A DNA stretch of 58,147 nucleotides from Candidatus Eisenbacteria bacterium. GTDB taxonomy: Bacteria; Eisenbacteria; RBG-16-71-46; SZUA-252. The number at the start of each line of letters is the position of its first letter. The first letter of the stretch is position 1. This document shows positions 1 through 58,147 of the stretch, in pieces. The notes under the pieces are model-generated. The model was not told the DNA's origin, made no database searches, and was given only the letters and a program-made list of their open reading frames with translations. The position numbers were made by a program, and so were the translations under genes. Location: NCBI GenBank assembly GCA_005893305.1, contig VBOZ01000030.1, positions 1 to 58,147 on the forward strand. The letters run 5' to 3'.

Positions 1-2
1 CG

Positions 3-380
3 CCCGAGGCGGAGGACCGGCTCCTCCAGATCGTCCGGGAGGACGGGCCGGACCTGATCGCGCTGGCCGGGTTCATGCGCCTGCTGAGCGCTCCGTTTCT
101 CGGGCGCATGAGCGTCCCGATCCTCAATGTCCACCCGTCGCTTCTCCCTCGATTTCCCGGGCTGAACGCGCAGCGGAAGGCCATCGAGGCGGGGGTCAAG
201 ACGACCGGCGCCACGGTGCACTTGGTCGACGCTGGCGTGGACACGGGGCGAATCGTGCTTCAGGAGGCGGTTCCGATTTTTCCAGGCGAGACCCCGGACG
301 AGCTGGCGGAGCGCCTGCTCCCGCTCGAGCACCGGCTGTACGTGGAGGCGATACGAAAAATCCAAGAGGAGGGGCCGTGA
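3..380 (+). CDS. purN: Phosphoribosylglycinamide formyltransferase, 5'-truncated by window edge
   Basis: Transfers a formyl group from 10-formyl-THF to GAR in de novo purine synthesis (cytosol). The frame is open from the first complete codon at base 3, so the N-terminal half lies outside the window. Visible family motifs are LAGFMRLL, the formyl-transfer loop NVHPSLLPRFPG with the catalytic Asn and His, and HLVDAGVDTG, which carries the catalytic Asp. The stop TGA (378-380) overlaps the GTG start of purC by four bases, so the two are probably translationally coupled at the head of a purN-purC-purH-guaA run. Identification is secure; the true start cannot be seen. Confidence 0.95.
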   Translation, partial: PEAEDRLLQIVREDGPDLIALAGFMRLLSAPFLGRMSVPILNVHPSLLPRFPGLNAQRKAIEAGVKTTGATVHLVDAGVDTGRIVLQEAVPIFPGETPDELAERLLPLEHRLYVEAIRKIQEEGP

Positions 381-1279
381 AGACAGCCGAGCGCGCTCTG
401 CGCGACGTGGTGATCCCGGGCCGCGCGCCGGACTACAAAGGGAAGGTCCGCGATCTCTACGCGCTGGACGGGCTGCTCCTGATCGTCGCGACGGACAGGG
501 TATCCGCCTATGACGTCGTGCTGGGCGAGGGGATTCCCGGAAAGGGGCGCGTCCTCACCCAGGTTTCCCGCTTCTGGTTCGAGAAGCTCCGGGAGATCGC
601 ACCGAGCCACTACGTCTCGACCGACGTGGCGCGATTCCCGCAGCCGTTCGCCGCGCACCGGAACATCCTCGACGGCCGGTCGATGCTCGTGACCCGCGCG
701 AAGCGGTTCGACGTCGAGTGCGTGGTTCGCGGCTACCTCGCCGGGTCGGGGTGGAAGGAGTACCAGGCTTCCGGCACCGTCTGCGGCGTCAAGATTCCGC
801 CGGGACTCAAGCTCTCCTCCCGGCTCCCGGAGCCGATCTTCACGCCGGCCACCAAAGCCTCCGAGGGGCACGACGAGAACATCGACTTCGACCGGATGGT
901 CTCGATCGTCGGCGGCCAGACGGCCGAGCGCCTCCGCGCGTTGAGCCTCGCGATCTACAACGCGGCCGCCAAGCACGTCGAATCGTGCGGGCTCATCCTC
1001 GCCGACACCAAGTTCGAGTTCGGCGACCGGGACGGATCAATCGTGTGGATCGACGAGGCGCTCTCGCCCGATTCCTCCCGGTACTGGCCGGCCGACACCT
1101 ATCGCGAAGGCGTGGCGCAGGACAGCTTCGACAAGCAGGTCATCCGCGACTATCTCGATTCGGTCGGATGGGACCACAACCCGCCGCCGCCGCAACTTCC
1201 CGAGGCGGTGGTGGAGAAGGCCGGACGCCGGTACGAGGAAGCCCTCGCGCTCATCACGGGGGCTGGCGCGGCGAGGTGA
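377..1279 (+). CDS. purC: Phosphoribosylaminoimidazole-succinocarboxamide synthase (SAICAR synthetase)
   Basis: ATP-dependent ligation of aspartate to CAIR in purine synthesis. The 300-residue protein begins at GTG inside the purN stop. It shows the nucleotide-binding N-terminal motif GKVRDLYALDG, the conserved RVSAYDVVLGEGIPGKG segment, FDVECVVRGYLAGSGWKEY, and the C-terminal FEFGDRDGSIVWIDEALSPDSSRYW-type core. Length and motif order match the longer, fungal-like PurC type (about 300 aa) rather than the short 237-aa E. coli type. The stop TGA overlaps the GTG start of purH by four bases. Confidence 0.97.
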   Translation: MKTAERALRDVVIPGRAPDYKGKVRDLYALDGLLLIVATDRVSAYDVVLGEGIPGKGRVLTQVSRFWFEKLREIAPSHYVSTDVARFPQPFAAHRNILDGRSMLVTRAKRFDVECVVRGYLAGSGWKEYQASGTVCGVKIPPGLKLSSRLPEPIFTPATKASEGHDENIDFDRMVSIVGGQTAERLRALSLAIYNAAAKHVESCGLILADTKFEFGDRDGSIVWIDEALSPDSSRYWPADTYREGVAQDSFDKQVIRDYLDSVGWDHNPPPPQLPEAVVEKAGRRYEEALALITGAGAAR

Positions 1280-2907
1280 CACCGATCCGGATCGGCCGGG
1301 CACTCCTCTCGGTCTCCGACAAGACCGGCCTGGTCGAGTTCGCGCACGGCCTCGCGCGGCACGGCGTCAAGATCCTCTCCACCGGCGGAACCGCCGTCGC
1401 GCTCCGGGAGGCTGGCGTCTCGGTGCGCGACGTCTCCGAAGTGACCGGCTTCCCCGAGCTCTTCGGCGGCCGCGTGAAGACGCTCCATCCCGCGATCCAC
1501 GGAGGGATCCTCTATCGTCGCGGCCTCGCGTCGGACGAGGAGGATCGGCACAAGCACGGGATCGTCTCGATCGATCTGGTCGCCGTGAACCTGTATCCCT
1601 TCGAGCGGACGGTGGCCTCCGGCGACGCGTCCCACGCCGACGCGGTCGAACAGATCGACATCGGCGGCCCCGCCCTGATCCGCGCCGCGTCCAAGAACCA
1701 CGACCACGTCGTGGTGCTGACCGACCCCGGCCAGTACGGCGAGATCCTGAGCGCGCTCGACCGGTTCGGCGGCGTTCCTGTCGAGACCGCGAGGAGGCTG
1801 GCGCGCCGCGCGTACGAGCGGACGTCCGCCTATGACGCGGCGATCGCGCGATACCTCGCGGAAGGGGAAGCGCCGGAGCCCGCCGGGGAATCCGCCGCCG
1901 CGGGACTGCCGGGCGTGATCGAGCGGGCGGGCGGGGCGAACGAGGATGCCGCGGGCGCGCTTCCCGCGACGATCGACCTTCGGTACCGGTTGAGCCAGCG
2001 GCTTCGCTACGGCGAGAACCCCGGGCAGGAAGGAGCGCTCTACGCTCCGGCGGGGGGCGGCGCCGTCGAAGCCCTCACGCAGCTCCGCGGAAAGACGCTC
2101 TCGTACAACAACCTCCTGGACGTCGAGGCGGCCCTCGGGCTCCTCCACGAGTTTTCCGATCCGGCCGTGGTCGTCGTCAAGCATCGGAACCCTTCGGGCG
2201 CCGCGGTCGCGCGGTCCGCGGCCGAAGGGGTCGCGCTGGCGAGGGACGGGGATCCGCTCTCCGCGTTCGGCGGGATCCTCGGCCTGAACCGGCCGCTCGA
2301 CGCGGCCGCGCTCGAGGCGATCGGGAACTTCTTCTTCGAGGTGGTGCTCGCTCCCTCGATCACGGCGCCGGAGGAGAAGCTCGCCCTGCTCCGGAAGAAT
2401 CTCGTGCTCCTCGAGGTGCCCGACCTCCTGCGCCGGGCGCGGATGGGCTTTGGCGCCCGCACGATGCTTGGAGGCCTCCTGGCCGAGACGGATCCGGGCG
2501 CGCCCCGCTTCTCCGAGTGGAAGCCGGTGACCAAGGCGGCGCCGACGAAGGAGCAGCTCGCCGATCTTCAGTTCGGTTGGCGCGTCGCGCGGCACACGAT
2601 CTCGAACGCGATCGTGATCTCGCGGGGTGGCCGGACGCTGGGGATCGGCGCGGGGCAGTCCTCCCGCGTCGATGCGGTGCGGCTCGCGCTTTCAAAGGCG
2701 GAACGCTCCGGGCACGACGTGCGCGGCGCGGCGCTCTGCTCGGACGCCTTCTTCCCGTTCGGCGACTCGGTTGAGATCGCGGCCAAGGCCGGGATCGCCG
2801 CGATCGCACATCCGGGCGGCTCCGTCCGGGACGCCGAGTCGATTACCGCGGCCGATAAGGCGGGCATCGCGATGATGCACACCGGGGAGAGGTGCTTCCT
2901 CCATTGA
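1276..2907 (+). CDS. purH: Bifunctional AICAR transformylase / IMP cyclohydrolase
   Basis: Catalyses the last two steps to IMP. The start is taken as GTG 1276 because it forms a GTGA overlap with purC and begins directly before the conserved RALLSVSDKTGL of the N-terminal MGS-like cyclohydrolase domain; the frame is open further upstream only as a shadow of purC. The protein has 543 residues. The transformylase half has RYGENPGQ (from R244; most family members have His where this has the last Gly), the catalytic K302-H303 in KHRNPSG, and the terminal SDAFFPFGDSVE / HPGGSVRDAE motifs. It is followed by guaA through a TTGA overlap, so IMP synthesis is coupled to GMP synthesis. Confidence 0.96.
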   Translation: MTPIRIGRALLSVSDKTGLVEFAHGLARHGVKILSTGGTAVALREAGVSVRDVSEVTGFPELFGGRVKTLHPAIHGGILYRRGLASDEEDRHKHGIVSIDLVAVNLYPFERTVASGDASHADAVEQIDIGGPALIRAASKNHDHVVVLTDPGQYGEILSALDRFGGVPVETARRLARRAYERTSAYDAAIARYLAEGEAPEPAGESAAAGLPGVIERAGGANEDAAGALPATIDLRYRLSQRLRYGENPGQEGALYAPAGGGAVEALTQLRGKTLSYNNLLDVEAALGLLHEFSDPAVVVVKHRNPSGAAVARSAAEGVALARDGDPLSAFGGILGLNRPLDAAALEAIGNFFFEVVLAPSITAPEEKLALLRKNLVLLEVPDLLRRARMGFGARTMLGGLLAETDPGAPRFSEWKPVTKAAPTKEQLADLQFGWRVARHTISNAIVISRGGRTLGIGAGQSSRVDAVRLALSKAERSGHDVRGAALCSDAFFPFGDSVEIAAKAGIAAIAHPGGSVRDAESITAADKAGIAMMHTGERCFLH

Positions 2908-4442
2908 GCCACCAGCGGCTTCTCATTCTGGATTTCGGGTCGCAGTACACGCAGCTGATCGCGCGCCGGACGCGCGAGCTGGGCGTCTTCGCCGAGATCC
3001 ACGCGCCGACGATCTCTTCAGCCGAGTTGGAGGCGCTCGACCCGAAGGGCATCGTCCTCTCGGGCGGACCCGCGAGCGTGCTCGAGCCGGGCGCGCCGGG
3101 AATTCCGCCCGCGGTGCTCGATCGCGGGGCGCCGGTCCTGGGCGTCTGCTACGGCATGCAGCTCCTTGCCAAGGAGCTGGGCGGGCAGGTTCGTCCGAGC
3201 GACCGCCGGGAGTACGGCAAGGCGACCTTGACGGTCACGCGCGCCGGGACGCTTCTGGCGGGGCTCCCCAAGGAGAGCCGCGTCTGGGCAAGCCACGGCG
3301 ACTTCGTCGAGGCTCTGCCGCCCGGATTCACGCTCCTCGGCACGAGCGGGGAAGGCCTCCTCGCCGCGGCCGAGGATCCAAAGCGGAAGATCTACGCCGT
3401 GCAATTTCATCCCGAGGTCGCGCACACCGAGCACGGCACGCGGATCTACAAGAACTTCCTCTTCGACATCTGCGGCTTCGCCGGGGACTGGACCATGGGG
3501 CAAGTCCTGGAAGAGCAGACCGCGCGGATCCGGGCGCAGGTGGGAACGCGGCGGGTGATCTGCGGTCTGAGCGGAGGGGTGGACTCCTCGGTCGTTGCGG
3601 CGCTCCTCCACCGTGCGGTCCCGGGGCAGGCGCGGTCGGTCTTCGTCGACCACGGCCTGCTTCGCCGAGGCGAGGCGGCCCAGGTGGCGGAGTCGATGCG
3701 CGAGGTCATCGGGAACGAGCTCGTCACGGTCGACGCGAAGAGACGATTCCTCGGGGAGCTGAGGGGAATCGAGGACCCCGAGGAGAAGCGGAAGACGATC
3801 GGCCGGGTGTTCATCGAGGTATTCGAGGAGGCGGCGAAGGAGATGGGCGGCGCCCAGCTCCTGGCCCAGGGCACCCTCTACCCGGACGTTATCGAGAGCA
3901 CGTCCACGCGGGGGCCTTCGGCCAAGATCAAGTCGCACCACAACGTGGGCGGGCTCCCGGAGCGCATGAATTTGGAACTGGTGGAGCCCCTGCGGGAGTT
4001 ATTCAAGGACGAGGTGCGAAGCCTGGGCGGCCTTCTGGGGCTCTCCAAGGGGGTCCTTGGACGCCATCCCTTCCCCGGTCCCGGGCTCGCCGTGAGAATA
4101 TTGGGCCCGATCACCGAGGAAGCGGTGGAGACCTTGGCCCTCGCGGACGATATCTTCCTGACCGAGCTGCGGCAGGCGGGGCTCTACGACCAGGTCTGGC
4201 AGGCGTTCGCGGTGCTCCTCCCGGTGCGCACGGTGGGGGTGATGGGCGACGGCCGGACCTACGACCAGGTGGTCGCGCTCCGCGCCGTCACGTCGAGCGA
4301 TGGAATGACGGCCGATTGGGCGAGGCTGCCGGAAGCGTTCCTGGCGCGCGTGTCGTCGCGCATCGGGAACGAGGTCAAAGGCGTCAGTCGCGTCGTGTAC
4401 GATATCAGCACGAAGCCTCCCGCCACGATCGAGTGGGAGTGA
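2904..4442 (+). CDS. guaA: GMP synthase (glutamine-hydrolysing)
   Basis: Converts XMP to GMP using glutamine and ATP. The class-I amidotransferase domain is N-terminal (LILDFGSQYTQLIARR; nucleophile Cys82 in GVCYGMQLL; FHPEV with the catalytic His). The ATP-pyrophosphatase domain has the P-loop SGGVDSS at 223-229, and the C-terminal dimerisation domain has PFPGPGLAVRILG and ends KPPATIEWE. I chose TTG 2904: it makes a TTGA overlap with the purH stop and has GGAGAGG about 11 bases upstream. GTG 2892 is in frame and would add four residues (516 aa) but has poor spacing. With TTG the protein is 512 aa, a normal length. Confidence 0.96.
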   Translation: MSHQRLLILDFGSQYTQLIARRTRELGVFAEIHAPTISSAELEALDPKGIVLSGGPASVLEPGAPGIPPAVLDRGAPVLGVCYGMQLLAKELGGQVRPSDRREYGKATLTVTRAGTLLAGLPKESRVWASHGDFVEALPPGFTLLGTSGEGLLAAAEDPKRKIYAVQFHPEVAHTEHGTRIYKNFLFDICGFAGDWTMGQVLEEQTARIRAQVGTRRVICGLSGGVDSSVVAALLHRAVPGQARSVFVDHGLLRRGEAAQVAESMREVIGNELVTVDAKRRFLGELRGIEDPEEKRKTIGRVFIEVFEEAAKEMGGAQLLAQGTLYPDVIESTSTRGPSAKIKSHHNVGGLPERMNLELVEPLRELFKDEVRSLGGLLGLSKGVLGRHPFPGPGLAVRILGPITEEAVETLALADDIFLTELRQAGLYDQVWQAFAVLLPVRTVGVMGDGRTYDQVVALRAVTSSDGMTADWARLPEAFLARVSSRIGNEVKGVSRVVYDISTKPPATIEWE

Positions 4443-4485
4443 GGGTCACGGTTTGAGAATGCCGTCCGGACACGGGAGGAAAACC

Positions 4486-7335
4486 TTGGGCTACCACCGA
4501 TTCGGCAGCCGGGCGGCGATCGTCACGCTCGCCCTGATCTTGTCCCTCGCATCGCTCCTCGCCTCGCCTCGCGGGGCGCGCGCCGCGGCTCCGTCCCCCA
4601 AGCTCTACGAGCGAATGGCCCCGGCCGAGCGCCTTGCGACACTGAAGCACGTCCAGACGACCCTCGACAGCCTGCGCCGCGGGGGAGTCGACCGCATCTA
4701 TCCCCAGTTCGCGCTCGACATGGCTAAGTACCCGCGTGAGGGCGTGGCGCACCGGAACATCCTCGTCGTCCTCTGCAAATTCCCAGCGGAGGGGGGCGCG
4801 CCGGCGGCGGGGCCGTCGAAGATAACCACGCCGTACTACGTCTACCGGCATTTCTTCAGCGACGATCCCAACGACGGGATCATCAGCCTCCGCGAGTACT
4901 ACCGGACCAACTCACGCGGGAAGCTGATCATCTCGGGCCAGGTCACGCCGCAATGGGTCGACATGCCGCATTCGTACGATTACTACGCGAACGGTTACGC
5001 GGGGCTGGACTTCGGCGGATATCCCAACTCTTCCCAGAAGTTGGCCGAGGACGCGATGTCCGCGGCCGCGCTGATGTTCGGCGGCGACCTTCGGTACTTC
5101 GACAACGATGGTCCCGATGGGATTCCCTCGAGCGGCGATGACGACGGCTACATCGACGCGGTGAGCGTGATCGTTCCGGGGCAGGGCGCGGAGACGAGCG
5201 CGAGCTGCGCCAGCGGCCCGGTCGGCTGCAATCGACTCTGGTCGCACGAGTCAGGAATCGCGGTCTATTCGAACTGCCCGGGTCCGAACGGGGGCCCGGG
5301 GTGCCTTCCCGGCTTCGTGACCGGGAAGGTGCGCGGATTCCTCTACTCGCTCGTGAGCGAGTACAACGACTCCCCGGGCGACGGAGGGTGCGGCACATGG
5401 TTCCACGAGTTCAGCCACACGCTCGGCCTTCCCGATCTCTATGACACGGTCGGAGGGAACGGACTCGGCTTCTACTCCCTGATGGCCCTCGGGAATTACC
5501 TTCCGTATGACTCCGACCCGAATACCGCCGGAGGTCCGCTCGGCTCCAACCCCGGAAACCTGGACGCGTGGTGCCGGCAGTTCCTGGGATTCGACGACCC
5601 GGTGCCGATCAAAGCCGCCGGTCGCTACGAGCTGCCGCCCGTCTCGCGGCAGGGCGGGTCGCGCCGCATCTGGTCGAACGGCGACGGTGGAACCGAGTAT
5701 TACCTGGTCGAGAATCGTCTCCGCGAAGGCTCGGATCGATTCCTGCCGGGCCAGGGGATGCTCGTCTATCACGTCGACGATACCCAGATCGACAACCTGA
5801 ACGGCTACCCGGGCTACCGGGTGGCGGTGGTTCAGGCCGACAGCGTGAACCCGCTCCAGCTCGAGAACGGCGGCAACTATGGGGACCCGGCCGACTTCTT
5901 CCCGGGAACGCTCCTGAAGCGAAGCATGACCGAGGCGACGCAGCCCAACTCGCGGTCGTGGAGCGGCGCGGACACCGGGATCCGAATCTGGAACATCGCG
6001 GGGGTGCAGGACGGCGCCGACACCGCGTCGTTCGACCTTCGGGTCTCGTCCCAGGCGGAGCTGCGGCTCGCGGGATACTCGATCAACGACGGGGGTGGGG
6101 ACGGGTACGCCGATCCGAACGAGACCGACCTGCTCACGCTCTCGCTCAAGAACGTCGGTCTCCAATCGGGGCTGATCAACTTGGTGCTCACGACCCCCGA
6201 TCCGAGCGTGACCATCACGCAGGCTTCCGTTTCCAATCAGGCGGCGATCGGGCCCGGCGGTACCGCGGCCATGGCGCAGGCGTTCTCGTACGACATCGGG
6301 AGCATCGCGACCCTCCCGCACGACATCGTCTTCACGGTGAACTGGACCGAGGGAGGTGGCGCCTCCGGATCATTCGACTTCACGGTCACCGTGGGCATGG
6401 GGTCCGGCTTGTTCGAGAACTTCGAGTCGGGTGTCGAGCCGGGGCAATTCTGGGCGGGCGTGTCGCTCCCGGGAAGCAGCACCACCGAATGGCACGCGTC
6501 CGACTCGCGCGCTCGAGGGACCTACAGCGCCAAGGTGGGGTCATCGCTTCCGCTCGGAAGCGGGACGAACGAGGCGCAGACCTACGCCGACCGGGAAGAC
6601 GCGGCGCTCCTCTCGCCCGCGTTTGATCTCGCAGCGAACTCGGAGCTGGTCTTCTATTCCTACGTCGACGCCGAATCCTATGGCGGGACGGAGGCGTTCG
6701 ACGGCGGCCGGGTCGAGATCTCGATCGCGGGCGGGGAATGGCTCCCGCTCGCGGTGGACGGCGGCTACGGGAACCAGATCAAGTTCGACTCGGATGCCGC
6801 GCTTCGCGGCGCCGACGTGTTCTCCGGCTCGCCTCGGGCGTGGCGGCGCGTGACGGCCAACCTCTCCGGCTACTCCGGGCCGGCGCGGGTCCGATTCCGC
6901 TTCGCCAGCGACGTCTCCAACGCTCCGTTCAACACGAGCGGCCTGCAGGCGCGATCTTACGAGGGATGGTACGTGGACGACGTGCTCGTCCAGCCTCGCG
7001 CCTCGACCGGGCCGGCGCCGCGCCGGCTGACGTTCCGCGCGGGACCGAGCCCCTATCGGATCGAGGGAGCGTCGCCCGGCGCACTGACGTTCCGATTCAG
7101 CACGCCGGACGGCCTCCCGCATCCGGAGCTCCGTCCCGAGGTCCGGATCTACGACGTCGCCGGGCGTCTCGTGCGCACGCTCGAGGCTAGCGCGAACGGC
7201 CTCGTCCCCAGCGAATTCCGCGCCTCGTGGAACGCACAGGACAGGGGAGGCGACAAATGCCGGTCCGGGGTCTATTTCGCTCAGGTGGACATCCAGGGGC
7301 ATCGCGAGAGCGTCCGATTGGTGCTCCTCCGTTAG
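4486..7335 (+). CDS. Secreted M6-family metalloprotease with FlgD-like C-terminal domain
   Basis: Likely an extracellular zinc protease of the immune-inhibitor-A (M6) type. TTG 4486 is favoured as start because GGGAGGA (4474-4480) lies five bases ahead and the product opens with a compact signal peptide (basic start, AAIVTLALILSLASLLA core); in-frame ATG 4459 and TTG 4453 are alternatives. About 949 residues. The zinc site is HEFSH at 307-311 followed by TLGLPDLYD, the HExxHxxGxxD pattern. An acidic calcium-like stretch and a long beta-rich middle follow. The last ~100 residues (RIYDVAGRLVRTL ... SGVYFAQVDIQG) form a FlgD-like/Por-secretion-type domain, so export through a type-9-like route or surface anchoring is possible. 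Not obviously co-transcribed with guaA in function. Confidence 0.9.
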   Translation: MGYHRFGSRAAIVTLALILSLASLLASPRGARAAAPSPKLYERMAPAERLATLKHVQTTLDSLRRGGVDRIYPQFALDMAKYPREGVAHRNILVVLCKFPAEGGAPAAGPSKITTPYYVYRHFFSDDPNDGIISLREYYRTNSRGKLIISGQVTPQWVDMPHSYDYYANGYAGLDFGGYPNSSQKLAEDAMSAAALMFGGDLRYFDNDGPDGIPSSGDDDGYIDAVSVIVPGQGAETSASCASGPVGCNRLWSHESGIAVYSNCPGPNGGPGCLPGFVTGKVRGFLYSLVSEYNDSPGDGGCGTWFHEFSHTLGLPDLYDTVGGNGLGFYSLMALGNYLPYDSDPNTAGGPLGSNPGNLDAWCRQFLGFDDPVPIKAAGRYELPPVSRQGGSRRIWSNGDGGTEYYLVENRLREGSDRFLPGQGMLVYHVDDTQIDNLNGYPGYRVAVVQADSVNPLQLENGGNYGDPADFFPGTLLKRSMTEATQPNSRSWSGADTGIRIWNIAGVQDGADTASFDLRVSSQAELRLAGYSINDGGGDGYADPNETDLLTLSLKNVGLQSGLINLVLTTPDPSVTITQASVSNQAAIGPGGTAAMAQAFSYDIGSIATLPHDIVFTVNWTEGGGASGSFDFTVTVGMGSGLFENFESGVEPGQFWAGVSLPGSSTTEWHASDSRARGTYSAKVGSSLPLGSGTNEAQTYADREDAALLSPAFDLAANSELVFYSYVDAESYGGTEAFDGGRVEISIAGGEWLPLAVDGGYGNQIKFDSDAALRGADVFSGSPRAWRRVTANLSGYSGPARVRFRFASDVSNAPFNTSGLQARSYEGWYVDDVLVQPRASTGPAPRRLTFRAGPSPYRIEGASPGALTFRFSTPDGLPHPELRPEVRIYDVAGRLVRTLEASANGLVPSEFRASWNAQDRGGDKCRSGVYFAQVDIQGHRESVRLVLLR

Positions 7336-7342
7336 GCGGCGC

Positions 7343-9718
7343 GTGACGCGCGGACGAGCGGTCCTTCTCGCCGTATGCCTCGTTGCGTTGATTCCCGCCG
7401 GCCGGTGCCTCGCGGAATCGCCGTCGCCCTTGCCGAAGCCGCGGATCGGCGGCACGGAATGGCTCGCGAAGCGCCGGTCGTGGGACGCGGCGCGGCGAGA
7501 GCTCCGGGCAGCGCGGTGGGACGGGACGATCGACGAGATCGTCGCCGCGTCGGAGCGGAGCGCGCTCGCGGAGTCCGCCTACGTCGACGCGCTCGACTCC
7601 TGGGCGAAGAGCGATAACGTCGCGGCGCGGCGCTCGGCCGACGCGTCGATCGCCCTCAACGCCCCGCTGCGTCACGGCGCGCTCGATCTGATCGAGCACG
7701 GCCGCTCCGACGCGGCCATACGCCTCCTGGAAGGGCCTCTGCGGCGGGACCAATCGTTGTTTCCGATCCGGGCGCGCGCCGTGGGGCTCCACGTCGCCAG
7801 GGATTCCGGCCTGGCTCTCCTGGGTTGGCCCCCCGACCGCCGCCAGGGCCGCGACCGGCTGATCCGCTGGGATTTCCTCGGAAGGGCGCGGGGGGATGAG
7901 GTCGACGCCGCGCACGTCGTGGCGGCCGAGCTCGCCGACTCCGTTACGAATCCGCGCGCGCGGCGGGCCGCGCTCTGGACGCTATTGAGTCAGCCGCGAC
8001 CCTCGCTCCGCTCCTTCGCGCGAGTCCGGCTCGCCAGATCGCTCGTGGCTCACGGCGAGCCCCGCCTCGCGGCGCAGCTCCTGAGCCAGGCCTACGGCAT
8101 CGGCGACGACGAGAAGGTGCTGCTCGTGAACTTGAAGGCGGATCTCGCGGGCGCCATGCGCGACACCCTGTGGGGCGCTGTCCAGATGGTGAACGCCGCG
8201 CGGGACCCCGAGATCGCGACGGCCGCCCGATACGCGATCGTCAAGCGCGCCGCCGATTGGGTTCGTACCCGGATCGACTCGCTCGACGAATCGATGTGGA
8301 TGGATCTGGTCCGGATGCTGGGGGACGTGGGCGAGGCCGAGACCGCGCTCTCGCTCTTCAAGCGGCGCCACGCGCCCTCGCCCGACGCCGCGGCGGCCCT
8401 GGCCCGCTCCGAGATGGAGGCGTCTCTCCTGGCGCGGCTCAAGCGGAATCCCGACGCGGCCGCCACCTACGCGAAGCTGCTCGCGCGCGAGGACCTTCCC
8501 GCTCCCGCCCGCGCGAAGTACGCGCTCGGTCTCGCCCGCGCCCGGCGGGGGATGGGCGACTTCGAGGCGATGGACCGCAACTTCCTCCTCGCGGTGTCGC
8601 TGGATTCCATGAGCGCCGCCGGGGCCACGGCGGCCTGGGAACGGGCTCGAGAGTGGGAGGATCGAAAGACCCCGGCCGAGGCGCTCGGGATCTTCTCGTG
8701 GGCGCGCCGCTATGTCCGGGACGCGGCGACGACGCAGGCCCTGATGGCCCACGCCACGATCGCCTGCATCCGGGCAGGTCAGCCCGACTCGGCTCTCCAG
8801 TTCATCTACGACGTCTACCAGAATCCGGCGCACTACTGGCGCGCCCGCATCGCGTTCGCGAAGGGGGACACCGCGCTGGCGCTGGCGCAGCTCCAGAAGG
8901 TGACCCTGGACGATCCATGGTCGTACGAGGGTGTCCGCGCGGCGGAGGAGCTGAAGCGGCGGGAAATCGATCCGGCAGGAGCCGCGGACCCCAAGGCGCG
9001 CCGAGGCCAGAAACAGGGCCGCACGAGGGAGGCGAGCCGCGCCCGCGTCCGGACGCCGCGGTTCGACCCGGAGCTTCCGATCGCGATCCGCCTCCTGGGC
9101 GCCGTGGGCGCCACGGACCTCATGGTCGACGAGCTTCGGGATCGCGCGCAGCGCGAGGACGATCCGATGGCGCGCTCGTGCACCGACGCCCTCGAGGAGA
9201 TCGGGATTTTTCGGGTGGGACGTTCCGACGGCGCGCCCCCCCAGCGCCTCGAGTATCCGCCGGCCTATCCGGTCGCGGTGCTCGGCTCGGCGAAGCGGGA
9301 TAGCCTGAGCGCGGCCCTCCTCTGGGCGATCATGCGCCAGGAGAGCGCCTACCAGCGCGCCGCGCGCTCGAAGGCCGGCGCCTGGGGCCTGCTGCAGCTC
9401 CTGCCGTCGACCGCCTCGCGCCTGAACGGCTCGCCGGTCACCGAGACGGCGCTCACGGACCCCGACTTGAACGTCCGCCTCGGGGCGAGGTACCTTCGCG
9501 GATTGATCGCGGAGTTTGGGGACCCACGCGCGGCGATGGCGGCCTACAATGCGGGCGAGGAGGCGGTGCGGCGCTGGCTCCGCGACCGCCCCGTGGTGGA
9601 CGATCTGTGGGTGGAGCTCATCCCGTACCGGGAGACTCGCGACTACGTGAAGCAGGTCTATACCATCTGGCGCCGCTACGAAGCGCTCTACGGCGTTCCC
9701 TCGGCGGACCAGCTCTAG
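7343..9718 (+). CDS. Periplasmic soluble lytic murein transglycosylase (SLT, TPR-like superhelix)
   Basis: Predicted to cleave peptidoglycan to 1,6-anhydro-MurNAc products. 791 residues starting at GTG, with a signal peptide (AVLLAVCLVALIPAGRCLA). Residues ~30-600 are an Ala-rich alpha-helical repeat region like the doughnut of Slt70. The C-terminal SLT domain has the catalytic Glu667 in MRQESAYQ, followed by AGAWGLLQLLPSTA, DPDLNVRLGARYLRGL and MAAYNAGEEAVRRW, all classic motifs. It follows the protease gene by seven bases and may be in one operon. Family assignment is firm; the exact physiological role (recycling, division or insertion of envelope machines) is not visible. Confidence 0.92.
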   Translation: MTRGRAVLLAVCLVALIPAGRCLAESPSPLPKPRIGGTEWLAKRRSWDAARRELRAARWDGTIDEIVAASERSALAESAYVDALDSWAKSDNVAARRSADASIALNAPLRHGALDLIEHGRSDAAIRLLEGPLRRDQSLFPIRARAVGLHVARDSGLALLGWPPDRRQGRDRLIRWDFLGRARGDEVDAAHVVAAELADSVTNPRARRAALWTLLSQPRPSLRSFARVRLARSLVAHGEPRLAAQLLSQAYGIGDDEKVLLVNLKADLAGAMRDTLWGAVQMVNAARDPEIATAARYAIVKRAADWVRTRIDSLDESMWMDLVRMLGDVGEAETALSLFKRRHAPSPDAAAALARSEMEASLLARLKRNPDAAATYAKLLAREDLPAPARAKYALGLARARRGMGDFEAMDRNFLLAVSLDSMSAAGATAAWERAREWEDRKTPAEALGIFSWARRYVRDAATTQALMAHATIACIRAGQPDSALQFIYDVYQNPAHYWRARIAFAKGDTALALAQLQKVTLDDPWSYEGVRAAEELKRREIDPAGAADPKARRGQKQGRTREASRARVRTPRFDPELPIAIRLLGAVGATDLMVDELRDRAQREDDPMARSCTDALEEIGIFRVGRSDGAPPQRLEYPPAYPVAVLGSAKRDSLSAALLWAIMRQESAYQRAARSKAGAWGLLQLLPSTASRLNGSPVTETALTDPDLNVRLGARYLRGLIAEFGDPRAAMAAYNAGEEAVRRWLRDRPVVDDLWVELIPYRETRDYVKQVYTIWRRYEALYGVPSADQL

Positions 9719-9727
9719 GCCGACCGG

Positions 9728-10309
9728 GTGCACTTACTTTCGGAGATCAAGAGGAAGTCGATCCACCTGGCTTCCCTCGCCATCCCCATCGGCTACTACC
9801 TCACGCCGGACTCCTGGATGCGCATCGGGGAGCGGGGCCTGCTCGCGCTGGTCATCGTGTCGCTCGCGATCGAGGTGTTCCGGCTGAATCACCCGCGGAC
9901 GCGCCACGTCTTCCGCCACTTCTTCGGGGAGCTGCTCCGGAATCACGAAGAGGCATCGCTGCTCGGCTCCACATATCTCCTGATCGCCTGCCTCCTCACG
10001 ATCCACCTCTTCCCGAAGCCGGTCGCGGTCCTCGCGCTCATGTTCCTGATCCTGGGCGATACGGTGGCGGCGATCGTGGGCAAGTGGATTGGCCGGGTGC
10101 GCCTCATCGGTGGGAAAACGCTCGAGGGCAGCATCGCCTGCTTCCTCGTCTGCTTCGGGCTCACCCTCCTCATGCCCGGCGTGCCCCCGATGGTGGGTCT
10201 GGTGGGAGCGCTGACAGCCACCCTCTTCGAGCTCCTCCCCATCCCCCTCGACGACAACTTCCGGATTCCGCTTTCGGCGGGCTTCGCCATGGAGCTTCTA
10301 CTTAGATAG
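9728..10309 (+). CDS. Integral membrane dolichol/phytol kinase-like (CTP-transferase family) protein
   Basis: 193 residues starting at GTG, mostly hydrophobic, with about six membrane segments. The segment GDTVAAIVGKWIGRVRLIGGKTLEGS is characteristic of the SEC59/VTE5/CdsA-like family, which transfers phosphate or CMP to lipid alcohols. The likely job is phosphorylation of a polyprenol or other membrane lipid alcohol, or an uncharacterised CTP-dependent lipid reaction; substrate cannot be told from sequence. Shorter than CdsA and lacking its full C-terminal signature, so I do not call it cdsA. The last gene before the secA promoter. Confidence 0.75.
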   Translation: MHLLSEIKRKSIHLASLAIPIGYYLTPDSWMRIGERGLLALVIVSLAIEVFRLNHPRTRHVFRHFFGELLRNHEEASLLGSTYLLIACLLTIHLFPKPVAVLALMFLILGDTVAAIVGKWIGRVRLIGGKTLEGSIACFLVCFGLTLLMPGVPPMVGLVGALTATLFELLPIPLDDNFRIPLSAGFAMELLLR

Positions 10310-10321
10310 GTCGTTTCCCGC

Positions 10322-10351
10322 TTGACACCCCCGGCCGGGGGCCCCTACCAT
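10322..10351 (+). promoter_or_regulatory. Sigma-70-type promoter of secA with palindromic spacer
   Basis: TTGACA (10322-10327), 18-base spacer, TACCAT (10346-10351). The spacer contains the perfect 14-base palindrome CCCCCGGCCGGGGG (10328-10341), which could be an operator or, read as RNA, the end hairpin of the preceding gene. Transcription would start near 10358, leaving a leader of almost 200 bases before secA. Confidence 0.65.
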
Positions 10352-10357
10352 TTTGCC

Positions 10358-10555
10358 CGAACGCACGTCAGACAAATCCGGAGGCATGTGCCTAAGTCCA
10401 CGAAATACAATCACTTAAAGGGACCATCCTGAGTGATCAACCCCGGCGGCCGGAGGCCCCTGGGGTTTCGCTGTATCAGGCTCTAAGCGTCTGGGAAGGC
10501 TCCTCGAACCCCCCCTCGGGACCCGCCGAGCGGATCCCCTGCATCTAAAGGTGGC
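10358..10555 (+). promoter_or_regulatory. Structured 5' leader of secA
   Basis: No convincing gene lies here. Visible structure: the short inverted repeat AGGCATGTGCCT (10382-10393); a hairpin with arms ATCACT/AGTGAT (10410-10415 / 10432-10437) and an inner AGGG/TCCT helix; and a second hairpin with arms AACCCC/GGGGTT (10439-10444 / 10462-10467) enclosing GGCC-GGA-GGCC. No T-run follows either hairpin, so they are not simple terminators. AAAGGTGG just before the ATG is the ribosome-binding site. Function is unknown; a leader controlling SecA level is a plausible reading. Confidence 0.45.
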
Positions 10556-13651
<3,096 letters not shown>

Positions 13652-13670
13652 ATGAGAGGGGGAACGCCTC

Positions 13671-14144
13671 ATGGATGACAGTATTCGGGAGATGATGGTT
13701 GTGATCGTCACGCAGCTGAAGGCGTATGTCGAAGGCAACGAGGACGCGCTCCTCGAGCTGACCGAGGTGCTCGACTCCGGGCGCTTCGATGCCGAGGTCG
13801 TGAACCGGGCCTTCGAGATGATCTTCAGCGCCCTCGAGCCGTACGCGCGGGAGGACTACGTCCCGGAGGCCGTGAAGGAGCGGTCCAGCGTCCGCGTGCC
13901 CACTGGCCCGGAGCGCGCCCTGCTGCTGACGAATCCTGCATTCGGCTACCTCTTCGGCCTGCTGGAGGGCGGGAAGGTGACGCCCGAGCAGTTCGAGGAG
14001 ATCCTGGTCCGCGCGAAGGAGATGGGCTCCTCCCTGGACAGCGAAACTCAGGCGAAGGAGCTTGCGACGGACGTCCTCATACGGTGGTTCGACGACGAGA
14101 ACGGGGTTTCCTTCTCCCAGTCGTCCTCGGCCTGGGTGCACTGA
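13671..14144 (+). CDS. smg: Smg-like protein (DUF494 family)
   Basis: 157 residues, the same length as E. coli Smg, with an AGAGGGGG ribosome-binding site before the ATG. The N-terminal part is helical (MMVVIVTQLKAYVEG); the C-terminal part VRVPTGPERALLLTNPAFGYL ... LEGGKVTPEQFEEIL aligns by eye with the Smg region that carries RIYTPEE and the following helices. In many bacteria smg sits next to topA or a topA-like gene, as here (topA starts five bases downstream). Molecular function is unknown. Assignment rests on length, helix pattern, a weak motif match and context, not on a database search. Confidence 0.65.
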   Translation: MDDSIREMMVVIVTQLKAYVEGNEDALLELTEVLDSGRFDAEVVNRAFEMIFSALEPYAREDYVPEAVKERSSVRVPTGPERALLLTNPAFGYLFGLLEGGKVTPEQFEEILVRAKEMGSSLDSETQAKELATDVLIRWFDDENGVSFSQSSSAWVH

Positions 14145-14148
14145 CAGC

Positions 14149-16596
14149 GTGAGCCCGAAACCCAAAGCGAAGAAGACAGCGGCCAAGACGAAGCCAACGG
14201 CGCCGGCGAAGCCGCCCGCGGCGAAGCCGGCCGAGCGTGCGTCCGCCGTCAGGGTGGTGCGCGGCGCGGCCGCGAAACGGAAAGGGTCCGCGGCGGGGAA
14301 AGCCGCGGCCAGAGTCGCCGCCACGAACGGCAAACCCGCCCGGAACGGCCGGAACCTCGTGATCGTCGAGTCTCCGGCCAAGGCGCGCACGATCCAGAAG
14401 TATCTGGGGGCGGGATTCGAGGTCAAGGCGTCGAACGGCCACGTGCGCGATCTTCCGAAGAGCAAGCTGGGCGTCGAGATCGAGAATGGCTTCGAGCCTT
14501 CCTACATTCTCATCAAGGGCAAGGCCAAGATCGTCAAGGATCTGAAGGCGAGCGCCCACCGGGCCTCGACCGTTTATCTCGCGCCCGATCCCGATCGCGA
14601 GGGCGAGGCGATCGCGTGGCACCTGGCCGAGACCCTGGGCAGCGACGCTTCCAAGATCCAGAGGCTCGCGTTCTACGAGATCACGAAGCGCGGGATCGAG
14701 GCGGCTCTCTTGAGCCCCCGCACCATCGACATGCAGAAGGTGCACGCCCAGCAGGCGCGGCGCGTCCTGGACCGCCTGGTCGGATACAAGGTCAGCCCCT
14801 TCCTCTGGAAGACGATCCGCTACGGGCTCTCGGCCGGCCGCGTGCAGTCCGTCGCGCTGCGGCTCATCTGCGAGCGCGAGGACGAGATCCAGAAGTTCGT
14901 GCAGAGGGAGTACTGGACGATCGACGCCGACCTCGCGAGCCCGAAAGGCGACGTCTTTCGCGCCCGCGTTCAGAAGAAGGGCGGCGAGAAGCTCGCGCTC
15001 GAGAACGAGGCGCAGGCGAAGGCGGAGGCCGCGGCGCTCGGTAAGGAGCGCTTCGTCGTTTCCAACATCCGCACCCAGGAGAAGAAGCGGAATCCGCTCC
15101 CGCCGTTCATCACGAGCACGCTCCAGCAGGAGGCGTTCCGGCGCTACAAGTACAGCGGACAGAAAACGATGGTGATCGCCCAGCAGCTCTACGAGGGGAT
15201 CGACGTCGGATCAGAAGGGTCGACGGGATTGATCACCTACATGCGTACCGACTCGACCCGCGTCTCGCCGGACGCGCTCGCCGAGGTGCGCGACTTCATC
15301 CGGTCGCAGTTCGGGGACGCCTATCTCCCGGCCGAGCCCCGGCAGTACCGCTCGAGGGAGACATCACAGGATGCCCACGAATCGGTGCGGCCGACGTCCG
15401 TCCTGCGCACGCCGGCCTCGGTGAAGAGCCATCTGGACCATGACCAGTATCGGATCTACGAGCTGATCTGGCAGCGCTTCGCCGCCTCGCAGATGAACCC
15501 GGCCCTGGTCCTCACGACGACCGCCGAGATCACCGCGGGTTCCTATCTCCTGCGCGCGTCGGGGAGCCGCGTGCTCTTTGACGGCTTCGCGCGGGCCTAT
15601 TCGACGACCCTGATCGAGGAGACGGGCCCTGAGGCGAGCAAGCTTCCGACGCTCGCAGTGAACGACGCGCTCGCCATGAAGGAGATTCTGCCCGAGCAGC
15701 ACTTCACCGAGCCCCCGCCCCACTACACCGAGGCGACGCTCGTCAAGACGCTCGAGGAGAAGGGAATCGGGCGACCGAGCACCTACGCGACGATCGTCAG
15801 CACGATCCTGAGCCGCGACTACGTGACGCGGGACCGCGGGAAGCTCGTGCCTACCGAGCTCGGCATGACGGTCTGGAAGCTTCTCGGCAAGATGTTCTCG
15901 GACGTGTTCGACGTGGAGTTCACGGCCCGGCTCGAGGGCCAGCTCGACCGGATCGAGACGGGGAAGGACGCCTGGACCGACGTCGTGTCGGGCTTCTACA
16001 CGCCGTTCCAGAGCGATCTCACGAAGGCGGAGTCCCAGCAAGAGAAGGTCCGCGCCTCCCTCGTCCAGGAGACCGAGACACCGTGCCCGAAGTGCGGCTC
16101 GAAGATGGTGAAGAAATTCGGGAGGAGCGGCCCGTTCCTGGCGTGCCCGCGATATCCCGAGTGCAAGGCGACGATGCCGCTCGAGGAAGAGGGCGTGCCG
16201 GCCGAAGCGCCGCCCACGGCGCTCTGCCCGATCTGCGGGAGCGCGATGCGGGTCCGGACCGGTCGCTTCGGCAAATTCCTCGCTTGCTCGACATATCCCG
16301 AATGCAAGGGGACCCGGCCATTCACGCTCCAGATCGCGTGCCCGAAGTGCGTGCAGGGCGAGCTGGTGGAGCGGCGGACCCGGCGCGGAAAGCCGTTCTA
16401 CGGATGCAGCCGCTATCCCGAGTGCGATTTCGCGATCTGGGATCGTCCCGTGAAGCAGAAGTGCCCGAATTGCGATTCGCCGATTCTCGTCCAGAAGCAC
16501 ACCAAGTCGAAGGGCGACTTCCTCCAGTGTCCGAAGTGCAAGACCCGTGTCGAAACCGAGTCGACGGAAGCGCTGAGTGGAACGCTGGATCGCTGA
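14149..16596 (+). CDS. topA: DNA topoisomerase I with Lys/Ala-rich N-terminal tail and four zinc fingers
   Basis: Relaxes negative supercoils. GTG 14149, five bases after smg, is taken as the start (815 aa); upstream open frame is out of phase with coding logic. Residues 1-~68 form a Lys/Ala/Pro-rich, histone-H1-like tail not found in E. coli TopA. The Toprim domain begins NLVIVESPAKARTIQKYLG and has DPDREGEAIAWHLAE; the active-site tyrosine is Tyr364 in LITYMRTDSTRVS. The C-terminus has four Cys4 zinc-finger repeats starting CPKCGSKM, CPICGSAM, CPKCVQGE and CPNCDSPI. The 3' end overlaps xerC by 20 bases. Confidence 0.97.
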   Translation: MSPKPKAKKTAAKTKPTAPAKPPAAKPAERASAVRVVRGAAAKRKGSAAGKAAARVAATNGKPARNGRNLVIVESPAKARTIQKYLGAGFEVKASNGHVRDLPKSKLGVEIENGFEPSYILIKGKAKIVKDLKASAHRASTVYLAPDPDREGEAIAWHLAETLGSDASKIQRLAFYEITKRGIEAALLSPRTIDMQKVHAQQARRVLDRLVGYKVSPFLWKTIRYGLSAGRVQSVALRLICEREDEIQKFVQREYWTIDADLASPKGDVFRARVQKKGGEKLALENEAQAKAEAAALGKERFVVSNIRTQEKKRNPLPPFITSTLQQEAFRRYKYSGQKTMVIAQQLYEGIDVGSEGSTGLITYMRTDSTRVSPDALAEVRDFIRSQFGDAYLPAEPRQYRSRETSQDAHESVRPTSVLRTPASVKSHLDHDQYRIYELIWQRFAASQMNPALVLTTTAEITAGSYLLRASGSRVLFDGFARAYSTTLIEETGPEASKLPTLAVNDALAMKEILPEQHFTEPPPHYTEATLVKTLEEKGIGRPSTYATIVSTILSRDYVTRDRGKLVPTELGMTVWKLLGKMFSDVFDVEFTARLEGQLDRIETGKDAWTDVVSGFYTPFQSDLTKAESQQEKVRASLVQETETPCPKCGSKMVKKFGRSGPFLACPRYPECKATMPLEEEGVPAEAPPTALCPICGSAMRVRTGRFGKFLACSTYPECKGTRPFTLQIACPKCVQGELVERRTRRGKPFYGCSRYPECDFAIWDRPVKQKCPNCDSPILVQKHTKSKGDFLQCPKCKTRVETESTEALSGTLDR

Positions 16597-17494
16597 TTAC
16601 CTCCGCCACCTCGAGGAGCACCGCCGCTGCTCGAGCGCGACGGTGCGCGCCTATCGGGACGAGCTCAACCGGCTCAACGCGTTCGCCCGGTCGCGCCTCA
16701 AGCGGGCGGCCCGCGTCCCGGAAGACCTGACGCCGGAGCTGGTCACCGCGTACGCCGCGGCCCGATCGCTCGAGCGGACCGACGCGAAGCGGCCCATCGC
16801 GGCGCGGACGCTCGCGCGATCGCTCGCCGCGGTGCGCTCCTTCCTCCGATTCATGGAGCGGCGCGGACACCCGACCGCCACGACGCGCGGCGCCTTGCCG
16901 CGCGTGTCCTTGCCCCAGACGCTGCCTGCCTCGATCTCGGAGACGGCTCTGAACGCCCTCCTCGATGACCTCGCGGGGAGGATCCCTGCGGACGACTCCC
17001 GCTCGCTGCGCGCCCTCGCGACCGTCGAGTGCCTCTACGGCGCGGGACTCCGCGTGGGAGAGCTGGCCGGGCTCACCCGGAACCGGCTGGACGAGCGGCG
17101 CCACCTCGTACGGGTCCTGGGAAAGGGAAGCCGCGAGCGCGTCGTCCCCGTGAGCCGGCGCGCCGTGGCGGCGCTCCATCGCTACTGGGCCGCCTTGGGA
17201 CGTGTGCCCGAGCCCGCGGAGGCGCTCCTACCGGGGGCGCGCGGGCGAGGCGTGACGGCGCGGACGCTGGAGCGCGACGTGACGGCGATCCTGGGCCGCC
17301 TGGGCCCTAGCGCCGCGACGCACGCCCACGCGCTCCGCCACAGCTTCGCGAGCCACCTCCTCGACCGCGGCGCCGATCTGAGGGCGGTCCAGGAGCTGCT
17401 CGGCCACCAGAACCTCGCCACCACCCAGATCTACACGCACGTCACGCGGCGCCGCCTCAAGGCGGCCTACTCTCGGGCCCACCCGCGGGCGTGA
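16577..17494 (+). CDS. xerC: Tyrosine recombinase XerC
   Basis: Resolves chromosome dimers at dif with XerD. 305 residues from GTG, overlapping topA. The N-terminal SAM-like DNA-binding domain (YLRHLEEHRRCSSATVRAYRDEL) is followed by the catalytic domain: Arg in GAGLRVGELAGL, Lys in LGKGSRERVVPV, HALRHSFASHLLDRG, then GHQNLATTQIYTHV with the nucleophilic Tyr. The topA-xerC arrangement is common in bacteria. A second recombinase of the same type is encoded at 26493-27422; which one is functionally XerC or XerD is assigned from neighbours and similarity only. Confidence 0.9.
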   Translation: MERWIADYLRHLEEHRRCSSATVRAYRDELNRLNAFARSRLKRAARVPEDLTPELVTAYAAARSLERTDAKRPIAARTLARSLAAVRSFLRFMERRGHPTATTRGALPRVSLPQTLPASISETALNALLDDLAGRIPADDSRSLRALATVECLYGAGLRVGELAGLTRNRLDERRHLVRVLGKGSRERVVPVSRRAVAALHRYWAALGRVPEPAEALLPGARGRGVTARTLERDVTAILGRLGPSAATHAHALRHSFASHLLDRGADLRAVQELLGHQNLATTQIYTHVTRRRLKAAYSRAHPRA

Positions 17495-17537
17495 GCAAGC
17501 CGCGGCCGCGGAAACCACCACCCAGGGGGCGCGACGC

Positions 17538-18527
17538 ATGAATCCGGACCTTTTGTCGTTTGTCGATCTGACCCGGGCCGACGTCGACCGGCTCTTCTCG
17601 GTCGCGGCCAAGCTCAAGGCCGACCTCCGCGCGGGTCGAAAGCACCAGGAGCTGGCCCAGAAGTCCCTGGCGCTCATCTTCCACAAACCCAGCCTCCGCA
17701 CCCGGCTGTCGTTCGAGGTCGCGATGACGCAGCTGGGCGGGGAATCGGTGTTCATCACCGATCGCGAGATCGGGATCGGCTCCCGCGAGCCGGTCCAGGA
17801 CGTGGCGAGGGTCCTCTCCGGCTACGTCGACGGGATCATGATCCGGACGTTCGATCACCAGCTCGCCGTGGGCCTCGCGCGCCACGCCAGCGTGCCGGTG
17901 ATCAACGGGCTGACCGACTGGCTCCACCCCTGCCAGGTCCTCGCCGACCTCTTCACGCTCTACGAGAGGAAGATAAACCTCGACCGCATCGTCGTCGCCT
18001 ACATCGGTGACGGAAACAACGTGGCCAACTCCTGGGTGGAGGCGGCCGGGCTCTTCGGGCTCACCGTCCGGATCGCATGCCCCGAAGGTTACGATCCCGA
18101 CCGGAACCTGATCGCGCAGGTGGAATCGGCGGGGCGGGGGAAGATCGAGATCCACCGATCGCCGGCCGCTGCAGCGGAGGGGGCCGACGTCCTCTACACG
18201 GACGTCTGGGCGAGCATGGGCCAGGAGGCGGAGCGCGAACGGCGTCTCCCGATCTTCCGTCCCTACCAGATCAACGCCGAGCTGCTCCGCCGCGCGAAGC
18301 CGGGCGCGGTCGTGCTCCACTGCCTCCCGGCCCACCGGGGCGAGGAGATCACGGACGACGTTATGGAGGGGCCGCAATCGGCGGTATTCGATCAGGCCGA
18401 GAACCGGCTCCACCTCCAGAAGGCGATTCTCTACCTGTGGCTCGGCAAGTCAGCCGCTCCTCGGAAAACGAAGACAACGAAGGCGAAGAAGAAGCCGACG
18501 GCCGCGAAGGGACGCCGGCGCCGGTGA
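17538..18527 (+). CDS. argF: Ornithine carbamoyltransferase with Lys/Arg-rich C-terminal tail
   Basis: Makes citrulline from ornithine and carbamoyl phosphate (arginine synthesis). 329 residues with a strong AGGGGGCG site upstream. The carbamoyl-phosphate loop is SLRTR (52-56; STRTR in most), with WLHPCQ following; ornithine-binding motifs are DVWASMGQE and LHCLPAHRGEE (His261-Cys262). These distinguish it from aspartate carbamoyltransferase. The last ~22 residues (KTKTTKAKKKPTAAKGRRRR) form a basic tail that is unusual for this enzyme and recalls the tail on TopA. The stop overlaps the next start as GTGA. Confidence 0.95.
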   Translation: MNPDLLSFVDLTRADVDRLFSVAAKLKADLRAGRKHQELAQKSLALIFHKPSLRTRLSFEVAMTQLGGESVFITDREIGIGSREPVQDVARVLSGYVDGIMIRTFDHQLAVGLARHASVPVINGLTDWLHPCQVLADLFTLYERKINLDRIVVAYIGDGNNVANSWVEAAGLFGLTVRIACPEGYDPDRNLIAQVESAGRGKIEIHRSPAAAAEGADVLYTDVWASMGQEAERERRLPIFRPYQINAELLRRAKPGAVVLHCLPAHRGEEITDDVMEGPQSAVFDQAENRLHLQKAILYLWLGKSAAPRKTKTTKAKKKPTAAKGRRRR

Positions 18528-19579
18528 GAGGTCGGATCCTCCTTGCCGCCGCGGCGATCCTGATCGGCGGCGGTCTCGGGGGATGCGCCCGCTCCATCTT
18601 CCCCCCCGGGGGTCCGATCGACGTCATCGCTCCCCGCGTGATCGCGGCGGCGCCTCCCGACAGCGCGGTTCGGTTGCCGGTCGACTCGCCGGTCGAGATC
18701 ACGTTCTCGGAGACGATGGACCGGACGACCGTCCGCGACGGGTTTCGAATCTACCCGCCCGTGGGACGGCAGACCTTCGATTGGAGCGGGCGGAGGGTCC
18801 GGGTCGTGTGGGATCGGCCGCTCTCCGAGCGCACGACCTACATCGTTCTCCTGAGCGGGACGATCCGCGACGCGCGGAGCGTGCCGATGAGGAACGCGGT
18901 GACGCTCCACTTCAGCACGGGCGATTCCCTCGACCGGGGAAGGATCTCGGGAGTGCTGCGGGCGAAGACGCTTCGGCGGGCCGGAGTTCCGATCCTCGCG
19001 TTCCCGGACTCGCTGGGGCCGCGCCCCGACACGATGGAGGTCGTTCCCACCTACGCGACCGAGACCGACACCGGGGGTGTTTACTCGCTCGGAGGTCTCC
19101 CCGCGAATCGCGGGTTCACGGTCCACGCGTTCTACGATCGCAACTCGAACGGGTCGATCGATCCCGAGACCGATCTGATCGTGAGCTACCCCTCTCCGAT
19201 CCGCTTGACGCCGGAGAGGATGGAAGCCGATAGTATTAATATCGTCGCGGTCGATCCCAAGGCGCCGGCGATCCTGAGCGGAAAGATCGTCACGCCCGAC
19301 TCCACCGCGCGCTTCCGTATCGAGGCGGTCGAGACGACGGACTCGACGCTCTTCCGGCGGGTGGAGCGCGTTGGCCCGGGCGCGTACGCGGTCCGGGTAC
19401 CGGCGGGGACGTACCGGCTGTCGGCGACGCGGTTGCCCGCGGCCGAAGACGAGAAGCCGGGACCCACGTTCCGGCGCGACGAGCCGGTCGAGGCGAAGCC
19501 CGAGGAGGAGTACGGTCCGTTCGAATTCGATTTCAGCTCCGTACCTGCCCGGGAGCGGGCCGCGCCTCCTCCCGAGTAA
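18524..19579 (+). CDS. Ig-like (Big_5-type) domain lipoprotein
   Basis: 351 residues from GTG 18524, overlapping argF by four bases. The start gives a lipoprotein signal with the lipobox LGGC (Cys21). Residues ~35-130 look like a bacterial Ig-like (Big_5) domain: PPDSAVRLPVDSPVEITFSE ... LSERTTYIVLLSGTIRDARS. A carboxypeptidase-regulatory-like segment follows (YSLGGLPANRGFTVHAFYDRNSNGSIDPETD, with a calcium-like DxNxNGxxDPxxD loop). The C-terminal tail is Glu/Pro-rich. Such proteins are envelope lipoproteins of unknown role in FCB-type bacteria. Its position between argF and dapA suggests co-transcription, not shared function. Confidence 0.8.
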   Translation: MRGRILLAAAAILIGGGLGGCARSIFPPGGPIDVIAPRVIAAAPPDSAVRLPVDSPVEITFSETMDRTTVRDGFRIYPPVGRQTFDWSGRRVRVVWDRPLSERTTYIVLLSGTIRDARSVPMRNAVTLHFSTGDSLDRGRISGVLRAKTLRRAGVPILAFPDSLGPRPDTMEVVPTYATETDTGGVYSLGGLPANRGFTVHAFYDRNSNGSIDPETDLIVSYPSPIRLTPERMEADSINIVAVDPKAPAILSGKIVTPDSTARFRIEAVETTDSTLFRRVERVGPGAYAVRVPAGTYRLSATRLPAAEDEKPGPTFRRDEPVEAKPEEEYGPFEFDFSSVPARERAAPPPE

Positions 19580-19592
19580 CGAGGACTAGAGC

Positions 19593-20498
19593 ATGACCGA
19601 TCCCAAGACCATGTTCGAAGGAGTCGGCGTCGCGTTGGTGACGCCGTTCCGAAAGGGAGCCGTGGACGCCACGGCCCTCGCGCGCCTGACCGAGCACCTG
19701 GTCGAGAAGGGAATCCGCTCGTTCTATCCCTGCGGCTGCACCGGGGAAGCGACCTCGCTGACACGGGAGGAGCGGGCGCGCGTGATCGCGGCGGTGATCG
19801 AAGCGGCGAAGGGAAAGGCGTCGGTGATCGCCGGGACGGGAACCGCGACCACCGACGAGACGATCGAGCTCTCCCGCGAGGCGATCCGGCTCGGCACGGA
19901 CGGCGTGATGGTGATCACGCCCTACTCCTGCCGCCCGACTCAGGAAGGGCTCCTGGCCCACTATCGGGCCGTCGCCGACGCGATCGACCGCCCGATCGTT
20001 CTCTATAACGTTCCCTCGCGAACCGGGGCGTCGATCACGCCCGAGACGGTCGCCCGTTTGGCCCAGCACCCCCGCATCGCGGCCATCAAGGAGGCGAGCG
20101 GATCGCTCGACCAGTCGAGCGCGATCCGCACGCTCTGCGACATCGCCGTGCTGTCCGGGGACGACTCGCTCTATCTCCCGCTCCTCGCGGTCGGCGCGCG
20201 CGGCGTCGTCTCGGTGGCGGGGCACCTGATCCCGGCCGAGCTGGTCGCGATCCACCGCCATTTCCGCGCCGGGCGCGTTCAGGACGCCGAGGAGATTCAT
20301 CGCAAGTATTTCCCGCTCTTGCGCGCGCTCTTCATCGAGACGAATCCCGGCCCCTTGAAGCACGCGCTGGAGCGGCTTGGATTCACCGCCGCGGAGCTTC
20401 GCCTCCCGCTCGTCCCCGTTCGCCCCGATACGGCCACCGCCATCGACCAGACGCTCGAGAAACTCGGCCTTCGCGCGCCCGCGCGCGCGGCCGGCTGA
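19593..20498 (+). CDS. dapA: 4-hydroxy-tetrahydrodipicolinate synthase with altered proton-relay residues
   Basis: Condenses pyruvate with aspartate semialdehyde in lysine/DAP synthesis. 301 residues; a TIM barrel of the DapA/NAL superfamily. The Schiff-base lysine is Lys166 (IKEAS), Tyr138 is in LYNVPSRTG. Aligning to E. coli DapA with a constant offset of five, Tyr133 and Lys161 are kept, but Thr44 is Cys49 (CGCTGEA) and Tyr107 is Ser112 (TPYSCRP). Those two positions belong to the catalytic triad in characterised DapA. Direct linkage to dapB supports the DapA role; a related aldolase specificity is the alternative. Confidence 0.88.
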   Translation: MTDPKTMFEGVGVALVTPFRKGAVDATALARLTEHLVEKGIRSFYPCGCTGEATSLTREERARVIAAVIEAAKGKASVIAGTGTATTDETIELSREAIRLGTDGVMVITPYSCRPTQEGLLAHYRAVADAIDRPIVLYNVPSRTGASITPETVARLAQHPRIAAIKEASGSLDQSSAIRTLCDIAVLSGDDSLYLPLLAVGARGVVSVAGHLIPAELVAIHRHFRAGRVQDAEEIHRKYFPLLRALFIETNPGPLKHALERLGFTAAELRLPLVPVRPDTATAIDQTLEKLGLRAPARAAG

Positions 20499-20506
20499 CC
20501 CCGGGC

Positions 20507-21280
20507 GTGGCCGAAGTTCCGCTTCTCCTCTACGGCGCGACCGGCCGGATGGGGCGCGCCGTGCGCGAGTGCATTCCCGAGTTCCCGGAGCTCCGTCTTC
20601 GAGCCTGCGTCGCCCCGCGAAAGCCGACGGCGGCCCCTGCTTCGGGGGGCACGAGCTGGTTGACGCCGGATGAGCTTTCGAAGGATGCGTCGCGCAGCGG
20701 GCTCCCGGACGATCTGGTGATCCTCGACTTCAGCCTGGCCGCGGGCACGGCGCGGCTCGTCGAGATCCTCTCGGAGTGGCCGCACGCGCTCGTGGCCGCC
20801 ACGACCGGGTTGGACGCGGCCACCGAATCGCGGCTGACGGCGCTCGCGACGCGGGCGCCGGTGCTCCGGGCGCCTAATCTGAGCCTCGGAATCGCCGTCG
20901 CGCAGGCACTTCTCCGCGCGCTTCCGCCTGCAGCGCGCGGGGTCTTCCAGGCGGAGATCGTCGAGCACCACCACGGCACGAAGAAGGACGCGCCGAGCGG
21001 CACCGCGAAGGCGCTTGCTGCGCTCTTGCGTGGCCCAGCGGAGGGAGGGGGAGCGGGGCCGCAAGCACGGGAGATCCCGATCCATTCGATCCGCGGGGGG
21101 ACCGTCCCGGGCACGCACCGCGTCGTCCTGAGCGGCGCGGGGGAGACGCTCGAGATCGTTCACACGGTCTACGACCGCTCGGTCTTCGCGCGCGGCGCGC
21201 TCCGTGCGGCGCGCTTCCTCCACCGCCGCGCCCCGGGGAGCTACACGATCGACGACGTGCTGCGGGAAGGGGGCGCGTGA
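20507..21280 (+). CDS. dapB: 4-hydroxy-tetrahydrodipicolinate reductase
   Basis: NAD(P)H-dependent reduction following DapA. 257 residues from GTG, eight bases after dapA. The Rossmann motif is GATGRMGRAV near the N-terminus; the substrate-binding/catalytic motif EIVEHHHGTKKDAPSGTA is complete, as is the C-terminal GGTVPGTHRVVLSGAGETLEIVH. Length is normal. Its presence makes the preceding aldolase a lysine-pathway enzyme in spite of the substitutions noted there. The stop overlaps the next start as GTGA. Confidence 0.95.
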   Translation: MAEVPLLLYGATGRMGRAVRECIPEFPELRLRACVAPRKPTAAPASGGTSWLTPDELSKDASRSGLPDDLVILDFSLAAGTARLVEILSEWPHALVAATTGLDAATESRLTALATRAPVLRAPNLSLGIAVAQALLRALPPAARGVFQAEIVEHHHGTKKDAPSGTAKALAALLRGPAEGGGAGPQAREIPIHSIRGGTVPGTHRVVLSGAGETLEIVHTVYDRSVFARGALRAARFLHRRAPGSYTIDDVLREGGA

Positions 21281-21924
21281 ATAGGGCCCTGTTGGCCGTG
21301 ATCCTTGTCGCCGGGGTCGCGACGCTTGGCTTCATCGGGAGCGTGCTCTGGCGGGTCTTCCGGCCGGTCAGATTCCACTTGGACGCCGTTTTGGACCGCA
21401 GGCATGTGGCTCCGGATGCGGTGGAGAGGCCGCCGGCGTTGTCGGACGATGAGACCCGGGCCCTGGATCGACTGTCGAGCAGGGGATTGTCCCAACCGTA
21501 CACCGCGGCCGATATGGATTCTCTGAAAGCGATTTGGGCGGTTGTCGAGAAGAGGACAGGGAAGAATGTGTCCGAGAAGGGGGCGCGGAATTACGCCGGA
21601 GGGTTGCGCGAAGCCTATAACTACCTCGACGAATTCCAGAATTGCCTGCTCGCCTCCTGGGACTCCAGAATGCCGGTGACCACGCCCAAGCTTCTTGCCC
21701 TGAGAAAGCGGGTGGTAGAGGGCAACATGGCGCCTCGCGAAAAGGTGTCATCGGATTCGAGTTTGATCCACGAAGCCGCCACACGAACTGTGAGGAACCC
21801 CCGGACCGGCATGAGGATGCCCATGCCTCGTGAAGGCATCGTCCGGATGCTGCTTCGCATCGAGCAACTACGGCGGAACGTAGACTTCCTGGACAGCGCT
21901 CTCGCGGCAACGCCGACCAGATAG
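21277..21924 (+). CDS. Hypothetical protein, single N-terminal membrane anchor
   Basis: 215 residues starting at GTG in the dapB stop. One hydrophobic segment (LLAVILVAGVATLGFIGSVLW) is followed by a hydrophilic, probably helical domain. I do not recognise the family. Noticeable features are the short motif RNYAGGLREAYNYLDEFQNC and a Met/Pro/Arg patch (RTGMRMPMPREG). Its third codon positions are less GC-rich than those of dapB and proS on either side, which could mean a more recent arrival or relaxed constraint. Real coding is supported by the coupled start and the open frame, not by homology. Confidence 0.6.
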   Translation: MNRALLAVILVAGVATLGFIGSVLWRVFRPVRFHLDAVLDRRHVAPDAVERPPALSDDETRALDRLSSRGLSQPYTAADMDSLKAIWAVVEKRTGKNVSEKGARNYAGGLREAYNYLDEFQNCLLASWDSRMPVTTPKLLALRKRVVEGNMAPREKVSSDSSLIHEAATRTVRNPRTGMRMPMPREGIVRMLLRIEQLRRNVDFLDSALAATPTR

Positions 21925-21934
21925 GCGTTGCTCT

Positions 21935-23665
21935 ATGCGTTTCTCGCAGGCATTCATCCCCACGCTCAAGGAAGATCCGGCCGACGCCGAGCTCGTCAGC
22001 CACAAGCTGATGATCCGGGCGGGGCTTCTCCGCAAGCTCGCTGCGGGGATCTACAGCCTGCTGCCGCTCGGTTGGCGTGTGACGCGGAAGGTCGCGCAGG
22101 TGATCCGCGAGGAGATGGATCGCGCGGGATGCCAGGAGCTCAACCTGCCGATCCTCATGCCGGCGGAGCTCTGGATGGAGACGGGGCGGTGGGAGAAATA
22201 CGGCCCCGAGCTCTTCCGCATCCGCGACCGGCACCAGCGCGACTTCGTCCTCGGCCCGACGCACGAGGAGGCGATCACCGACCTCGTGCGGAACCACGTC
22301 CGCTCGTACCGCGACCTCCCGATGAACCTCTATCAGATCCAAGACAAGTTCCGGGACGAGGTGCGGCCCCGGTTCGGGGTCATGCGCGCCCGGGAATTCT
22401 CCATGAAGGACGGCTACAGCTTCCACGCGGACGACGCGTCGCTCGCCGAGGGGTACGAGCGGATGCGCCAGGCCTACACGGCCGTCTTCCGGCGCTGCGG
22501 CCTAGCGTTCGTCGTCGTGGAAGCGGACTCCGGCGCGATCGGAGGCGATGTGAACCACGAGTTCATGGTCACCGCGGATTCCGGCGAGTCGCAGATCTTC
22601 TCGTCGGCCTGCGGGTACGCGGCCTCCTCGGACAGCGCGAAGTACGCGATGCCCAAGCCAGCCACGGAGCCGGAAGGGAAGCTGGAACCGAAAGAGACGC
22701 CCGGTAAGAAGTCGGTCGAGGACGTTGCGGCGTTCCTGGGCGTCGCCTCCGACCGTCTCCTCAAGTCGCTCGTCGTCTTCGCGGGGAGCGAGCCGGTGCT
22801 CGCCGTCGTTCCCGGCGATCGGGACCTGAACGAGGCGAAGCTCGCACGGTATCTCGGGGGAGTGCCCATCCGCCTCGCCACAGGGACCGAGATCGAGCAG
22901 CTCACGGGCGGGGCGCTCGGCTTCACGGGGCCGGTTGGAATCGAGGCCAAGATCCGGACGATCTTGGATGAGGCGATCGCGGAAGGACGTAACTACGTCA
23001 CCGGCGGGAACAAACAGGACGTGCACCTCTTGAACGTGAGGGTCGGCCGCGACGTGAAGGGCAAGGAGCGGGCCGATCTTGGGACGGCGCGCGCCGGCGA
23101 TCGATGCCCGCGCTGCGGGGACGAGATGCGGGTCAGCCGCGGAATCGAGGTCGGTCACGTGTTCAAGCTCGGCACGCGGTATTCCGAGCCGATGGGGGCG
23201 AAATACCTCGACGCGGCGGGGGCGGAGCGGACGATCACGATGGGGACGTACGGAATCGGCGTCACGCGGACGGTCGCCGCGGTGATCGAGCAGCTCCACG
23301 ACGACAATGGGATCGTCTGGCCGTTTTCGATCGCGCCGTTCGCGGTCCACGTGGTCGCGGTGAATCTGAAAGACGAGCCCACCCGCACCACCGCGGAATC
23401 GATCTACGAAGGGCTGTCGGAGCGGGGGATCGAGGTGCTCTACGACGACCGGGATGAGCGGCCGGGCACCAAGTTCAAGGACGCCGACCTTCTCGGCATG
23501 CCGCTCCGGGTGACCGTGGGCGAGAAGGGCCTCAAGGACGGGATCGTCGAGCTGAGGGACCGGCGCAGCGGGGAGGTCGAGCGCGTGCCGGTCGGCGAGG
23601 CGGTGGAGCGGTGCGAGCGCCGCGTGAAGGAAGAGCTTAAGAAGCTTTCTTCCCAGCCCGGTTGA
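21935..23665 (+). CDS. proS: Prolyl-tRNA synthetase (bacterial type, with editing insertion)
   Basis: Charges tRNA-Pro. 576 residues. Class II core: motif 1 around AGIYSLLPLGWRVTRKV, motif 2 FRDEVRPRFGVMRAREFSMKDGYSF, motif 3 MGTYGIGVTRTVAA, and the C-terminal anticodon-binding domain (YDDRDERPGTKFKDADLLG). A YbaK-like editing domain is inserted between motifs 2 and 3 (SVEDVAAFLGV ... LNEAKLARYLGG), so it can clear mischarged Ala-tRNA. No clear ribosome-binding site precedes ATG 21935. Its 3' end overlaps the convergent rpsT gene by 29 bases. Confidence 0.97.
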   Translation: MRFSQAFIPTLKEDPADAELVSHKLMIRAGLLRKLAAGIYSLLPLGWRVTRKVAQVIREEMDRAGCQELNLPILMPAELWMETGRWEKYGPELFRIRDRHQRDFVLGPTHEEAITDLVRNHVRSYRDLPMNLYQIQDKFRDEVRPRFGVMRAREFSMKDGYSFHADDASLAEGYERMRQAYTAVFRRCGLAFVVVEADSGAIGGDVNHEFMVTADSGESQIFSSACGYAASSDSAKYAMPKPATEPEGKLEPKETPGKKSVEDVAAFLGVASDRLLKSLVVFAGSEPVLAVVPGDRDLNEAKLARYLGGVPIRLATGTEIEQLTGGALGFTGPVGIEAKIRTILDEAIAEGRNYVTGGNKQDVHLLNVRVGRDVKGKERADLGTARAGDRCPRCGDEMRVSRGIEVGHVFKLGTRYSEPMGAKYLDAAGAERTITMGTYGIGVTRTVAAVIEQLHDDNGIVWPFSIAPFAVHVVAVNLKDEPTRTTAESIYEGLSERGIEVLYDDRDERPGTKFKDADLLGMPLRVTVGEKGLKDGIVELRDRRSGEVERVPVGEAVERCERRVKEELKKLSSQPG

Positions 23666-23894
23666 TCATCAGCGCGAGGCGGGACTTCCTCCGATTCGCG
23701 ACCGCCTTCGGGATCACGCCCTTCCGAACGGCCCGGTCGAGCTTGGAAACCGTGAGCCTTGCAACCTCTTTATCGGCGGGCTTTTCCTGGGCTTTCTTAA
23801 GCAGACTCTTAATCTCCGACTTGATCGATGTGTTCCGGATCCGGTCGCGCTTGGCGGTGCGGATCCGTTTGATCGCTGACTTGTGATGCGGCAT
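23637..23894 (-). CDS. rpsT: Small ribosomal subunit protein bS20
   Basis: 85 residues, very basic, starting MPHHKSAIKRIRTAKRDRIR, the classic bS20 N-terminus; binds 16S rRNA in the 30S subunit. GGAGGAA lies four bases before the ATG, a near-perfect ribosome-binding site. It is transcribed against proS and overlaps its tail, and is divergent from uvrC. Not linked to holA/leuS as in some other bacteria. Confidence 0.97.
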   Translation of the reverse strand: MPHHKSAIKRIRTAKRDRIRNTSIKSEIKSLLKKAQEKPADKEVARLTVSKLDRAVRKGVIPKAVANRRKSRLALMINRAGKKAS

Positions 23895-23938
23895 TCATTC
23901 CTCCGGAAAGGGTTGAGGACACGCCATCGAAGTCCGTT

Positions 23939-23967
23939 AGGCTAGAGGACTTCCGCCCTCCTGTCAA
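23939..23967 (-). promoter_or_regulatory. Sigma-70-type promoter of rpsT
   Basis: On the - strand: TTGACA (23967-23962), 17-base spacer, TAGCCT (23944-23939). The start point would fall about 40 bases before the rpsT ATG, leaving room for its ribosome-binding site. It faces away from, and partly overlaps, the uvrC promoter region. Confidence 0.7.
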
Positions 23968-23986
23968 GGGAGCCGGGCCCGCGTGA

Positions 23987-23992
23987 TATAAT
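23987..23992 (+). promoter_or_regulatory. Perfect -10 box placing uvrC on a leaderless mRNA
   Basis: TATAAT at 23987-23992 with the extended-type TG at 23984-23985. Only six bases separate it from the uvrC ATG (23999), so the expected transcription start is the start codon itself, and no ribosome-binding site exists. The -35 region is weak on this strand (TGTCAA, 19 bases upstream, is the reverse of the rpsT -35 box). Confidence 0.6.
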
Positions 23993-23998
23993 GCCGCG

Positions 23999-25891
23999 AT
24001 GCCATCGCGCTCCTCAAATCAGCGCGGCGACGCTCCTCCCCCTCTCCAATCCGACGATCCGGTCTCGATCGACCTGAAGCGCGCGATCGCGGCCCTCCCG
24101 GCCCAGCCCGGCGTCTACCTGTTCCGGGACCAGCGGGGGGATCTTCTCTACGTCGGAAAGGCGAAGCGGCTGGATCAGCGGGTCCGCTCCCACTTCCAAG
24201 ACCCCGCCGCCATCGGTGCCAAGCAGGTCGCCCTCATCCGCCGCGTCGCGAACGTCGAGTTCATCGCGGTCGACTCGGAGATCGACGCGCTCATTCTAGA
24301 GTCGACGCTCGTTCGGGAGCAGCAGCCCCCGTACAACATCCACCTCAAGGACGACAAACGGTATCCCTACATCCGCGTCTCGTGGCAGGAGCCGTATCCC
24401 CGGCTCTCGATCGTCCGCCGCGTGGAGAAGGACGGGGCACGGTACTTCGGCCCCTACACCGAGGTGAAGGAGCTGCGCCAGCTCCTCCGAATGACCCAGA
24501 CGATCTTTCCCATGCGGTCGTGCTCCGACATCGACGCCCACATCGCCGCGCGGCGCGAATGCCTCGAGTTCCACATCGGCCACTGCACCGGGCCCTGCAT
24601 CGCGGCCCAGTCGCACCAGGAATATCGCGCGATGGTGGACCAGTTCTGCGAGTTTCTCGCGGGGCGCCGTGAGGAGGTCGTCGGGAAGCTCCGCGGGTGG
24701 TTGAGCGAGGCGTCGGAGCGCCGTGAATACGAGCGAGCGGCGAAGCTGCGCGATCAAGTGCGGCGGCTGGAATCGGTGCTCGCGCGCCAGCGGATGGTGG
24801 ACGTGAGCGGCTCTTCGGTGGACGTGCTGGGACTCGCGCGGCAGGGAGAACGCTGTGCCGTCGTGGTGCTGCGCGTGCGGGAGAGAAGGGTCGTGGCGCG
24901 TGAAGTGCGGTGGCTGCGCGGGGGCGCCGCCGCCGGGGAAGCCGATCTCCTTCGCGCCTACGTGACCCTGGCGTACACCAGCGCGGCGTCGATCCCCGAG
25001 ACCCTGGTGGTGGAGACCGATCCGGAGGAAGCGGAGCTGGTTCGGGCGTTTCTCTCCAAAGTCGCGGAGTCGCCGGTGCGCGTGCGCCAGCCCCGCGACG
25101 CCGCGGAGCGCGCGCTGCTGCGTACCGCGCGGCGGAACGCGGCCATCCTCGTCTCCCGCGGACGGGAGAGCAAGGGGCGGGCCTTGGAGGGAATCGCGGC
25201 CGACGAGGCACTCGAGCTCCAACGCACGCTCCACCTCGAGCGGATGCCCCGGCGGATCCGCTGCTTCGATGTGTCGCAGCTCTTCGGAACCCACGTCGTA
25301 GCGTCCATGGTGACGTTCGTGGACGGGCAGCCGGCGAAGAACGAATACCGGCGCTACCGGATCCGGACCGTCGAGGGCCAGGACGACTTCGCGTCGATCG
25401 CGGAGGCGGTCGCGAGGCACGCGGTCCGCGTGCGCGAAGGGGAGATTGCACCCGCGGACCTGGTGCTGATCGATGGGGGAATGGGGCAGCTCCACGCGGC
25501 CACCCAGGCCGCGGCGGGCTCTCCCCTGGCCAACGTGCCCTTCGTCGGGCTCGCGAAGCGTCTCGAGGAGATCGTTCAAGTGGGGACCGAGCCGCTCCGG
25601 CTTTCGCGTCGGTCGCCCGCGCTCAAGCTCCTCCAGCGGATTCGCGACGAGGCCCACCGATTCGCGATCACGTATCACCGGTCGCTCCGCGGCCGGGCCG
25701 CCCGCACGTCCACCCTCGAGCGCGTCCCGGGCCTGGGGCCGAAGCGGCGCGCGCTCCTCCTGCGCCAGTTCGGCTCGGTGGCGCGGCTCAAGCGCCAGCC
25801 GCTCGGCACCATCGCGGCGGTGCCCGGGATCGGGGAGCGGATGGCGGCGCGCATCCTCGAGGTGGTGGGCGCGAGCGGGGGCGCGGAATGA
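23999..25891 (+). CDS. uvrC: Excinuclease ABC subunit C
   Basis: Makes both incisions in nucleotide excision repair with UvrAB. 630 residues. Domains in order: GIY-YIG nuclease ([22 protein letters not shown]), a Cys-containing linker ([13 protein letters not shown]), the UVR helix-pair ([20 protein letters not shown]), the RNase-H-like nuclease ([19 protein letters not shown] ... [10 protein letters not shown]), and tandem helix-hairpin-helix motifs at the end ([31 protein letters not shown]). ATG 23999 fits the -10 box seven bases ahead. The stop overlaps ogt as ATGA, giving a DNA-repair/recombination operon uvrC-ogt-xerD. Confidence 0.97.
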
Positions 25892-26496
25892 AATCGAAGG
25901 GTGCTCGGGAAGCGAAATCGAAGCGTGCCAGCGAGAAGAAAGCGAAGGCGAAGCGCGAGGAGGTGGCCCAGGCGACGATCCGGGCGCCGCTGGGCAAGGT
26001 CTGGGTGCTCGCGACGGAGTCGGGTCTACGCGAGATCCGTCTCTCGAGCCGGGAAGCCCCGACGCGCGCCGAGATGCGCTCCAAGGGGTGGAAGCTGATC
26101 CGTCGTCCGCGATGGACCGATCCGGTGCGCCGTCTGATCGAGGGCTACTTGACCGGGACCGAGCGGCGTCTCGAAATCCCGCTCGATCTCGGGGCGGGCA
26201 CGCCCTTTCAGCGCCGCGTTTGGGAAGCGGCCCGAAAGATCCCGTATGGAACCGCGGCTTCCTACGTGGACCTGGCGCGCCTGGCCGGCTACCCGCGCGC
26301 GTCCCGCGCGGTGGGGAACGCCCTGGGGGCCAACCCGGTCCCGATCGTCGTCCCCTGCCACCGCGTCATTCACGCCGATCGATCGATCGGCGGGTTTTCA
26401 TCAGGACTCACCTGGAAGCGGTTCCTCCTCGAGCTGGAGCGCGGTCAGCTGGAGCTTCCCATGAAGCCCCGCCGGCGGTTTCTCTTCAAGCGATGA
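25888..26496 (+). CDS. ogt: Methylated-DNA-[protein]-cysteine S-methyltransferase with Lys-rich N-terminus
   Basis: Suicide repair of O6-alkylguanine. 202 residues from ATG 25888 (ATGA overlap with uvrC). The first ~30 residues are Lys/Ala/Glu-rich ([20 protein letters not shown]). The helix-turn-helix and active-site core follow: [42 protein letters not shown] with acceptor Cys157, and FLLELE. The stop overlaps xerD as ATGA. Ogt and Ada C-domains cannot be separated by sequence alone; the lack of an Ada N-terminal domain favours Ogt. Confidence 0.92.
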
Positions 26497-27422
26497 GGCG
26501 TCCCCCTGGTGAAACGGTGGAGCGCGTCCGCCCAAAGAGCGTGCTGGGCATCCACGCCGCGCGTTTTCGAGACCACCTCTCTCTGGAGCGCCGTCTGAGC
26601 GAGAACACCGTGCGCGCCTACGTCTGCGATCTCGAGCAGTACGATCGATTTCTCGTCGGAAGGCGGATCTCGGAGATCGCCTCCATCCGGCCGCGCGACG
26701 TGGAGGATTACGCGGCTGCCGCCGGGTGGGCCGCCTCCACCGTCGCCAGGAAGATCGCCGCGCTCCGCTCCTTTCACGAATTTCTCCGGCGGCGGGGAAT
26801 CGCGGAGCAGAATCCCGCGCAGCAGGTCGCGTCGCCGCGCCGGACGCGGCCGCTCCCCGACGTGCTCGACACGCGGCAGGTGGAGGCGCTCTTGGCGGCT
26901 CCGCGCGGCGAGGCCCCGGCCGCGGCGCGCGATCGGGCCCTCCTCGAGGTGGCCTATGCGACGGGACTTCGCGCCACCGAGCTGGTCCGACTGCGGCTCG
27001 AGGAGATCGACCTGGAGGAGCGGCTGATCCGGTGCACGGGGAAGCGGTCGCGGGAGCGGATCGTCCCCTACGGCGGCAAGGCGCACGGGGCGCTCGTCCG
27101 GTATCTGGAGGGGGCGCGCCCGCTCTTCCTCAGGGATCGAAGCGAGCGGGCGGTCTTCCTGACGCGATTGGGACGTTGCTTCACCCGGATGGGGTACTGG
27201 AAGCTGCTGCGCGGGTACGCCCGCGCAGCGGGGATTGATCAACCGGTCTCTCCGCACACGCTCCGGCATTCCTGCGCCACGCACCTTCTCGAGGGCGGGT
27301 GCGATCTGAGGGTGGTCCAGGAGATCCTGGGACACCGCTCGATCGAGACGACCCAGATCTACACGCATTTGGACCGGAGCTATCTCCGGGAAGTTCACTC
27401 GCGCTTTCACCCCAGGGCCTGA
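26493..27422 (+). CDS. xerD: Tyrosine recombinase XerD
   Basis: Partner of XerC in dimer resolution. 309 residues from ATG 26493, coupled to ogt. N-terminal core-binding domain [30 protein letters not shown]; catalytic residues in [13 protein letters not shown] (Arg), [13 protein letters not shown] (Lys), [17 protein letters not shown] and [16 protein letters not shown] (His, Arg, His, Tyr). More similar in feel to XerD (site-specific recombinase lead-in [18 protein letters not shown]) than the topA-linked copy. Presence in a repair operon is consistent with a chromosomal, not phage, recombinase. Confidence 0.88.
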
Positions 27423-27449
27423 GCCCGAAGCCGGAATGCGGAGGAATTC

Positions 27450-28166
27450 ATGATGGTGGAAGGGGCTCTCGTCGTAGCGCGCTTGCGCGCCGGCGCGCTG
27501 CTGCTTGGCGCGCTGGCCGTGCTGATTCCGTGCGCTGCGCATGCGGAAGCGGGCGGCTCTCCAGGCCCTCGCCGCGACTGGCTCGCCCTCGAGTCGGACG
27601 CCTACCAGCCGGCCCCGGTCACGCCGGAGCGAAAACCGCTCCTGCGCCGGCAACGACCGAACACGATCAGCCTCGGAATCCAGGGGTCCTACGGAGTGGT
27701 CCGCGGGACGTCGCGCCTCTCGGACGGCTTCAACAGCGGGCCGGGATACGCGTTTCGCTTCCGGTACATGATCACGCCGTCGTTCGCGCTTGGGTTCTCT
27801 TTTGAAAACCAGAGGTTCAATGACCGGGGTGGTCGTCCGTCCACGACGCCCGGAGCGAGCGACAGCGTCGTCGTCATGACCACGGTATCCGCGGAGGGAG
27901 TCTTCTACATCCACCGGCAGCGGGAGGCCCACCCGTACTTTATCGCGGGGTTCGGCCATGCGAGTCCCGATATCGTCGACAAATCGCTGGGGAGCGCCCG
28001 CGCGAACGAGGGGCTCTACCTGGTCGCCGGCGCCGGCATGGAGAGCTTCGTGCGTCCGCGATTCTCCGTCGACTTCACGCTCCGCGGCTACGCGATGGTC
28101 AGCAACGTCGAGTTCACATCCTTCGCGCAGATCTGCGTGGGGATCCACCTGTACCCCGGGGACTGA
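27450..28166 (+). CDS. Outer-membrane beta-barrel family protein
   Basis: 238 residues, strong GGAGGAA site before ATG 27450. Signal peptide at the N-terminus (ALLLGALAVLIPCAAHAEA), a proline-rich linker, then alternating hydrophobic/polar strands such as ISLGIQGSYGVVRGTSR, FRFRYMITPSFALGFSFEN, LYLVAGAGMESF and VDFTLRGYAMVSNVEF, ending in a barrel-like strand. Most likely a small eight-stranded outer-membrane barrel of unknown role. It lies 27 bases after xerD and seven before the metallo-hydrolase gene, so it may be co-transcribed with either. Confidence 0.7.
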   Translation: MMVEGALVVARLRAGALLLGALAVLIPCAAHAEAGGSPGPRRDWLALESDAYQPAPVTPERKPLLRRQRPNTISLGIQGSYGVVRGTSRLSDGFNSGPGYAFRFRYMITPSFALGFSFENQRFNDRGGRPSTTPGASDSVVVMTTVSAEGVFYIHRQREAHPYFIAGFGHASPDIVDKSLGSARANEGLYLVAGAGMESFVRPRFSVDFTLRGYAMVSNVEFTSFAQICVGIHLYPGD

Positions 28167-28172
28167 TCCGGG

Positions 28173-29554
28173 ATGCGGGTGACCTTCTGGGGAGCCGCGC
28201 GCACCGTGACCGGCTCCAAGCACCTCCTGACGGGACGGTCGGGGAGCGTGCTCCTGGATTGTGGCCTCTTCCAGGGCAGGAGGGCGGAGTCGGAGGCCCG
28301 GAACCGCGCGCTTCCGTTCGCCGCCCCCGCGGTCGATGCCGTGGTCCTCTCCCACGTGCACATCGACCACTCCGGCGCCTTGCCGCTCCTCTGCAAGAGC
28401 GGGTTCGAGGGGCCGATCCACGCGACGCGGACGACGGCCGATCTCTGCGGGGTCATGCTCGCCGACGCGGCCCACATTCAGATCAAGGACGCCGAATGGC
28501 TGAACCGCCGCCGCCGCGGGAATCGCGGCCAGCTCGTGGAGCCGCTCTACGACCTGGATGACGTGGCGCGGGTCCTGACCCGGTTCGTTTCCCACGACTA
28601 CGAGCAGCCGTTCGAGCCGGTCCCGGGCCTGGGCGTGACGTTCCACGACGCGGGACACATCGCGGGCTCTGCCTCGGTCTCACTCCGGTGGCGCGAGAAC
28701 GGCTCGGACGGCTCTCTCGTCTTCACGGGCGACATGGGCCGTCCGGGACGGCCGATCCTCCGGGATCCGGTGCCGCTCCCCAAGGCCGACTACCTCATCA
28801 CGGAGGGGACCTACGGAGGGAAGCGGCATCCCGGAGAAGCGGAGCTCCGATCCTCGCTGGAGGCGGTCGTGCGGGAAGCGCTCGATCGGGCCGGGAGAAT
28901 CGTGATCCCCGCCTTCGCGCTCGGCCGCACGCAGGATGTGGTCTACGCGCTGGATCAGCTCTTCCGCGCCAAGCGGCTCCCGGAGATCCCGATCTACGTC
29001 GACAGTCCCCTCGCCGCGGACGTGCAGTCGATCGTGCGCATGCACCCCGAGGTCTTCGACGACGAGACCGCCGCGGCGATTCGCCGGGGAGACGATCCGC
29101 TCGGCCTCAGGCGCGTGACGCTGGTCCGCGATGCCGCCGATTCAATGAAGCTCAACGACAAGAAGGGGACCTTCATCACGGTCTCGGCCTCCGGTATGTG
29201 CGAAGGCGGTCGGATCCTGCATCACCTGAAGCATACGATCGAAGAGCCACGGAACACGGTCGTTATCATCGGCTACCAGGCGGACGGGACGCTGGGACGG
29301 CGGCTGGTCGAAGGAGCGCCCGAGGTGCGCATCTTCGGCGAGCTCCACCCGGTGCGCGCGAAGGTGGTCGTCCTGAACGGGTTCAGCGCCCACGCCGACC
29401 ACGACAATTTGGTCGCGCAGGCGGCCTCGTGCGGGGCGGCGAAGGGAATCGCGATCGTGCACGCCGACCTGGAGCGCGCGGAAGCGCTCCGCGACGGGCT
29501 CCCCCGCAAGGACCTCGCCCGGATTCCGCACGAGGGCGAGACGTGGGAGCTCCA

Positions 29555-29558
<4 letters not shown>
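28173..29558 (+). CDS. Beta-CASP metallo-beta-lactamase-fold RNase-like hydrolase
   Basis: 461 residues. Metal site motif HVHIDH at 61-66 (HxHxDH), GVTFHDAGHIAGSASV, GDMGRPGRP and the terminal FSAHAD histidine are those of the CPSF73/YSH1-like beta-CASP family, whose characterised bacterial members are ribonucleases. The beta-CASP part includes IPAFALGRTQDVVYALDQLF and SASGMCEGGRILHHLKH. It has no KH domain, unlike many archaeal relatives. Its stop overlaps the TTG start of the helicase gene, so nuclease and helicase are made together; RNA is the expected substrate but this is inferred from the family. Confidence 0.88.
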
Positions 29559-31535
<1,977 letters not shown>

Positions 31536-31549
<14 letters not shown>

Positions 31550-32354
31550 GCGACAGGATACGCGGAGCGAGCTTCCGGAGATTCTGGCCGCGATTCTCGA
31601 GGCGAGGGGCGCCACGGTCGCGAAGCGCGGCTCGGTCTGGGAGGCGTTGCTCCCCGCGGATCTGGAACAGAGCCTTGGGACCGACCGGGTCCGGTTGGTC
31701 GCGGCTCCCGCCGGACGTGCCGCGCGGGGAGCGGAGATGGACGCCGCGATGACCGAGCGAATCCTGCTCCTGGGCCGGTCTCACGGGTGTGTGACCCGCC
31801 TCCTCGCGCGCGTCCCGGCGCCGAAAGGGACGCCCGCTCGGGAGCGCCAATGGGTGCGACTTCACTGGCGGATCCGCTATGGCAGCGACGATCTGGCGGA
31901 CGAGCTCCTCGTCCAGCGAATCCCGGTCGGCCCCGCCGGCGGAATGAGGGCCCCGGCCGATCGCGAATTTCGGCCGCCCACGCCGGAGCAAGCCATGGCG
32001 CTTGCCGCCCCGGACCCGGAGCTGCTCGCCGCCGCTTGGATCCGCGGGCTTCGGCAGCTCGAGTCGCGCATCCGCTTCAAGCTTCGGCCCCACGAGGATC
32101 GCATGCGGCGGGAGCTCCACCGCGAGATGCGGACCCTGAGCATCCACTTCCGGTCGCTGATCGCCGAGGAGCGCTCGGGCCGCCGCCGCCGCGTCGAAGC
32201 CCGGGAAGCGGGGCGCATCCTTCAATTGAAGGAAGATTGGGAGCGAAAGCTCGCGGCGGCGGTCCGCCAGCGCGCGCTCGACACCGAGGCGCGGCTGGTC
32301 GCGGCGGCCCTTCTCTCCGTCATGCCGGAGTCTCGGGGTCAGAAGGCGGTTTGA
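31536..32354 (+). CDS. Uncharacterised helicase-partner protein
   Basis: 272 residues from ATG 31536, inside the end of the helicase gene. The N-terminal ~130 residues look like a mixed alpha/beta domain (LPEILAAILEARGATVAKRG, VWEALLPADLEQSLG, AMTERILLLGRSHGCVTRLL); the C-terminal half is charged and helical, likely coiled coil (HEDRMRRELHREMRTLSIHF, EAGRILQLKEDWERKLAAAV). The layout recalls two known situations: Bacillus YqhG, encoded next to the SNF2 helicase YqhH, and the C-terminal part of HepA-like helicases. I read it as a split or dedicated partner subunit. No function is known, and homology is by pattern only. Confidence 0.7.
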
Positions 32355-32380
32355 CAGGCAAGGAACCGCATCTGTAGACT
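32351..32380 (+). promoter_or_regulatory. Sigma-70-type promoter before the TPR membrane gene
   Basis: TTGACA (32351-32356), 18-base spacer, TAGACT (32375-32380). The -35 box overlaps the stop codon region of the previous gene. Start of transcription near 32387 leaves a short leader containing AGGAGG just before ATG 32407. Confidence 0.7.
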
Positions 32381-32406
32381 AGGGAACTGACCCGTACAGG
32401 AGGACC

Positions 32407-33108
32407 ATGTCCACCCATCTCGTGAAGCACCAAAAGATCACGAAGCGGCAGATGAAGGAAGACCCGCTTGTTACCGCGGCGTTCAAGGCGACCGATCTGT
32501 GGGAGCGCCACGGGAGCCGCATCCTCGTCGCGGGGGGCGCACTGGCCCTCCTCGGGCTGCTCGCGTTCTTCATGAGCCAGGCCCGGGCCAAGGCCGAGGA
32601 GAAGGCATCGGGCGATCTCTTCCGCGCGTCGCTGGCGGTGAATCAGGGCGAGTACGACACGGCCGTGCCGATGCTTCGCGAGATCGTCGACAACCAGCCG
32701 GGCACCGATGCGGCCCGAGAAGCCATGCTCTACCTGGGCGACTCGTACATGGGGCAGAAGAAGCCCACGGAAGCCGTGTCGTGGTATCGGAAGTTCATCG
32801 ACAAGGCCGGCAGGGATCGCGCCAAGGCGCGGCTCGGCTACTACGCCCTCGGAACCGCCCTCGAGGACGCCGGCGAGTTCGGACCCGCGGCGAACGCATA
32901 CGCCGATGCGGGCCGTCGCTCCCAGACGGACAACGAGCGGGGACGCGCGATGCTCGCGCAAGCGCGCAGCCTTCTCCGCGCGGGCCAGACGGCCAAGGCC
33001 TCGGACGTGTACCACGCCATCTTGAATCTGCCGAGCGTCGAGCAGCAGATCTTGGACTCGGCGAACGTCCACTTGGGCGAGCTCTCCGCGACACAACAAA
33101 CTCCGTAG
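32407..33108 (+). CDS. Membrane-anchored tetratricopeptide protein (YfgM-like)
   Basis: 233 residues with AGGAGG before the ATG. A cytosolic N-terminal ~40 residues (MSTHLVKHQKITKRQMKEDP) precede one membrane segment (ILVAGGALALLGLLAFFMSQA) and a TPR array: DLFRASLAVNQGEYDTAVPM, DAAREAMLYLGDSYMGQKKP, YYALGTALEDAGEFGPAANA, RGRAMLAQARSLLRAGQTAK. The topology matches YfgM/TPR_21 proteins, ancillary subunits of the Sec translocon and periplasmic chaperone partners in E. coli. The role here is an inference from that topology. Confidence 0.78.
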   Translation: MSTHLVKHQKITKRQMKEDPLVTAAFKATDLWERHGSRILVAGGALALLGLLAFFMSQARAKAEEKASGDLFRASLAVNQGEYDTAVPMLREIVDNQPGTDAAREAMLYLGDSYMGQKKPTEAVSWYRKFIDKAGRDRAKARLGYYALGTALEDAGEFGPAANAYADAGRRSQTDNERGRAMLAQARSLLRAGQTAKASDVYHAILNLPSVEQQILDSANVHLGELSATQQTP

Positions 33109-33120
33109 CGGAGCCGGCCC

Positions 33121-35139
33121 TTGCCGGATCCGATCCGCCTCGCGCTGGTGTGGCACATGCACCAGCCGAGCTACCGGGACGCGGAGACCGGGACGTTCCT
33201 GCTTCCGTGGGCCCGGCTTCATGCCACCAAGGACTACCGCGACATGGCGGCCCTGCTCCGGGGCTACCCGCGGGTCCACGCCACGTTCAACCTCACGCCT
33301 GTCCTTCTCGATCAGCTCGAAGCGATCGGGGCAGGGGAGCCTGACCGCTATCTCGCCCTGGCGCGCCGCTCCGCGAAGGAGCTGAGCGAGGATGACCGCC
33401 GGTTCCTCCGCGAGCGTTTCTTCGATCTGAATCACGAGCGCATGCTCGAGGTGCACGAAGCATATCGGGACCTCCACCGCCGCGTGGGCGACCCGTGGGA
33501 AGCCCAGGATTTCCTGGACCTCCAGGTCTGGTTCCACCTCGCCTGGATCGATCCCTCCTACCGCGACGAGGAGCCGATCCGGTCCCTCCTCCGGAAGGGA
33601 AGGGGATTCACCGAACCGGAAAAGAATGCGCTCCTCGATTGGGGGATCGCCTGCGCGCGCGATGTCGCGGGCGAATATCGCGGGGTCGCGGCCACAGGCC
33701 AGATCGAGCTCTCCACGTCGGCCCATCACCATCCGATTCTCCCGCTCCTGATCGACAGCGACAGCCCCAAGGAGGTGGAGCCGTCCCTGCGGCTCCCGTC
33801 GCCGGCGTTTCGCGCTCCCGAGGACGCCGCCGAGCAGGTGCGTCGGGCGCGTGCCTCCCACGAGCGACGGTTTGGATCGGCTCCCCGCGGAACGTGGCCC
33901 CCGGAGGGAGCCGTCAGCGACGCGGCGCTCGCCGTGCTCGCGGGGGCCGGCTTCGCGTGGGCGGCTTCGGACGAGGCGGTTCTCTCGGCTGCGCTTCAGA
34001 AGCGAGACGGAGTGCGACGGGACTGGCCCGCCGCGCTCTATCGACCGTACCGGGTCGAGACCGGCGCCGGTCCGATCGGGATGGTCTTTCGGGATCGCGC
34101 GCTGTCCGACCTGATCGGCTTTGCGTACGCGCGCTGGGATCCCGCGCAGGCCGCGGACGATTTTCTGCGGCGCGTGCGGGAAGCGGGGCGATCGGTGCCG
34201 CCGCGTTCGTCGCCGGTTGTGACGGTGATTCTCGACGGCGAGAACTGCTGGGAGTTCTACCCGGACGACGGCCGCCCGTTTCTCTCGGCGCTCTACGAAC
34301 GACTCCAGAACGATCCGGACATCGAGGCGGTCACGGTGTCCGAAGCGCTCGAGCGAGTGCCCGCCACGGAGCGACTCGAGCGCGTGCCGGTCGGCTCTTG
34401 GATTCGCGCCGATCTCGGGATCTGGGTCGGACACCCGGAAAAGAACCGAGCGTGGGAAGAGCTCGGCGCCGCTCGCGGCGCGGTTGCCACGGCCATGAAA
34501 TCGAATCGAGAAGCGGCCGAGCGCGCGCTCGAGGAGCTCTACGCGGCGGAAGGGAGCGATTGGTTCTGGTGGTACGGTGACGACCATCCCAGCGCTCATC
34601 GGAACGAGCTGGACCGGCTCTTTCGCGCGAGGTTGATCGGCGCGTACCGGTCCCTCGGCCTGGATGCACCTTCCTCGCTCCAAACCAGCCTCCGCGAGGC
34701 GGCGCCGGTCGGGAAGTTGGCCGCGGTGATTTATCGCCCGGAGGGGGCAGCGGGAACAGCGCACCGCGTGTCGGGGGCCGTGCGCGCGATCCGCTACGAC
34801 ACCGATGGGAAGGCGATCCGGATTCAGGTCGAGCTGGCGCGGAAGGCTAGCGAAGAGTCGGGCGCGTCCGTCGCGATCGTGCTCGCGGGCCCGCCCGAGC
34901 GGGAGGCGCGGGCTCCTCTGGGCAAGGCTGGGAAGGGGCCGGTCGAATGGACGGAGGCGGGCCCGCCCGGCGGCGCACCGGAGCCTGGTACGTACACGGT
35001 GGGGGACGCGGTCGAGATTCGGATTCCGGCCCCGCGGCTCGGCCCGGAGGCGGGCGATCGCGTCCGATTTCGTGTCGTGCTGAGACGCGGCGGGGAACCC
35101 GAGGAGGTCGCGCCCCTCACGGGATGGTTTGAGGTCTAG
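33121..35139 (+). CDS. Glycoside hydrolase family 57 protein
   Basis: 672 residues from TTG 33121 with GGAG seven bases ahead. All five GH57 regions are visible: HMHQP (from His12), ELSTSAHHHPILPLL, GTWPPEGAVSD with the nucleophile Glu262, VILDGENCWEFY with acid/base Asp372, and DWFWWYGDDH. Family members act on alpha-glucans (amylases, 4-alpha-glucanotransferases, branching enzymes). The C-terminal ~170 residues are a beta-rich extension after the catalytic domain. No signal peptide, so a cytosolic role in glycogen/maltodextrin metabolism is expected; the exact activity cannot be set by motifs. Confidence 0.9.
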   Translation: MPDPIRLALVWHMHQPSYRDAETGTFLLPWARLHATKDYRDMAALLRGYPRVHATFNLTPVLLDQLEAIGAGEPDRYLALARRSAKELSEDDRRFLRERFFDLNHERMLEVHEAYRDLHRRVGDPWEAQDFLDLQVWFHLAWIDPSYRDEEPIRSLLRKGRGFTEPEKNALLDWGIACARDVAGEYRGVAATGQIELSTSAHHHPILPLLIDSDSPKEVEPSLRLPSPAFRAPEDAAEQVRRARASHERRFGSAPRGTWPPEGAVSDAALAVLAGAGFAWAASDEAVLSAALQKRDGVRRDWPAALYRPYRVETGAGPIGMVFRDRALSDLIGFAYARWDPAQAADDFLRRVREAGRSVPPRSSPVVTVILDGENCWEFYPDDGRPFLSALYERLQNDPDIEAVTVSEALERVPATERLERVPVGSWIRADLGIWVGHPEKNRAWEELGAARGAVATAMKSNREAAERALEELYAAEGSDWFWWYGDDHPSAHRNELDRLFRARLIGAYRSLGLDAPSSLQTSLREAAPVGKLAAVIYRPEGAAGTAHRVSGAVRAIRYDTDGKAIRIQVELARKASEESGASVAIVLAGPPEREARAPLGKAGKGPVEWTEAGPPGGAPEPGTYTVGDAVEIRIPAPRLGPEAGDRVRFRVVLRRGGEPEEVAPLTGWFEV

Positions 35140-35193
35140 GCCGTCCCGATTGCGTCTAGAGTCGCGCGTGAGCTGACGGCGCTGGCGGTGTCC

Positions 35194-35222
35194 TTGACGC
35201 GTTCGGTGGGGCGTGCTATTCG
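35194..35222 (+). promoter_or_regulatory. Promoter giving a leaderless transcript
   Basis: TTGACG (35194-35199), 17-base spacer, TATTCG (35217-35222). The GTG start of the next gene (35229) is six bases beyond the -10 box, the same geometry as for uvrC; no ribosome-binding site is visible. Confidence 0.5.
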
Positions 35223-35228
35223 TGCGCC

Positions 35229-35606
35229 GTGTCGACGGACCCGTCCCCTGAAGCAATCTCCAGCGAGGAGATCGAACGCGGCCGCCTCCTCGCCGCGGTG
35301 GCGTACCTGCCCGGGCTCTGCTTTATCGGGCTCATCGGCGCGCCCGACAACCGTTACGTCGGCTTTCACGCCCGCCAGGGTTTCCTCCTTTTCCTCCTCG
35401 AAGTCATCGCCTGCGTCGCGCTCGCGATCTACGACGCGTCCCTGGGCCGCATTCCGCTCCTCGGATTTCTGATCGGCGCGCTGGCTCGGTTCATTCTCGG
35501 CTTCGGCTTTCTCGCGGCGACCATCTACGGGGTCCTCAAAGGCGCGACCGGCGAGATGGCGCGGATCCCGTACCTGGGCGACGCAATCGGAAAGGTCCCA
35601 TTCTAA
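35229..35606 (+). CDS. DUF4870/Tic20-like small membrane protein
   Basis: 125 residues from GTG. Three to four hydrophobic segments; the first loop reads GRLLAAVAYLPGLCFIGLIG and is followed by YVGFHARQGFLLFLLEVIAC, the FHARQ-type signature of DUF4870/Tic20-like proteins. Function unknown in bacteria. Its stop TAA overlaps the next ATG by one base, so the two small membrane proteins are co-translated. Confidence 0.7.
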   Translation: MSTDPSPEAISSEEIERGRLLAAVAYLPGLCFIGLIGAPDNRYVGFHARQGFLLFLLEVIACVALAIYDASLGRIPLLGFLIGALARFILGFGFLAATIYGVLKGATGEMARIPYLGDAIGKVPF

Positions 35607-36001
35607 TGACGACCCCGGGCGAAAAGCGGTTCTGGCTCCTCCGGCGGCTCTCCAAGGTGTTCCTGGTGATCGCGTGGATCGTGCTGGCCCTCGTCGTCGT
35701 GGTCACCCCGGTGGCGGCCGTCCGGGCCATTCTCCAAGGCAATCACGAGGAGCTGGTCTTCTGGCTCAGCTACGCGGGATCGGGGCTCCTGATCTTCGTG
35801 AACCTGCTCTGGGTGGCCCAGTCGATTCAGGCGATCCTGGCGATCGAGGAGAACACGAGGCATACCGGGTACGTCCTCGAGAAGCTGACCACGTTGGCCC
35901 AACAGATACGGGACCGGCTGCCGCTGGAATCGGGGGCTGGCTCAGAGGGAAGCTCGGGGCGAGGCGGCGCCGACGATCGGCCGGGCGCTGGGGGCGTCTG
36001 A
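35606..36001 (+). CDS. Hypothetical protein with two membrane segments
   Basis: 131 residues, coupled to the preceding gene by TAATG. Membrane segments are VFLVIAWIVLALVVVVTPVA and LVFWLSYAGSGLLIFVNLLW, followed by a short helical stretch (SIQAILAIEENTRHTGYVLEKL) and a Gly/Ser-rich end. I do not recognise the family. Pairing with a Tic20-like protein suggests a small membrane complex. Confidence 0.65.
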   Translation: MTTPGEKRFWLLRRLSKVFLVIAWIVLALVVVVTPVAAVRAILQGNHEELVFWLSYAGSGLLIFVNLLWVAQSIQAILAIEENTRHTGYVLEKLTTLAQQIRDRLPLESGAGSEGSSGRGGADDRPGAGGV

Positions 36002-36024
36002 CCTCGGTGTTTGTCGTATAATAA

Positions 36025-36096
36025 CTATTATGTCAACTTGCCCAGAACTGATTGCTCGGGCATGGAGCCTTGGGTTGGGCAAGTTGACATTAATAG
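36025..36096. repeat. AT-rich inverted repeat between convergent genes
   Basis: Left arm CTATTATGTCAACTTGCCCA (36025-36044) and right arm TGGGCAAGTTGACATTAATAG region (36076-36096) are reverse complements apart from one extra base; a 31-base loop lies between. It sits between a + strand gene ending at 36001 and leuS (- strand) ending at 36160. No T-run follows on either strand, and each arm carries TTGACA read inward or outward. It may be a bidirectional end structure, a MITE-like remnant, or a protein-binding site. The rest of 36002-36159 shows nothing else. Confidence 0.8.
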
Positions 36097-36159
36097 TATC
36101 TCGGTGGACTGCCCTGCTTTGTGGAACAGCTAGTTGGTGCTTGGGCGGACTTCCGGACG

Positions 36160-38724
36160 CTACTTCACCACGATGTTCACGAGGCGGCCTGGGACGTGGA
36201 TCACCTGAGCCACTACCTTGCCTTCGGTGAACTTCCTTACCTTGGCGTCCTCTAGGGCGGTCTTCTGGATGGCCTCCGTGGGAGCCCCTACGGGGACTTC
36301 GACCTCGGACCGGACCTTCCCGTTGACCTGCACCGCCAGGCGCTCCAGATCGCGCGCCAGGGCCTCCTGGGAGGTCGCTGGCCATGGTGCCTTGAAGATC
36401 GACTCGGCGTGTCCTAGGCGCTCCCAGGCGCCCTCCGCCGTATGTGGGGCTAGTGGGCCCAGGAGCCTGGTCCCCAGATCCACGGCCTCCGCGACCTCGG
36501 GGGCCAGCATGTCACCCCCGGTGGCATGGTAGTCCTGGACCGCGTTCACTAGCTGCATGAGGCCGCTGACCGCCGTGTTGAGGTGAAGCCGGTCCATGTC
36601 GTCCAGAACCTGGGTCGCCACCTCATGGACCCGGCGGCGTAGGTCGCGGGCGGGACCGGCGGTGGCCCAGACCCCGGCGACCCGGGCGGTCGCGGGACGT
36701 CTTGCGGCGGCCTTATCCTCGGTGGCCCCCAGGAATTGGTCGACCATCTTCCAGTACCGCGTAAGGAAGCGGTACGCCCCCTCGACGCCTCGGTCGTTCC
36801 ACTCGGCGTCCTTCTCGGGTGGGCCGATGAAGAGCGTGTAAAGCCGCACCGTGTCGGCCCCATACCGCTCGATCAGGGCGTCCGGGGCGACCACGTTTCC
36901 CTTGGACTTCGACATCTTGTGCCCGGCCTTGGTGATCATCCCCTGCGTGAAGAGGCGCTCGAACGGCTCGGCGAAGGAGACCATCCCGATGTCCCGGAGG
37001 ACCTTCACGATGAACCGCGAGTAGAGCAGGTGGAGGATGGCGTGCTCGACTCCCCCGATGTACTGGTTGACCGGGAGCCACCGATTCACTGCATCCGATG
37101 AAAACGGACCATCTTCCATCTTTGGATTCAGAAATCGCAGGAAGTACCAGCTCGAGTCGACGAACGTGTCCATGGTGTCGGTCTCGCGCCGGGCCGGACC
37201 GCCGCATTTCGGGCACTTCGCCGCCAGGAACTTCTCGTTCGAAAGCAGGGGCGACTCCCCTGTCGGCTTGAACTCCACCTGGTCGGGCAGGAGTACCGGA
37301 AGCTCGGACTCAGGAACCGGTTGTACGCCGCACTTCGCGCAGTACACCACCGGGATCGGGGGTCCCCAGTACCGCTGCCGGGAGATCAGCCAATCGCGGA
37401 GCCGGTAGTTCACGTTGGCCGCCCCGACCTTCTTCTCAACCAGGGCCCGGATCACCGCGCGCTTCCCCTCCTCGCTCGACACCCCATCGTGGGGGCCCGA
37501 GTTCACGAGGTTGCCTTCCCCTTCGTACGCGCTCTTCCCGTCGAAACCGCCGCCGGTCTCGGGCCGGATTACCTCCACGATCGGTAGGTCGTACCTGCGC
37601 GCGAACTCGAAGTCGCGTTGATCGTGCGCGGGGACGGCCATGATCGCGCCGGTGCCGTAGCCCATCAGGACGTAGTTCGCGACCCAGACAGGGACCGGCT
37701 TCCCTGTGAGAGGGTGGACGGCCGCGAGTCCCGTCGCGAAGCCTTCCTTCTCCGTCTCCACGGCGAATCGGTTCTCGACCCGCTGGCGGCGCAGGCGCTC
37801 GACGAACGCGGCAGCCTCACCGGGCAGCTGGCCCCCGTCGTGGAGCTTCTTGACGAGCGGGTGCTCCGCGGCGAGCACTACGAACGTCGCCCCGTAGAGC
37901 GTGTCGGGCCGCGTGGTGAAGACCTCGATCGGCTCCTTCGAGCCGCTCACCTCGAAGCGAATCGAGGCGCCCTCGCTCCGGCCGATCCAGTTCGCCTGCA
38001 TCACGCGGACCTTCTCGGGCCAGTGCGTCAGCCCTTCCAGATCCCGGAGCAGCGCCTCGGCGTAGGCCGTGATCTTGAAGAACCATTGCTCCAGCTCGCG
38101 CGTCTCGACCTGTGAGCCGCACCGCTCGCACCGCCCGTCGACCACCTGCTCGTTGGCCAGGACGGTCCGATCGGTGGGACACCAATTCACGGAGCTCTTC
38201 GCCCGATATGCGAGCCCGCGCTTGTAGAGCTGGAGGAAGATCCACTGCGTCCAGCGGTAGTAATCGGGCAGGTAGGACGCGATCTCGCGGTTCCAGTCGT
38301 ACACCAGGCCCCACGAGATCAGCTGCTCCTTCATGCGGGCGATGTTTCGCTTGGTCCAGATCGCGGGGGGGATGTTATTGGCGATCGCCGCATTCTCGGC
38401 CGGCAGCCCGAACGCGTCCCACCCCATCGGCGAGAGAACGTCGTATCCCTGCATGGTTTTCAGCCGCACGACGACGTCGCCCAGGATGTAGTTTCTCCCG
38501 TGGCCGACGTGGAGATCTCCGGAGGGATACGGGAACATGTTGAGGCTGTAGAAGGGCCGCTTCGCCGACATCGGGTCGCGAATCTCGAACAGGCCCTCGT
38601 CGCGCCAGCGCGCGCGCGCGCGCCGCTCCATATCGCGGAACGGGTACGCGGTTCGGTCGTGCTCTTCGACGGGGGTAGGCGACGAGGCCGGGGTCTTCTC
38701 GCGCGCGTCAGACATGGCCGGCAT
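36160..38724 (-). CDS. leuS: Leucyl-tRNA synthetase
   Basis: Charges tRNA-Leu. 854 residues. HIGH-type motif in YPSGDLHVGHGRNYILGD, KMSKS motif in HKMSKSKGNVVAPD, the CP1 editing domain (VFTTRPDTLYGATFVVLA, MAVPAHDQRDFEFA), zinc-like CAKCGVQ and CPKCGG elements, and the C-terminal anticodon-binding and LeuRS-tail regions. The start overlaps holA by 17 bases; ATG 38715, three codons on, is an alternative. Last gene of the kinase-regulator-lptE-holA-leuS run. Confidence 0.97.
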   Translation of the reverse strand: MPAMSDAREKTPASSPTPVEEHDRTAYPFRDMERRARARWRDEGLFEIRDPMSAKRPFYSLNMFPYPSGDLHVGHGRNYILGDVVVRLKTMQGYDVLSPMGWDAFGLPAENAAIANNIPPAIWTKRNIARMKEQLISWGLVYDWNREIASYLPDYYRWTQWIFLQLYKRGLAYRAKSSVNWCPTDRTVLANEQVVDGRCERCGSQVETRELEQWFFKITAYAEALLRDLEGLTHWPEKVRVMQANWIGRSEGASIRFEVSGSKEPIEVFTTRPDTLYGATFVVLAAEHPLVKKLHDGGQLPGEAAAFVERLRRQRVENRFAVETEKEGFATGLAAVHPLTGKPVPVWVANYVLMGYGTGAIMAVPAHDQRDFEFARRYDLPIVEVIRPETGGGFDGKSAYEGEGNLVNSGPHDGVSSEEGKRAVIRALVEKKVGAANVNYRLRDWLISRQRYWGPPIPVVYCAKCGVQPVPESELPVLLPDQVEFKPTGESPLLSNEKFLAAKCPKCGGPARRETDTMDTFVDSSWYFLRFLNPKMEDGPFSSDAVNRWLPVNQYIGGVEHAILHLLYSRFIVKVLRDIGMVSFAEPFERLFTQGMITKAGHKMSKSKGNVVAPDALIERYGADTVRLYTLFIGPPEKDAEWNDRGVEGAYRFLTRYWKMVDQFLGATEDKAAARRPATARVAGVWATAGPARDLRRRVHEVATQVLDDMDRLHLNTAVSGLMQLVNAVQDYHATGGDMLAPEVAEAVDLGTRLLGPLAPHTAEGAWERLGHAESIFKAPWPATSQEALARDLERLAVQVNGKVRSEVEVPVGAPTEAIQKTALEDAKVRKFTEGKVVAQVIHVPGRLVNIVVK

Positions 38725-39676
38725 CCGTCAGTCCGTGCTCCACGTAGTCCCGAATCTCCATGTCCCGAATCTCCCCGCGCTTCAGCGCGCGGTCCGCTTG
38801 GTACACGACGTGGAGCGCCCTCCGGGCCTCCGCGGGCCGAAGCGCCGGCCCACCACTGGTACCGCCCTTCCGGTAGCTCCCGTAGGAGGGTTGAGGGTCG
38901 AGCGCTGCCAGGGCGCGCTCGGCGATCGCCCAGAGGCAGCTTGTTCCCCCGACGCCCTCCGCATCCAGGGTCGCCGCCTCGGCGCGCGCGCGGGCCGCGT
39001 CTCCCGAAAGGACGGCCGTGGCCCACCGCTCCGCGGATGCTCCGCTGCGCGCGCCCGCGAGGACGCTGAGGGCCGAGGCCGGTACGCTGCCGTCCGCCGC
39101 CGCGTGGAGCCGGAGCTTCTCCATCTCGCGGCTCAGCGCGAGAAGATTCGGGGCGTGGGCCGCGATTGCCTCGGCGGCGCCCGCTGGGAGGTGAAGCGAT
39201 GCCTCTCGAGCCAGCTCCCCCACCCAGCGGCGTGTCTCCGCGGGTCCCGCTTCGCATGCGACCACCGCCGCCTTCTCGGCCAGGGATTGCAAGAGCTTCA
39301 GCTCCGAGATCTCGCGGGTCGTTGTGACGAGGACGCGCACGCCCTCCCCGCTCCCGTCGACCCAGGCCAGAAGCGCCTCTTCGGTCGCCCGATCGATCTT
39401 CGATCCCTCGCGGATCCAAATTCGCCGTGCATCGCTGAAGAGCGAGATCGAGGTGAGGGTCGCGGCCAGCTCCTCCGCGGAGAGATCGTCCCCTTCCAGG
39501 CGGGAGAGATCGGCCCCTTCGTCGGCGGCCCCGGCGCGGAACGCGGCGACCACGCGGTCTCTCAGGAAGTCATCGCTCCCCGCCGCGAGCGTGAGGGGAG
39601 GGAGTCCCGAAGCTGGACCTGCCAGAAGCCGCTCGGCCTGCGGGACGTCGAGCCGGGCTCCTCGCCGGATCACCAT
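38708..39676 (-). CDS. holA: DNA polymerase III delta subunit
   Basis: Clamp-loader wrench that opens the sliding clamp. 322 residues with the divergent AAA+ fold of HolA: LTLAAGSDDFLRDRVVAAFR near the N-terminus, ISLFSDARRIWIREG, VRVLVTTTREISELKLLQ, and a helical C-terminal collar ending LKRGEIRDMEIRDYVEHGLT. The family lacks working Walker motifs, and none is seen. Linkage to lptE and leuS is a common bacterial arrangement and supports the call. Confidence 0.9.
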   Translation of the reverse strand: MVIRRGARLDVPQAERLLAGPASGLPPLTLAAGSDDFLRDRVVAAFRAGAADEGADLSRLEGDDLSAEELAATLTSISLFSDARRIWIREGSKIDRATEEALLAWVDGSGEGVRVLVTTTREISELKLLQSLAEKAAVVACEAGPAETRRWVGELAREASLHLPAGAAEAIAAHAPNLLALSREMEKLRLHAAADGSVPASALSVLAGARSGASAERWATAVLSGDAARARAEAATLDAEGVGGTSCLWAIAERALAALDPQPSYGSYRKGGTSGGPALRPAEARRALHVVYQADRALKRGEIRDMEIRDYVEHGLTDAGHV

Positions 39677-39692
39677 GATGCCGCCCCGCGCC

Positions 39693-40223
39693 TCACCATC
39701 CTTGGACGGTCCGGCTGACGATCTGGTCCGCGAGCTTCTGGATGACGTCCCTCCGGCCGTCGACCTCCGTCTTGGCGGGCTCGGAGCCCACGGGCACGAC
39801 GCTGTAGGTGGTGCGGACGGTCAACGCATCCTCCTTCCAGATCTCGCGGTTCTTCACCTGGTCGTGAAGGCTCACCTTCACGGCAAGTAGTATTTCATAC
39901 TGGGTCGCGACCTCCTGAGACGTATAAGCATAAACGCGATTCCGATAGGAGAGAACGGTGCCGCGCAGGACCGTATCGGCGTCGCGCTCGCGTTCGGAGG
40001 TAAGGCGTCGGTCGGCTTGGAAGGAGTTGATCAGGGCCTGGGTGATGTCGTCGGCGAGGCCATGCTCCACCGTGTTGTTCGCGAAGGTCGGGATCGCGAT
40101 CGTGTGGATGTATGAAGGGAGGACGCTCGAGACGGTGTAGCCGCAGCCGGGCGGGCAGGCGACGAGGACCACGAGGAGCGCGCCCAGCCAGCGGCAGCTA
40201 GCCGAGGTCGCTCGTCGTGGCAT
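39693..40223 (-). CDS. lptE: LPS-assembly lipoprotein LptE
   Basis: 176 residues with a lipoprotein signal: LVAC (Cys23) fits the lipobox better than the later Cys27. The body has the LptE pattern: CGYTVSS near the start, HTIAIPTFANNTVEHGLADD, then beta strands (VLRGTVLSYRNRVYAYTSQE, YEILLAVKVSLHDQVKN). It would plug the LptD barrel that places LPS in the outer leaflet, so the host should make LPS or a similar glycolipid. The start lies inside the end of the response-regulator gene (26-base overlap). Confidence 0.82.
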   Translation of the reverse strand: MPRRATSASCRWLGALLVVLVACPPGCGYTVSSVLPSYIHTIAIPTFANNTVEHGLADDITQALINSFQADRRLTSERERDADTVLRGTVLSYRNRVYAYTSQEVATQYEILLAVKVSLHDQVKNREIWKEDALTVRTTYSVVPVGSEPAKTEVDGRRDVIQKLADQIVSRTVQGW

Positions 40224-41628
40224 CGTTGAAACCGTAGAGCTTCATCCGGTAGCGAAGCTTGTCGCGCTTCATCTGGAGGAGCGCCGCCGTCCGGCTCTGA
40301 TTTCCCTGCGTCCAGTGAAACGCGCGCTCGATGGCCTGACGCTCGACCTCGCCCAAGGCGCTCTCGAGATCGATCCCCTCTTCTGGGAAACGCCCCGACT
40401 CAATCACCTCGCGGAGACTCTCCAGACGGGAGCCGGGTCGGGCCGTCGGCACGGCGATCGCCGCGTTCAGGTGCTGGGCGAGGATTCGATCCCCCTGGTT
40501 CAGGAGGACGATCCGCTCGAAGAGATTGCGAAGCTCGCGGATGTTCCCCGGCCACGGATAGGCGATGAGGATCCGGTCGGCTTCGGGATCGATCGATTGA
40601 AAGCTCTTGTTGAAGGCACGATTGAACTGGCTCAGAAAATGGTTCGCGAGCGGGAGGATGTCCTCGCGGCGCTCCCGAAGCGCGGGCACGCGGATCGGCA
40701 CGACCTTGAGCCGGTAGTAGAGATCTTCGCGGAAGCGCTGCTCTCGAACCATCGTGGCCAGATCCTGGTTCGTCGCCGAGATGACGCGAACGGTCACGGT
40801 GATGTCCTTCGTTCCGCCGACGCGCTTGAAGGTCATCCGCTCGAGGACGCGAAGCAGCTTCACCTGGATCGTGAGGCTCATCTCGCCCACTTCGTCGAGG
40901 AAGAGCGTGCCGCCGTTCGCGAGCTCGAGCAGGCCCTGCTTCTGCTGGCGCGCATCGGTGAACGCGCCCTTCTCGTGCCCGAAGAGCTCCGATTCGAGGA
41001 GCTCGCGGGGGATCGCGGCGCAGTTCACCTCGAGCATGGGCCGGTCCCGCCGCGCGGAGAGATCGTGGATCCAGTGCGCGATCAGCTCCTTCCCCGTGCC
41101 GCTCTCGCCCTCGATCAGAACGCTCGTCGAATCGCTGCCCGCCACCTGGTCGACGATGTCGTAGACCTTCTTCATCGCCGCGCTCTCGCCGCGGACGAAA
41201 TCCTTGGAGAACTTCTCGATCCGCTCCTTGCGGTGGTGGCGCACCTCCCGCCCGAGCTGCTGGGAGGAGAGCTCGCGCTCGAGGACGAGGAGTAGCTCGT
41301 CCCGGATGGGCTTCCCCTTGGTGAGGTAATCGCGGGCTCCCAATCGCATCGCCTGGACGGCCGTCTCGTGGTCGGGCTCTCCGGTGAGCATGACCACGAT
41401 CGAGTCGGGCCACTGCTCCCGGATTCGCTGGAGCAGCTCGATCCCGGTCATGTCGGGGAGCCGGATGTCGAGGAGGACCAGCTCCGCGGGCTCGCGCTCG
41501 AGCGCTCGAATGGCGGCCTGGCCGGTCTCGGCCGTCGTGACCTGGAACCCCTCTGCTTCCAGATCGCGCGGCAGGAAATACCGGATCGTCTCGTCGTCAT
41601 CGATCAGCAGGATGGAAGCCTTGGCCAT
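40198..41628 (-). CDS. NtrC-family sigma-54-dependent response regulator
   Basis: 476 residues. Receiver domain with ILLIDDDE, phosphoacceptor Asp54 in LVLLDIRLPD, and a conserved Thr and Lys after it; AAA+ domain with GESGTGKE (Walker A), the sigma-54 contact loop ELFGHEKGAFTDA, GTLFLDEVGE (Walker B) and the arginine-containing FREDLYYRL; C-terminal Fis-type helix-turn-helix (RTAALLQMKRDKLRYRMKLY). All residues needed for phosphorylation and sigma-54 activation are present. Cognate kinase is the gene directly upstream (12-base gap). Likely targets include the sigma-54-type promoters at 46249-46264 and 52164-52179. Confidence 0.95.
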   Translation of the reverse strand: MAKASILLIDDDETIRYFLPRDLEAEGFQVTTAETGQAAIRALEREPAELVLLDIRLPDMTGIELLQRIREQWPDSIVVMLTGEPDHETAVQAMRLGARDYLTKGKPIRDELLLVLERELSSQQLGREVRHHRKERIEKFSKDFVRGESAAMKKVYDIVDQVAGSDSTSVLIEGESGTGKELIAHWIHDLSARRDRPMLEVNCAAIPRELLESELFGHEKGAFTDARQQKQGLLELANGGTLFLDEVGEMSLTIQVKLLRVLERMTFKRVGGTKDITVTVRVISATNQDLATMVREQRFREDLYYRLKVVPIRVPALRERREDILPLANHFLSQFNRAFNKSFQSIDPEADRILIAYPWPGNIRELRNLFERIVLLNQGDRILAQHLNAAIAVPTARPGSRLESLREVIESGRFPEEGIDLESALGEVERQAIERAFHWTQGNQSRTAALLQMKRDKLRYRMKLYGFNDATTSDLG

Positions 41629-41640
41629 CGTCCGGAATCC

Positions 41641-43581
41641 TCAGGCGGGGTTCATGGGGAGCAAGATCTGGAACCGCGTTCCCTCGCCGGGCCGGCTTTG
41701 CACCTCGAGCGAGCCGCGATGCCGCTGGACGATAGCATGCGCGACGAAGAGGCCGAGCCCTGTTCCTTTGGGGCGCGTCGTGTAGAACGGATCGAAGATC
41801 CGCGGCAGGTGCTCGGGCGCGATTCCCGCCCCCGTATCTTCCACCTCGATCACGTGGCCGTTCCCTTCGGTGCGCGCCCGGATCGCCACCCGGCCGCCCG
41901 CGGCGGTGGCTTGAACGGCGTTCTGGATCAAGTTGAGCAGGACCTGCTGGAGCTGATCGGCGTCCGCCGTGACCGTGGGCCATGTATCGGCATGCTCGAG
42001 CTCGATCGTGACCCCCGCCTCCTCCGGAGCCGGCTTGAGGCCGCGGAGCACCCTGCCCGCCACCTCCGCGAGCGTTACCGCCCCGAGCTTCAGATCCCGG
42101 GGCCTGCTCGCGGTGAAGAGATCTTGGATGATCGTGTTGAGCCGTACGACCTCGCGCAGAATGAAGGACACGCTCTCGTTCCGCTCGTCGCCCTCCGGGA
42201 ACCCGCGGCTCAAGTACTGCACTCCGGTCGCGATGCCGGTCAGCGGGTTCCTGATCTCGTGGGCCACGCTCGACGCGAACCGGCCGAGCGCGGCGAGGCG
42301 GTCGAGCTGGCGGATCCGCTCCTCCATGCCCTTGATGCTCGACACGTCGACCAGGGTGGCGACCGCGCCGCGGACCGTGCCCTCGGCGTCGCGGAGCGGG
42401 GCCGTGGAAACCTCGACCGGAGACGACGTCCCGTCGGGTCGCGAGACCTGGTGCTCCCTCCCCTCCTCGGTCCCCTGCTCGAGGCTTCGGATCAAGGCGT
42501 CGTGCCACGACCGTCCCCGGAGCGCGGGCGCCGTGGGTTGGGCCTGGACCTCATCGCGAGAGAGCCCGATGATCGCCGCCGCGGCCCGATTCCATGCCAG
42601 AACGTGCTCCCGGGCATCGATGGCGACCACGCCGAGCGGAAGGTTCTCGATTACCTCGTCGCGGAAACGCGCCTCGAAGTCGAGGGCCTCCTTGAGACCG
42701 AGGCTGACCAGGATCGCTCCCAGTGACGGAACGACCGCCTCGAGCGGGGCGATCCGGTCGGGAGCGTCGGGGCCTTCAACCCCGAGAAGACCGACGACGT
42801 GCCGAAATTCACAACGGCCGCAGGCCCTGTGCCCCCCGGCCATCTCCTCGAGCGGCGCCCCCGAGAGCGCGCAGAGCGCGCCGGTGGAGATCGTCCCGGG
42901 GCACGGTGGAAGCTGATCCGTGAACCGGTCGGGGGCGAGCTCCCCGCGGATCGGGATCGGATGCCACGGTCCCCCACCCCGAGATCCGGTCGGGCCGACC
43001 CAGAGCGGGGAGCTTCCCCGCCCAAGCGCGACCCATTCGAGCCAGTCCGGCTGGAGCCATTGCGCGTGGACCCGCTCGGGACGCACGTCGACGATCGCAG
43101 GATCTCCCGGCACGTAGAGGGTGAACGCGGGCGGGTTCCCGTCGACAACGCCGAGCCAGAGGCGCGGCTCATCGAGCGCGCGCGCGAGGTAGTTGACGAG
43201 GATTCGGTACGACTGCCCCGGCTCGGCGCCGAGCGCCGCAAAGGCCATGAGCTCGCCGAGGCCCTTGAGCTGCACGCGGGTCGCGAGCTCGCGCCGGAAG
43301 TTGCCTTCGAGGTCGCGAAGGAGAAGCTCGACCAACGCCTCGAGGGAGAGCGGGTCGGGGCCGTCCGGAGCGCCGGGCTCAAGTCCCGAGAGCGGGGGCA
43401 GCCCGCAGAGGAGACGGATCTCCTCGGCGCGGCGCCAGAGGCGCTCGTACGCGGCGCGCTGGGTCTGGGTCGGGCGTGTGGGCGTTCTCACGGGCTGGGG
43501 GGGCCGGGCCCGGCGGGGGCGTCGCCCGAACAAAAGCGGGAGGCTCCCTCTGCGGGTGTTGACCCGCGCGCACGCTAGCAT
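41641..43581 (-). CDS. Soluble PAS-domain sensor histidine kinase (NtrB-like)
   Basis: 646 residues if ATG 43581 is used; TTG 43605, TTG 43533 and GTG 43491 are other possible starts, and the first ~40 residues are Arg/Pro-rich with no conserved look. No membrane segments. A GAF-like N-terminal half contains a Cys cluster (CPGTI, CALSG, CGRCEF). A PAS domain follows (VIENLPLGVVAIDAREHVLA), then HisKA with phosphoacceptor His441 in VAHEIRNPLTGIATG and the HATPase_c motifs (LNLIQNAVQAT, DTGAGI, KGTGLGLFVAHAIV). It is encoded just before the sigma-54 regulator and is its presumed partner; the signal is unknown. Confidence 0.93.
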   Translation of the reverse strand: MLACARVNTRRGSLPLLFGRRPRRARPPQPVRTPTRPTQTQRAAYERLWRRAEEIRLLCGLPPLSGLEPGAPDGPDPLSLEALVELLLRDLEGNFRRELATRVQLKGLGELMAFAALGAEPGQSYRILVNYLARALDEPRLWLGVVDGNPPAFTLYVPGDPAIVDVRPERVHAQWLQPDWLEWVALGRGSSPLWVGPTGSRGGGPWHPIPIRGELAPDRFTDQLPPCPGTISTGALCALSGAPLEEMAGGHRACGRCEFRHVVGLLGVEGPDAPDRIAPLEAVVPSLGAILVSLGLKEALDFEARFRDEVIENLPLGVVAIDAREHVLAWNRAAAAIIGLSRDEVQAQPTAPALRGRSWHDALIRSLEQGTEEGREHQVSRPDGTSSPVEVSTAPLRDAEGTVRGAVATLVDVSSIKGMEERIRQLDRLAALGRFASSVAHEIRNPLTGIATGVQYLSRGFPEGDERNESVSFILREVVRLNTIIQDLFTASRPRDLKLGAVTLAEVAGRVLRGLKPAPEEAGVTIELEHADTWPTVTADADQLQQVLLNLIQNAVQATAAGGRVAIRARTEGNGHVIEVEDTGAGIAPEHLPRIFDPFYTTRPKGTGLGLFVAHAIVQRHRGSLEVQSRPGEGTRFQILLPMNPA

Positions 43582-43601
43582 CCGGCGCGGACGGGGGTCA
43601 A
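43572..43601 (-). promoter_or_regulatory. Possible promoter of the kinase-regulator-lptE-holA-leuS operon
   Basis: TTGACC (43601-43596), 18-base spacer, TAGCGT (43577-43572) on the - strand, directly after the terminator of the upstream gene. If right, the kinase must start at one of the downstream codons (TTG 43533 or GTG 43491). Weak by sequence alone. Confidence 0.35.
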
Positions 43602-43628
43602 GCAAAAGGCCCGCCGAGGGGGCGGGCC
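43602..43628 (-). terminator. Rho-independent terminator of the sugar-transferase gene
   Basis: On the - strand: GGCCCGCC, loop CCCTC, GGCGGGCC, then TTTTGC. An 8-bp GC-rich stem with a short T-run, 35 bases after the stop of the sugar transferase. Separates the EPS region from the kinase operon. Confidence 0.85.
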
Positions 43629-43663
43629 ATCTGGACGCCGAGTGAATGGCTCGTGCGGGCTCT

Positions 43664-44392
43664 CTAGTGCGCGCCTTCGCCGCGAGCGACGACCTTCAAC
43701 GTGGCCACCATGATCTTGAGGTCGAGGAGAAGTCGGCGGTGCTGGACGTAATAGAGATCGTACTGGAGCTTCCGGTTCACGGTCTCGATCGAGGAGTCAT
43801 ACCTCGATTTCACCTGCGCGAGGCCGGTGATTCCAGGCAGCGCCTGGTAGCGCTTCGGATACTCCGGCAGCGATTCGACCAACGAGTGGATGAACACGGC
43901 GCGCTCCGGCCTCGGCCCGACGAGGCTCATGTCGCCGCGGAGCACGTTCCAGAGCTGGGGCGTCTCGTCCAGGCGGGTCTTGCGCAAGAATCGGCCCACG
44001 CGCGTCACCCGCGAATCCTTCGCTGCTGCCCAGATCGGTCCGGTGTGCCGCTCGGCGTCGACCACCATGCTGCGCAGTTTGTAGATCGTGAATGGCCTGC
44101 CGAAGCCGTCGGCTCTGCGCCGTTCGGTCCCGGTGGGCGGGCCGCCGTTTCGGGACCGGCGCCGATTCACTCCTATGCGCTCTTGCGTATAGAAAATAGG
44201 CCCCCGGCTGTCGAGGATGATGAGCGTGCCGATGATCGCGAGGACCGGCACCAAGATCACCATGCCGAGGCCCGCAACGATCAAGTCGAAGCTTCTTTTG
44301 AGTAAACGGCGAGGTGGTTCCGAGCGGTCTTCGGAGCGCTTGCGCCTGGCAATCAGCTCCGATGGAAGGATCATCATGCTCAACGCCGTCAC
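43664..44392 (-). CDS. Undecaprenyl-phosphate sugar-1-phosphate transferase (initiating EPS glycosyltransferase)
   Basis: 242 residues, the short PglC/WcaJ catalytic form. [20 protein letters not shown] is the membrane-associated helix; the core has [40 protein letters not shown] and SLVGPRPE. A ~20-residue Arg-rich insert (RRRSRNGG ... RRRADG) sits between QERIG and the FTIYK strand. It would load the first sugar on undecaprenyl phosphate for an exopolysaccharide. GTG 44392 is the longest start; ATG 44377 is an alternative. It has its own promoter and terminator, so is expressed alone. Confidence 0.92.
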
Positions 44393-44587
44393 ATCCTATT
44401 CGTTGCGCCGGTGGCCTTGCTCTTGTGGCCTTAAGATCGCAGCCGTCTGAAGGACGGGCGAGAGCTTGGGCGCAACCCCTCACGCTGCACCGGCACCGAT
44501 CGGGGCTGGGTGGTGGAGATGACGGTGAGACTTCGCGGGGCCAACGCGGCAATACCGCGCCTTCGCACGCCCCCCACCAACGAACGA

Positions 44588-44616
44588 AGTCTACCAAAGC
44601 AGGCGGCGGGTTTCAA
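44588..44616 (-). promoter_or_regulatory. Sigma-70-type promoter of the sugar transferase
   Basis: TTGAAA (44616-44611), 17-base spacer, TAGACT (44593-44588) on the - strand. This implies a leader of roughly 190 bases (to 44393) with a small hairpin GCGG-TATTG-CCGC; no coding region or known riboswitch pattern was seen in that leader. Confidence 0.65.
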
Positions 44617-44664
44617 GGGCGATGGTATCTTCCCTTGACTGTTCGTGTTACAGCCATGAAACGA

Positions 44665-44697
44665 GAAGGCGAGGGGGGCAATCTCCCCCTCGCCTTC
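44665..44697 (-). terminator. Strong hairpin terminator of the PorV-SPOR gene
   Basis: Perfect 13-bp stem GAAGGCGAGGGGG / CCCCCTCGCCTTC with a 7-base loop, 37 bases after the stop of the - strand gene. On the - strand the stem is followed by TCGTTTC, so the T-run is imperfect; its position makes termination the simplest role. Confidence 0.75.
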
Positions 44698-44734
44698 CGT
44701 CAACAGTGCGACGTGAAGCGTCGCTCTTTGTTTA

Positions 44735-46162
44735 CTACTTCTGAGCCAGGTCTACGACGGCCCGGAAGGACATGCGTTGGAGCGAGGCCGCCATTTCGTC
44801 GGCCTTCCCCTTCGAATTCATTCGCGTCAGCGTGATCGAGTAGCCGCCCCGCCTCGCATCCTTCTCGATGCGGGCATCCTTTGTCCTGAAGCCGAGAAGA
44901 TCGAGTGCTTTGATTTCGGCCTGCGCGGTCTCCTTCGAGGAGAACCCGGGCAGCACGATCACGAAGTCCGAGAACGCCGCCGGAGGGGCCGAGGCCGCCG
45001 GAGATTGGGCGATCGGGCTGGGTGTCGGCGTCGCGAGTGCCACCGTCTTCGGCGTTACTTCCGTCGCCTTGACCGGCTTTGGCTCGACCGGCTTGGGTAC
45101 GACCTCGGCGATCACCGGAGGACCGGTTGGTGCCGGCGGCGCGGGCTTCTTGTCTTCAGGCCTCTTCTTCGGCTTGGGCTCCTTCTCGGTCGCGCCGCTT
45201 CCGAAGCTGTATCCGAACGAAAGCCGGTGCACGTCCGCGAATTGATTGTCCGGCGTCATCGCGTAGTCGATGTTCATCTGGCGGAAGTTGATTCCAAGGC
45301 CGTACGACATCCCGTTCCCGGGGTCGTCCCCTGCTCCGATCTCACGGCGATAGCCGAGACGAAGCGAGATGTTCGGGTGCGCCCTGAGCTCGGCGCCGAC
45401 CCTCACATCCTTGTAGTAGTCGCTCGGCATGTTGTAGTCCGTCGCGAGGAGCACGCGTCCTTCCGCGACGGAGCGGCTCAGGCCGAGCCGGAGCTGATGC
45501 GGGAGTGGGTACGAGGTCGAGCCGTCGAACGAGAGGCTCGGGCCTATGTTCTGCTCCACGACGCCGAACGAGGTGCCACGCCACGTGGCCATGGCGCCGA
45601 GATCGACGGCCGGTCCCATCGCGGAGACCGAGGCCAGGTTTTGGCGGATCGCCTTGACGTTCGCTCCGACCGAGATCCCTCGCGCCAGGTTTCGCGCGAG
45701 GCCAATCGTGAAGGCCATGTCGTAGACCTTGAAGTCACCGGTAGGATTTCCGAAGGCATCCGTGCCGTTGATGCTGGGCAGATGGAAATAAGCGAGGCTC
45801 ACCGATCCGACGCCGAGCTTGGGGCTGAGTGGCCGCGCGTAGCCGAGCCACTCGTACTTGAGGTCCTGAAGCCACGCGGCGTGCATGGCGCCCACCTGCT
45901 GTTGCTCGAGCGACGCGAGGGCGGCCGGGTTCCAGTACTGAGCCATGATGCCGGCCGCGGACCCCACCTGCGCGCCACCCATTCCGCTGGGGCGGCCCCC
46001 AATTTCGAACTGCAAAAAGCTGCCCGAGTTGCCGCCGACGGAGACGTCTGAGTACGCTGGGCGTACGCCCAGGTACAAGGTTGAGGCGAAGAGGCTAAGG
46101 GCGAGGAGGCCCGTGGAGAGTGGGCGCCTCGCTCTCAAAACCCCTGGGAGTGGCCTTCGCAT
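44735..46162 (-). CDS. PorV/PorQ-like outer-membrane protein fused to a SPOR-like domain
   Basis: 475 residues from ATG 46162 (AGGGGG eight bases ahead; the frame is open further upstream but without a site). Signal peptide, then a PorV/UPF0164-type barrel: SGSFLQFEIGGRPSGMGGAQ, AAGIMAQYWNPAALASL, GVGSVSLAYFHLPS, ISLRLGYRRE, ending near VHRLSFGYSFG. A Pro/Lys/Ala-rich linker follows, and the last ~75 residues (FSDFVIVLPGFSSKETAQAE ... YSITLTRMNS) resemble a SPOR peptidoglycan-binding domain. PorV-type barrels shuttle type-9 cargo in Bacteroidetes; the SPOR end could tether this one to peptidoglycan. A sigma-54 promoter lies upstream. Confidence 0.8.
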   Translation of the reverse strand: MRRPLPGVLRARRPLSTGLLALSLFASTLYLGVRPAYSDVSVGGNSGSFLQFEIGGRPSGMGGAQVGSAAGIMAQYWNPAALASLEQQQVGAMHAAWLQDLKYEWLGYARPLSPKLGVGSVSLAYFHLPSINGTDAFGNPTGDFKVYDMAFTIGLARNLARGISVGANVKAIRQNLASVSAMGPAVDLGAMATWRGTSFGVVEQNIGPSLSFDGSTSYPLPHQLRLGLSRSVAEGRVLLATDYNMPSDYYKDVRVGAELRAHPNISLRLGYRREIGAGDDPGNGMSYGLGINFRQMNIDYAMTPDNQFADVHRLSFGYSFGSGATEKEPKPKKRPEDKKPAPPAPTGPPVIAEVVPKPVEPKPVKATEVTPKTVALATPTPSPIAQSPAASAPPAAFSDFVIVLPGFSSKETAQAEIKALDLLGFRTKDARIEKDARRGGYSITLTRMNSKGKADEMAASLQRMSFRAVVDLAQK

Positions 46163-46248
46163 GATGTTTTCCCCCTGGCTGCGGTCCCGTTCCCGTAGTT
46201 CTCCCCGACGCGGTGTAGGACATACGCGGGGGGACGTAGGCGTGTTTG

Positions 46249-46264
46249 AGCAGGTACCGTGCCG
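46249..46264 (-). promoter_or_regulatory. Sigma-54 promoter of the PorV-SPOR gene
   Basis: On the - strand CGGCACGGTACCTGCT: GG at 46263-46262 and GC at 46251-46250, exactly ten bases apart, in a GGCACG-N4-CTGCT context close to the sigma-54 consensus. A dyad GCGGAAT-CTC-ATTCCGC (46267-46283) abuts it upstream. Transcription would start near 46238. The remaining stretch 46284-46436 shows nothing else recognisable. Confidence 0.65.
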
Positions 46265-46436
46265 GAGCGGAATCTCATTCCGCACGCTCGAACAGTGGGA
46301 AATCCGTGCAGGGGCAATCGTCTGGCGAGGAATTCTGATCGCGGGCAGATCGCATCATTCATCGGACGAACTTGGCCAGCAAAATGCGAACGCCGAATGG
46401 CAGGAAGAGGCCGAGGGGCTGGTGCTGCTGCGGGCG

Positions 46437-47552
46437 CTAGAAGCGAACGCTAACGGCTATGCCTGCCGCGCTTGGACTCAGAATCGGGGCGATGGAGGAC
46501 GTCTTCGATGCGGGCGCCGCCGTGGGCGTAACGGGCATGACCATGGCGTCGAGTAGGCTCAGAACGTGAAGTGCGACCGTGGCCGTCACGAATCCGCGGC
46601 GGAGATCGTCGCTCGCCTGGAGATTCCGGCGCGCCTGATCCACCTCGAGCTGGCTCTGGGCCTGTTGCGAGGGCGCGGCGTTGCTCAGGTCGATCTTGGC
46701 CCACTTCAAGTCGGTCGCGTCCTGTTGAACCTTGTTGTCCGCGACGACAATGCCCGCGCCTGTGACGAGAGCCACTCCGAGCCAGGCGGCGGCGCGGGTC
46801 CGGTGATTCGCGAACTCCTGCCCCGCTCCAGGGAGGAATAACGAGCGCCAGACGGCACCGCCACGGGTCACCGTGGGCACGTCCAACGTCAGGCGAGTCG
46901 GGGTTGTTTCCCTGAGATCGATCCGGGATCGAATCCAGTAATCGAATGCGGAGGCGCTCAGCACCGCCGCCCCATATACGACCCAGGCGTCCCGGAACCG
47001 TCTCGCCTCCTGAGCGCGATCAAGGGCCAGCCTCCCGACGTCGTCGAGGCGCCTACGATAGGTGAAGTGCGAGACGCCGGCCATGACCAGGGCGCTCGTG
47101 CCGGCGATCCCGAGCGCTGCGCCGCGCGCCTGGTGACCGCTCGTGATGTCCGGGAGGCCGGGATAGTTCAAGCCCCTCAGGATGAGTCCTGGCGAGATCC
47201 CCCGCGGCTCCGACGCCACGGACGGTAGCGCTCCGTTGGGGATGTAGATCGCCCCCTGCGTTCGAGAGAACCCGGCCCCCTGCACCACAATCTTGTAGCG
47301 GCCGCTGATCGACGCGGGGATGTCGATCGGCGTGCGTCCCGTGATGCCGGATGAGCCGGAGAGGGACAGGATCGCGCCCTTTGGCTCCGTGACCAGGGTC
47401 AGGACCCCTGCCCCCCGAACCTTCGAATCGGCTGAGGCCTGGCCAGGCTTGGGGGTTTGGCTTCCCCCCTGGGCCTGTCCTGACGCGGGATGCGGGAAGG
47501 AAGCGACGAGGGCAGCGAGGACGAGTAGACCAGCGTTTCTGGAGCGAATCAT
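46437..47552 (-). CDS. Secreted/membrane PEGA-domain protein
   Basis: 371 residues with a signal peptide (LLVLAALVASFPHPASGQA). A PEGA domain spans about 48-115: VLTLVTEPKGAILSLSGSSG, TPIDIPASISGRYKIVVQGA. After that come hydrophobic stretches (ALGIAGTSALVMAGVSHF, AAAWLGVALVTGAGIVVA) and a DUF5683-like SLFLPGAGQEF. PEGA domains are surface or envelope modules of unknown binding. Its -10 box lies eight bases before the ATG, so the message may be leaderless. Confidence 0.75.
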   Translation of the reverse strand: MIRSRNAGLLVLAALVASFPHPASGQAQGGSQTPKPGQASADSKVRGAGVLTLVTEPKGAILSLSGSSGITGRTPIDIPASISGRYKIVVQGAGFSRTQGAIYIPNGALPSVASEPRGISPGLILRGLNYPGLPDITSGHQARGAALGIAGTSALVMAGVSHFTYRRRLDDVGRLALDRAQEARRFRDAWVVYGAAVLSASAFDYWIRSRIDLRETTPTRLTLDVPTVTRGGAVWRSLFLPGAGQEFANHRTRAAAWLGVALVTGAGIVVADNKVQQDATDLKWAKIDLSNAAPSQQAQSQLEVDQARRNLQASDDLRRGFVTATVALHVLSLLDAMVMPVTPTAAPASKTSSIAPILSPSAAGIAVSVRF

Positions 47553-47560
47553 GCGCTCAG

Positions 47561-47589
47561 ACCATAGGGTGCTACGGTCGGGGTGTCAA
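47561..47589 (-). promoter_or_regulatory. Sigma-70-type promoter of the PEGA gene (near-leaderless)
   Basis: TTGACA (47589-47584), 17-base spacer, TATGGT (47566-47561) on the - strand; eight bases then separate it from the ATG at 47552. No ribosome-binding site. The remaining bases 47590-47675 hold nothing recognisable. Confidence 0.65.
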
Positions 47590-47675
47590 GGCGGCCGGGC
47601 AGGGCGGGGCGAGCCTTCAAGTGATGCGTCCAGGTAGCGGCTCAACATATTTGCACGCACTACGTTACATAACCG

Positions 47676-49139
47676 TCAGATATCCTCGTCTGGAGATGGG
47701 CGGCTCCGGAAGCCACCCGGGACCAGCCGATCTACCTGAGCCGAGTACCGGCGGCAGACCAGGTCCAGCAGCGGCAGGAGCGGCCGGCGGGCGATCCCCT
47801 CCCCTCCTGCCGGATCGCCGCAGAGAAGGAACGCATAGAGTTCCTCCTCCCGTGTGATCGGCGCGGCGGAGGTCGCCCGGCAGGCGGCGATCTGTGCGGC
47901 ATTCTCCACGTAGATGGGGATGAACTCGAGATCGTCGGTTCGTCCCCGAAGCTGGATGGACCGGCCGGTCCGCATGAGCTCCCTCGCCAGCGGGTCGGAG
48001 TCCCTCACGGACACGGCCGGAGCCGGGTCCAGGGTGCTCGCTACGACGACAAACCGAGCCTGTTGCTCGTCGGCAAGGAAGAGCGTGACCGGATCCGCCC
48101 CGACCAGCTCGCGCGCGTTTGGAGGGATCAGGTCGCAAAGCTCGGCGATCGACCGGGTCGGTTGGACCGACTCCGCCGCGCGTGCCGAGAGCGTGTAGTA
48201 CTCGCCCCGCCTGGCGAGCAGGTGGGGGTCGACCAGCCGCCTGACCCTGCGCTGCAGCCGATTTGACACCGCTAGAGCGGCGGTTCCCAAGGCGCCTCCG
48301 AGGGCGACCAGGAGCCAGAGGCCCCGCGCCACGCTCCACCCTGTGGCGCGGGTAATCGCGATCAGCGCGGTGGCGGCGACCAGGTATCCCACCGCGATCG
48401 TCAGCGACGCCGTCCTCGTAAGGGAGCGATCGGCCCGCCGCGTGCGCGCCTCCCCGATCCGACCGTGAATCAGCGATACCGGAAGGAGGAGTGAGAGGCA
48501 CGCGATCGGGATCGCGCCGAGGCTCAGGTCGGCCGCCGTCACCCGGCCCGCCAGAACGCTGCTCACCGAGGCATAGGTGAAGAATCCGGAAGCAAGGAGG
48601 ATCCCCGCGAGGCCGGGGCGAAACGCGTGGCGCTGCGCGCGTGGGAAGGTGAGGTACGTCGACTCGAAGCTCGCCGTGAGCAGGATCAGGTTGAGAAGGA
48701 TCGCGACGAGCATCCCGGTGCAGATCGGTCGAAGCGGGAAGCTGGTTCCGTTCAGATCGAATGCAAGCGTCGCGCGCGGCGGGAATGCGCCGACCGCGAC
48801 AAGACCGCAAATCGAGAGGAGTGCCTGCGCGACGATGTAGTACCGCCAGCCGCCGAGCTGGCCGGGATTCGTCCCGACGCCGAGCGTGCGGGACAGGAGC
48901 ATCCAGCAGAGGGAGACCGGGAGGGCGAGAGCGAGCGAGAGCTCGAACCACGATTCCCCGCCTGGGCCCAGGACGTCGTAGATCGCCCGTGCCCAACCGA
49001 ACTGCAAGAGCCCAAGGGAGGCCAGCGCCGCTGCGGCGATGAGGGATGGGTATCGTCCCGGGCTCATGAAGACCAGGAGTCCTCCACCGAGTATCGCGAG
49101 GATCCCACCCGATACGAGGATGAGGATGTCGAAGCTCAC
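47676..49139 (-). CDS. PrsK-like membrane sensor lacking the kinase domain
   Basis: 487 residues from GTG, overlapping the deacetylase stop. About nine or ten membrane segments fill residues 1-290 (ILILVSGGILAILGGGLLVF, ALALPVSLCWMLLSRTLG, LSICGLVAVGAFPP, GLWLLVALGGALGTAALAVS), then RLQRRVRRLVDPHLLARRGE and a GAF-like domain (LFLADEQQARFVVVASTLDP). This is the layout of the N-terminal part of PrsK, the histidine kinase of exosortase/PEP-CTERM EPS loci, but the protein ends after the GAF domain, with no HisKA or HATPase motifs. No frameshifted kinase remnant follows. It may be a receptor that signals through another protein. Confidence 0.7.
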   Translation of the reverse strand: MSFDILILVSGGILAILGGGLLVFMSPGRYPSLIAAAALASLGLLQFGWARAIYDVLGPGGESWFELSLALALPVSLCWMLLSRTLGVGTNPGQLGGWRYYIVAQALLSICGLVAVGAFPPRATLAFDLNGTSFPLRPICTGMLVAILLNLILLTASFESTYLTFPRAQRHAFRPGLAGILLASGFFTYASVSSVLAGRVTAADLSLGAIPIACLSLLLPVSLIHGRIGEARTRRADRSLTRTASLTIAVGYLVAATALIAITRATGWSVARGLWLLVALGGALGTAALAVSNRLQRRVRRLVDPHLLARRGEYYTLSARAAESVQPTRSIAELCDLIPPNARELVGADPVTLFLADEQQARFVVVASTLDPAPAVSVRDSDPLARELMRTGRSIQLRGRTDDLEFIPIYVENAAQIAACRATSAAPITREEELYAFLLCGDPAGGEGIARRPLLPLLDLVCRRYSAQVDRLVPGGFRSRPSPDEDI

Positions 49140-50014
49140 CGGGCCCCTTCCCTCTCACGCGCGGGTGCCGGGGCGAGGAGGCCGATCTCACGCAATCGTG
49201 TCGCCACGCTTCGGAACGGGGCGCACGCCAGGATGCGCCGGATGATCGCCTCGGTGCGACCAAGCCGGGCATAGTGGGTCCAGGGGCCGCGGCTTGGTCC
49301 CACCGTGGGCTGCCCCGGATCGAGTTCCCAGGGGTGGACGTTCACGACGAGCGGCAGGTGCCTCCCGAGATGGTGTCGTGCCGCCTGAACGGAGACGACG
49401 GACGGCAGGAGCCGGAGATACGCCCCGGCCAGAACGGGAATGCGAAGTGGCCCCAACCCCACGGTGGGAAGAGGAAACTCCGCGAGCGAGTGCCGGGCGC
49501 CGCGCAGGACGCCCGGCCGGGTCGGCCCGTCCGGGTAGCCATATCGTCTCCGGCGAATCGGATAGACGCTCGAATCGTACTCGTAGCCGCATTCCGCCAG
49601 GACGTCGATCGCCCAGAGCGTCGATCGGTTGACGCTATAGCTCGGGGCGCGAAAGCCGATCACGGGGACTCCGGAGACATCCTCGAGGGCCGCCCTCGAG
49701 TCACGCGCGTCCATGCGGAAGGTCTCCGGAGTGAGCTCGGTGAGCATCTGGTGGAACATGCCGTGGGAAGCGACCTCGTGGCCCCGGGATGCGATCTCCT
49801 TCACGAGCGCGGGATGTCTACGGGCCACCCACCCCAGGGTGAAGAACGTGGCCTGGGAACCGGCCCGATCGAGAAGCTCGAGGATCCGGCGGGTGTTCTG
49901 CTCCACGCGCGACGGCCAGCTCTCCCAGGTCTCCCTCGGCACGATGTGCGCGAAGGCCTGCACCTGGAAATAGTCCTCTACGTCGACGCTGAATGCGAAC
50001 GGAGCTTCGGGCAC
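49136..50014 (-). CDS. XrtA-type polysaccharide deacetylase (DUF3473)
   Basis: 292 residues from GTG. NodB-type motifs: FSVDVEDYFQVQAFA with the catalytic/metal Asp pair, the metal-binding ASHGMFHQ, FRAPSYSVNRSTLWAID, YDSSVYPIRRRRYG and VNVHPWELDPGQP in the C-terminal DUF3473-like part. These are hallmarks of deacetylases found in exosortase-linked EPS clusters. Cytosolic by sequence (no signal peptide). A possible TTCCAC-N17-TATGCT promoter ends nine bases before the start. Its stop is coupled to the PrsK-like gene. Confidence 0.88.
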   Translation of the reverse strand: MPEAPFAFSVDVEDYFQVQAFAHIVPRETWESWPSRVEQNTRRILELLDRAGSQATFFTLGWVARRHPALVKEIASRGHEVASHGMFHQMLTELTPETFRMDARDSRAALEDVSGVPVIGFRAPSYSVNRSTLWAIDVLAECGYEYDSSVYPIRRRRYGYPDGPTRPGVLRGARHSLAEFPLPTVGLGPLRIPVLAGAYLRLLPSVVSVQAARHHLGRHLPLVVNVHPWELDPGQPTVGPSRGPWTHYARLGRTEAIIRRILACAPFRSVATRLREIGLLAPAPAREREGAR

Positions 50015-50066
50015 GCAGCCTGAAGCATACGTTTGGAGGGAGGATCGTGGAAGGACGAACTCGGCC

Positions 50067-50083
50067 GCGGCCGGTGCGGCCGC
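50067..50083 (-). terminator. GC-rich hairpin after the fibronectin-III operon
   Basis: GCGGCCG-GTG-CGGCCGC, a perfect 7-bp stem with a 3-base loop just beyond the stop of the - strand gene. No T-run, so termination is only suggested by position. Confidence 0.4.
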
Positions 50084-50089
50084 TCGCGC

Positions 50090-51076
50090 TTACGGCACGA
50101 TCGCGAGTCGCGTGACCTTACGTCCGAGCGGAGTGTCGAGGATCGCGTTGTAGAGACCGGGAGCCACCTTGTTGCCGTGGTCGGACTGGCAGAGCCAGTC
50201 CACCGCTGTTTCCCCCGCGGGCATGTCTTCGTTGATCAGCTCGCTGATCAGGTGTCCGGTCAGGTCGTAGATCACGAGGCGAACTCGGCCCGAAGCGCCG
50301 CTGGCCGTGCCGGCCATGAAGCGGAGCGTCACTTTCCCGCTCGCCGGGTTGGGGTACCCGAGCAATTCCCCTGGGGCCGCGACAACGCCGTCCGCGGGTA
50401 CCGAGACGTTGTACTCCGTCGGGGCGCTGTCATTGGCGCCGGCGTAGCTCGTCAGGCTGTATTTGTAGGCCTGACCGCTCAGGGCCGTGGTGTCGATCCA
50501 GGCTGTCTCCGTGATCGTCGCGGTGTGGATCAGGGTACCAATCGTGACGCCGGCCGCTCCGCGATATACGTGATAGCCGGTTGCGCCCCCGGTCGTCACC
50601 GCGTTCCACGTGAGGCGGACCCCTCCGGTCACCGGAACCCCGGCAAAATTCGCGGGCGTCGGGAGGCCTCCCCCGCCGGTGCCCGTCGACCTTGCCGCCA
50701 CGTTCGAGTAGCCCGACCAGTTGGGCACTTCGTCGGCGGTGCGAATGACGAAGTAGTACGTCTTCCCCGAGTCGAGGCCGGCTACCGTGAACGATTCCTG
50801 GCTCCCGGCGATTCTGGGAGTCGGAAGCGTTCCTGCCGACGTCGCGGCGGACCACCAGGTGGCTGTGTCCGCGGAGGCGACCGTGGACTCCGAGTATCGC
50901 AGCTCGTAGTTGGCGGCCCGTCCGACGTTGCCGTCGTCGCCGGGCGCGGTCCAGCGGAGCGCGATCGAAGCCGCGTTCAATGCCCGCGGGGCAAGGAGCG
51001 CGATCGCGAGTGCGATCGCGGCTCCAAGCGTCCGCGGAACGAGGTTCAGGTGTCGATACCGCTTCTTACCGTGCAT
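50090..51076 (-). CDS. Secreted fibronectin-III protein with FlgD-like C-terminal domain
   Basis: 328 residues; signal peptide (LGAAIALAIALLAPRALNAA). First FnIII domain has the family-specific frame ALRWTAPGDDGNVGRAANYE ... TYYFVIRTADEVPNWSGYSN; a second FnIII follows (VRLTWNAVTTGGATGYHVYR). The C-terminal ~90 residues (GYPNPASGKVTLRF ... LVIYDLTGHLISELI ... APGLYNAILDTPLG) are the FlgD-like/Por-secretion-type domain. Likely a surface or extracellular matrix protein. It overlaps the previous gene by 11 bases and shares its riboswitch-controlled transcript. Confidence 0.85.
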   Translation of the reverse strand: MHGKKRYRHLNLVPRTLGAAIALAIALLAPRALNAASIALRWTAPGDDGNVGRAANYELRYSESTVASADTATWWSAATSAGTLPTPRIAGSQESFTVAGLDSGKTYYFVIRTADEVPNWSGYSNVAARSTGTGGGGLPTPANFAGVPVTGGVRLTWNAVTTGGATGYHVYRGAAGVTIGTLIHTATITETAWIDTTALSGQAYKYSLTSYAGANDSAPTEYNVSVPADGVVAAPGELLGYPNPASGKVTLRFMAGTASGASGRVRLVIYDLTGHLISELINEDMPAGETAVDWLCQSDHGNKVAPGLYNAILDTPLGRKVTRLAIVP

Positions 51077-51956
51077 CGCGGTTGCTCATCCCCTCGAAGT
51101 CGGCCGAAGCGATCTGCTCGGTGGTCCAGGAGCCCAGATCCCCGTACGAGAGATCCCGAACCGGAGCGGGCGGGACCGTGTCGAGCGTCGAGCCGTTCAC
51201 CACGTTGGAGAGACTCGATACGTTGCTTCGCTCGTCGGACGCCCGCATGGCCACGTAGTAGGTCTGGCTCGGCTGAAGGCCGGTGACCGTGTAGGTCTGG
51301 ACCGTGCCCGCGACCAGCGGGGTCGGCTCACCGGTTACCGTCGTCGCGGAAGTCCAGTTGGTCGAGGTGATGGGTGAGGTGGAGTAGCGAATGTCGTAGG
51401 ACGTGGCGGTACCCGTGTTGTTGTCGTCACCGGGCGACGTCCAGCGAACCGCGAGGCTGTTTCCGGTGGAGCCGGTGACCGACAGGTCAGCGATCGCGGC
51501 CGGGGCGGTCGCGTCGCCCGACGTGGTCACGACGGCCACGTTCGAGAATCCCGACCAGTTCGGCACTTCGTCCGCGGTCCGGACCACGAAGTAGTACGTC
51601 GTCAGCGGAGTGAGCCCGCGGACGCGCACCGAGTCCGTGGAGCCGGAGACGCCGGGTACCGGAAGGCCGGTAGCCTGCGTCGCCGCGTTCCACCATCCAA
51701 GCGTGTCCGTGCCCGTGATCGCGGCGTTCCGGTAGCGAAGCGCGTAGCTCGTCGCGCGTCCGACCGTTCCGTCGTCTCCCGGCGCGGTCCAGCGAAGCAC
51801 GGCGGTCGAATCGGCCGCGGTCTGAGCGCGCGCTTCCGTCGGCGCGATCAAACACAGCAGGACCAACCCGGCCATGTACGCTGCAATGAGGTACCAGAGT
51901 GATGTGCTCCCGGCGTGGCCGGGGGTGGTGAAGCTTGCGGAGCGGTGCTGGCGCAT
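51066..51956 (-). CDS. Secreted double fibronectin-III protein under riboswitch control
   Basis: 296 residues from ATG 51956, with GGAGG five bases ahead. Signal peptide includes YLIAAYMAGLVLLCLIAPTE and ends near ARAQ. Two FnIII domains: VLRWTAPGDDGTVGRATSYA ... YYFVVRTADEVPNWSGFSNV, and AVRWTSPGDDNNTGTATSYD ... YYVAMRASDERSNVSSLSNV. No FlgD-like end, in contrast to its neighbour. The DNA of the first domain is clearly similar to that of the next gene, suggesting duplication. Its leader carries a GEMM-type riboswitch and its promoter is sigma-54-type, so expression should follow cyclic-dinucleotide level. Confidence 0.85.
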   Translation of the reverse strand: MRQHRSASFTTPGHAGSTSLWYLIAAYMAGLVLLCLIAPTEARAQTAADSTAVLRWTAPGDDGTVGRATSYALRYRNAAITGTDTLGWWNAATQATGLPVPGVSGSTDSVRVRGLTPLTTYYFVVRTADEVPNWSGFSNVAVVTTSGDATAPAAIADLSVTGSTGNSLAVRWTSPGDDNNTGTATSYDIRYSTSPITSTNWTSATTVTGEPTPLVAGTVQTYTVTGLQPSQTYYVAMRASDERSNVSSLSNVVNGSTLDTVPPAPVRDLSYGDLGSWTTEQIASADFEGMSNRDAR

Positions 51957-51961
51957 GTTGT

Positions 51962-52034
51962 CCTCCCCATCCGGAGGGGCGTCCGGCTCCCGTAGCCAGG
52001 CCGCCACTGACCCCTGTGATCCATGGCGGTCCGG
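51962..52034 (-). promoter_or_regulatory. Riboswitch expression platform with hidden ribosome-binding site
   Basis: Two structures on the - strand. An alternative stem pairs CCGG-A-CCGCCA (52034-52024) with TGGCGG-C-CTGG (52006-51996); it uses bases that also form the 3' side of aptamer stem P1 (52025-52019), so the two exclude each other. Closer to the gene, CCTCC (51977-51973) can pair with the Shine-Dalgarno GGAGG (51966-51962). This is the layout of a translation-regulating riboswitch. Confidence 0.65.
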
Positions 52035-52133
52035 CCGGCGTGGGTCGTTTCCGGGCTTGTTCCCGAAGCCCGCGACCGTTAGCCCCGTGACTCTGCGCCC
52101 TGCCCTTTCAGACAGTTTGCTCTGAACATGGAT
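52019..52133 (-). ncRNA. GEMM-I (cyclic-di-GMP-I type) riboswitch aptamer, A20 variant
   Basis: Read on the - strand, the core (52124-52079) aligns without gaps over 46 positions to the V. cholerae Vc2 aptamer: CAGAGCAAAC, then UGUCU-GAAA-GGGCAG (a stem differing from Vc2 at several positions yet fully paired, i.e. covariation), GGGCGCAGAGUC, CACGGGGCUAA. P1 is ATCCATG (52133-52127) with CATGGAT (52025-52019). P2 is GGUCG ... CGACC capped by CGGGCUU / AAGCCCG. The A equivalent to A47 is kept. The base equivalent to G20 is A (52121), and A43 is G, as I recall for GEMM-Ib RNAs that prefer 3',3'-cGAMP. Confidence 0.82.
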
Positions 52134-52163
52134 TGCGGTAAGCCCTTCCCCGATTCGCTGTCG

Positions 52164-52179
52164 AGCACGATCCATGCCA
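52164..52179 (-). promoter_or_regulatory. Sigma-54 promoter of the riboswitch/fibronectin-III operon
   Basis: TGGCATGGATCGTGCT on the - strand: GG at 52178-52177 and GC at 52166-52165, ten bases apart, within TGGCATG-N4-GTGCT. Transcription would begin near 52153, about 20 bases before aptamer stem P1. A 10-bp palindrome CAACATGTTG (52182-52191) abuts it upstream. Confidence 0.65.
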
Positions 52180-52191
52180 CACAACATGTTG

Positions 52192-52406
52192 CGTTGCGCA
52201 TGGCCGCTTCGGGTCGTATCCGATGGGCTTCACGTGCACCTACATCGCGTCAGTGCTGTTGTGTGCAACGGGCACGGCCAGATTTGCAGTTGCGGACGGG
52301 CAGGACTGCACGAGGGGGGCGCCGATCGGCACCGGCCTCGGGGAGTCGTCTTCGTACGCGCGCCGTACGAGCGGGTACAGAAGGACTACATCAGGCGAGG
52401 CGAGTC
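52192..52406. other. Noncoding stretch upstream of the sigma-54 promoter
   Basis: About 215 bases between the end of the acyltransferase-like gene and the promoter elements. Short + strand frames here have no ribosome-binding site and run into the antisense of the neighbouring gene. Enhancer sites for a sigma-54 activator would be expected here, but I could not define one with confidence. Confidence 0.4.
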
Positions 52407-53555
52407 CTACATCTCCTCAGGCGCGATCTCGCCCTCGCGGTTCTGGGGGGTGGGCCGACGCGATCTCTGCTTCACTGCATGAACGAAGTCTGTTCGCCAC
52501 CTGGCGCCCCATCTCGCGAGACGCGCGAGTGCCGTGTCGTTGTACATATTGATGGTCGATAGCGCGCGGCTCCGCTTCGTCCATCGGCCCTTGTAGTGGC
52601 CGCCTCGCAGGAGGTCGACCTCCTTCAGTCCTTCTTCGGAGGATTCCCTGATGACCTCGTACAAGAGGAGATTTCCAGCGCCGTACTTTTCCCACGCCGG
52701 ATCCATGCCCGTCTGGTAGGCGAAGGCCCGCCCGTGGCACTCGAAGCAGTACCAAGCGGAGAGAGGAACTCCGCGCTGGCGTAGGAATCGGAGCCGCAGC
52801 TGCCCCTGCTGCTGGAGCCGAACCGCGATATCCTCATGGAATCGGATCAGCCGCTCTCCCTCGAATACCGTGGCCCTCTTCAAGCTGGCAGCGCGCAGGC
52901 GGTGGAGATCGAACAGTTGTCGCACCGCGTTCTTGGCTTCAACCGGATCGCACTTCCAGTACTCCACGCCCATTCCGCCGAAAAGCTGGCCGGCCAGGCC
53001 CTCCAGGTGCTTTCGTTTCTTCTTCCGAAGGCTCATGCGATACGAGTCGAAGCCAACGCTCAGGTCGACGTAGGGAGCGGCGGACACGACCCGCGAGTCC
53101 ACGGGAAACGGAACCGTGTTTCCCTCTGCCCATTCCAGCAAACGCGAATCCTCGGCGACGTGGGAGAAATGAAGCAGGTCCCAATCGCGGAATTCCCACT
53201 GCAAGTAGGTCCCGGCGGCAGCCAGACATTCGGCCGCGTCCGACGCGGACGCGATGAGGTCGATGTGGTCGGACCCGAGCTCCCGGCTTCCACAGTAGAG
53301 GAGCGTCCGTGTTGGGAGAGCCGCGTCCTCCACGATCATCCAGCGGGAAGCGAGGGGGAGGATCCCCACGAGTGTTTCCCCCCGATAGAAGTGGAGCAGC
53401 ACGGGCTCGTAGGCGTCCCCGAAGTGCCTCCACCAGGCCTCGATCCATTCCCAGGTGGAGAAGGTCGACGGGCGGGCCATGGCCGCGACGAGGCCGTTCC
53501 ACTCCGCGCGAATTTCACGGAGCCGGTCCACGTCAGCCCGCTCGACGCGAAGCAT
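52407..53555 (-). CDS. FemAB/GNAT-fold acyltransferase of an EPS locus
   Basis: 382 residues from ATG 53555, coupled to the glycosyltransferase by TGATG; the longer open frame upstream is a shadow. The protein resembles the BcsL/CelD acetyltransferase-6 group: FSTWEWIEAWWRHFGDAYEP, LVGILPLASRWMI, and the C-terminal SAWYCFECHGRAFAYQTGMD ... GAGNLLLYEVI ... VDLLRGGHYKGRW. Members acylate polysaccharide or sugar precursors, and FemAB-like proteins of this kind are recurrent in exosortase/EPS clusters. Substrate unknown. Confidence 0.82.
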   Translation of the reverse strand: MLRVERADVDRLREIRAEWNGLVAAMARPSTFSTWEWIEAWWRHFGDAYEPVLLHFYRGETLVGILPLASRWMIVEDAALPTRTLLYCGSRELGSDHIDLIASASDAAECLAAAGTYLQWEFRDWDLLHFSHVAEDSRLLEWAEGNTVPFPVDSRVVSAAPYVDLSVGFDSYRMSLRKKKRKHLEGLAGQLFGGMGVEYWKCDPVEAKNAVRQLFDLHRLRAASLKRATVFEGERLIRFHEDIAVRLQQQGQLRLRFLRQRGVPLSAWYCFECHGRAFAYQTGMDPAWEKYGAGNLLLYEVIRESSEEGLKEVDLLRGGHYKGRWTKRSRALSTINMYNDTALARLARWGARWRTDFVHAVKQRSRRPTPQNREGEIAPEEM

Positions 53556-54670
53556 CAGGGCTTGGCTCCGGCCAGGAGACGCCGGTAGGTCGCGAGATGC
53601 GCGGAGACCATGGCTCCGATACTGAATCGCTCCACGGAGGCACGCGCATCCGCCCCCATGCGATCGCGGAGGTTTCCATCCGCGAGGAGAGCGCTTATCC
53701 GGGAAGCGAGCGCCGGCACGTCGCCGGTCGGGACGAGATAACCCGTCCTGCCATCCTCGATCAGCTCCTCGTTGCCCCCCACTCGGGTCGCGACCGGGGG
53801 GACGCCGCACGCCATGTACTCAAGCAAGGAGTTCGAGAACCCCTCGGATTCGGAGCAGAGGAGGCCGACGCGGAAGTGTTTCACGACGGGGATTACGTCC
53901 GGCAGGCTCCCGAGCAGATGCAGGAACGGGCGCACGCCGAGTCTCTCCGCCAGCGCCTCCAGGTCGGCCTCGAGCGTGCCTTCCCCGATCAGAACGAGGT
54001 GCGCCGATGGGTGATCGTGATGAGCCCTCGCGAATGCTTGGATCGCATCGGCGGGACGTTTGACGGGTCTGAGGTTCGCGACCATCCCGACGATTGGATC
54101 GTCCTTGCCGATCCCGAGCCGCTCCCGCAGGTCCGGCTGGGCCGGCTCGGCGATGCGGGGCGTGGAATAGCCGTTGTAGATCACCTCCACCTGCTTCGGC
54201 GGTACCTTTTCGTGCCGAACGGCGTGATCCGCCACGGCGCGGCTGTTCGCGACGATGCGATCCACAAACGGATTGGCCAGGCGCGCCAGGAATAGCTTGG
54301 CGGGAGAGTACCAAAGGCCCATGTCACGCCTGGAGACGATCACCTTGCATCCGCTAAGCTTGGCGAAGATGGGAACGATCAGGGCCGCGTCATTGAAGAA
54401 GACGTGCACGAGGTCGATGCGCTCGCGACGCAGGAATTGCGCGAAACGGATCAGGCGGATCGGGGTCTTCACGCTGAGAACGCGCCCGACATCGAGCGTC
54501 GAAATGGGGCAGATCCGACTCCCCTGCTCCCGCGTGAACGGGGACGGTCGAAGCACGGCGAGCCGCGGGGATTCCCCGGCGCGGGCGAGACCCTGGATCA
54601 ATTCCAGGAGCTGGCCCTCCGTGCCGCCGTTTGGGTGCTCGTAGTAGTCGATGACGAAAAGAACGTTCAT
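53555..54670 (-). CDS. Glycosyltransferase family 4 (GT-B fold)
   Basis: 371 residues from ATG 54670. N-terminal MNVLFVIDYYEHPNGGTEGQ contains the acceptor-side Gly-rich loop; the middle has VIYNGYSTPRI and VGMVANLRPVKRPADAIQAF; the donor-binding E(x7)E motif is in SESEGFSNSLLEYMACGVPP followed by VGGNEELI. Adds a sugar to a lipid-linked EPS intermediate on the inner membrane face. Lies between a deacetylase and the acyltransferase-like gene in one run. Confidence 0.92.
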   Translation of the reverse strand: MNVLFVIDYYEHPNGGTEGQLLELIQGLARAGESPRLAVLRPSPFTREQGSRICPISTLDVGRVLSVKTPIRLIRFAQFLRRERIDLVHVFFNDAALIVPIFAKLSGCKVIVSRRDMGLWYSPAKLFLARLANPFVDRIVANSRAVADHAVRHEKVPPKQVEVIYNGYSTPRIAEPAQPDLRERLGIGKDDPIVGMVANLRPVKRPADAIQAFARAHHDHPSAHLVLIGEGTLEADLEALAERLGVRPFLHLLGSLPDVIPVVKHFRVGLLCSESEGFSNSLLEYMACGVPPVATRVGGNEELIEDGRTGYLVPTGDVPALASRISALLADGNLRDRMGADARASVERFSIGAMVSAHLATYRRLLAGAKP

Positions 54671-54680
54671 CGATCCGGGG

Positions 54681-55676
54681 TCACCAACCAGGCATCCCGC
54701 TAACCCGCATCCGGAAGAGAGCAAGCGAGTCGTACCGCCCGACCGCTACCCGCGGGACCGCGAGGTCGGAATCCCCTTTTCTCCAGAGCCCCGGTCGCGT
54801 CGCCTGGCTGCTGTCAAAGCCGCACTCCCGGACGATACCCGCGATCTCAGGGGTGAACATTCCGTGCGGGTAGGCGAAGTGCCGAACGGACTTTCCGGTC
54901 CATTCTTCGAGTAGTTTCTTGGATTTGAGGACGCTATCGTGCACTTCATCGTGGGAGAGCAGGGGTAGGACTTCGTGCCCGTGCGAATGGGCACCGAACG
55001 TGACGAACCGGGACCGCGCCATTTCTTGGATGTCGGGAACGGACAGCAGTGGAAGCGGCGGGAGTGTCCCTTGAACGCCCGCCTGGCGTAGGACGTCCAG
55101 GACCGCCGGATCCAGATCCGCGGGGGGAAGCCCCTTGAGGTCGGCGAGGGCGCGTTGAATCTCGACCCATCTGCTCTCCCCCTCGCCGGCGTCTCCGGGC
55201 CGGTATGTCCCCAGCCCCCATGCGCGAAGGTCGATCTCTTCGGCGCCTTCCGACAGAAGGGCCGCGATAACGCGGTCGAACCAATGGGAGGTATTGCCCT
55301 CGATGGCTCCCGTGGCGACAAAAATCGTAATTGGAATCTCCAACCTCTCAATGAGGGGCCAGACGACGTCCCGGTTCCCTTTGTATCCGTCATCGAAGGT
55401 CACTGCGGCCATGCACCGCCTGCCCCTTCCGGGTTCCCGCATCCGGCGGAGCAGCTCGTCGAGGCTCAGGATATCAAACCGCTCGCGGAGATAGAGCATC
55501 TGGGCCCGAAACGCCGTCTCTCGAACCACGGTCCAAGCGTCATGAGGGTCTTCGTCCGGCAGGATCTCATGATACATGAGGGATGCCGTCTGGACTTGCG
55601 CCCGCGCAGCTCGCGAGAGAGCGAGCAATGGCTCGAGCGCCACGATGGGGGCGAGACGGTTTCGCGAGAGCTTCAC
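54681..55676 (-). CDS. Polysaccharide deacetylase (NodB homology)
   Basis: 331 residues from GTG 55676 (GGAGA upstream); the frame continues upstream without a good start. Motifs: SLMYHEILPDEDP, the catalytic Asp-Asp in TFDDGYKGNRDVVWPL, THE-like metal motif HSHGHEVLPLLS, and the RxxAxPxG-type RHFAYPHGMFTPEI. Removes N-acetyl groups from an EPS or envelope glycan. Distinct from the XrtA-type deacetylase at 49136-50014. First gene of the deacetylase - GT4 - acyltransferase run. Confidence 0.88.
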   Translation of the reverse strand: MKLSRNRLAPIVALEPLLALSRAARAQVQTASLMYHEILPDEDPHDAWTVVRETAFRAQMLYLRERFDILSLDELLRRMREPGRGRRCMAAVTFDDGYKGNRDVVWPLIERLEIPITIFVATGAIEGNTSHWFDRVIAALLSEGAEEIDLRAWGLGTYRPGDAGEGESRWVEIQRALADLKGLPPADLDPAVLDVLRQAGVQGTLPPLPLLSVPDIQEMARSRFVTFGAHSHGHEVLPLLSHDEVHDSVLKSKKLLEEWTGKSVRHFAYPHGMFTPEIAGIVRECGFDSSQATRPGLWRKGDSDLAVPRVAVGRYDSLALFRMRVSGMPGW

Positions 55677-55800
55677 TTGGTTTTCTCCTGACACGCGTCG
55701 GGCGGGATCTGCCTCGAACGTACTCTGATCGGGCCTTCGGCGGGGCAATGGATCACCGTCGACGGGTCTAGGGGCAGAGGCGGAGAAAGGGTGGCGGTTC

Positions 55801-56514
55801 TTAGGGCAGGAGGAGGAGCCGCTCACGCACCCGGGAAGACCCGACCGTTCCGAGGACTTCGTAATAGCCCGGGGCGACCGGGTTCCCGGAGGTTGCGAGC
55901 CGATCCCAAGTGATCGACGTGATGCCCGATGGGTAGGTCGTGTCGGCAACGTCGGCGATGACATGTCCGTTCAGATCGTAGACGCGAATTCGGACTAGCC
56001 GCGGCTCCGTGCCGCCGACGCGGAGCTCGAATCGTATCGGGCCGGATGGCGCAGGGTTTGGAAAGGCACGGAGATCCGATGCTTCTTCGGTGCCCGGCGC
56101 CAGAGGTGAACCAGGAGGCGGAGGAGTTCCCGTCGTCTGCGCCGAGCCGACATTCGAGTAGCTGGACCAATTGAGAGCTTCGTCCGCGACCCGAAGCACG
56201 AAGTAGTAGGTTGTTCCGGGAGAGAGGCCCGTCACGAGCACGGAATCGAGGGCGCCGGGCATCGAGGGCTGGGGTACACCAATCACGTGAGTCGCCTGGT
56301 TCCACCACGCCGCGATCGAGCTGCCGACGGGACTTGTCGAGTACCGGAGATCATACTGCCACGCCTGTCCGTTCGATCCGTCGTCTCCGGTCGCGGTCCA
56401 GGAGACCAAAAGCGTGGCGTCCGACTGAGCCGCGGCTGGAATCGCGCAGCACAGAGCTACGATCGCCAAGCTCAGAGCGGCAAGCGTGCGCCGCGCGCGT
56501 CGTGTCGACGTCAT
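55801..56514 (-). CDS. Secreted fibronectin-III protein with FlgD-like C-terminal domain
   Basis: 237 residues from ATG 56514. Signal peptide (LAALSLAIVALCCAIPAAAQ). One FnIII domain of the same lineage as the two at 50090-51956 (LLVSWTATGDDGSNGQAWQY ... YYFVLRVADEALNWSSYSNV), a Pro-rich linker, then the FlgD-like end (AFPNPAPSGPIRFEL ... IRVYDLNGHVIADV ... APGYYEVLGTVG). No GEMM-type leader or sigma-54 promoter was found ahead of it. Confidence 0.85.
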   Translation of the reverse strand: MTSTRRARRTLAALSLAIVALCCAIPAAAQSDATLLVSWTATGDDGSNGQAWQYDLRYSTSPVGSSIAAWWNQATHVIGVPQPSMPGALDSVLVTGLSPGTTYYFVLRVADEALNWSSYSNVGSAQTTGTPPPPGSPLAPGTEEASDLRAFPNPAPSGPIRFELRVGGTEPRLVRIRVYDLNGHVIADVADTTYPSGITSITWDRLATSGNPVAPGYYEVLGTVGSSRVRERLLLLP

Positions 56515-56590
56515 GAAGGAGTCCCCCAAGTGGAACAACTCCACATCAAGATCGGCACCGGTGAAGCGCCTTGCAACTTTTTCCGGCTTC

Positions 56591-58147
56591 TCAGCGGAGG
56601 ATGGTGAGACGGGTGGTTGTAATCGTCCGGCCGTCGAGTTGTGCCCGCACGAAGTACGTCCCCGAGGCAGCCCGCTGTCCCGAGACGGTCCGGCCGTCCC
56701 AATGGAGCGCACGCACGCCACGCGGCGCCCGCTCGTCCACAATTACCGCGACGACCCGTCCATGGAAGTCATAGACGATCGCTGAAACGTGTCCCTCCCG
56801 CGCGACCGTGAAGGCAAATTCGGCGCGGTCGTGAATTGGGTTGGCGCTCCGGAGCCTGAATCCGGTGACAAGCTCCCCGCCGGTGTCCCCCACGCCCGTA
56901 ACGGGCGCCTGTGAGACGTTCACCACCACGTCACCCGATACCGTCGCTCCCATCGGGTCGGTGACAAGTACCGAGACGGTGAACGGCGTGGGCGCGGTCA
57001 CATCCGGCGGCTTGAACGACACGGTGGCACCTCCGCCCGTGAGCGTTCCTGCGCTCGCGGTCCACGCGTAGAAGAGCACCGACTCGGCATCAGCGTCTGT
57101 GGCATCTACGGTAATCATACAGCTCTGCATCGAGTTGATCGAGTTGGGGTTGGCTATCGGTCCCGACGCAAGCTGCGGAGCCGTGTTGTGCTCCCGCCTC
57201 ACATTGACCATGACGTGGCCGGTCGTTGTGCCACCATGTCCGTCGCCCACCGCGAGGGAGATCGTGACGTCGGTCGGCGTATCCACCGCGGCGGGGGTAA
57301 AGGTGATGCTCGATCCGCTCCCGGAGAATGTTCCCCGGCTGGCCGTCCAGCTATAGGTCAGTGCGTCACCATCCGCATCGGTCGCGCCAGCCGTGATCGC
57401 GCTCGTTTGCAAATCGGTGATGGAGTCCGGACTCGCTGCGGGCGCGGTCATGATTTGGGGTGGCGCGTTGTGTTGGCGCGAGACCTTGACCGAGGTGTTG
57501 CCGGTGGTGGTTCCGCCATGGCCGTCGGTCACGGCGATCGAGAATGTAAAGGTCGTCACCGTGGGCACCCGTGGCGGTGTGAAGGTGACGCTCGCGCCGC
57601 TCCCAGTGATGCTGCCGCCGCTTGGCGTCCAGGAGTATGTGAGGGCGTCCCCTTCCGGGTCCGTAGCGGTCACGCTAAGGGTGCTAGTTTGCATGTCGGT
57701 GATGGAGTCTGGGCTCGCCGCGGGGCCCGAAGTGAACTGAGGTTCGGTGTTATGTCGCGTGACCTTGACCGAGGTGTTGCCCGTCGCCGTCCCGCCGTGC
57801 GCATCGTCGACGGTGAGCGCAATCGTAAACGTCGTGGTCGAGAGCACGGCCGGCGGCGTGAAGGTGACACTGGCGCCGGCCCCGGTGATGCTGCCGCCGC
57901 TGGGCGTCCAGCCATAGGTCAGCGGGTCCCCTTCCGCGTCCGTCGCCGTCACGCTGAGGGTGCTCGTCTGAATGTCGGTGATGGAGTCGGGGCTCGCGGT
58001 CGGACCGGCCGTAATTTGCGGCGCCGTGTTGTGGCGCGAGACCTTGACCGAGGTGTTCCCCGTCGCCGTTCCGCCGTGGCCGTCATCGACGGTGAGCGCG
58101 ATCGTGAACGTCGTGGTCGAGAGCACCGCCGGCGGCGTGAACGTGAC
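56591..58147 (-). CDS. Large secreted Ig/PKD-repeat protein, 5'-truncated by window edge
   Basis: The frame is open to the end of the window, so the N-terminus is missing; at least ~518 residues are seen. It holds four full copies and one partial copy of a ~93-residue Ig/cadherin/PKD-like unit with the recurrent motifs PQ-x-GP-ASPDSITD, GDALTYSWTPSGG, VTFTPP and DGHGGTATGNTSVKV. The C-terminal ~90 residues (GFRLRSANPIHDRAEFAF ... IVYDFHGRVVAVIV ... ASGTYFVRAQLDG) are a FlgD-like/Por-secretion-type domain. Likely a surface adhesin or matrix protein. Confidence 0.88.
   Translation of the reverse strand, partial: VTFTPPAVLSTTTFTIALTVDDGHGGTATGNTSVKVSRHNTAPQITAGPTASPDSITDIQTSTLSVTATDAEGDPLTYGWTPSGGSITGAGASVTFTPPAVLSTTTFTIALTVDDAHGGTATGNTSVKVTRHNTEPQFTSGPAASPDSITDMQTSTLSVTATDPEGDALTYSWTPSGGSITGSGASVTFTPPRVPTVTTFTFSIAVTDGHGGTTTGNTSVKVSRQHNAPPQIMTAPAASPDSITDLQTSAITAGATDADGDALTYSWTASRGTFSGSGSSITFTPAAVDTPTDVTISLAVGDGHGGTTTGHVMVNVRREHNTAPQLASGPIANPNSINSMQSCMITVDATDADAESVLFYAWTASAGTLTGGGATVSFKPPDVTAPTPFTVSVLVTDPMGATVSGDVVVNVSQAPVTGVGDTGGELVTGFRLRSANPIHDRAEFAFTVAREGHVSAIVYDFHGRVVAVIVDERAPRGVRALHWDGRTVSGQRAASGTYFVRAQLDGRTITTTRLTILR
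56910..58147. repeat. Tandem 279-base coding repeats
   Basis: A 279-base period (93 codons) is directly visible: the string GAGGTGTT recurs at 57492, 57771 and 58050. The two copies nearest the window edge are the most alike at DNA level; copies toward the gene's 3' end are more diverged. In-frame period and sequence-level similarity suggest recent unequal crossing-over. Extent beyond the window is unknown. Confidence 0.85.

Follow-up and report, generated by a model that had tools for sequence, protein, structure and literature searches.

The closest described relatives of the RNA considered here are the c-di-GMP-I aptamers (Rfam RF01051), such as Vc2, and the GEMM-Ib RNAs of Geobacter, which respond to 3',3'-cGAMP and are represented by the pilM and Gs1761/pgcA switches. 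In the Geobacter structure, A41, the counterpart of A47 in Vc2, stacks between the two bases of the ligand, and C75 is the counterpart of C92 (PMC6274999). C15-G40 is the pair that adjoins the pocket there, and the A at the Vc2 A48 place is kept as A42 (PMC6274999, PMC7288161). The pilM RNA is an ON switch in which a terminator competes with the aptamer (PMC9262584). Also surface proteins with fibronectin type III (FnIII) domains are found behind such RNAs: in Geobacter sulfurreducens, a GEMM switch precedes the FnIII surface protein KN400_1971 (PMC13194489), and the FnIII protein GSU1945 is listed among the GEMM-I genes (PMC10599522). In Geobacter, cGAMP is made by GacA, a GGDEF enzyme of the Hypr type, and cGAMP-making enzymes are marked by Ser348 in the place of Asp, by GGDE[F/Y] as motif, and by the absence of Arg from position 304, where GacA has Tyr (PMC6456294). 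The cGAMP-making enzymes have a wider distribution than the riboswitches for cGAMP, which are known mainly from Geobacter, and the question has been raised whether there are others (PMC8835794).

The locus described in the following lies on the minus strand of a Candidatus Eisenbacteria contig, and the whole stretch of 58,147 nucleotides is called the window. The reading that we infer, with a slightly better than even chance of being correct, is that a GEMM-I switch with A20 and G48 in its pocket controls an FnIII operon, that it acts as an ON switch via a competing hairpin, and that its most likely ligand is 3',3'-cGAMP from a Hypr-type GAF-GGDEF enzyme.

The aptamer and its pocket bases

When the window was scanned against all Rfam families, RF01051 was the sole family that reached its threshold, and the match at 52131-52022 (minus strand) covers model positions 1-87 with 52.2 bits, the gathering score being 35; the E value of 2.3e-7 applies to the complete window and every family. 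The c-di-GMP-I-GGC family (RF03167) belongs to the same clan, but no match of the window copy to it is reported; the Eisenbacteria relatives L011 and L013 score best with that family. Elsewhere in the genome, whose 39 contigs sum to 2.75 Mb at a completeness of about 96%, there is no second RF01051 match, and a subtype model for A20/G48 RNAs, R1, found nothing in the 2.75 Mb besides the window RNA. The features of the aptamer, numbered after Vc2 where bases are concerned, are as follows.

52022..52131, minus strand: GEMM-I (c-di-GMP-I/cGAMP type) aptamer core; RF01051 52.2 bits, subclass model R1 80.2 bits at 52018-52136
52127..52133, minus strand: 5' strand of the P1 helix, AUCCAUG, pairing with 52019-52025
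52019..52025, minus strand: 3' strand of the P1 helix, CAUGGAU, which doubles as part of the competing hairpin
52121, minus strand: A at the ligand-contacting G20 position (RF01051 model position 11)
52098, minus strand: G at the A43 position (model position 34), variable in relatives
52094, minus strand: equivalent of the conserved A47 (RF01051 alignment), invariant in orthologues
52093, minus strand: G at the A48 position (model position 39), covarying with A20
52026, minus strand: equivalent of C92, the predicted Watson-Crick partner of the ligand guanine; it precedes the P1 3' strand and is invariant in orthologues

A preliminary description, made from the letters of the window, had claimed a GEMM-class RNA with a gap-free core, a GAAA tetraloop, a covarying P1b stem, a separate P1 of 7 bp, the conserved A47, and A and G in place of G20 and A43, and had named a significant RF01051 hit as the check. 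All of this was borne out. The covariance model matches over its full length, the core aligns to RF01051 without gaps, and the bases at 52121, 52098 and 52094 are as had been described. The seven pairs of P1 are formed by 52133-52127 with 52025-52019; six of them could be counted in the orthologues, where they are 100% paired and include an AU/UA double change. P1b is present with its GAAA loop, and five of its six pairs change on both sides among the orthologues. Over eight orthologues, the whole structure is 97.8% paired, with eight pairs that have changes on both sides, and in a control in which the partner strand was slid along, pairing dropped to only 26-46%. The score above threshold over the full length, the covarying P1, P1b with GNRA loop and P3, and the presence of A47 and C92 identify the leader, as far as sequence can tell, as a real GEMM-I riboswitch of the A20/G48 subtype, for which binding of a cyclic dinucleotide is predicted.

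The window RNA keeps the G21-C46 pair adjoining the pocket, A47 and C92 of Vc2, and it differs from Vc2 by G20 to A, A43 to G and A48 to G as well as by a longer P3 hairpin. The third pocket change, at 52093, was absent from the preliminary description. It is common to every FnIII-linked orthologue, always together with A20, across two families. With the Geobacter GEMM-Ib RNAs the window RNA has the fold, A20, A47 and the ligand-pairing C in common, but instead of their C-G pair and A48 it has G-C and G48. It lies outside the described cGAMP lineages, and its ligand is predicted. The covariation of A20 and G48 also points to a change in the pocket by which cyclic-dinucleotide specificity can be tested.

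Downstream genes and the expression platform

The genes behind the aptamer are all on the same strand as the RNA.

51066..51956, minus strand: secreted FnIII protein A of 296 aa, whose gene comes first in the operon under control; its start codon, with a Shine-Dalgarno sequence, is 65 nt past the aptamer
50090..51076, minus strand: secreted FnIII protein B, 328 aa, with a FlgD-Ig-like C-terminus, overlapping gene A by 11 nt
49136..50014, minus strand: polysaccharide deacetylase of the XrtA system (EPS context); TIGR03006 294.2 bits, cut-off 276.2 (equivalog)

Protein A matches fn3 in two stretches (E 1.5e-18), and genes for a glycosyltransferase, a sugar transferase and a GNAT protein are close to the XrtA-type deacetylase. 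The FnIII operon in an EPS context, as it had been claimed, therefore stands with two FnIII genes beside the deacetylase. The novelty that had been attached to it holds for this lineage, but the combination of GEMM and FnIII as such has the Geobacter precedent (PMC13194489, PMC10599522). A literature search found no paper that combines riboswitches and Eisenbacteria. Two more surface-type proteins are encoded on this strand in the region upstream of the riboswitch (55801-56742 and 56591-58147, minus), one with fn3 and FlgD-Ig and one with Big_9/PKD repeats and FlgD-Ig; there is no separate RF01051 match for these two genes.

Twelve aptamers were found in nine genomes of the class, five of these genomes, including the present one, belonging to family f1, three to f6 with two aptamers each, and one to f8. 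All have A20 except the f8 aptamer, which has G20 (11 of 12). At all five f1 loci and at three f6 loci an A20/G48 aptamer is placed 59-76 nt before an FnIII gene, in most cases followed by a second FnIII gene, and the subtype model gives 71.5-85.6 bits for the other FnIII-linked Eisenbacteria RNAs. The second A20 aptamers of f6 (L013, L017, L018) have lower scores with that model (43-53 bits) and carry a separate downstream hairpin, AACCCG...CGGGTTT; two of the three (L013, L018) are several hundred bases before a frame that resembles MFS-type transporters.

Two hairpins follow from folding of the window leader.

51994..52036, minus strand: competing hairpin, core of the expression platform, which takes up the aptamer 3' strand and P1 (ViennaRNA, about -39 kcal/mol for 3' strand plus platform)
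51962..51977, minus strand: hairpin CCUCC...GGAGG, which covers the Shine-Dalgarno sequence and is paired in either of the modelled states

In seven of eight Eisenbacteria leaders (all but G002), folding allows the aptamer 3' strand to form a long downstream hairpin that excludes P1, and in G007, G003 and G013 this hairpin ends in a U run and thus is an intrinsic terminator. By a simple rule, an overlapping terminator is present in 29 of 44 testable A20/G48 leaders, G007 among them. Since these terminators overlap the aptamers, a P1 that is stabilised by the ligand would turn transcription on, as has been found for pilM (PMC9262584), and also the switch of the window is probably an ON switch according to the modelled folds. 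In such a mechanism, the aptamer 3' strand (the P3/P1 side including the C92 equivalent) would be caught by the downstream strand in the long hairpin as long as there is no ligand, and the hairpin, which is an intrinsic terminator in several orthologues, would keep the operon off. Ligand binding would close P1 and release the downstream strand, and the two genes for secreted FnIII proteins would be on.

In the window copy there is no U tract after the hairpin, and neither a canonical terminator nor a sigma-70 promoter was found in its leader. Its read-out may be by weak termination or by translation, but as both modelled states have the Shine-Dalgarno sequence predicted as paired, a clear translational switch does not emerge from the folding. 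The lacking U tract and the Shine-Dalgarno sequence that is predicted to be paired in either state would fit also a decayed GEMM-I RNA whose regulation has been lost, which is very improbable in view of the intact core positions, P1, tetraloop and ligand C, the covariation of the structure across orthologues, and a competing hairpin that is kept at about -39 kcal/mol.

The A20/G48 subtype in other phyla

A scan of species genomes for A20 cores resulted in at least 124 matches, and among the matches listed, 48 have G48 and 76 have A48. The listed loci separate cleanly by lineage: the G48 loci come from Nitrospirota, Gemmatimonadota, Eisenbacteria, one Zixibacteria genome and one MAG labelled Planctomycetota, the listed A48 loci mainly from Firmicutes, Chloroflexi and Proteobacteria. 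In a separate RF01051 sample of 385 genomes, G48 is found in 14 of 18 A20 aptamers and in 0 of 90 G20 aptamers (Fisher p 2e-14, a value that ignores relatedness and is based on few sampled A20 lineages). The subtype model R1 is based on 22 A20/G48 RNAs that come from other phyla and have a strongly covarying structure, and the window RNA scores higher with it than with RF01051 (80.2 versus 52.2 bits). Nearly all other GEMM-I RNAs tested stay below 70 bits, the exception being a Paenibacillus A20/A48 RNA with 77.

The proteins encoded downstream of A20/G48 RNAs contain fn3 in 17 of 36 cases and Big_2 in 5 of 36, whereas the same procedure gave fn3 for only 2 of 37 A20/A48 RNAs; for 31 genes behind G20 RNAs, fn3 is absent from the best 25 of 35 families, and one match was allowed in the test. 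The enrichment of fn3 relative to A20/A48 persists when Eisenbacteria are left out (Fisher p 8e-4), with downstream genes that were picked automatically, several of them paralogues within one genome, and counts that ignore relatedness. Both domains occur in Gemmatimonadota (fn3 at L078, L106 and L108, Big_2 at L049, L053 and L142), and Big_2 is found in Zixibacteria.

Tentatively, and with somewhat less than an even chance, A20/G48 RNAs can be regarded as a widespread GEMM-I subclass in its own right, with a distinct pocket chemistry in which the changes at positions 20 and 48 go together. Its ligand would be 3',3'-cGAMP or a nucleotide similar to it, and in Eisenbacteria, Nitrospirota, Gemmatimonadota and Zixibacteria it would turn on surface proteins of the FnIII/Ig-fold kind. 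If this is true, RNA-based cGAMP signalling reaches far beyond Geobacter. No published description of the subtype was found in a search that did not reach the primary cGAMP-riboswitch papers of 2015 and the Hypr paper of 2016, where one may exist.

Several A20/G48 switches per genome were seen in Candidatus Manganitrophus GAC4 (L098, L137, L147) and in Manganitrophaceae GW715 (L070, L081, L082), some of them in tandem and mostly before FnIII proteins. L070 precedes a gene that resembles multihaem cytochromes, and cytochrome c7/c3 matches occur in the scanned set. At L149 (Nitrospirae JACPZO010000021.1), the switch is upstream of a PilM-family gene (PilM_2), a target as in the case of the Geobacter pilM switch.

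Candidate synthases and the ligand

The genome of the window has five GGDEF matches. The best-formed enzyme is L002, a GAF-GGDEF protein on G000:C25 around 40119-40589 with the motifs LTQVYNY, NDQNGHLRGS and GGDEF, which has Tyr at the position of Geobacter Y304, Ser at that of S348 and the GGDEF motif, and thereby all three Hypr marks. Its best PDB match is 6d9m (GmGacA, the Hypr GGDEF of Geobacter metallireducens; E 5e-36), with which it has both signature residues in common and from which it differs by an additional N-terminal GAF domain, known here from sequence. L002 is thus a candidate 3',3'-cGAMP synthase of the Hypr type, as would be expected beside a GEMM-Ib switch. The preliminary description had proposed a search for synthases of the Hypr or the DncV type, and only the former was found: there is no SMODS (DncV-type) match in the genome, and this source of cGAMP was rejected. 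The other GGDEF proteins are L003 (Asn, GGEEF), the degenerate L004 and L006, and L005, which has the Asp but GGDDF, so that none of the five combines Asp with an intact GG[DE]EF. A Ser-type enzyme is present in six of eight other family members, missing solely from the two least complete ones, and in most genomes of the class.

That 3',3'-cGAMP is the main ligand has about even chances. The preliminary description had derived a cGAMP preference from A20, and the Hypr enzyme in the genome agrees with it, but in the pocket G21-C46 is retained and G48 is an additional change, and there are A20 RNAs also in genomes that have no Ser-type Hypr enzyme. As an A20 base is combined with the G-C pair of Vc2, the RNA resembles the G20A variant of Vc2, a c-di-GMP aptamer that accepts cGAMP (PMC7288161, PMC6274999), with G48 in addition, and it may tolerate c-di-GMP, too. 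A switch of relaxed specificity would respond to cGAMP and c-di-GMP alike and read the total output of a promiscuous enzyme, and Hypr enzymes indeed produce both nucleotides (PMC6456294). This has a rather low probability: G48 is absent from Vc2 G20A and from Geobacter, and the extra change could add selectivity.

Outside the class, a Hypr DNA motif is found in 17 of 31 A20/G48 genomes (14 of 15 Nitrospirota, 3 of 14 Gemmatimonadota) and in 2 of 19 A20/A48 genomes (p 0.002), in counts that ignore relatedness and with a Nitrospirota sample that consists of riboswitch carriers only, so that the Hypr link may partly reflect the phylum. In a small broad RF01051 sample outside the class, a link of A20 with Hypr enzymes is not significant, whether the mis-registered L251 is included or left out (1/4 vs 5/51 without it). 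Reading of the domains showed no Ser-type GGDEF in 11 of 14 A20/G48 Gemmatimonadota genomes, in the Zixibacteria genome and in one of 15 Nitrospirota genomes. Of the 70 GGDEF domains that were read in 13 motif-negative A20/G48 genomes, with weak matches left out, two have Asn and all others Asp, and it was thus rejected that Hypr enzymes of Gemmatimonadota had simply escaped the strict DNA motif. Also rejected was A20 as a sufficient mark of cGAMP, as there are genomes that have A20 RNAs and lack Hypr enzymes, most of all those with A20/A48 RNAs (2/19 with the Hypr motif). Genome G037 combines a Hypr enzyme with a G20 aptamer.

It is unlikely, though less so than relaxed specificity, that the same riboswitch has c-di-GMP as its natural ligand, with A20/G48 as a tolerated alternative pocket and a Hypr-like enzyme that either belongs to a different circuit or produces c-di-GMP, too. 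For most GEMM-I RNAs the ligand is c-di-GMP (PMC7266159), the base at position 20 is described as a selectivity factor and not a hard filter (PMC9262584), G21-C46 is kept as in Vc2, and some genomes with A20/G48 aptamers have, as far as they were read, GGDEF domains of the Asp type. In the Eisenbacteria genome G019 (a single contig with an estimated completeness of 90%) there are two A20 aptamers, including an FnIII-linked one, yet no Ser-type GGDEF. With c-di-GMP as ligand it would be less easily understood that no GGDEF protein of the window's genome joins Asp to GG[DE]EF, and that A20/G48 is conserved as a set and enriched together with Hypr enzymes in Nitrospirota. The co-occurrence of the RNA subtype, conserved surface-protein targets and candidate synthases in this uncultured phylum and elsewhere yields a short list of RNAs and enzymes for direct testing.

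In L003 (G000:C17:53080-53487), Asn replaces the base-reading Asp (GYEAGN or GYEGGN) and GGEEF is intact, and all f1 genomes that were examined as well as the three f6 genomes, among them G019, have a protein of this type. This Asn could in principle read adenine, and in members of the subtype that have no Ser-type synthase the nucleotide might come from such a GGDEF variant with Asn. GGDEF domains with Asn at this position and Tyr at the Y304 position are present also in L394 (G395, Gemmatimonadota) and L358 (G396, Zixibacteria), and both of these genomes have A20/G48 riboswitches and no Ser-type enzyme.
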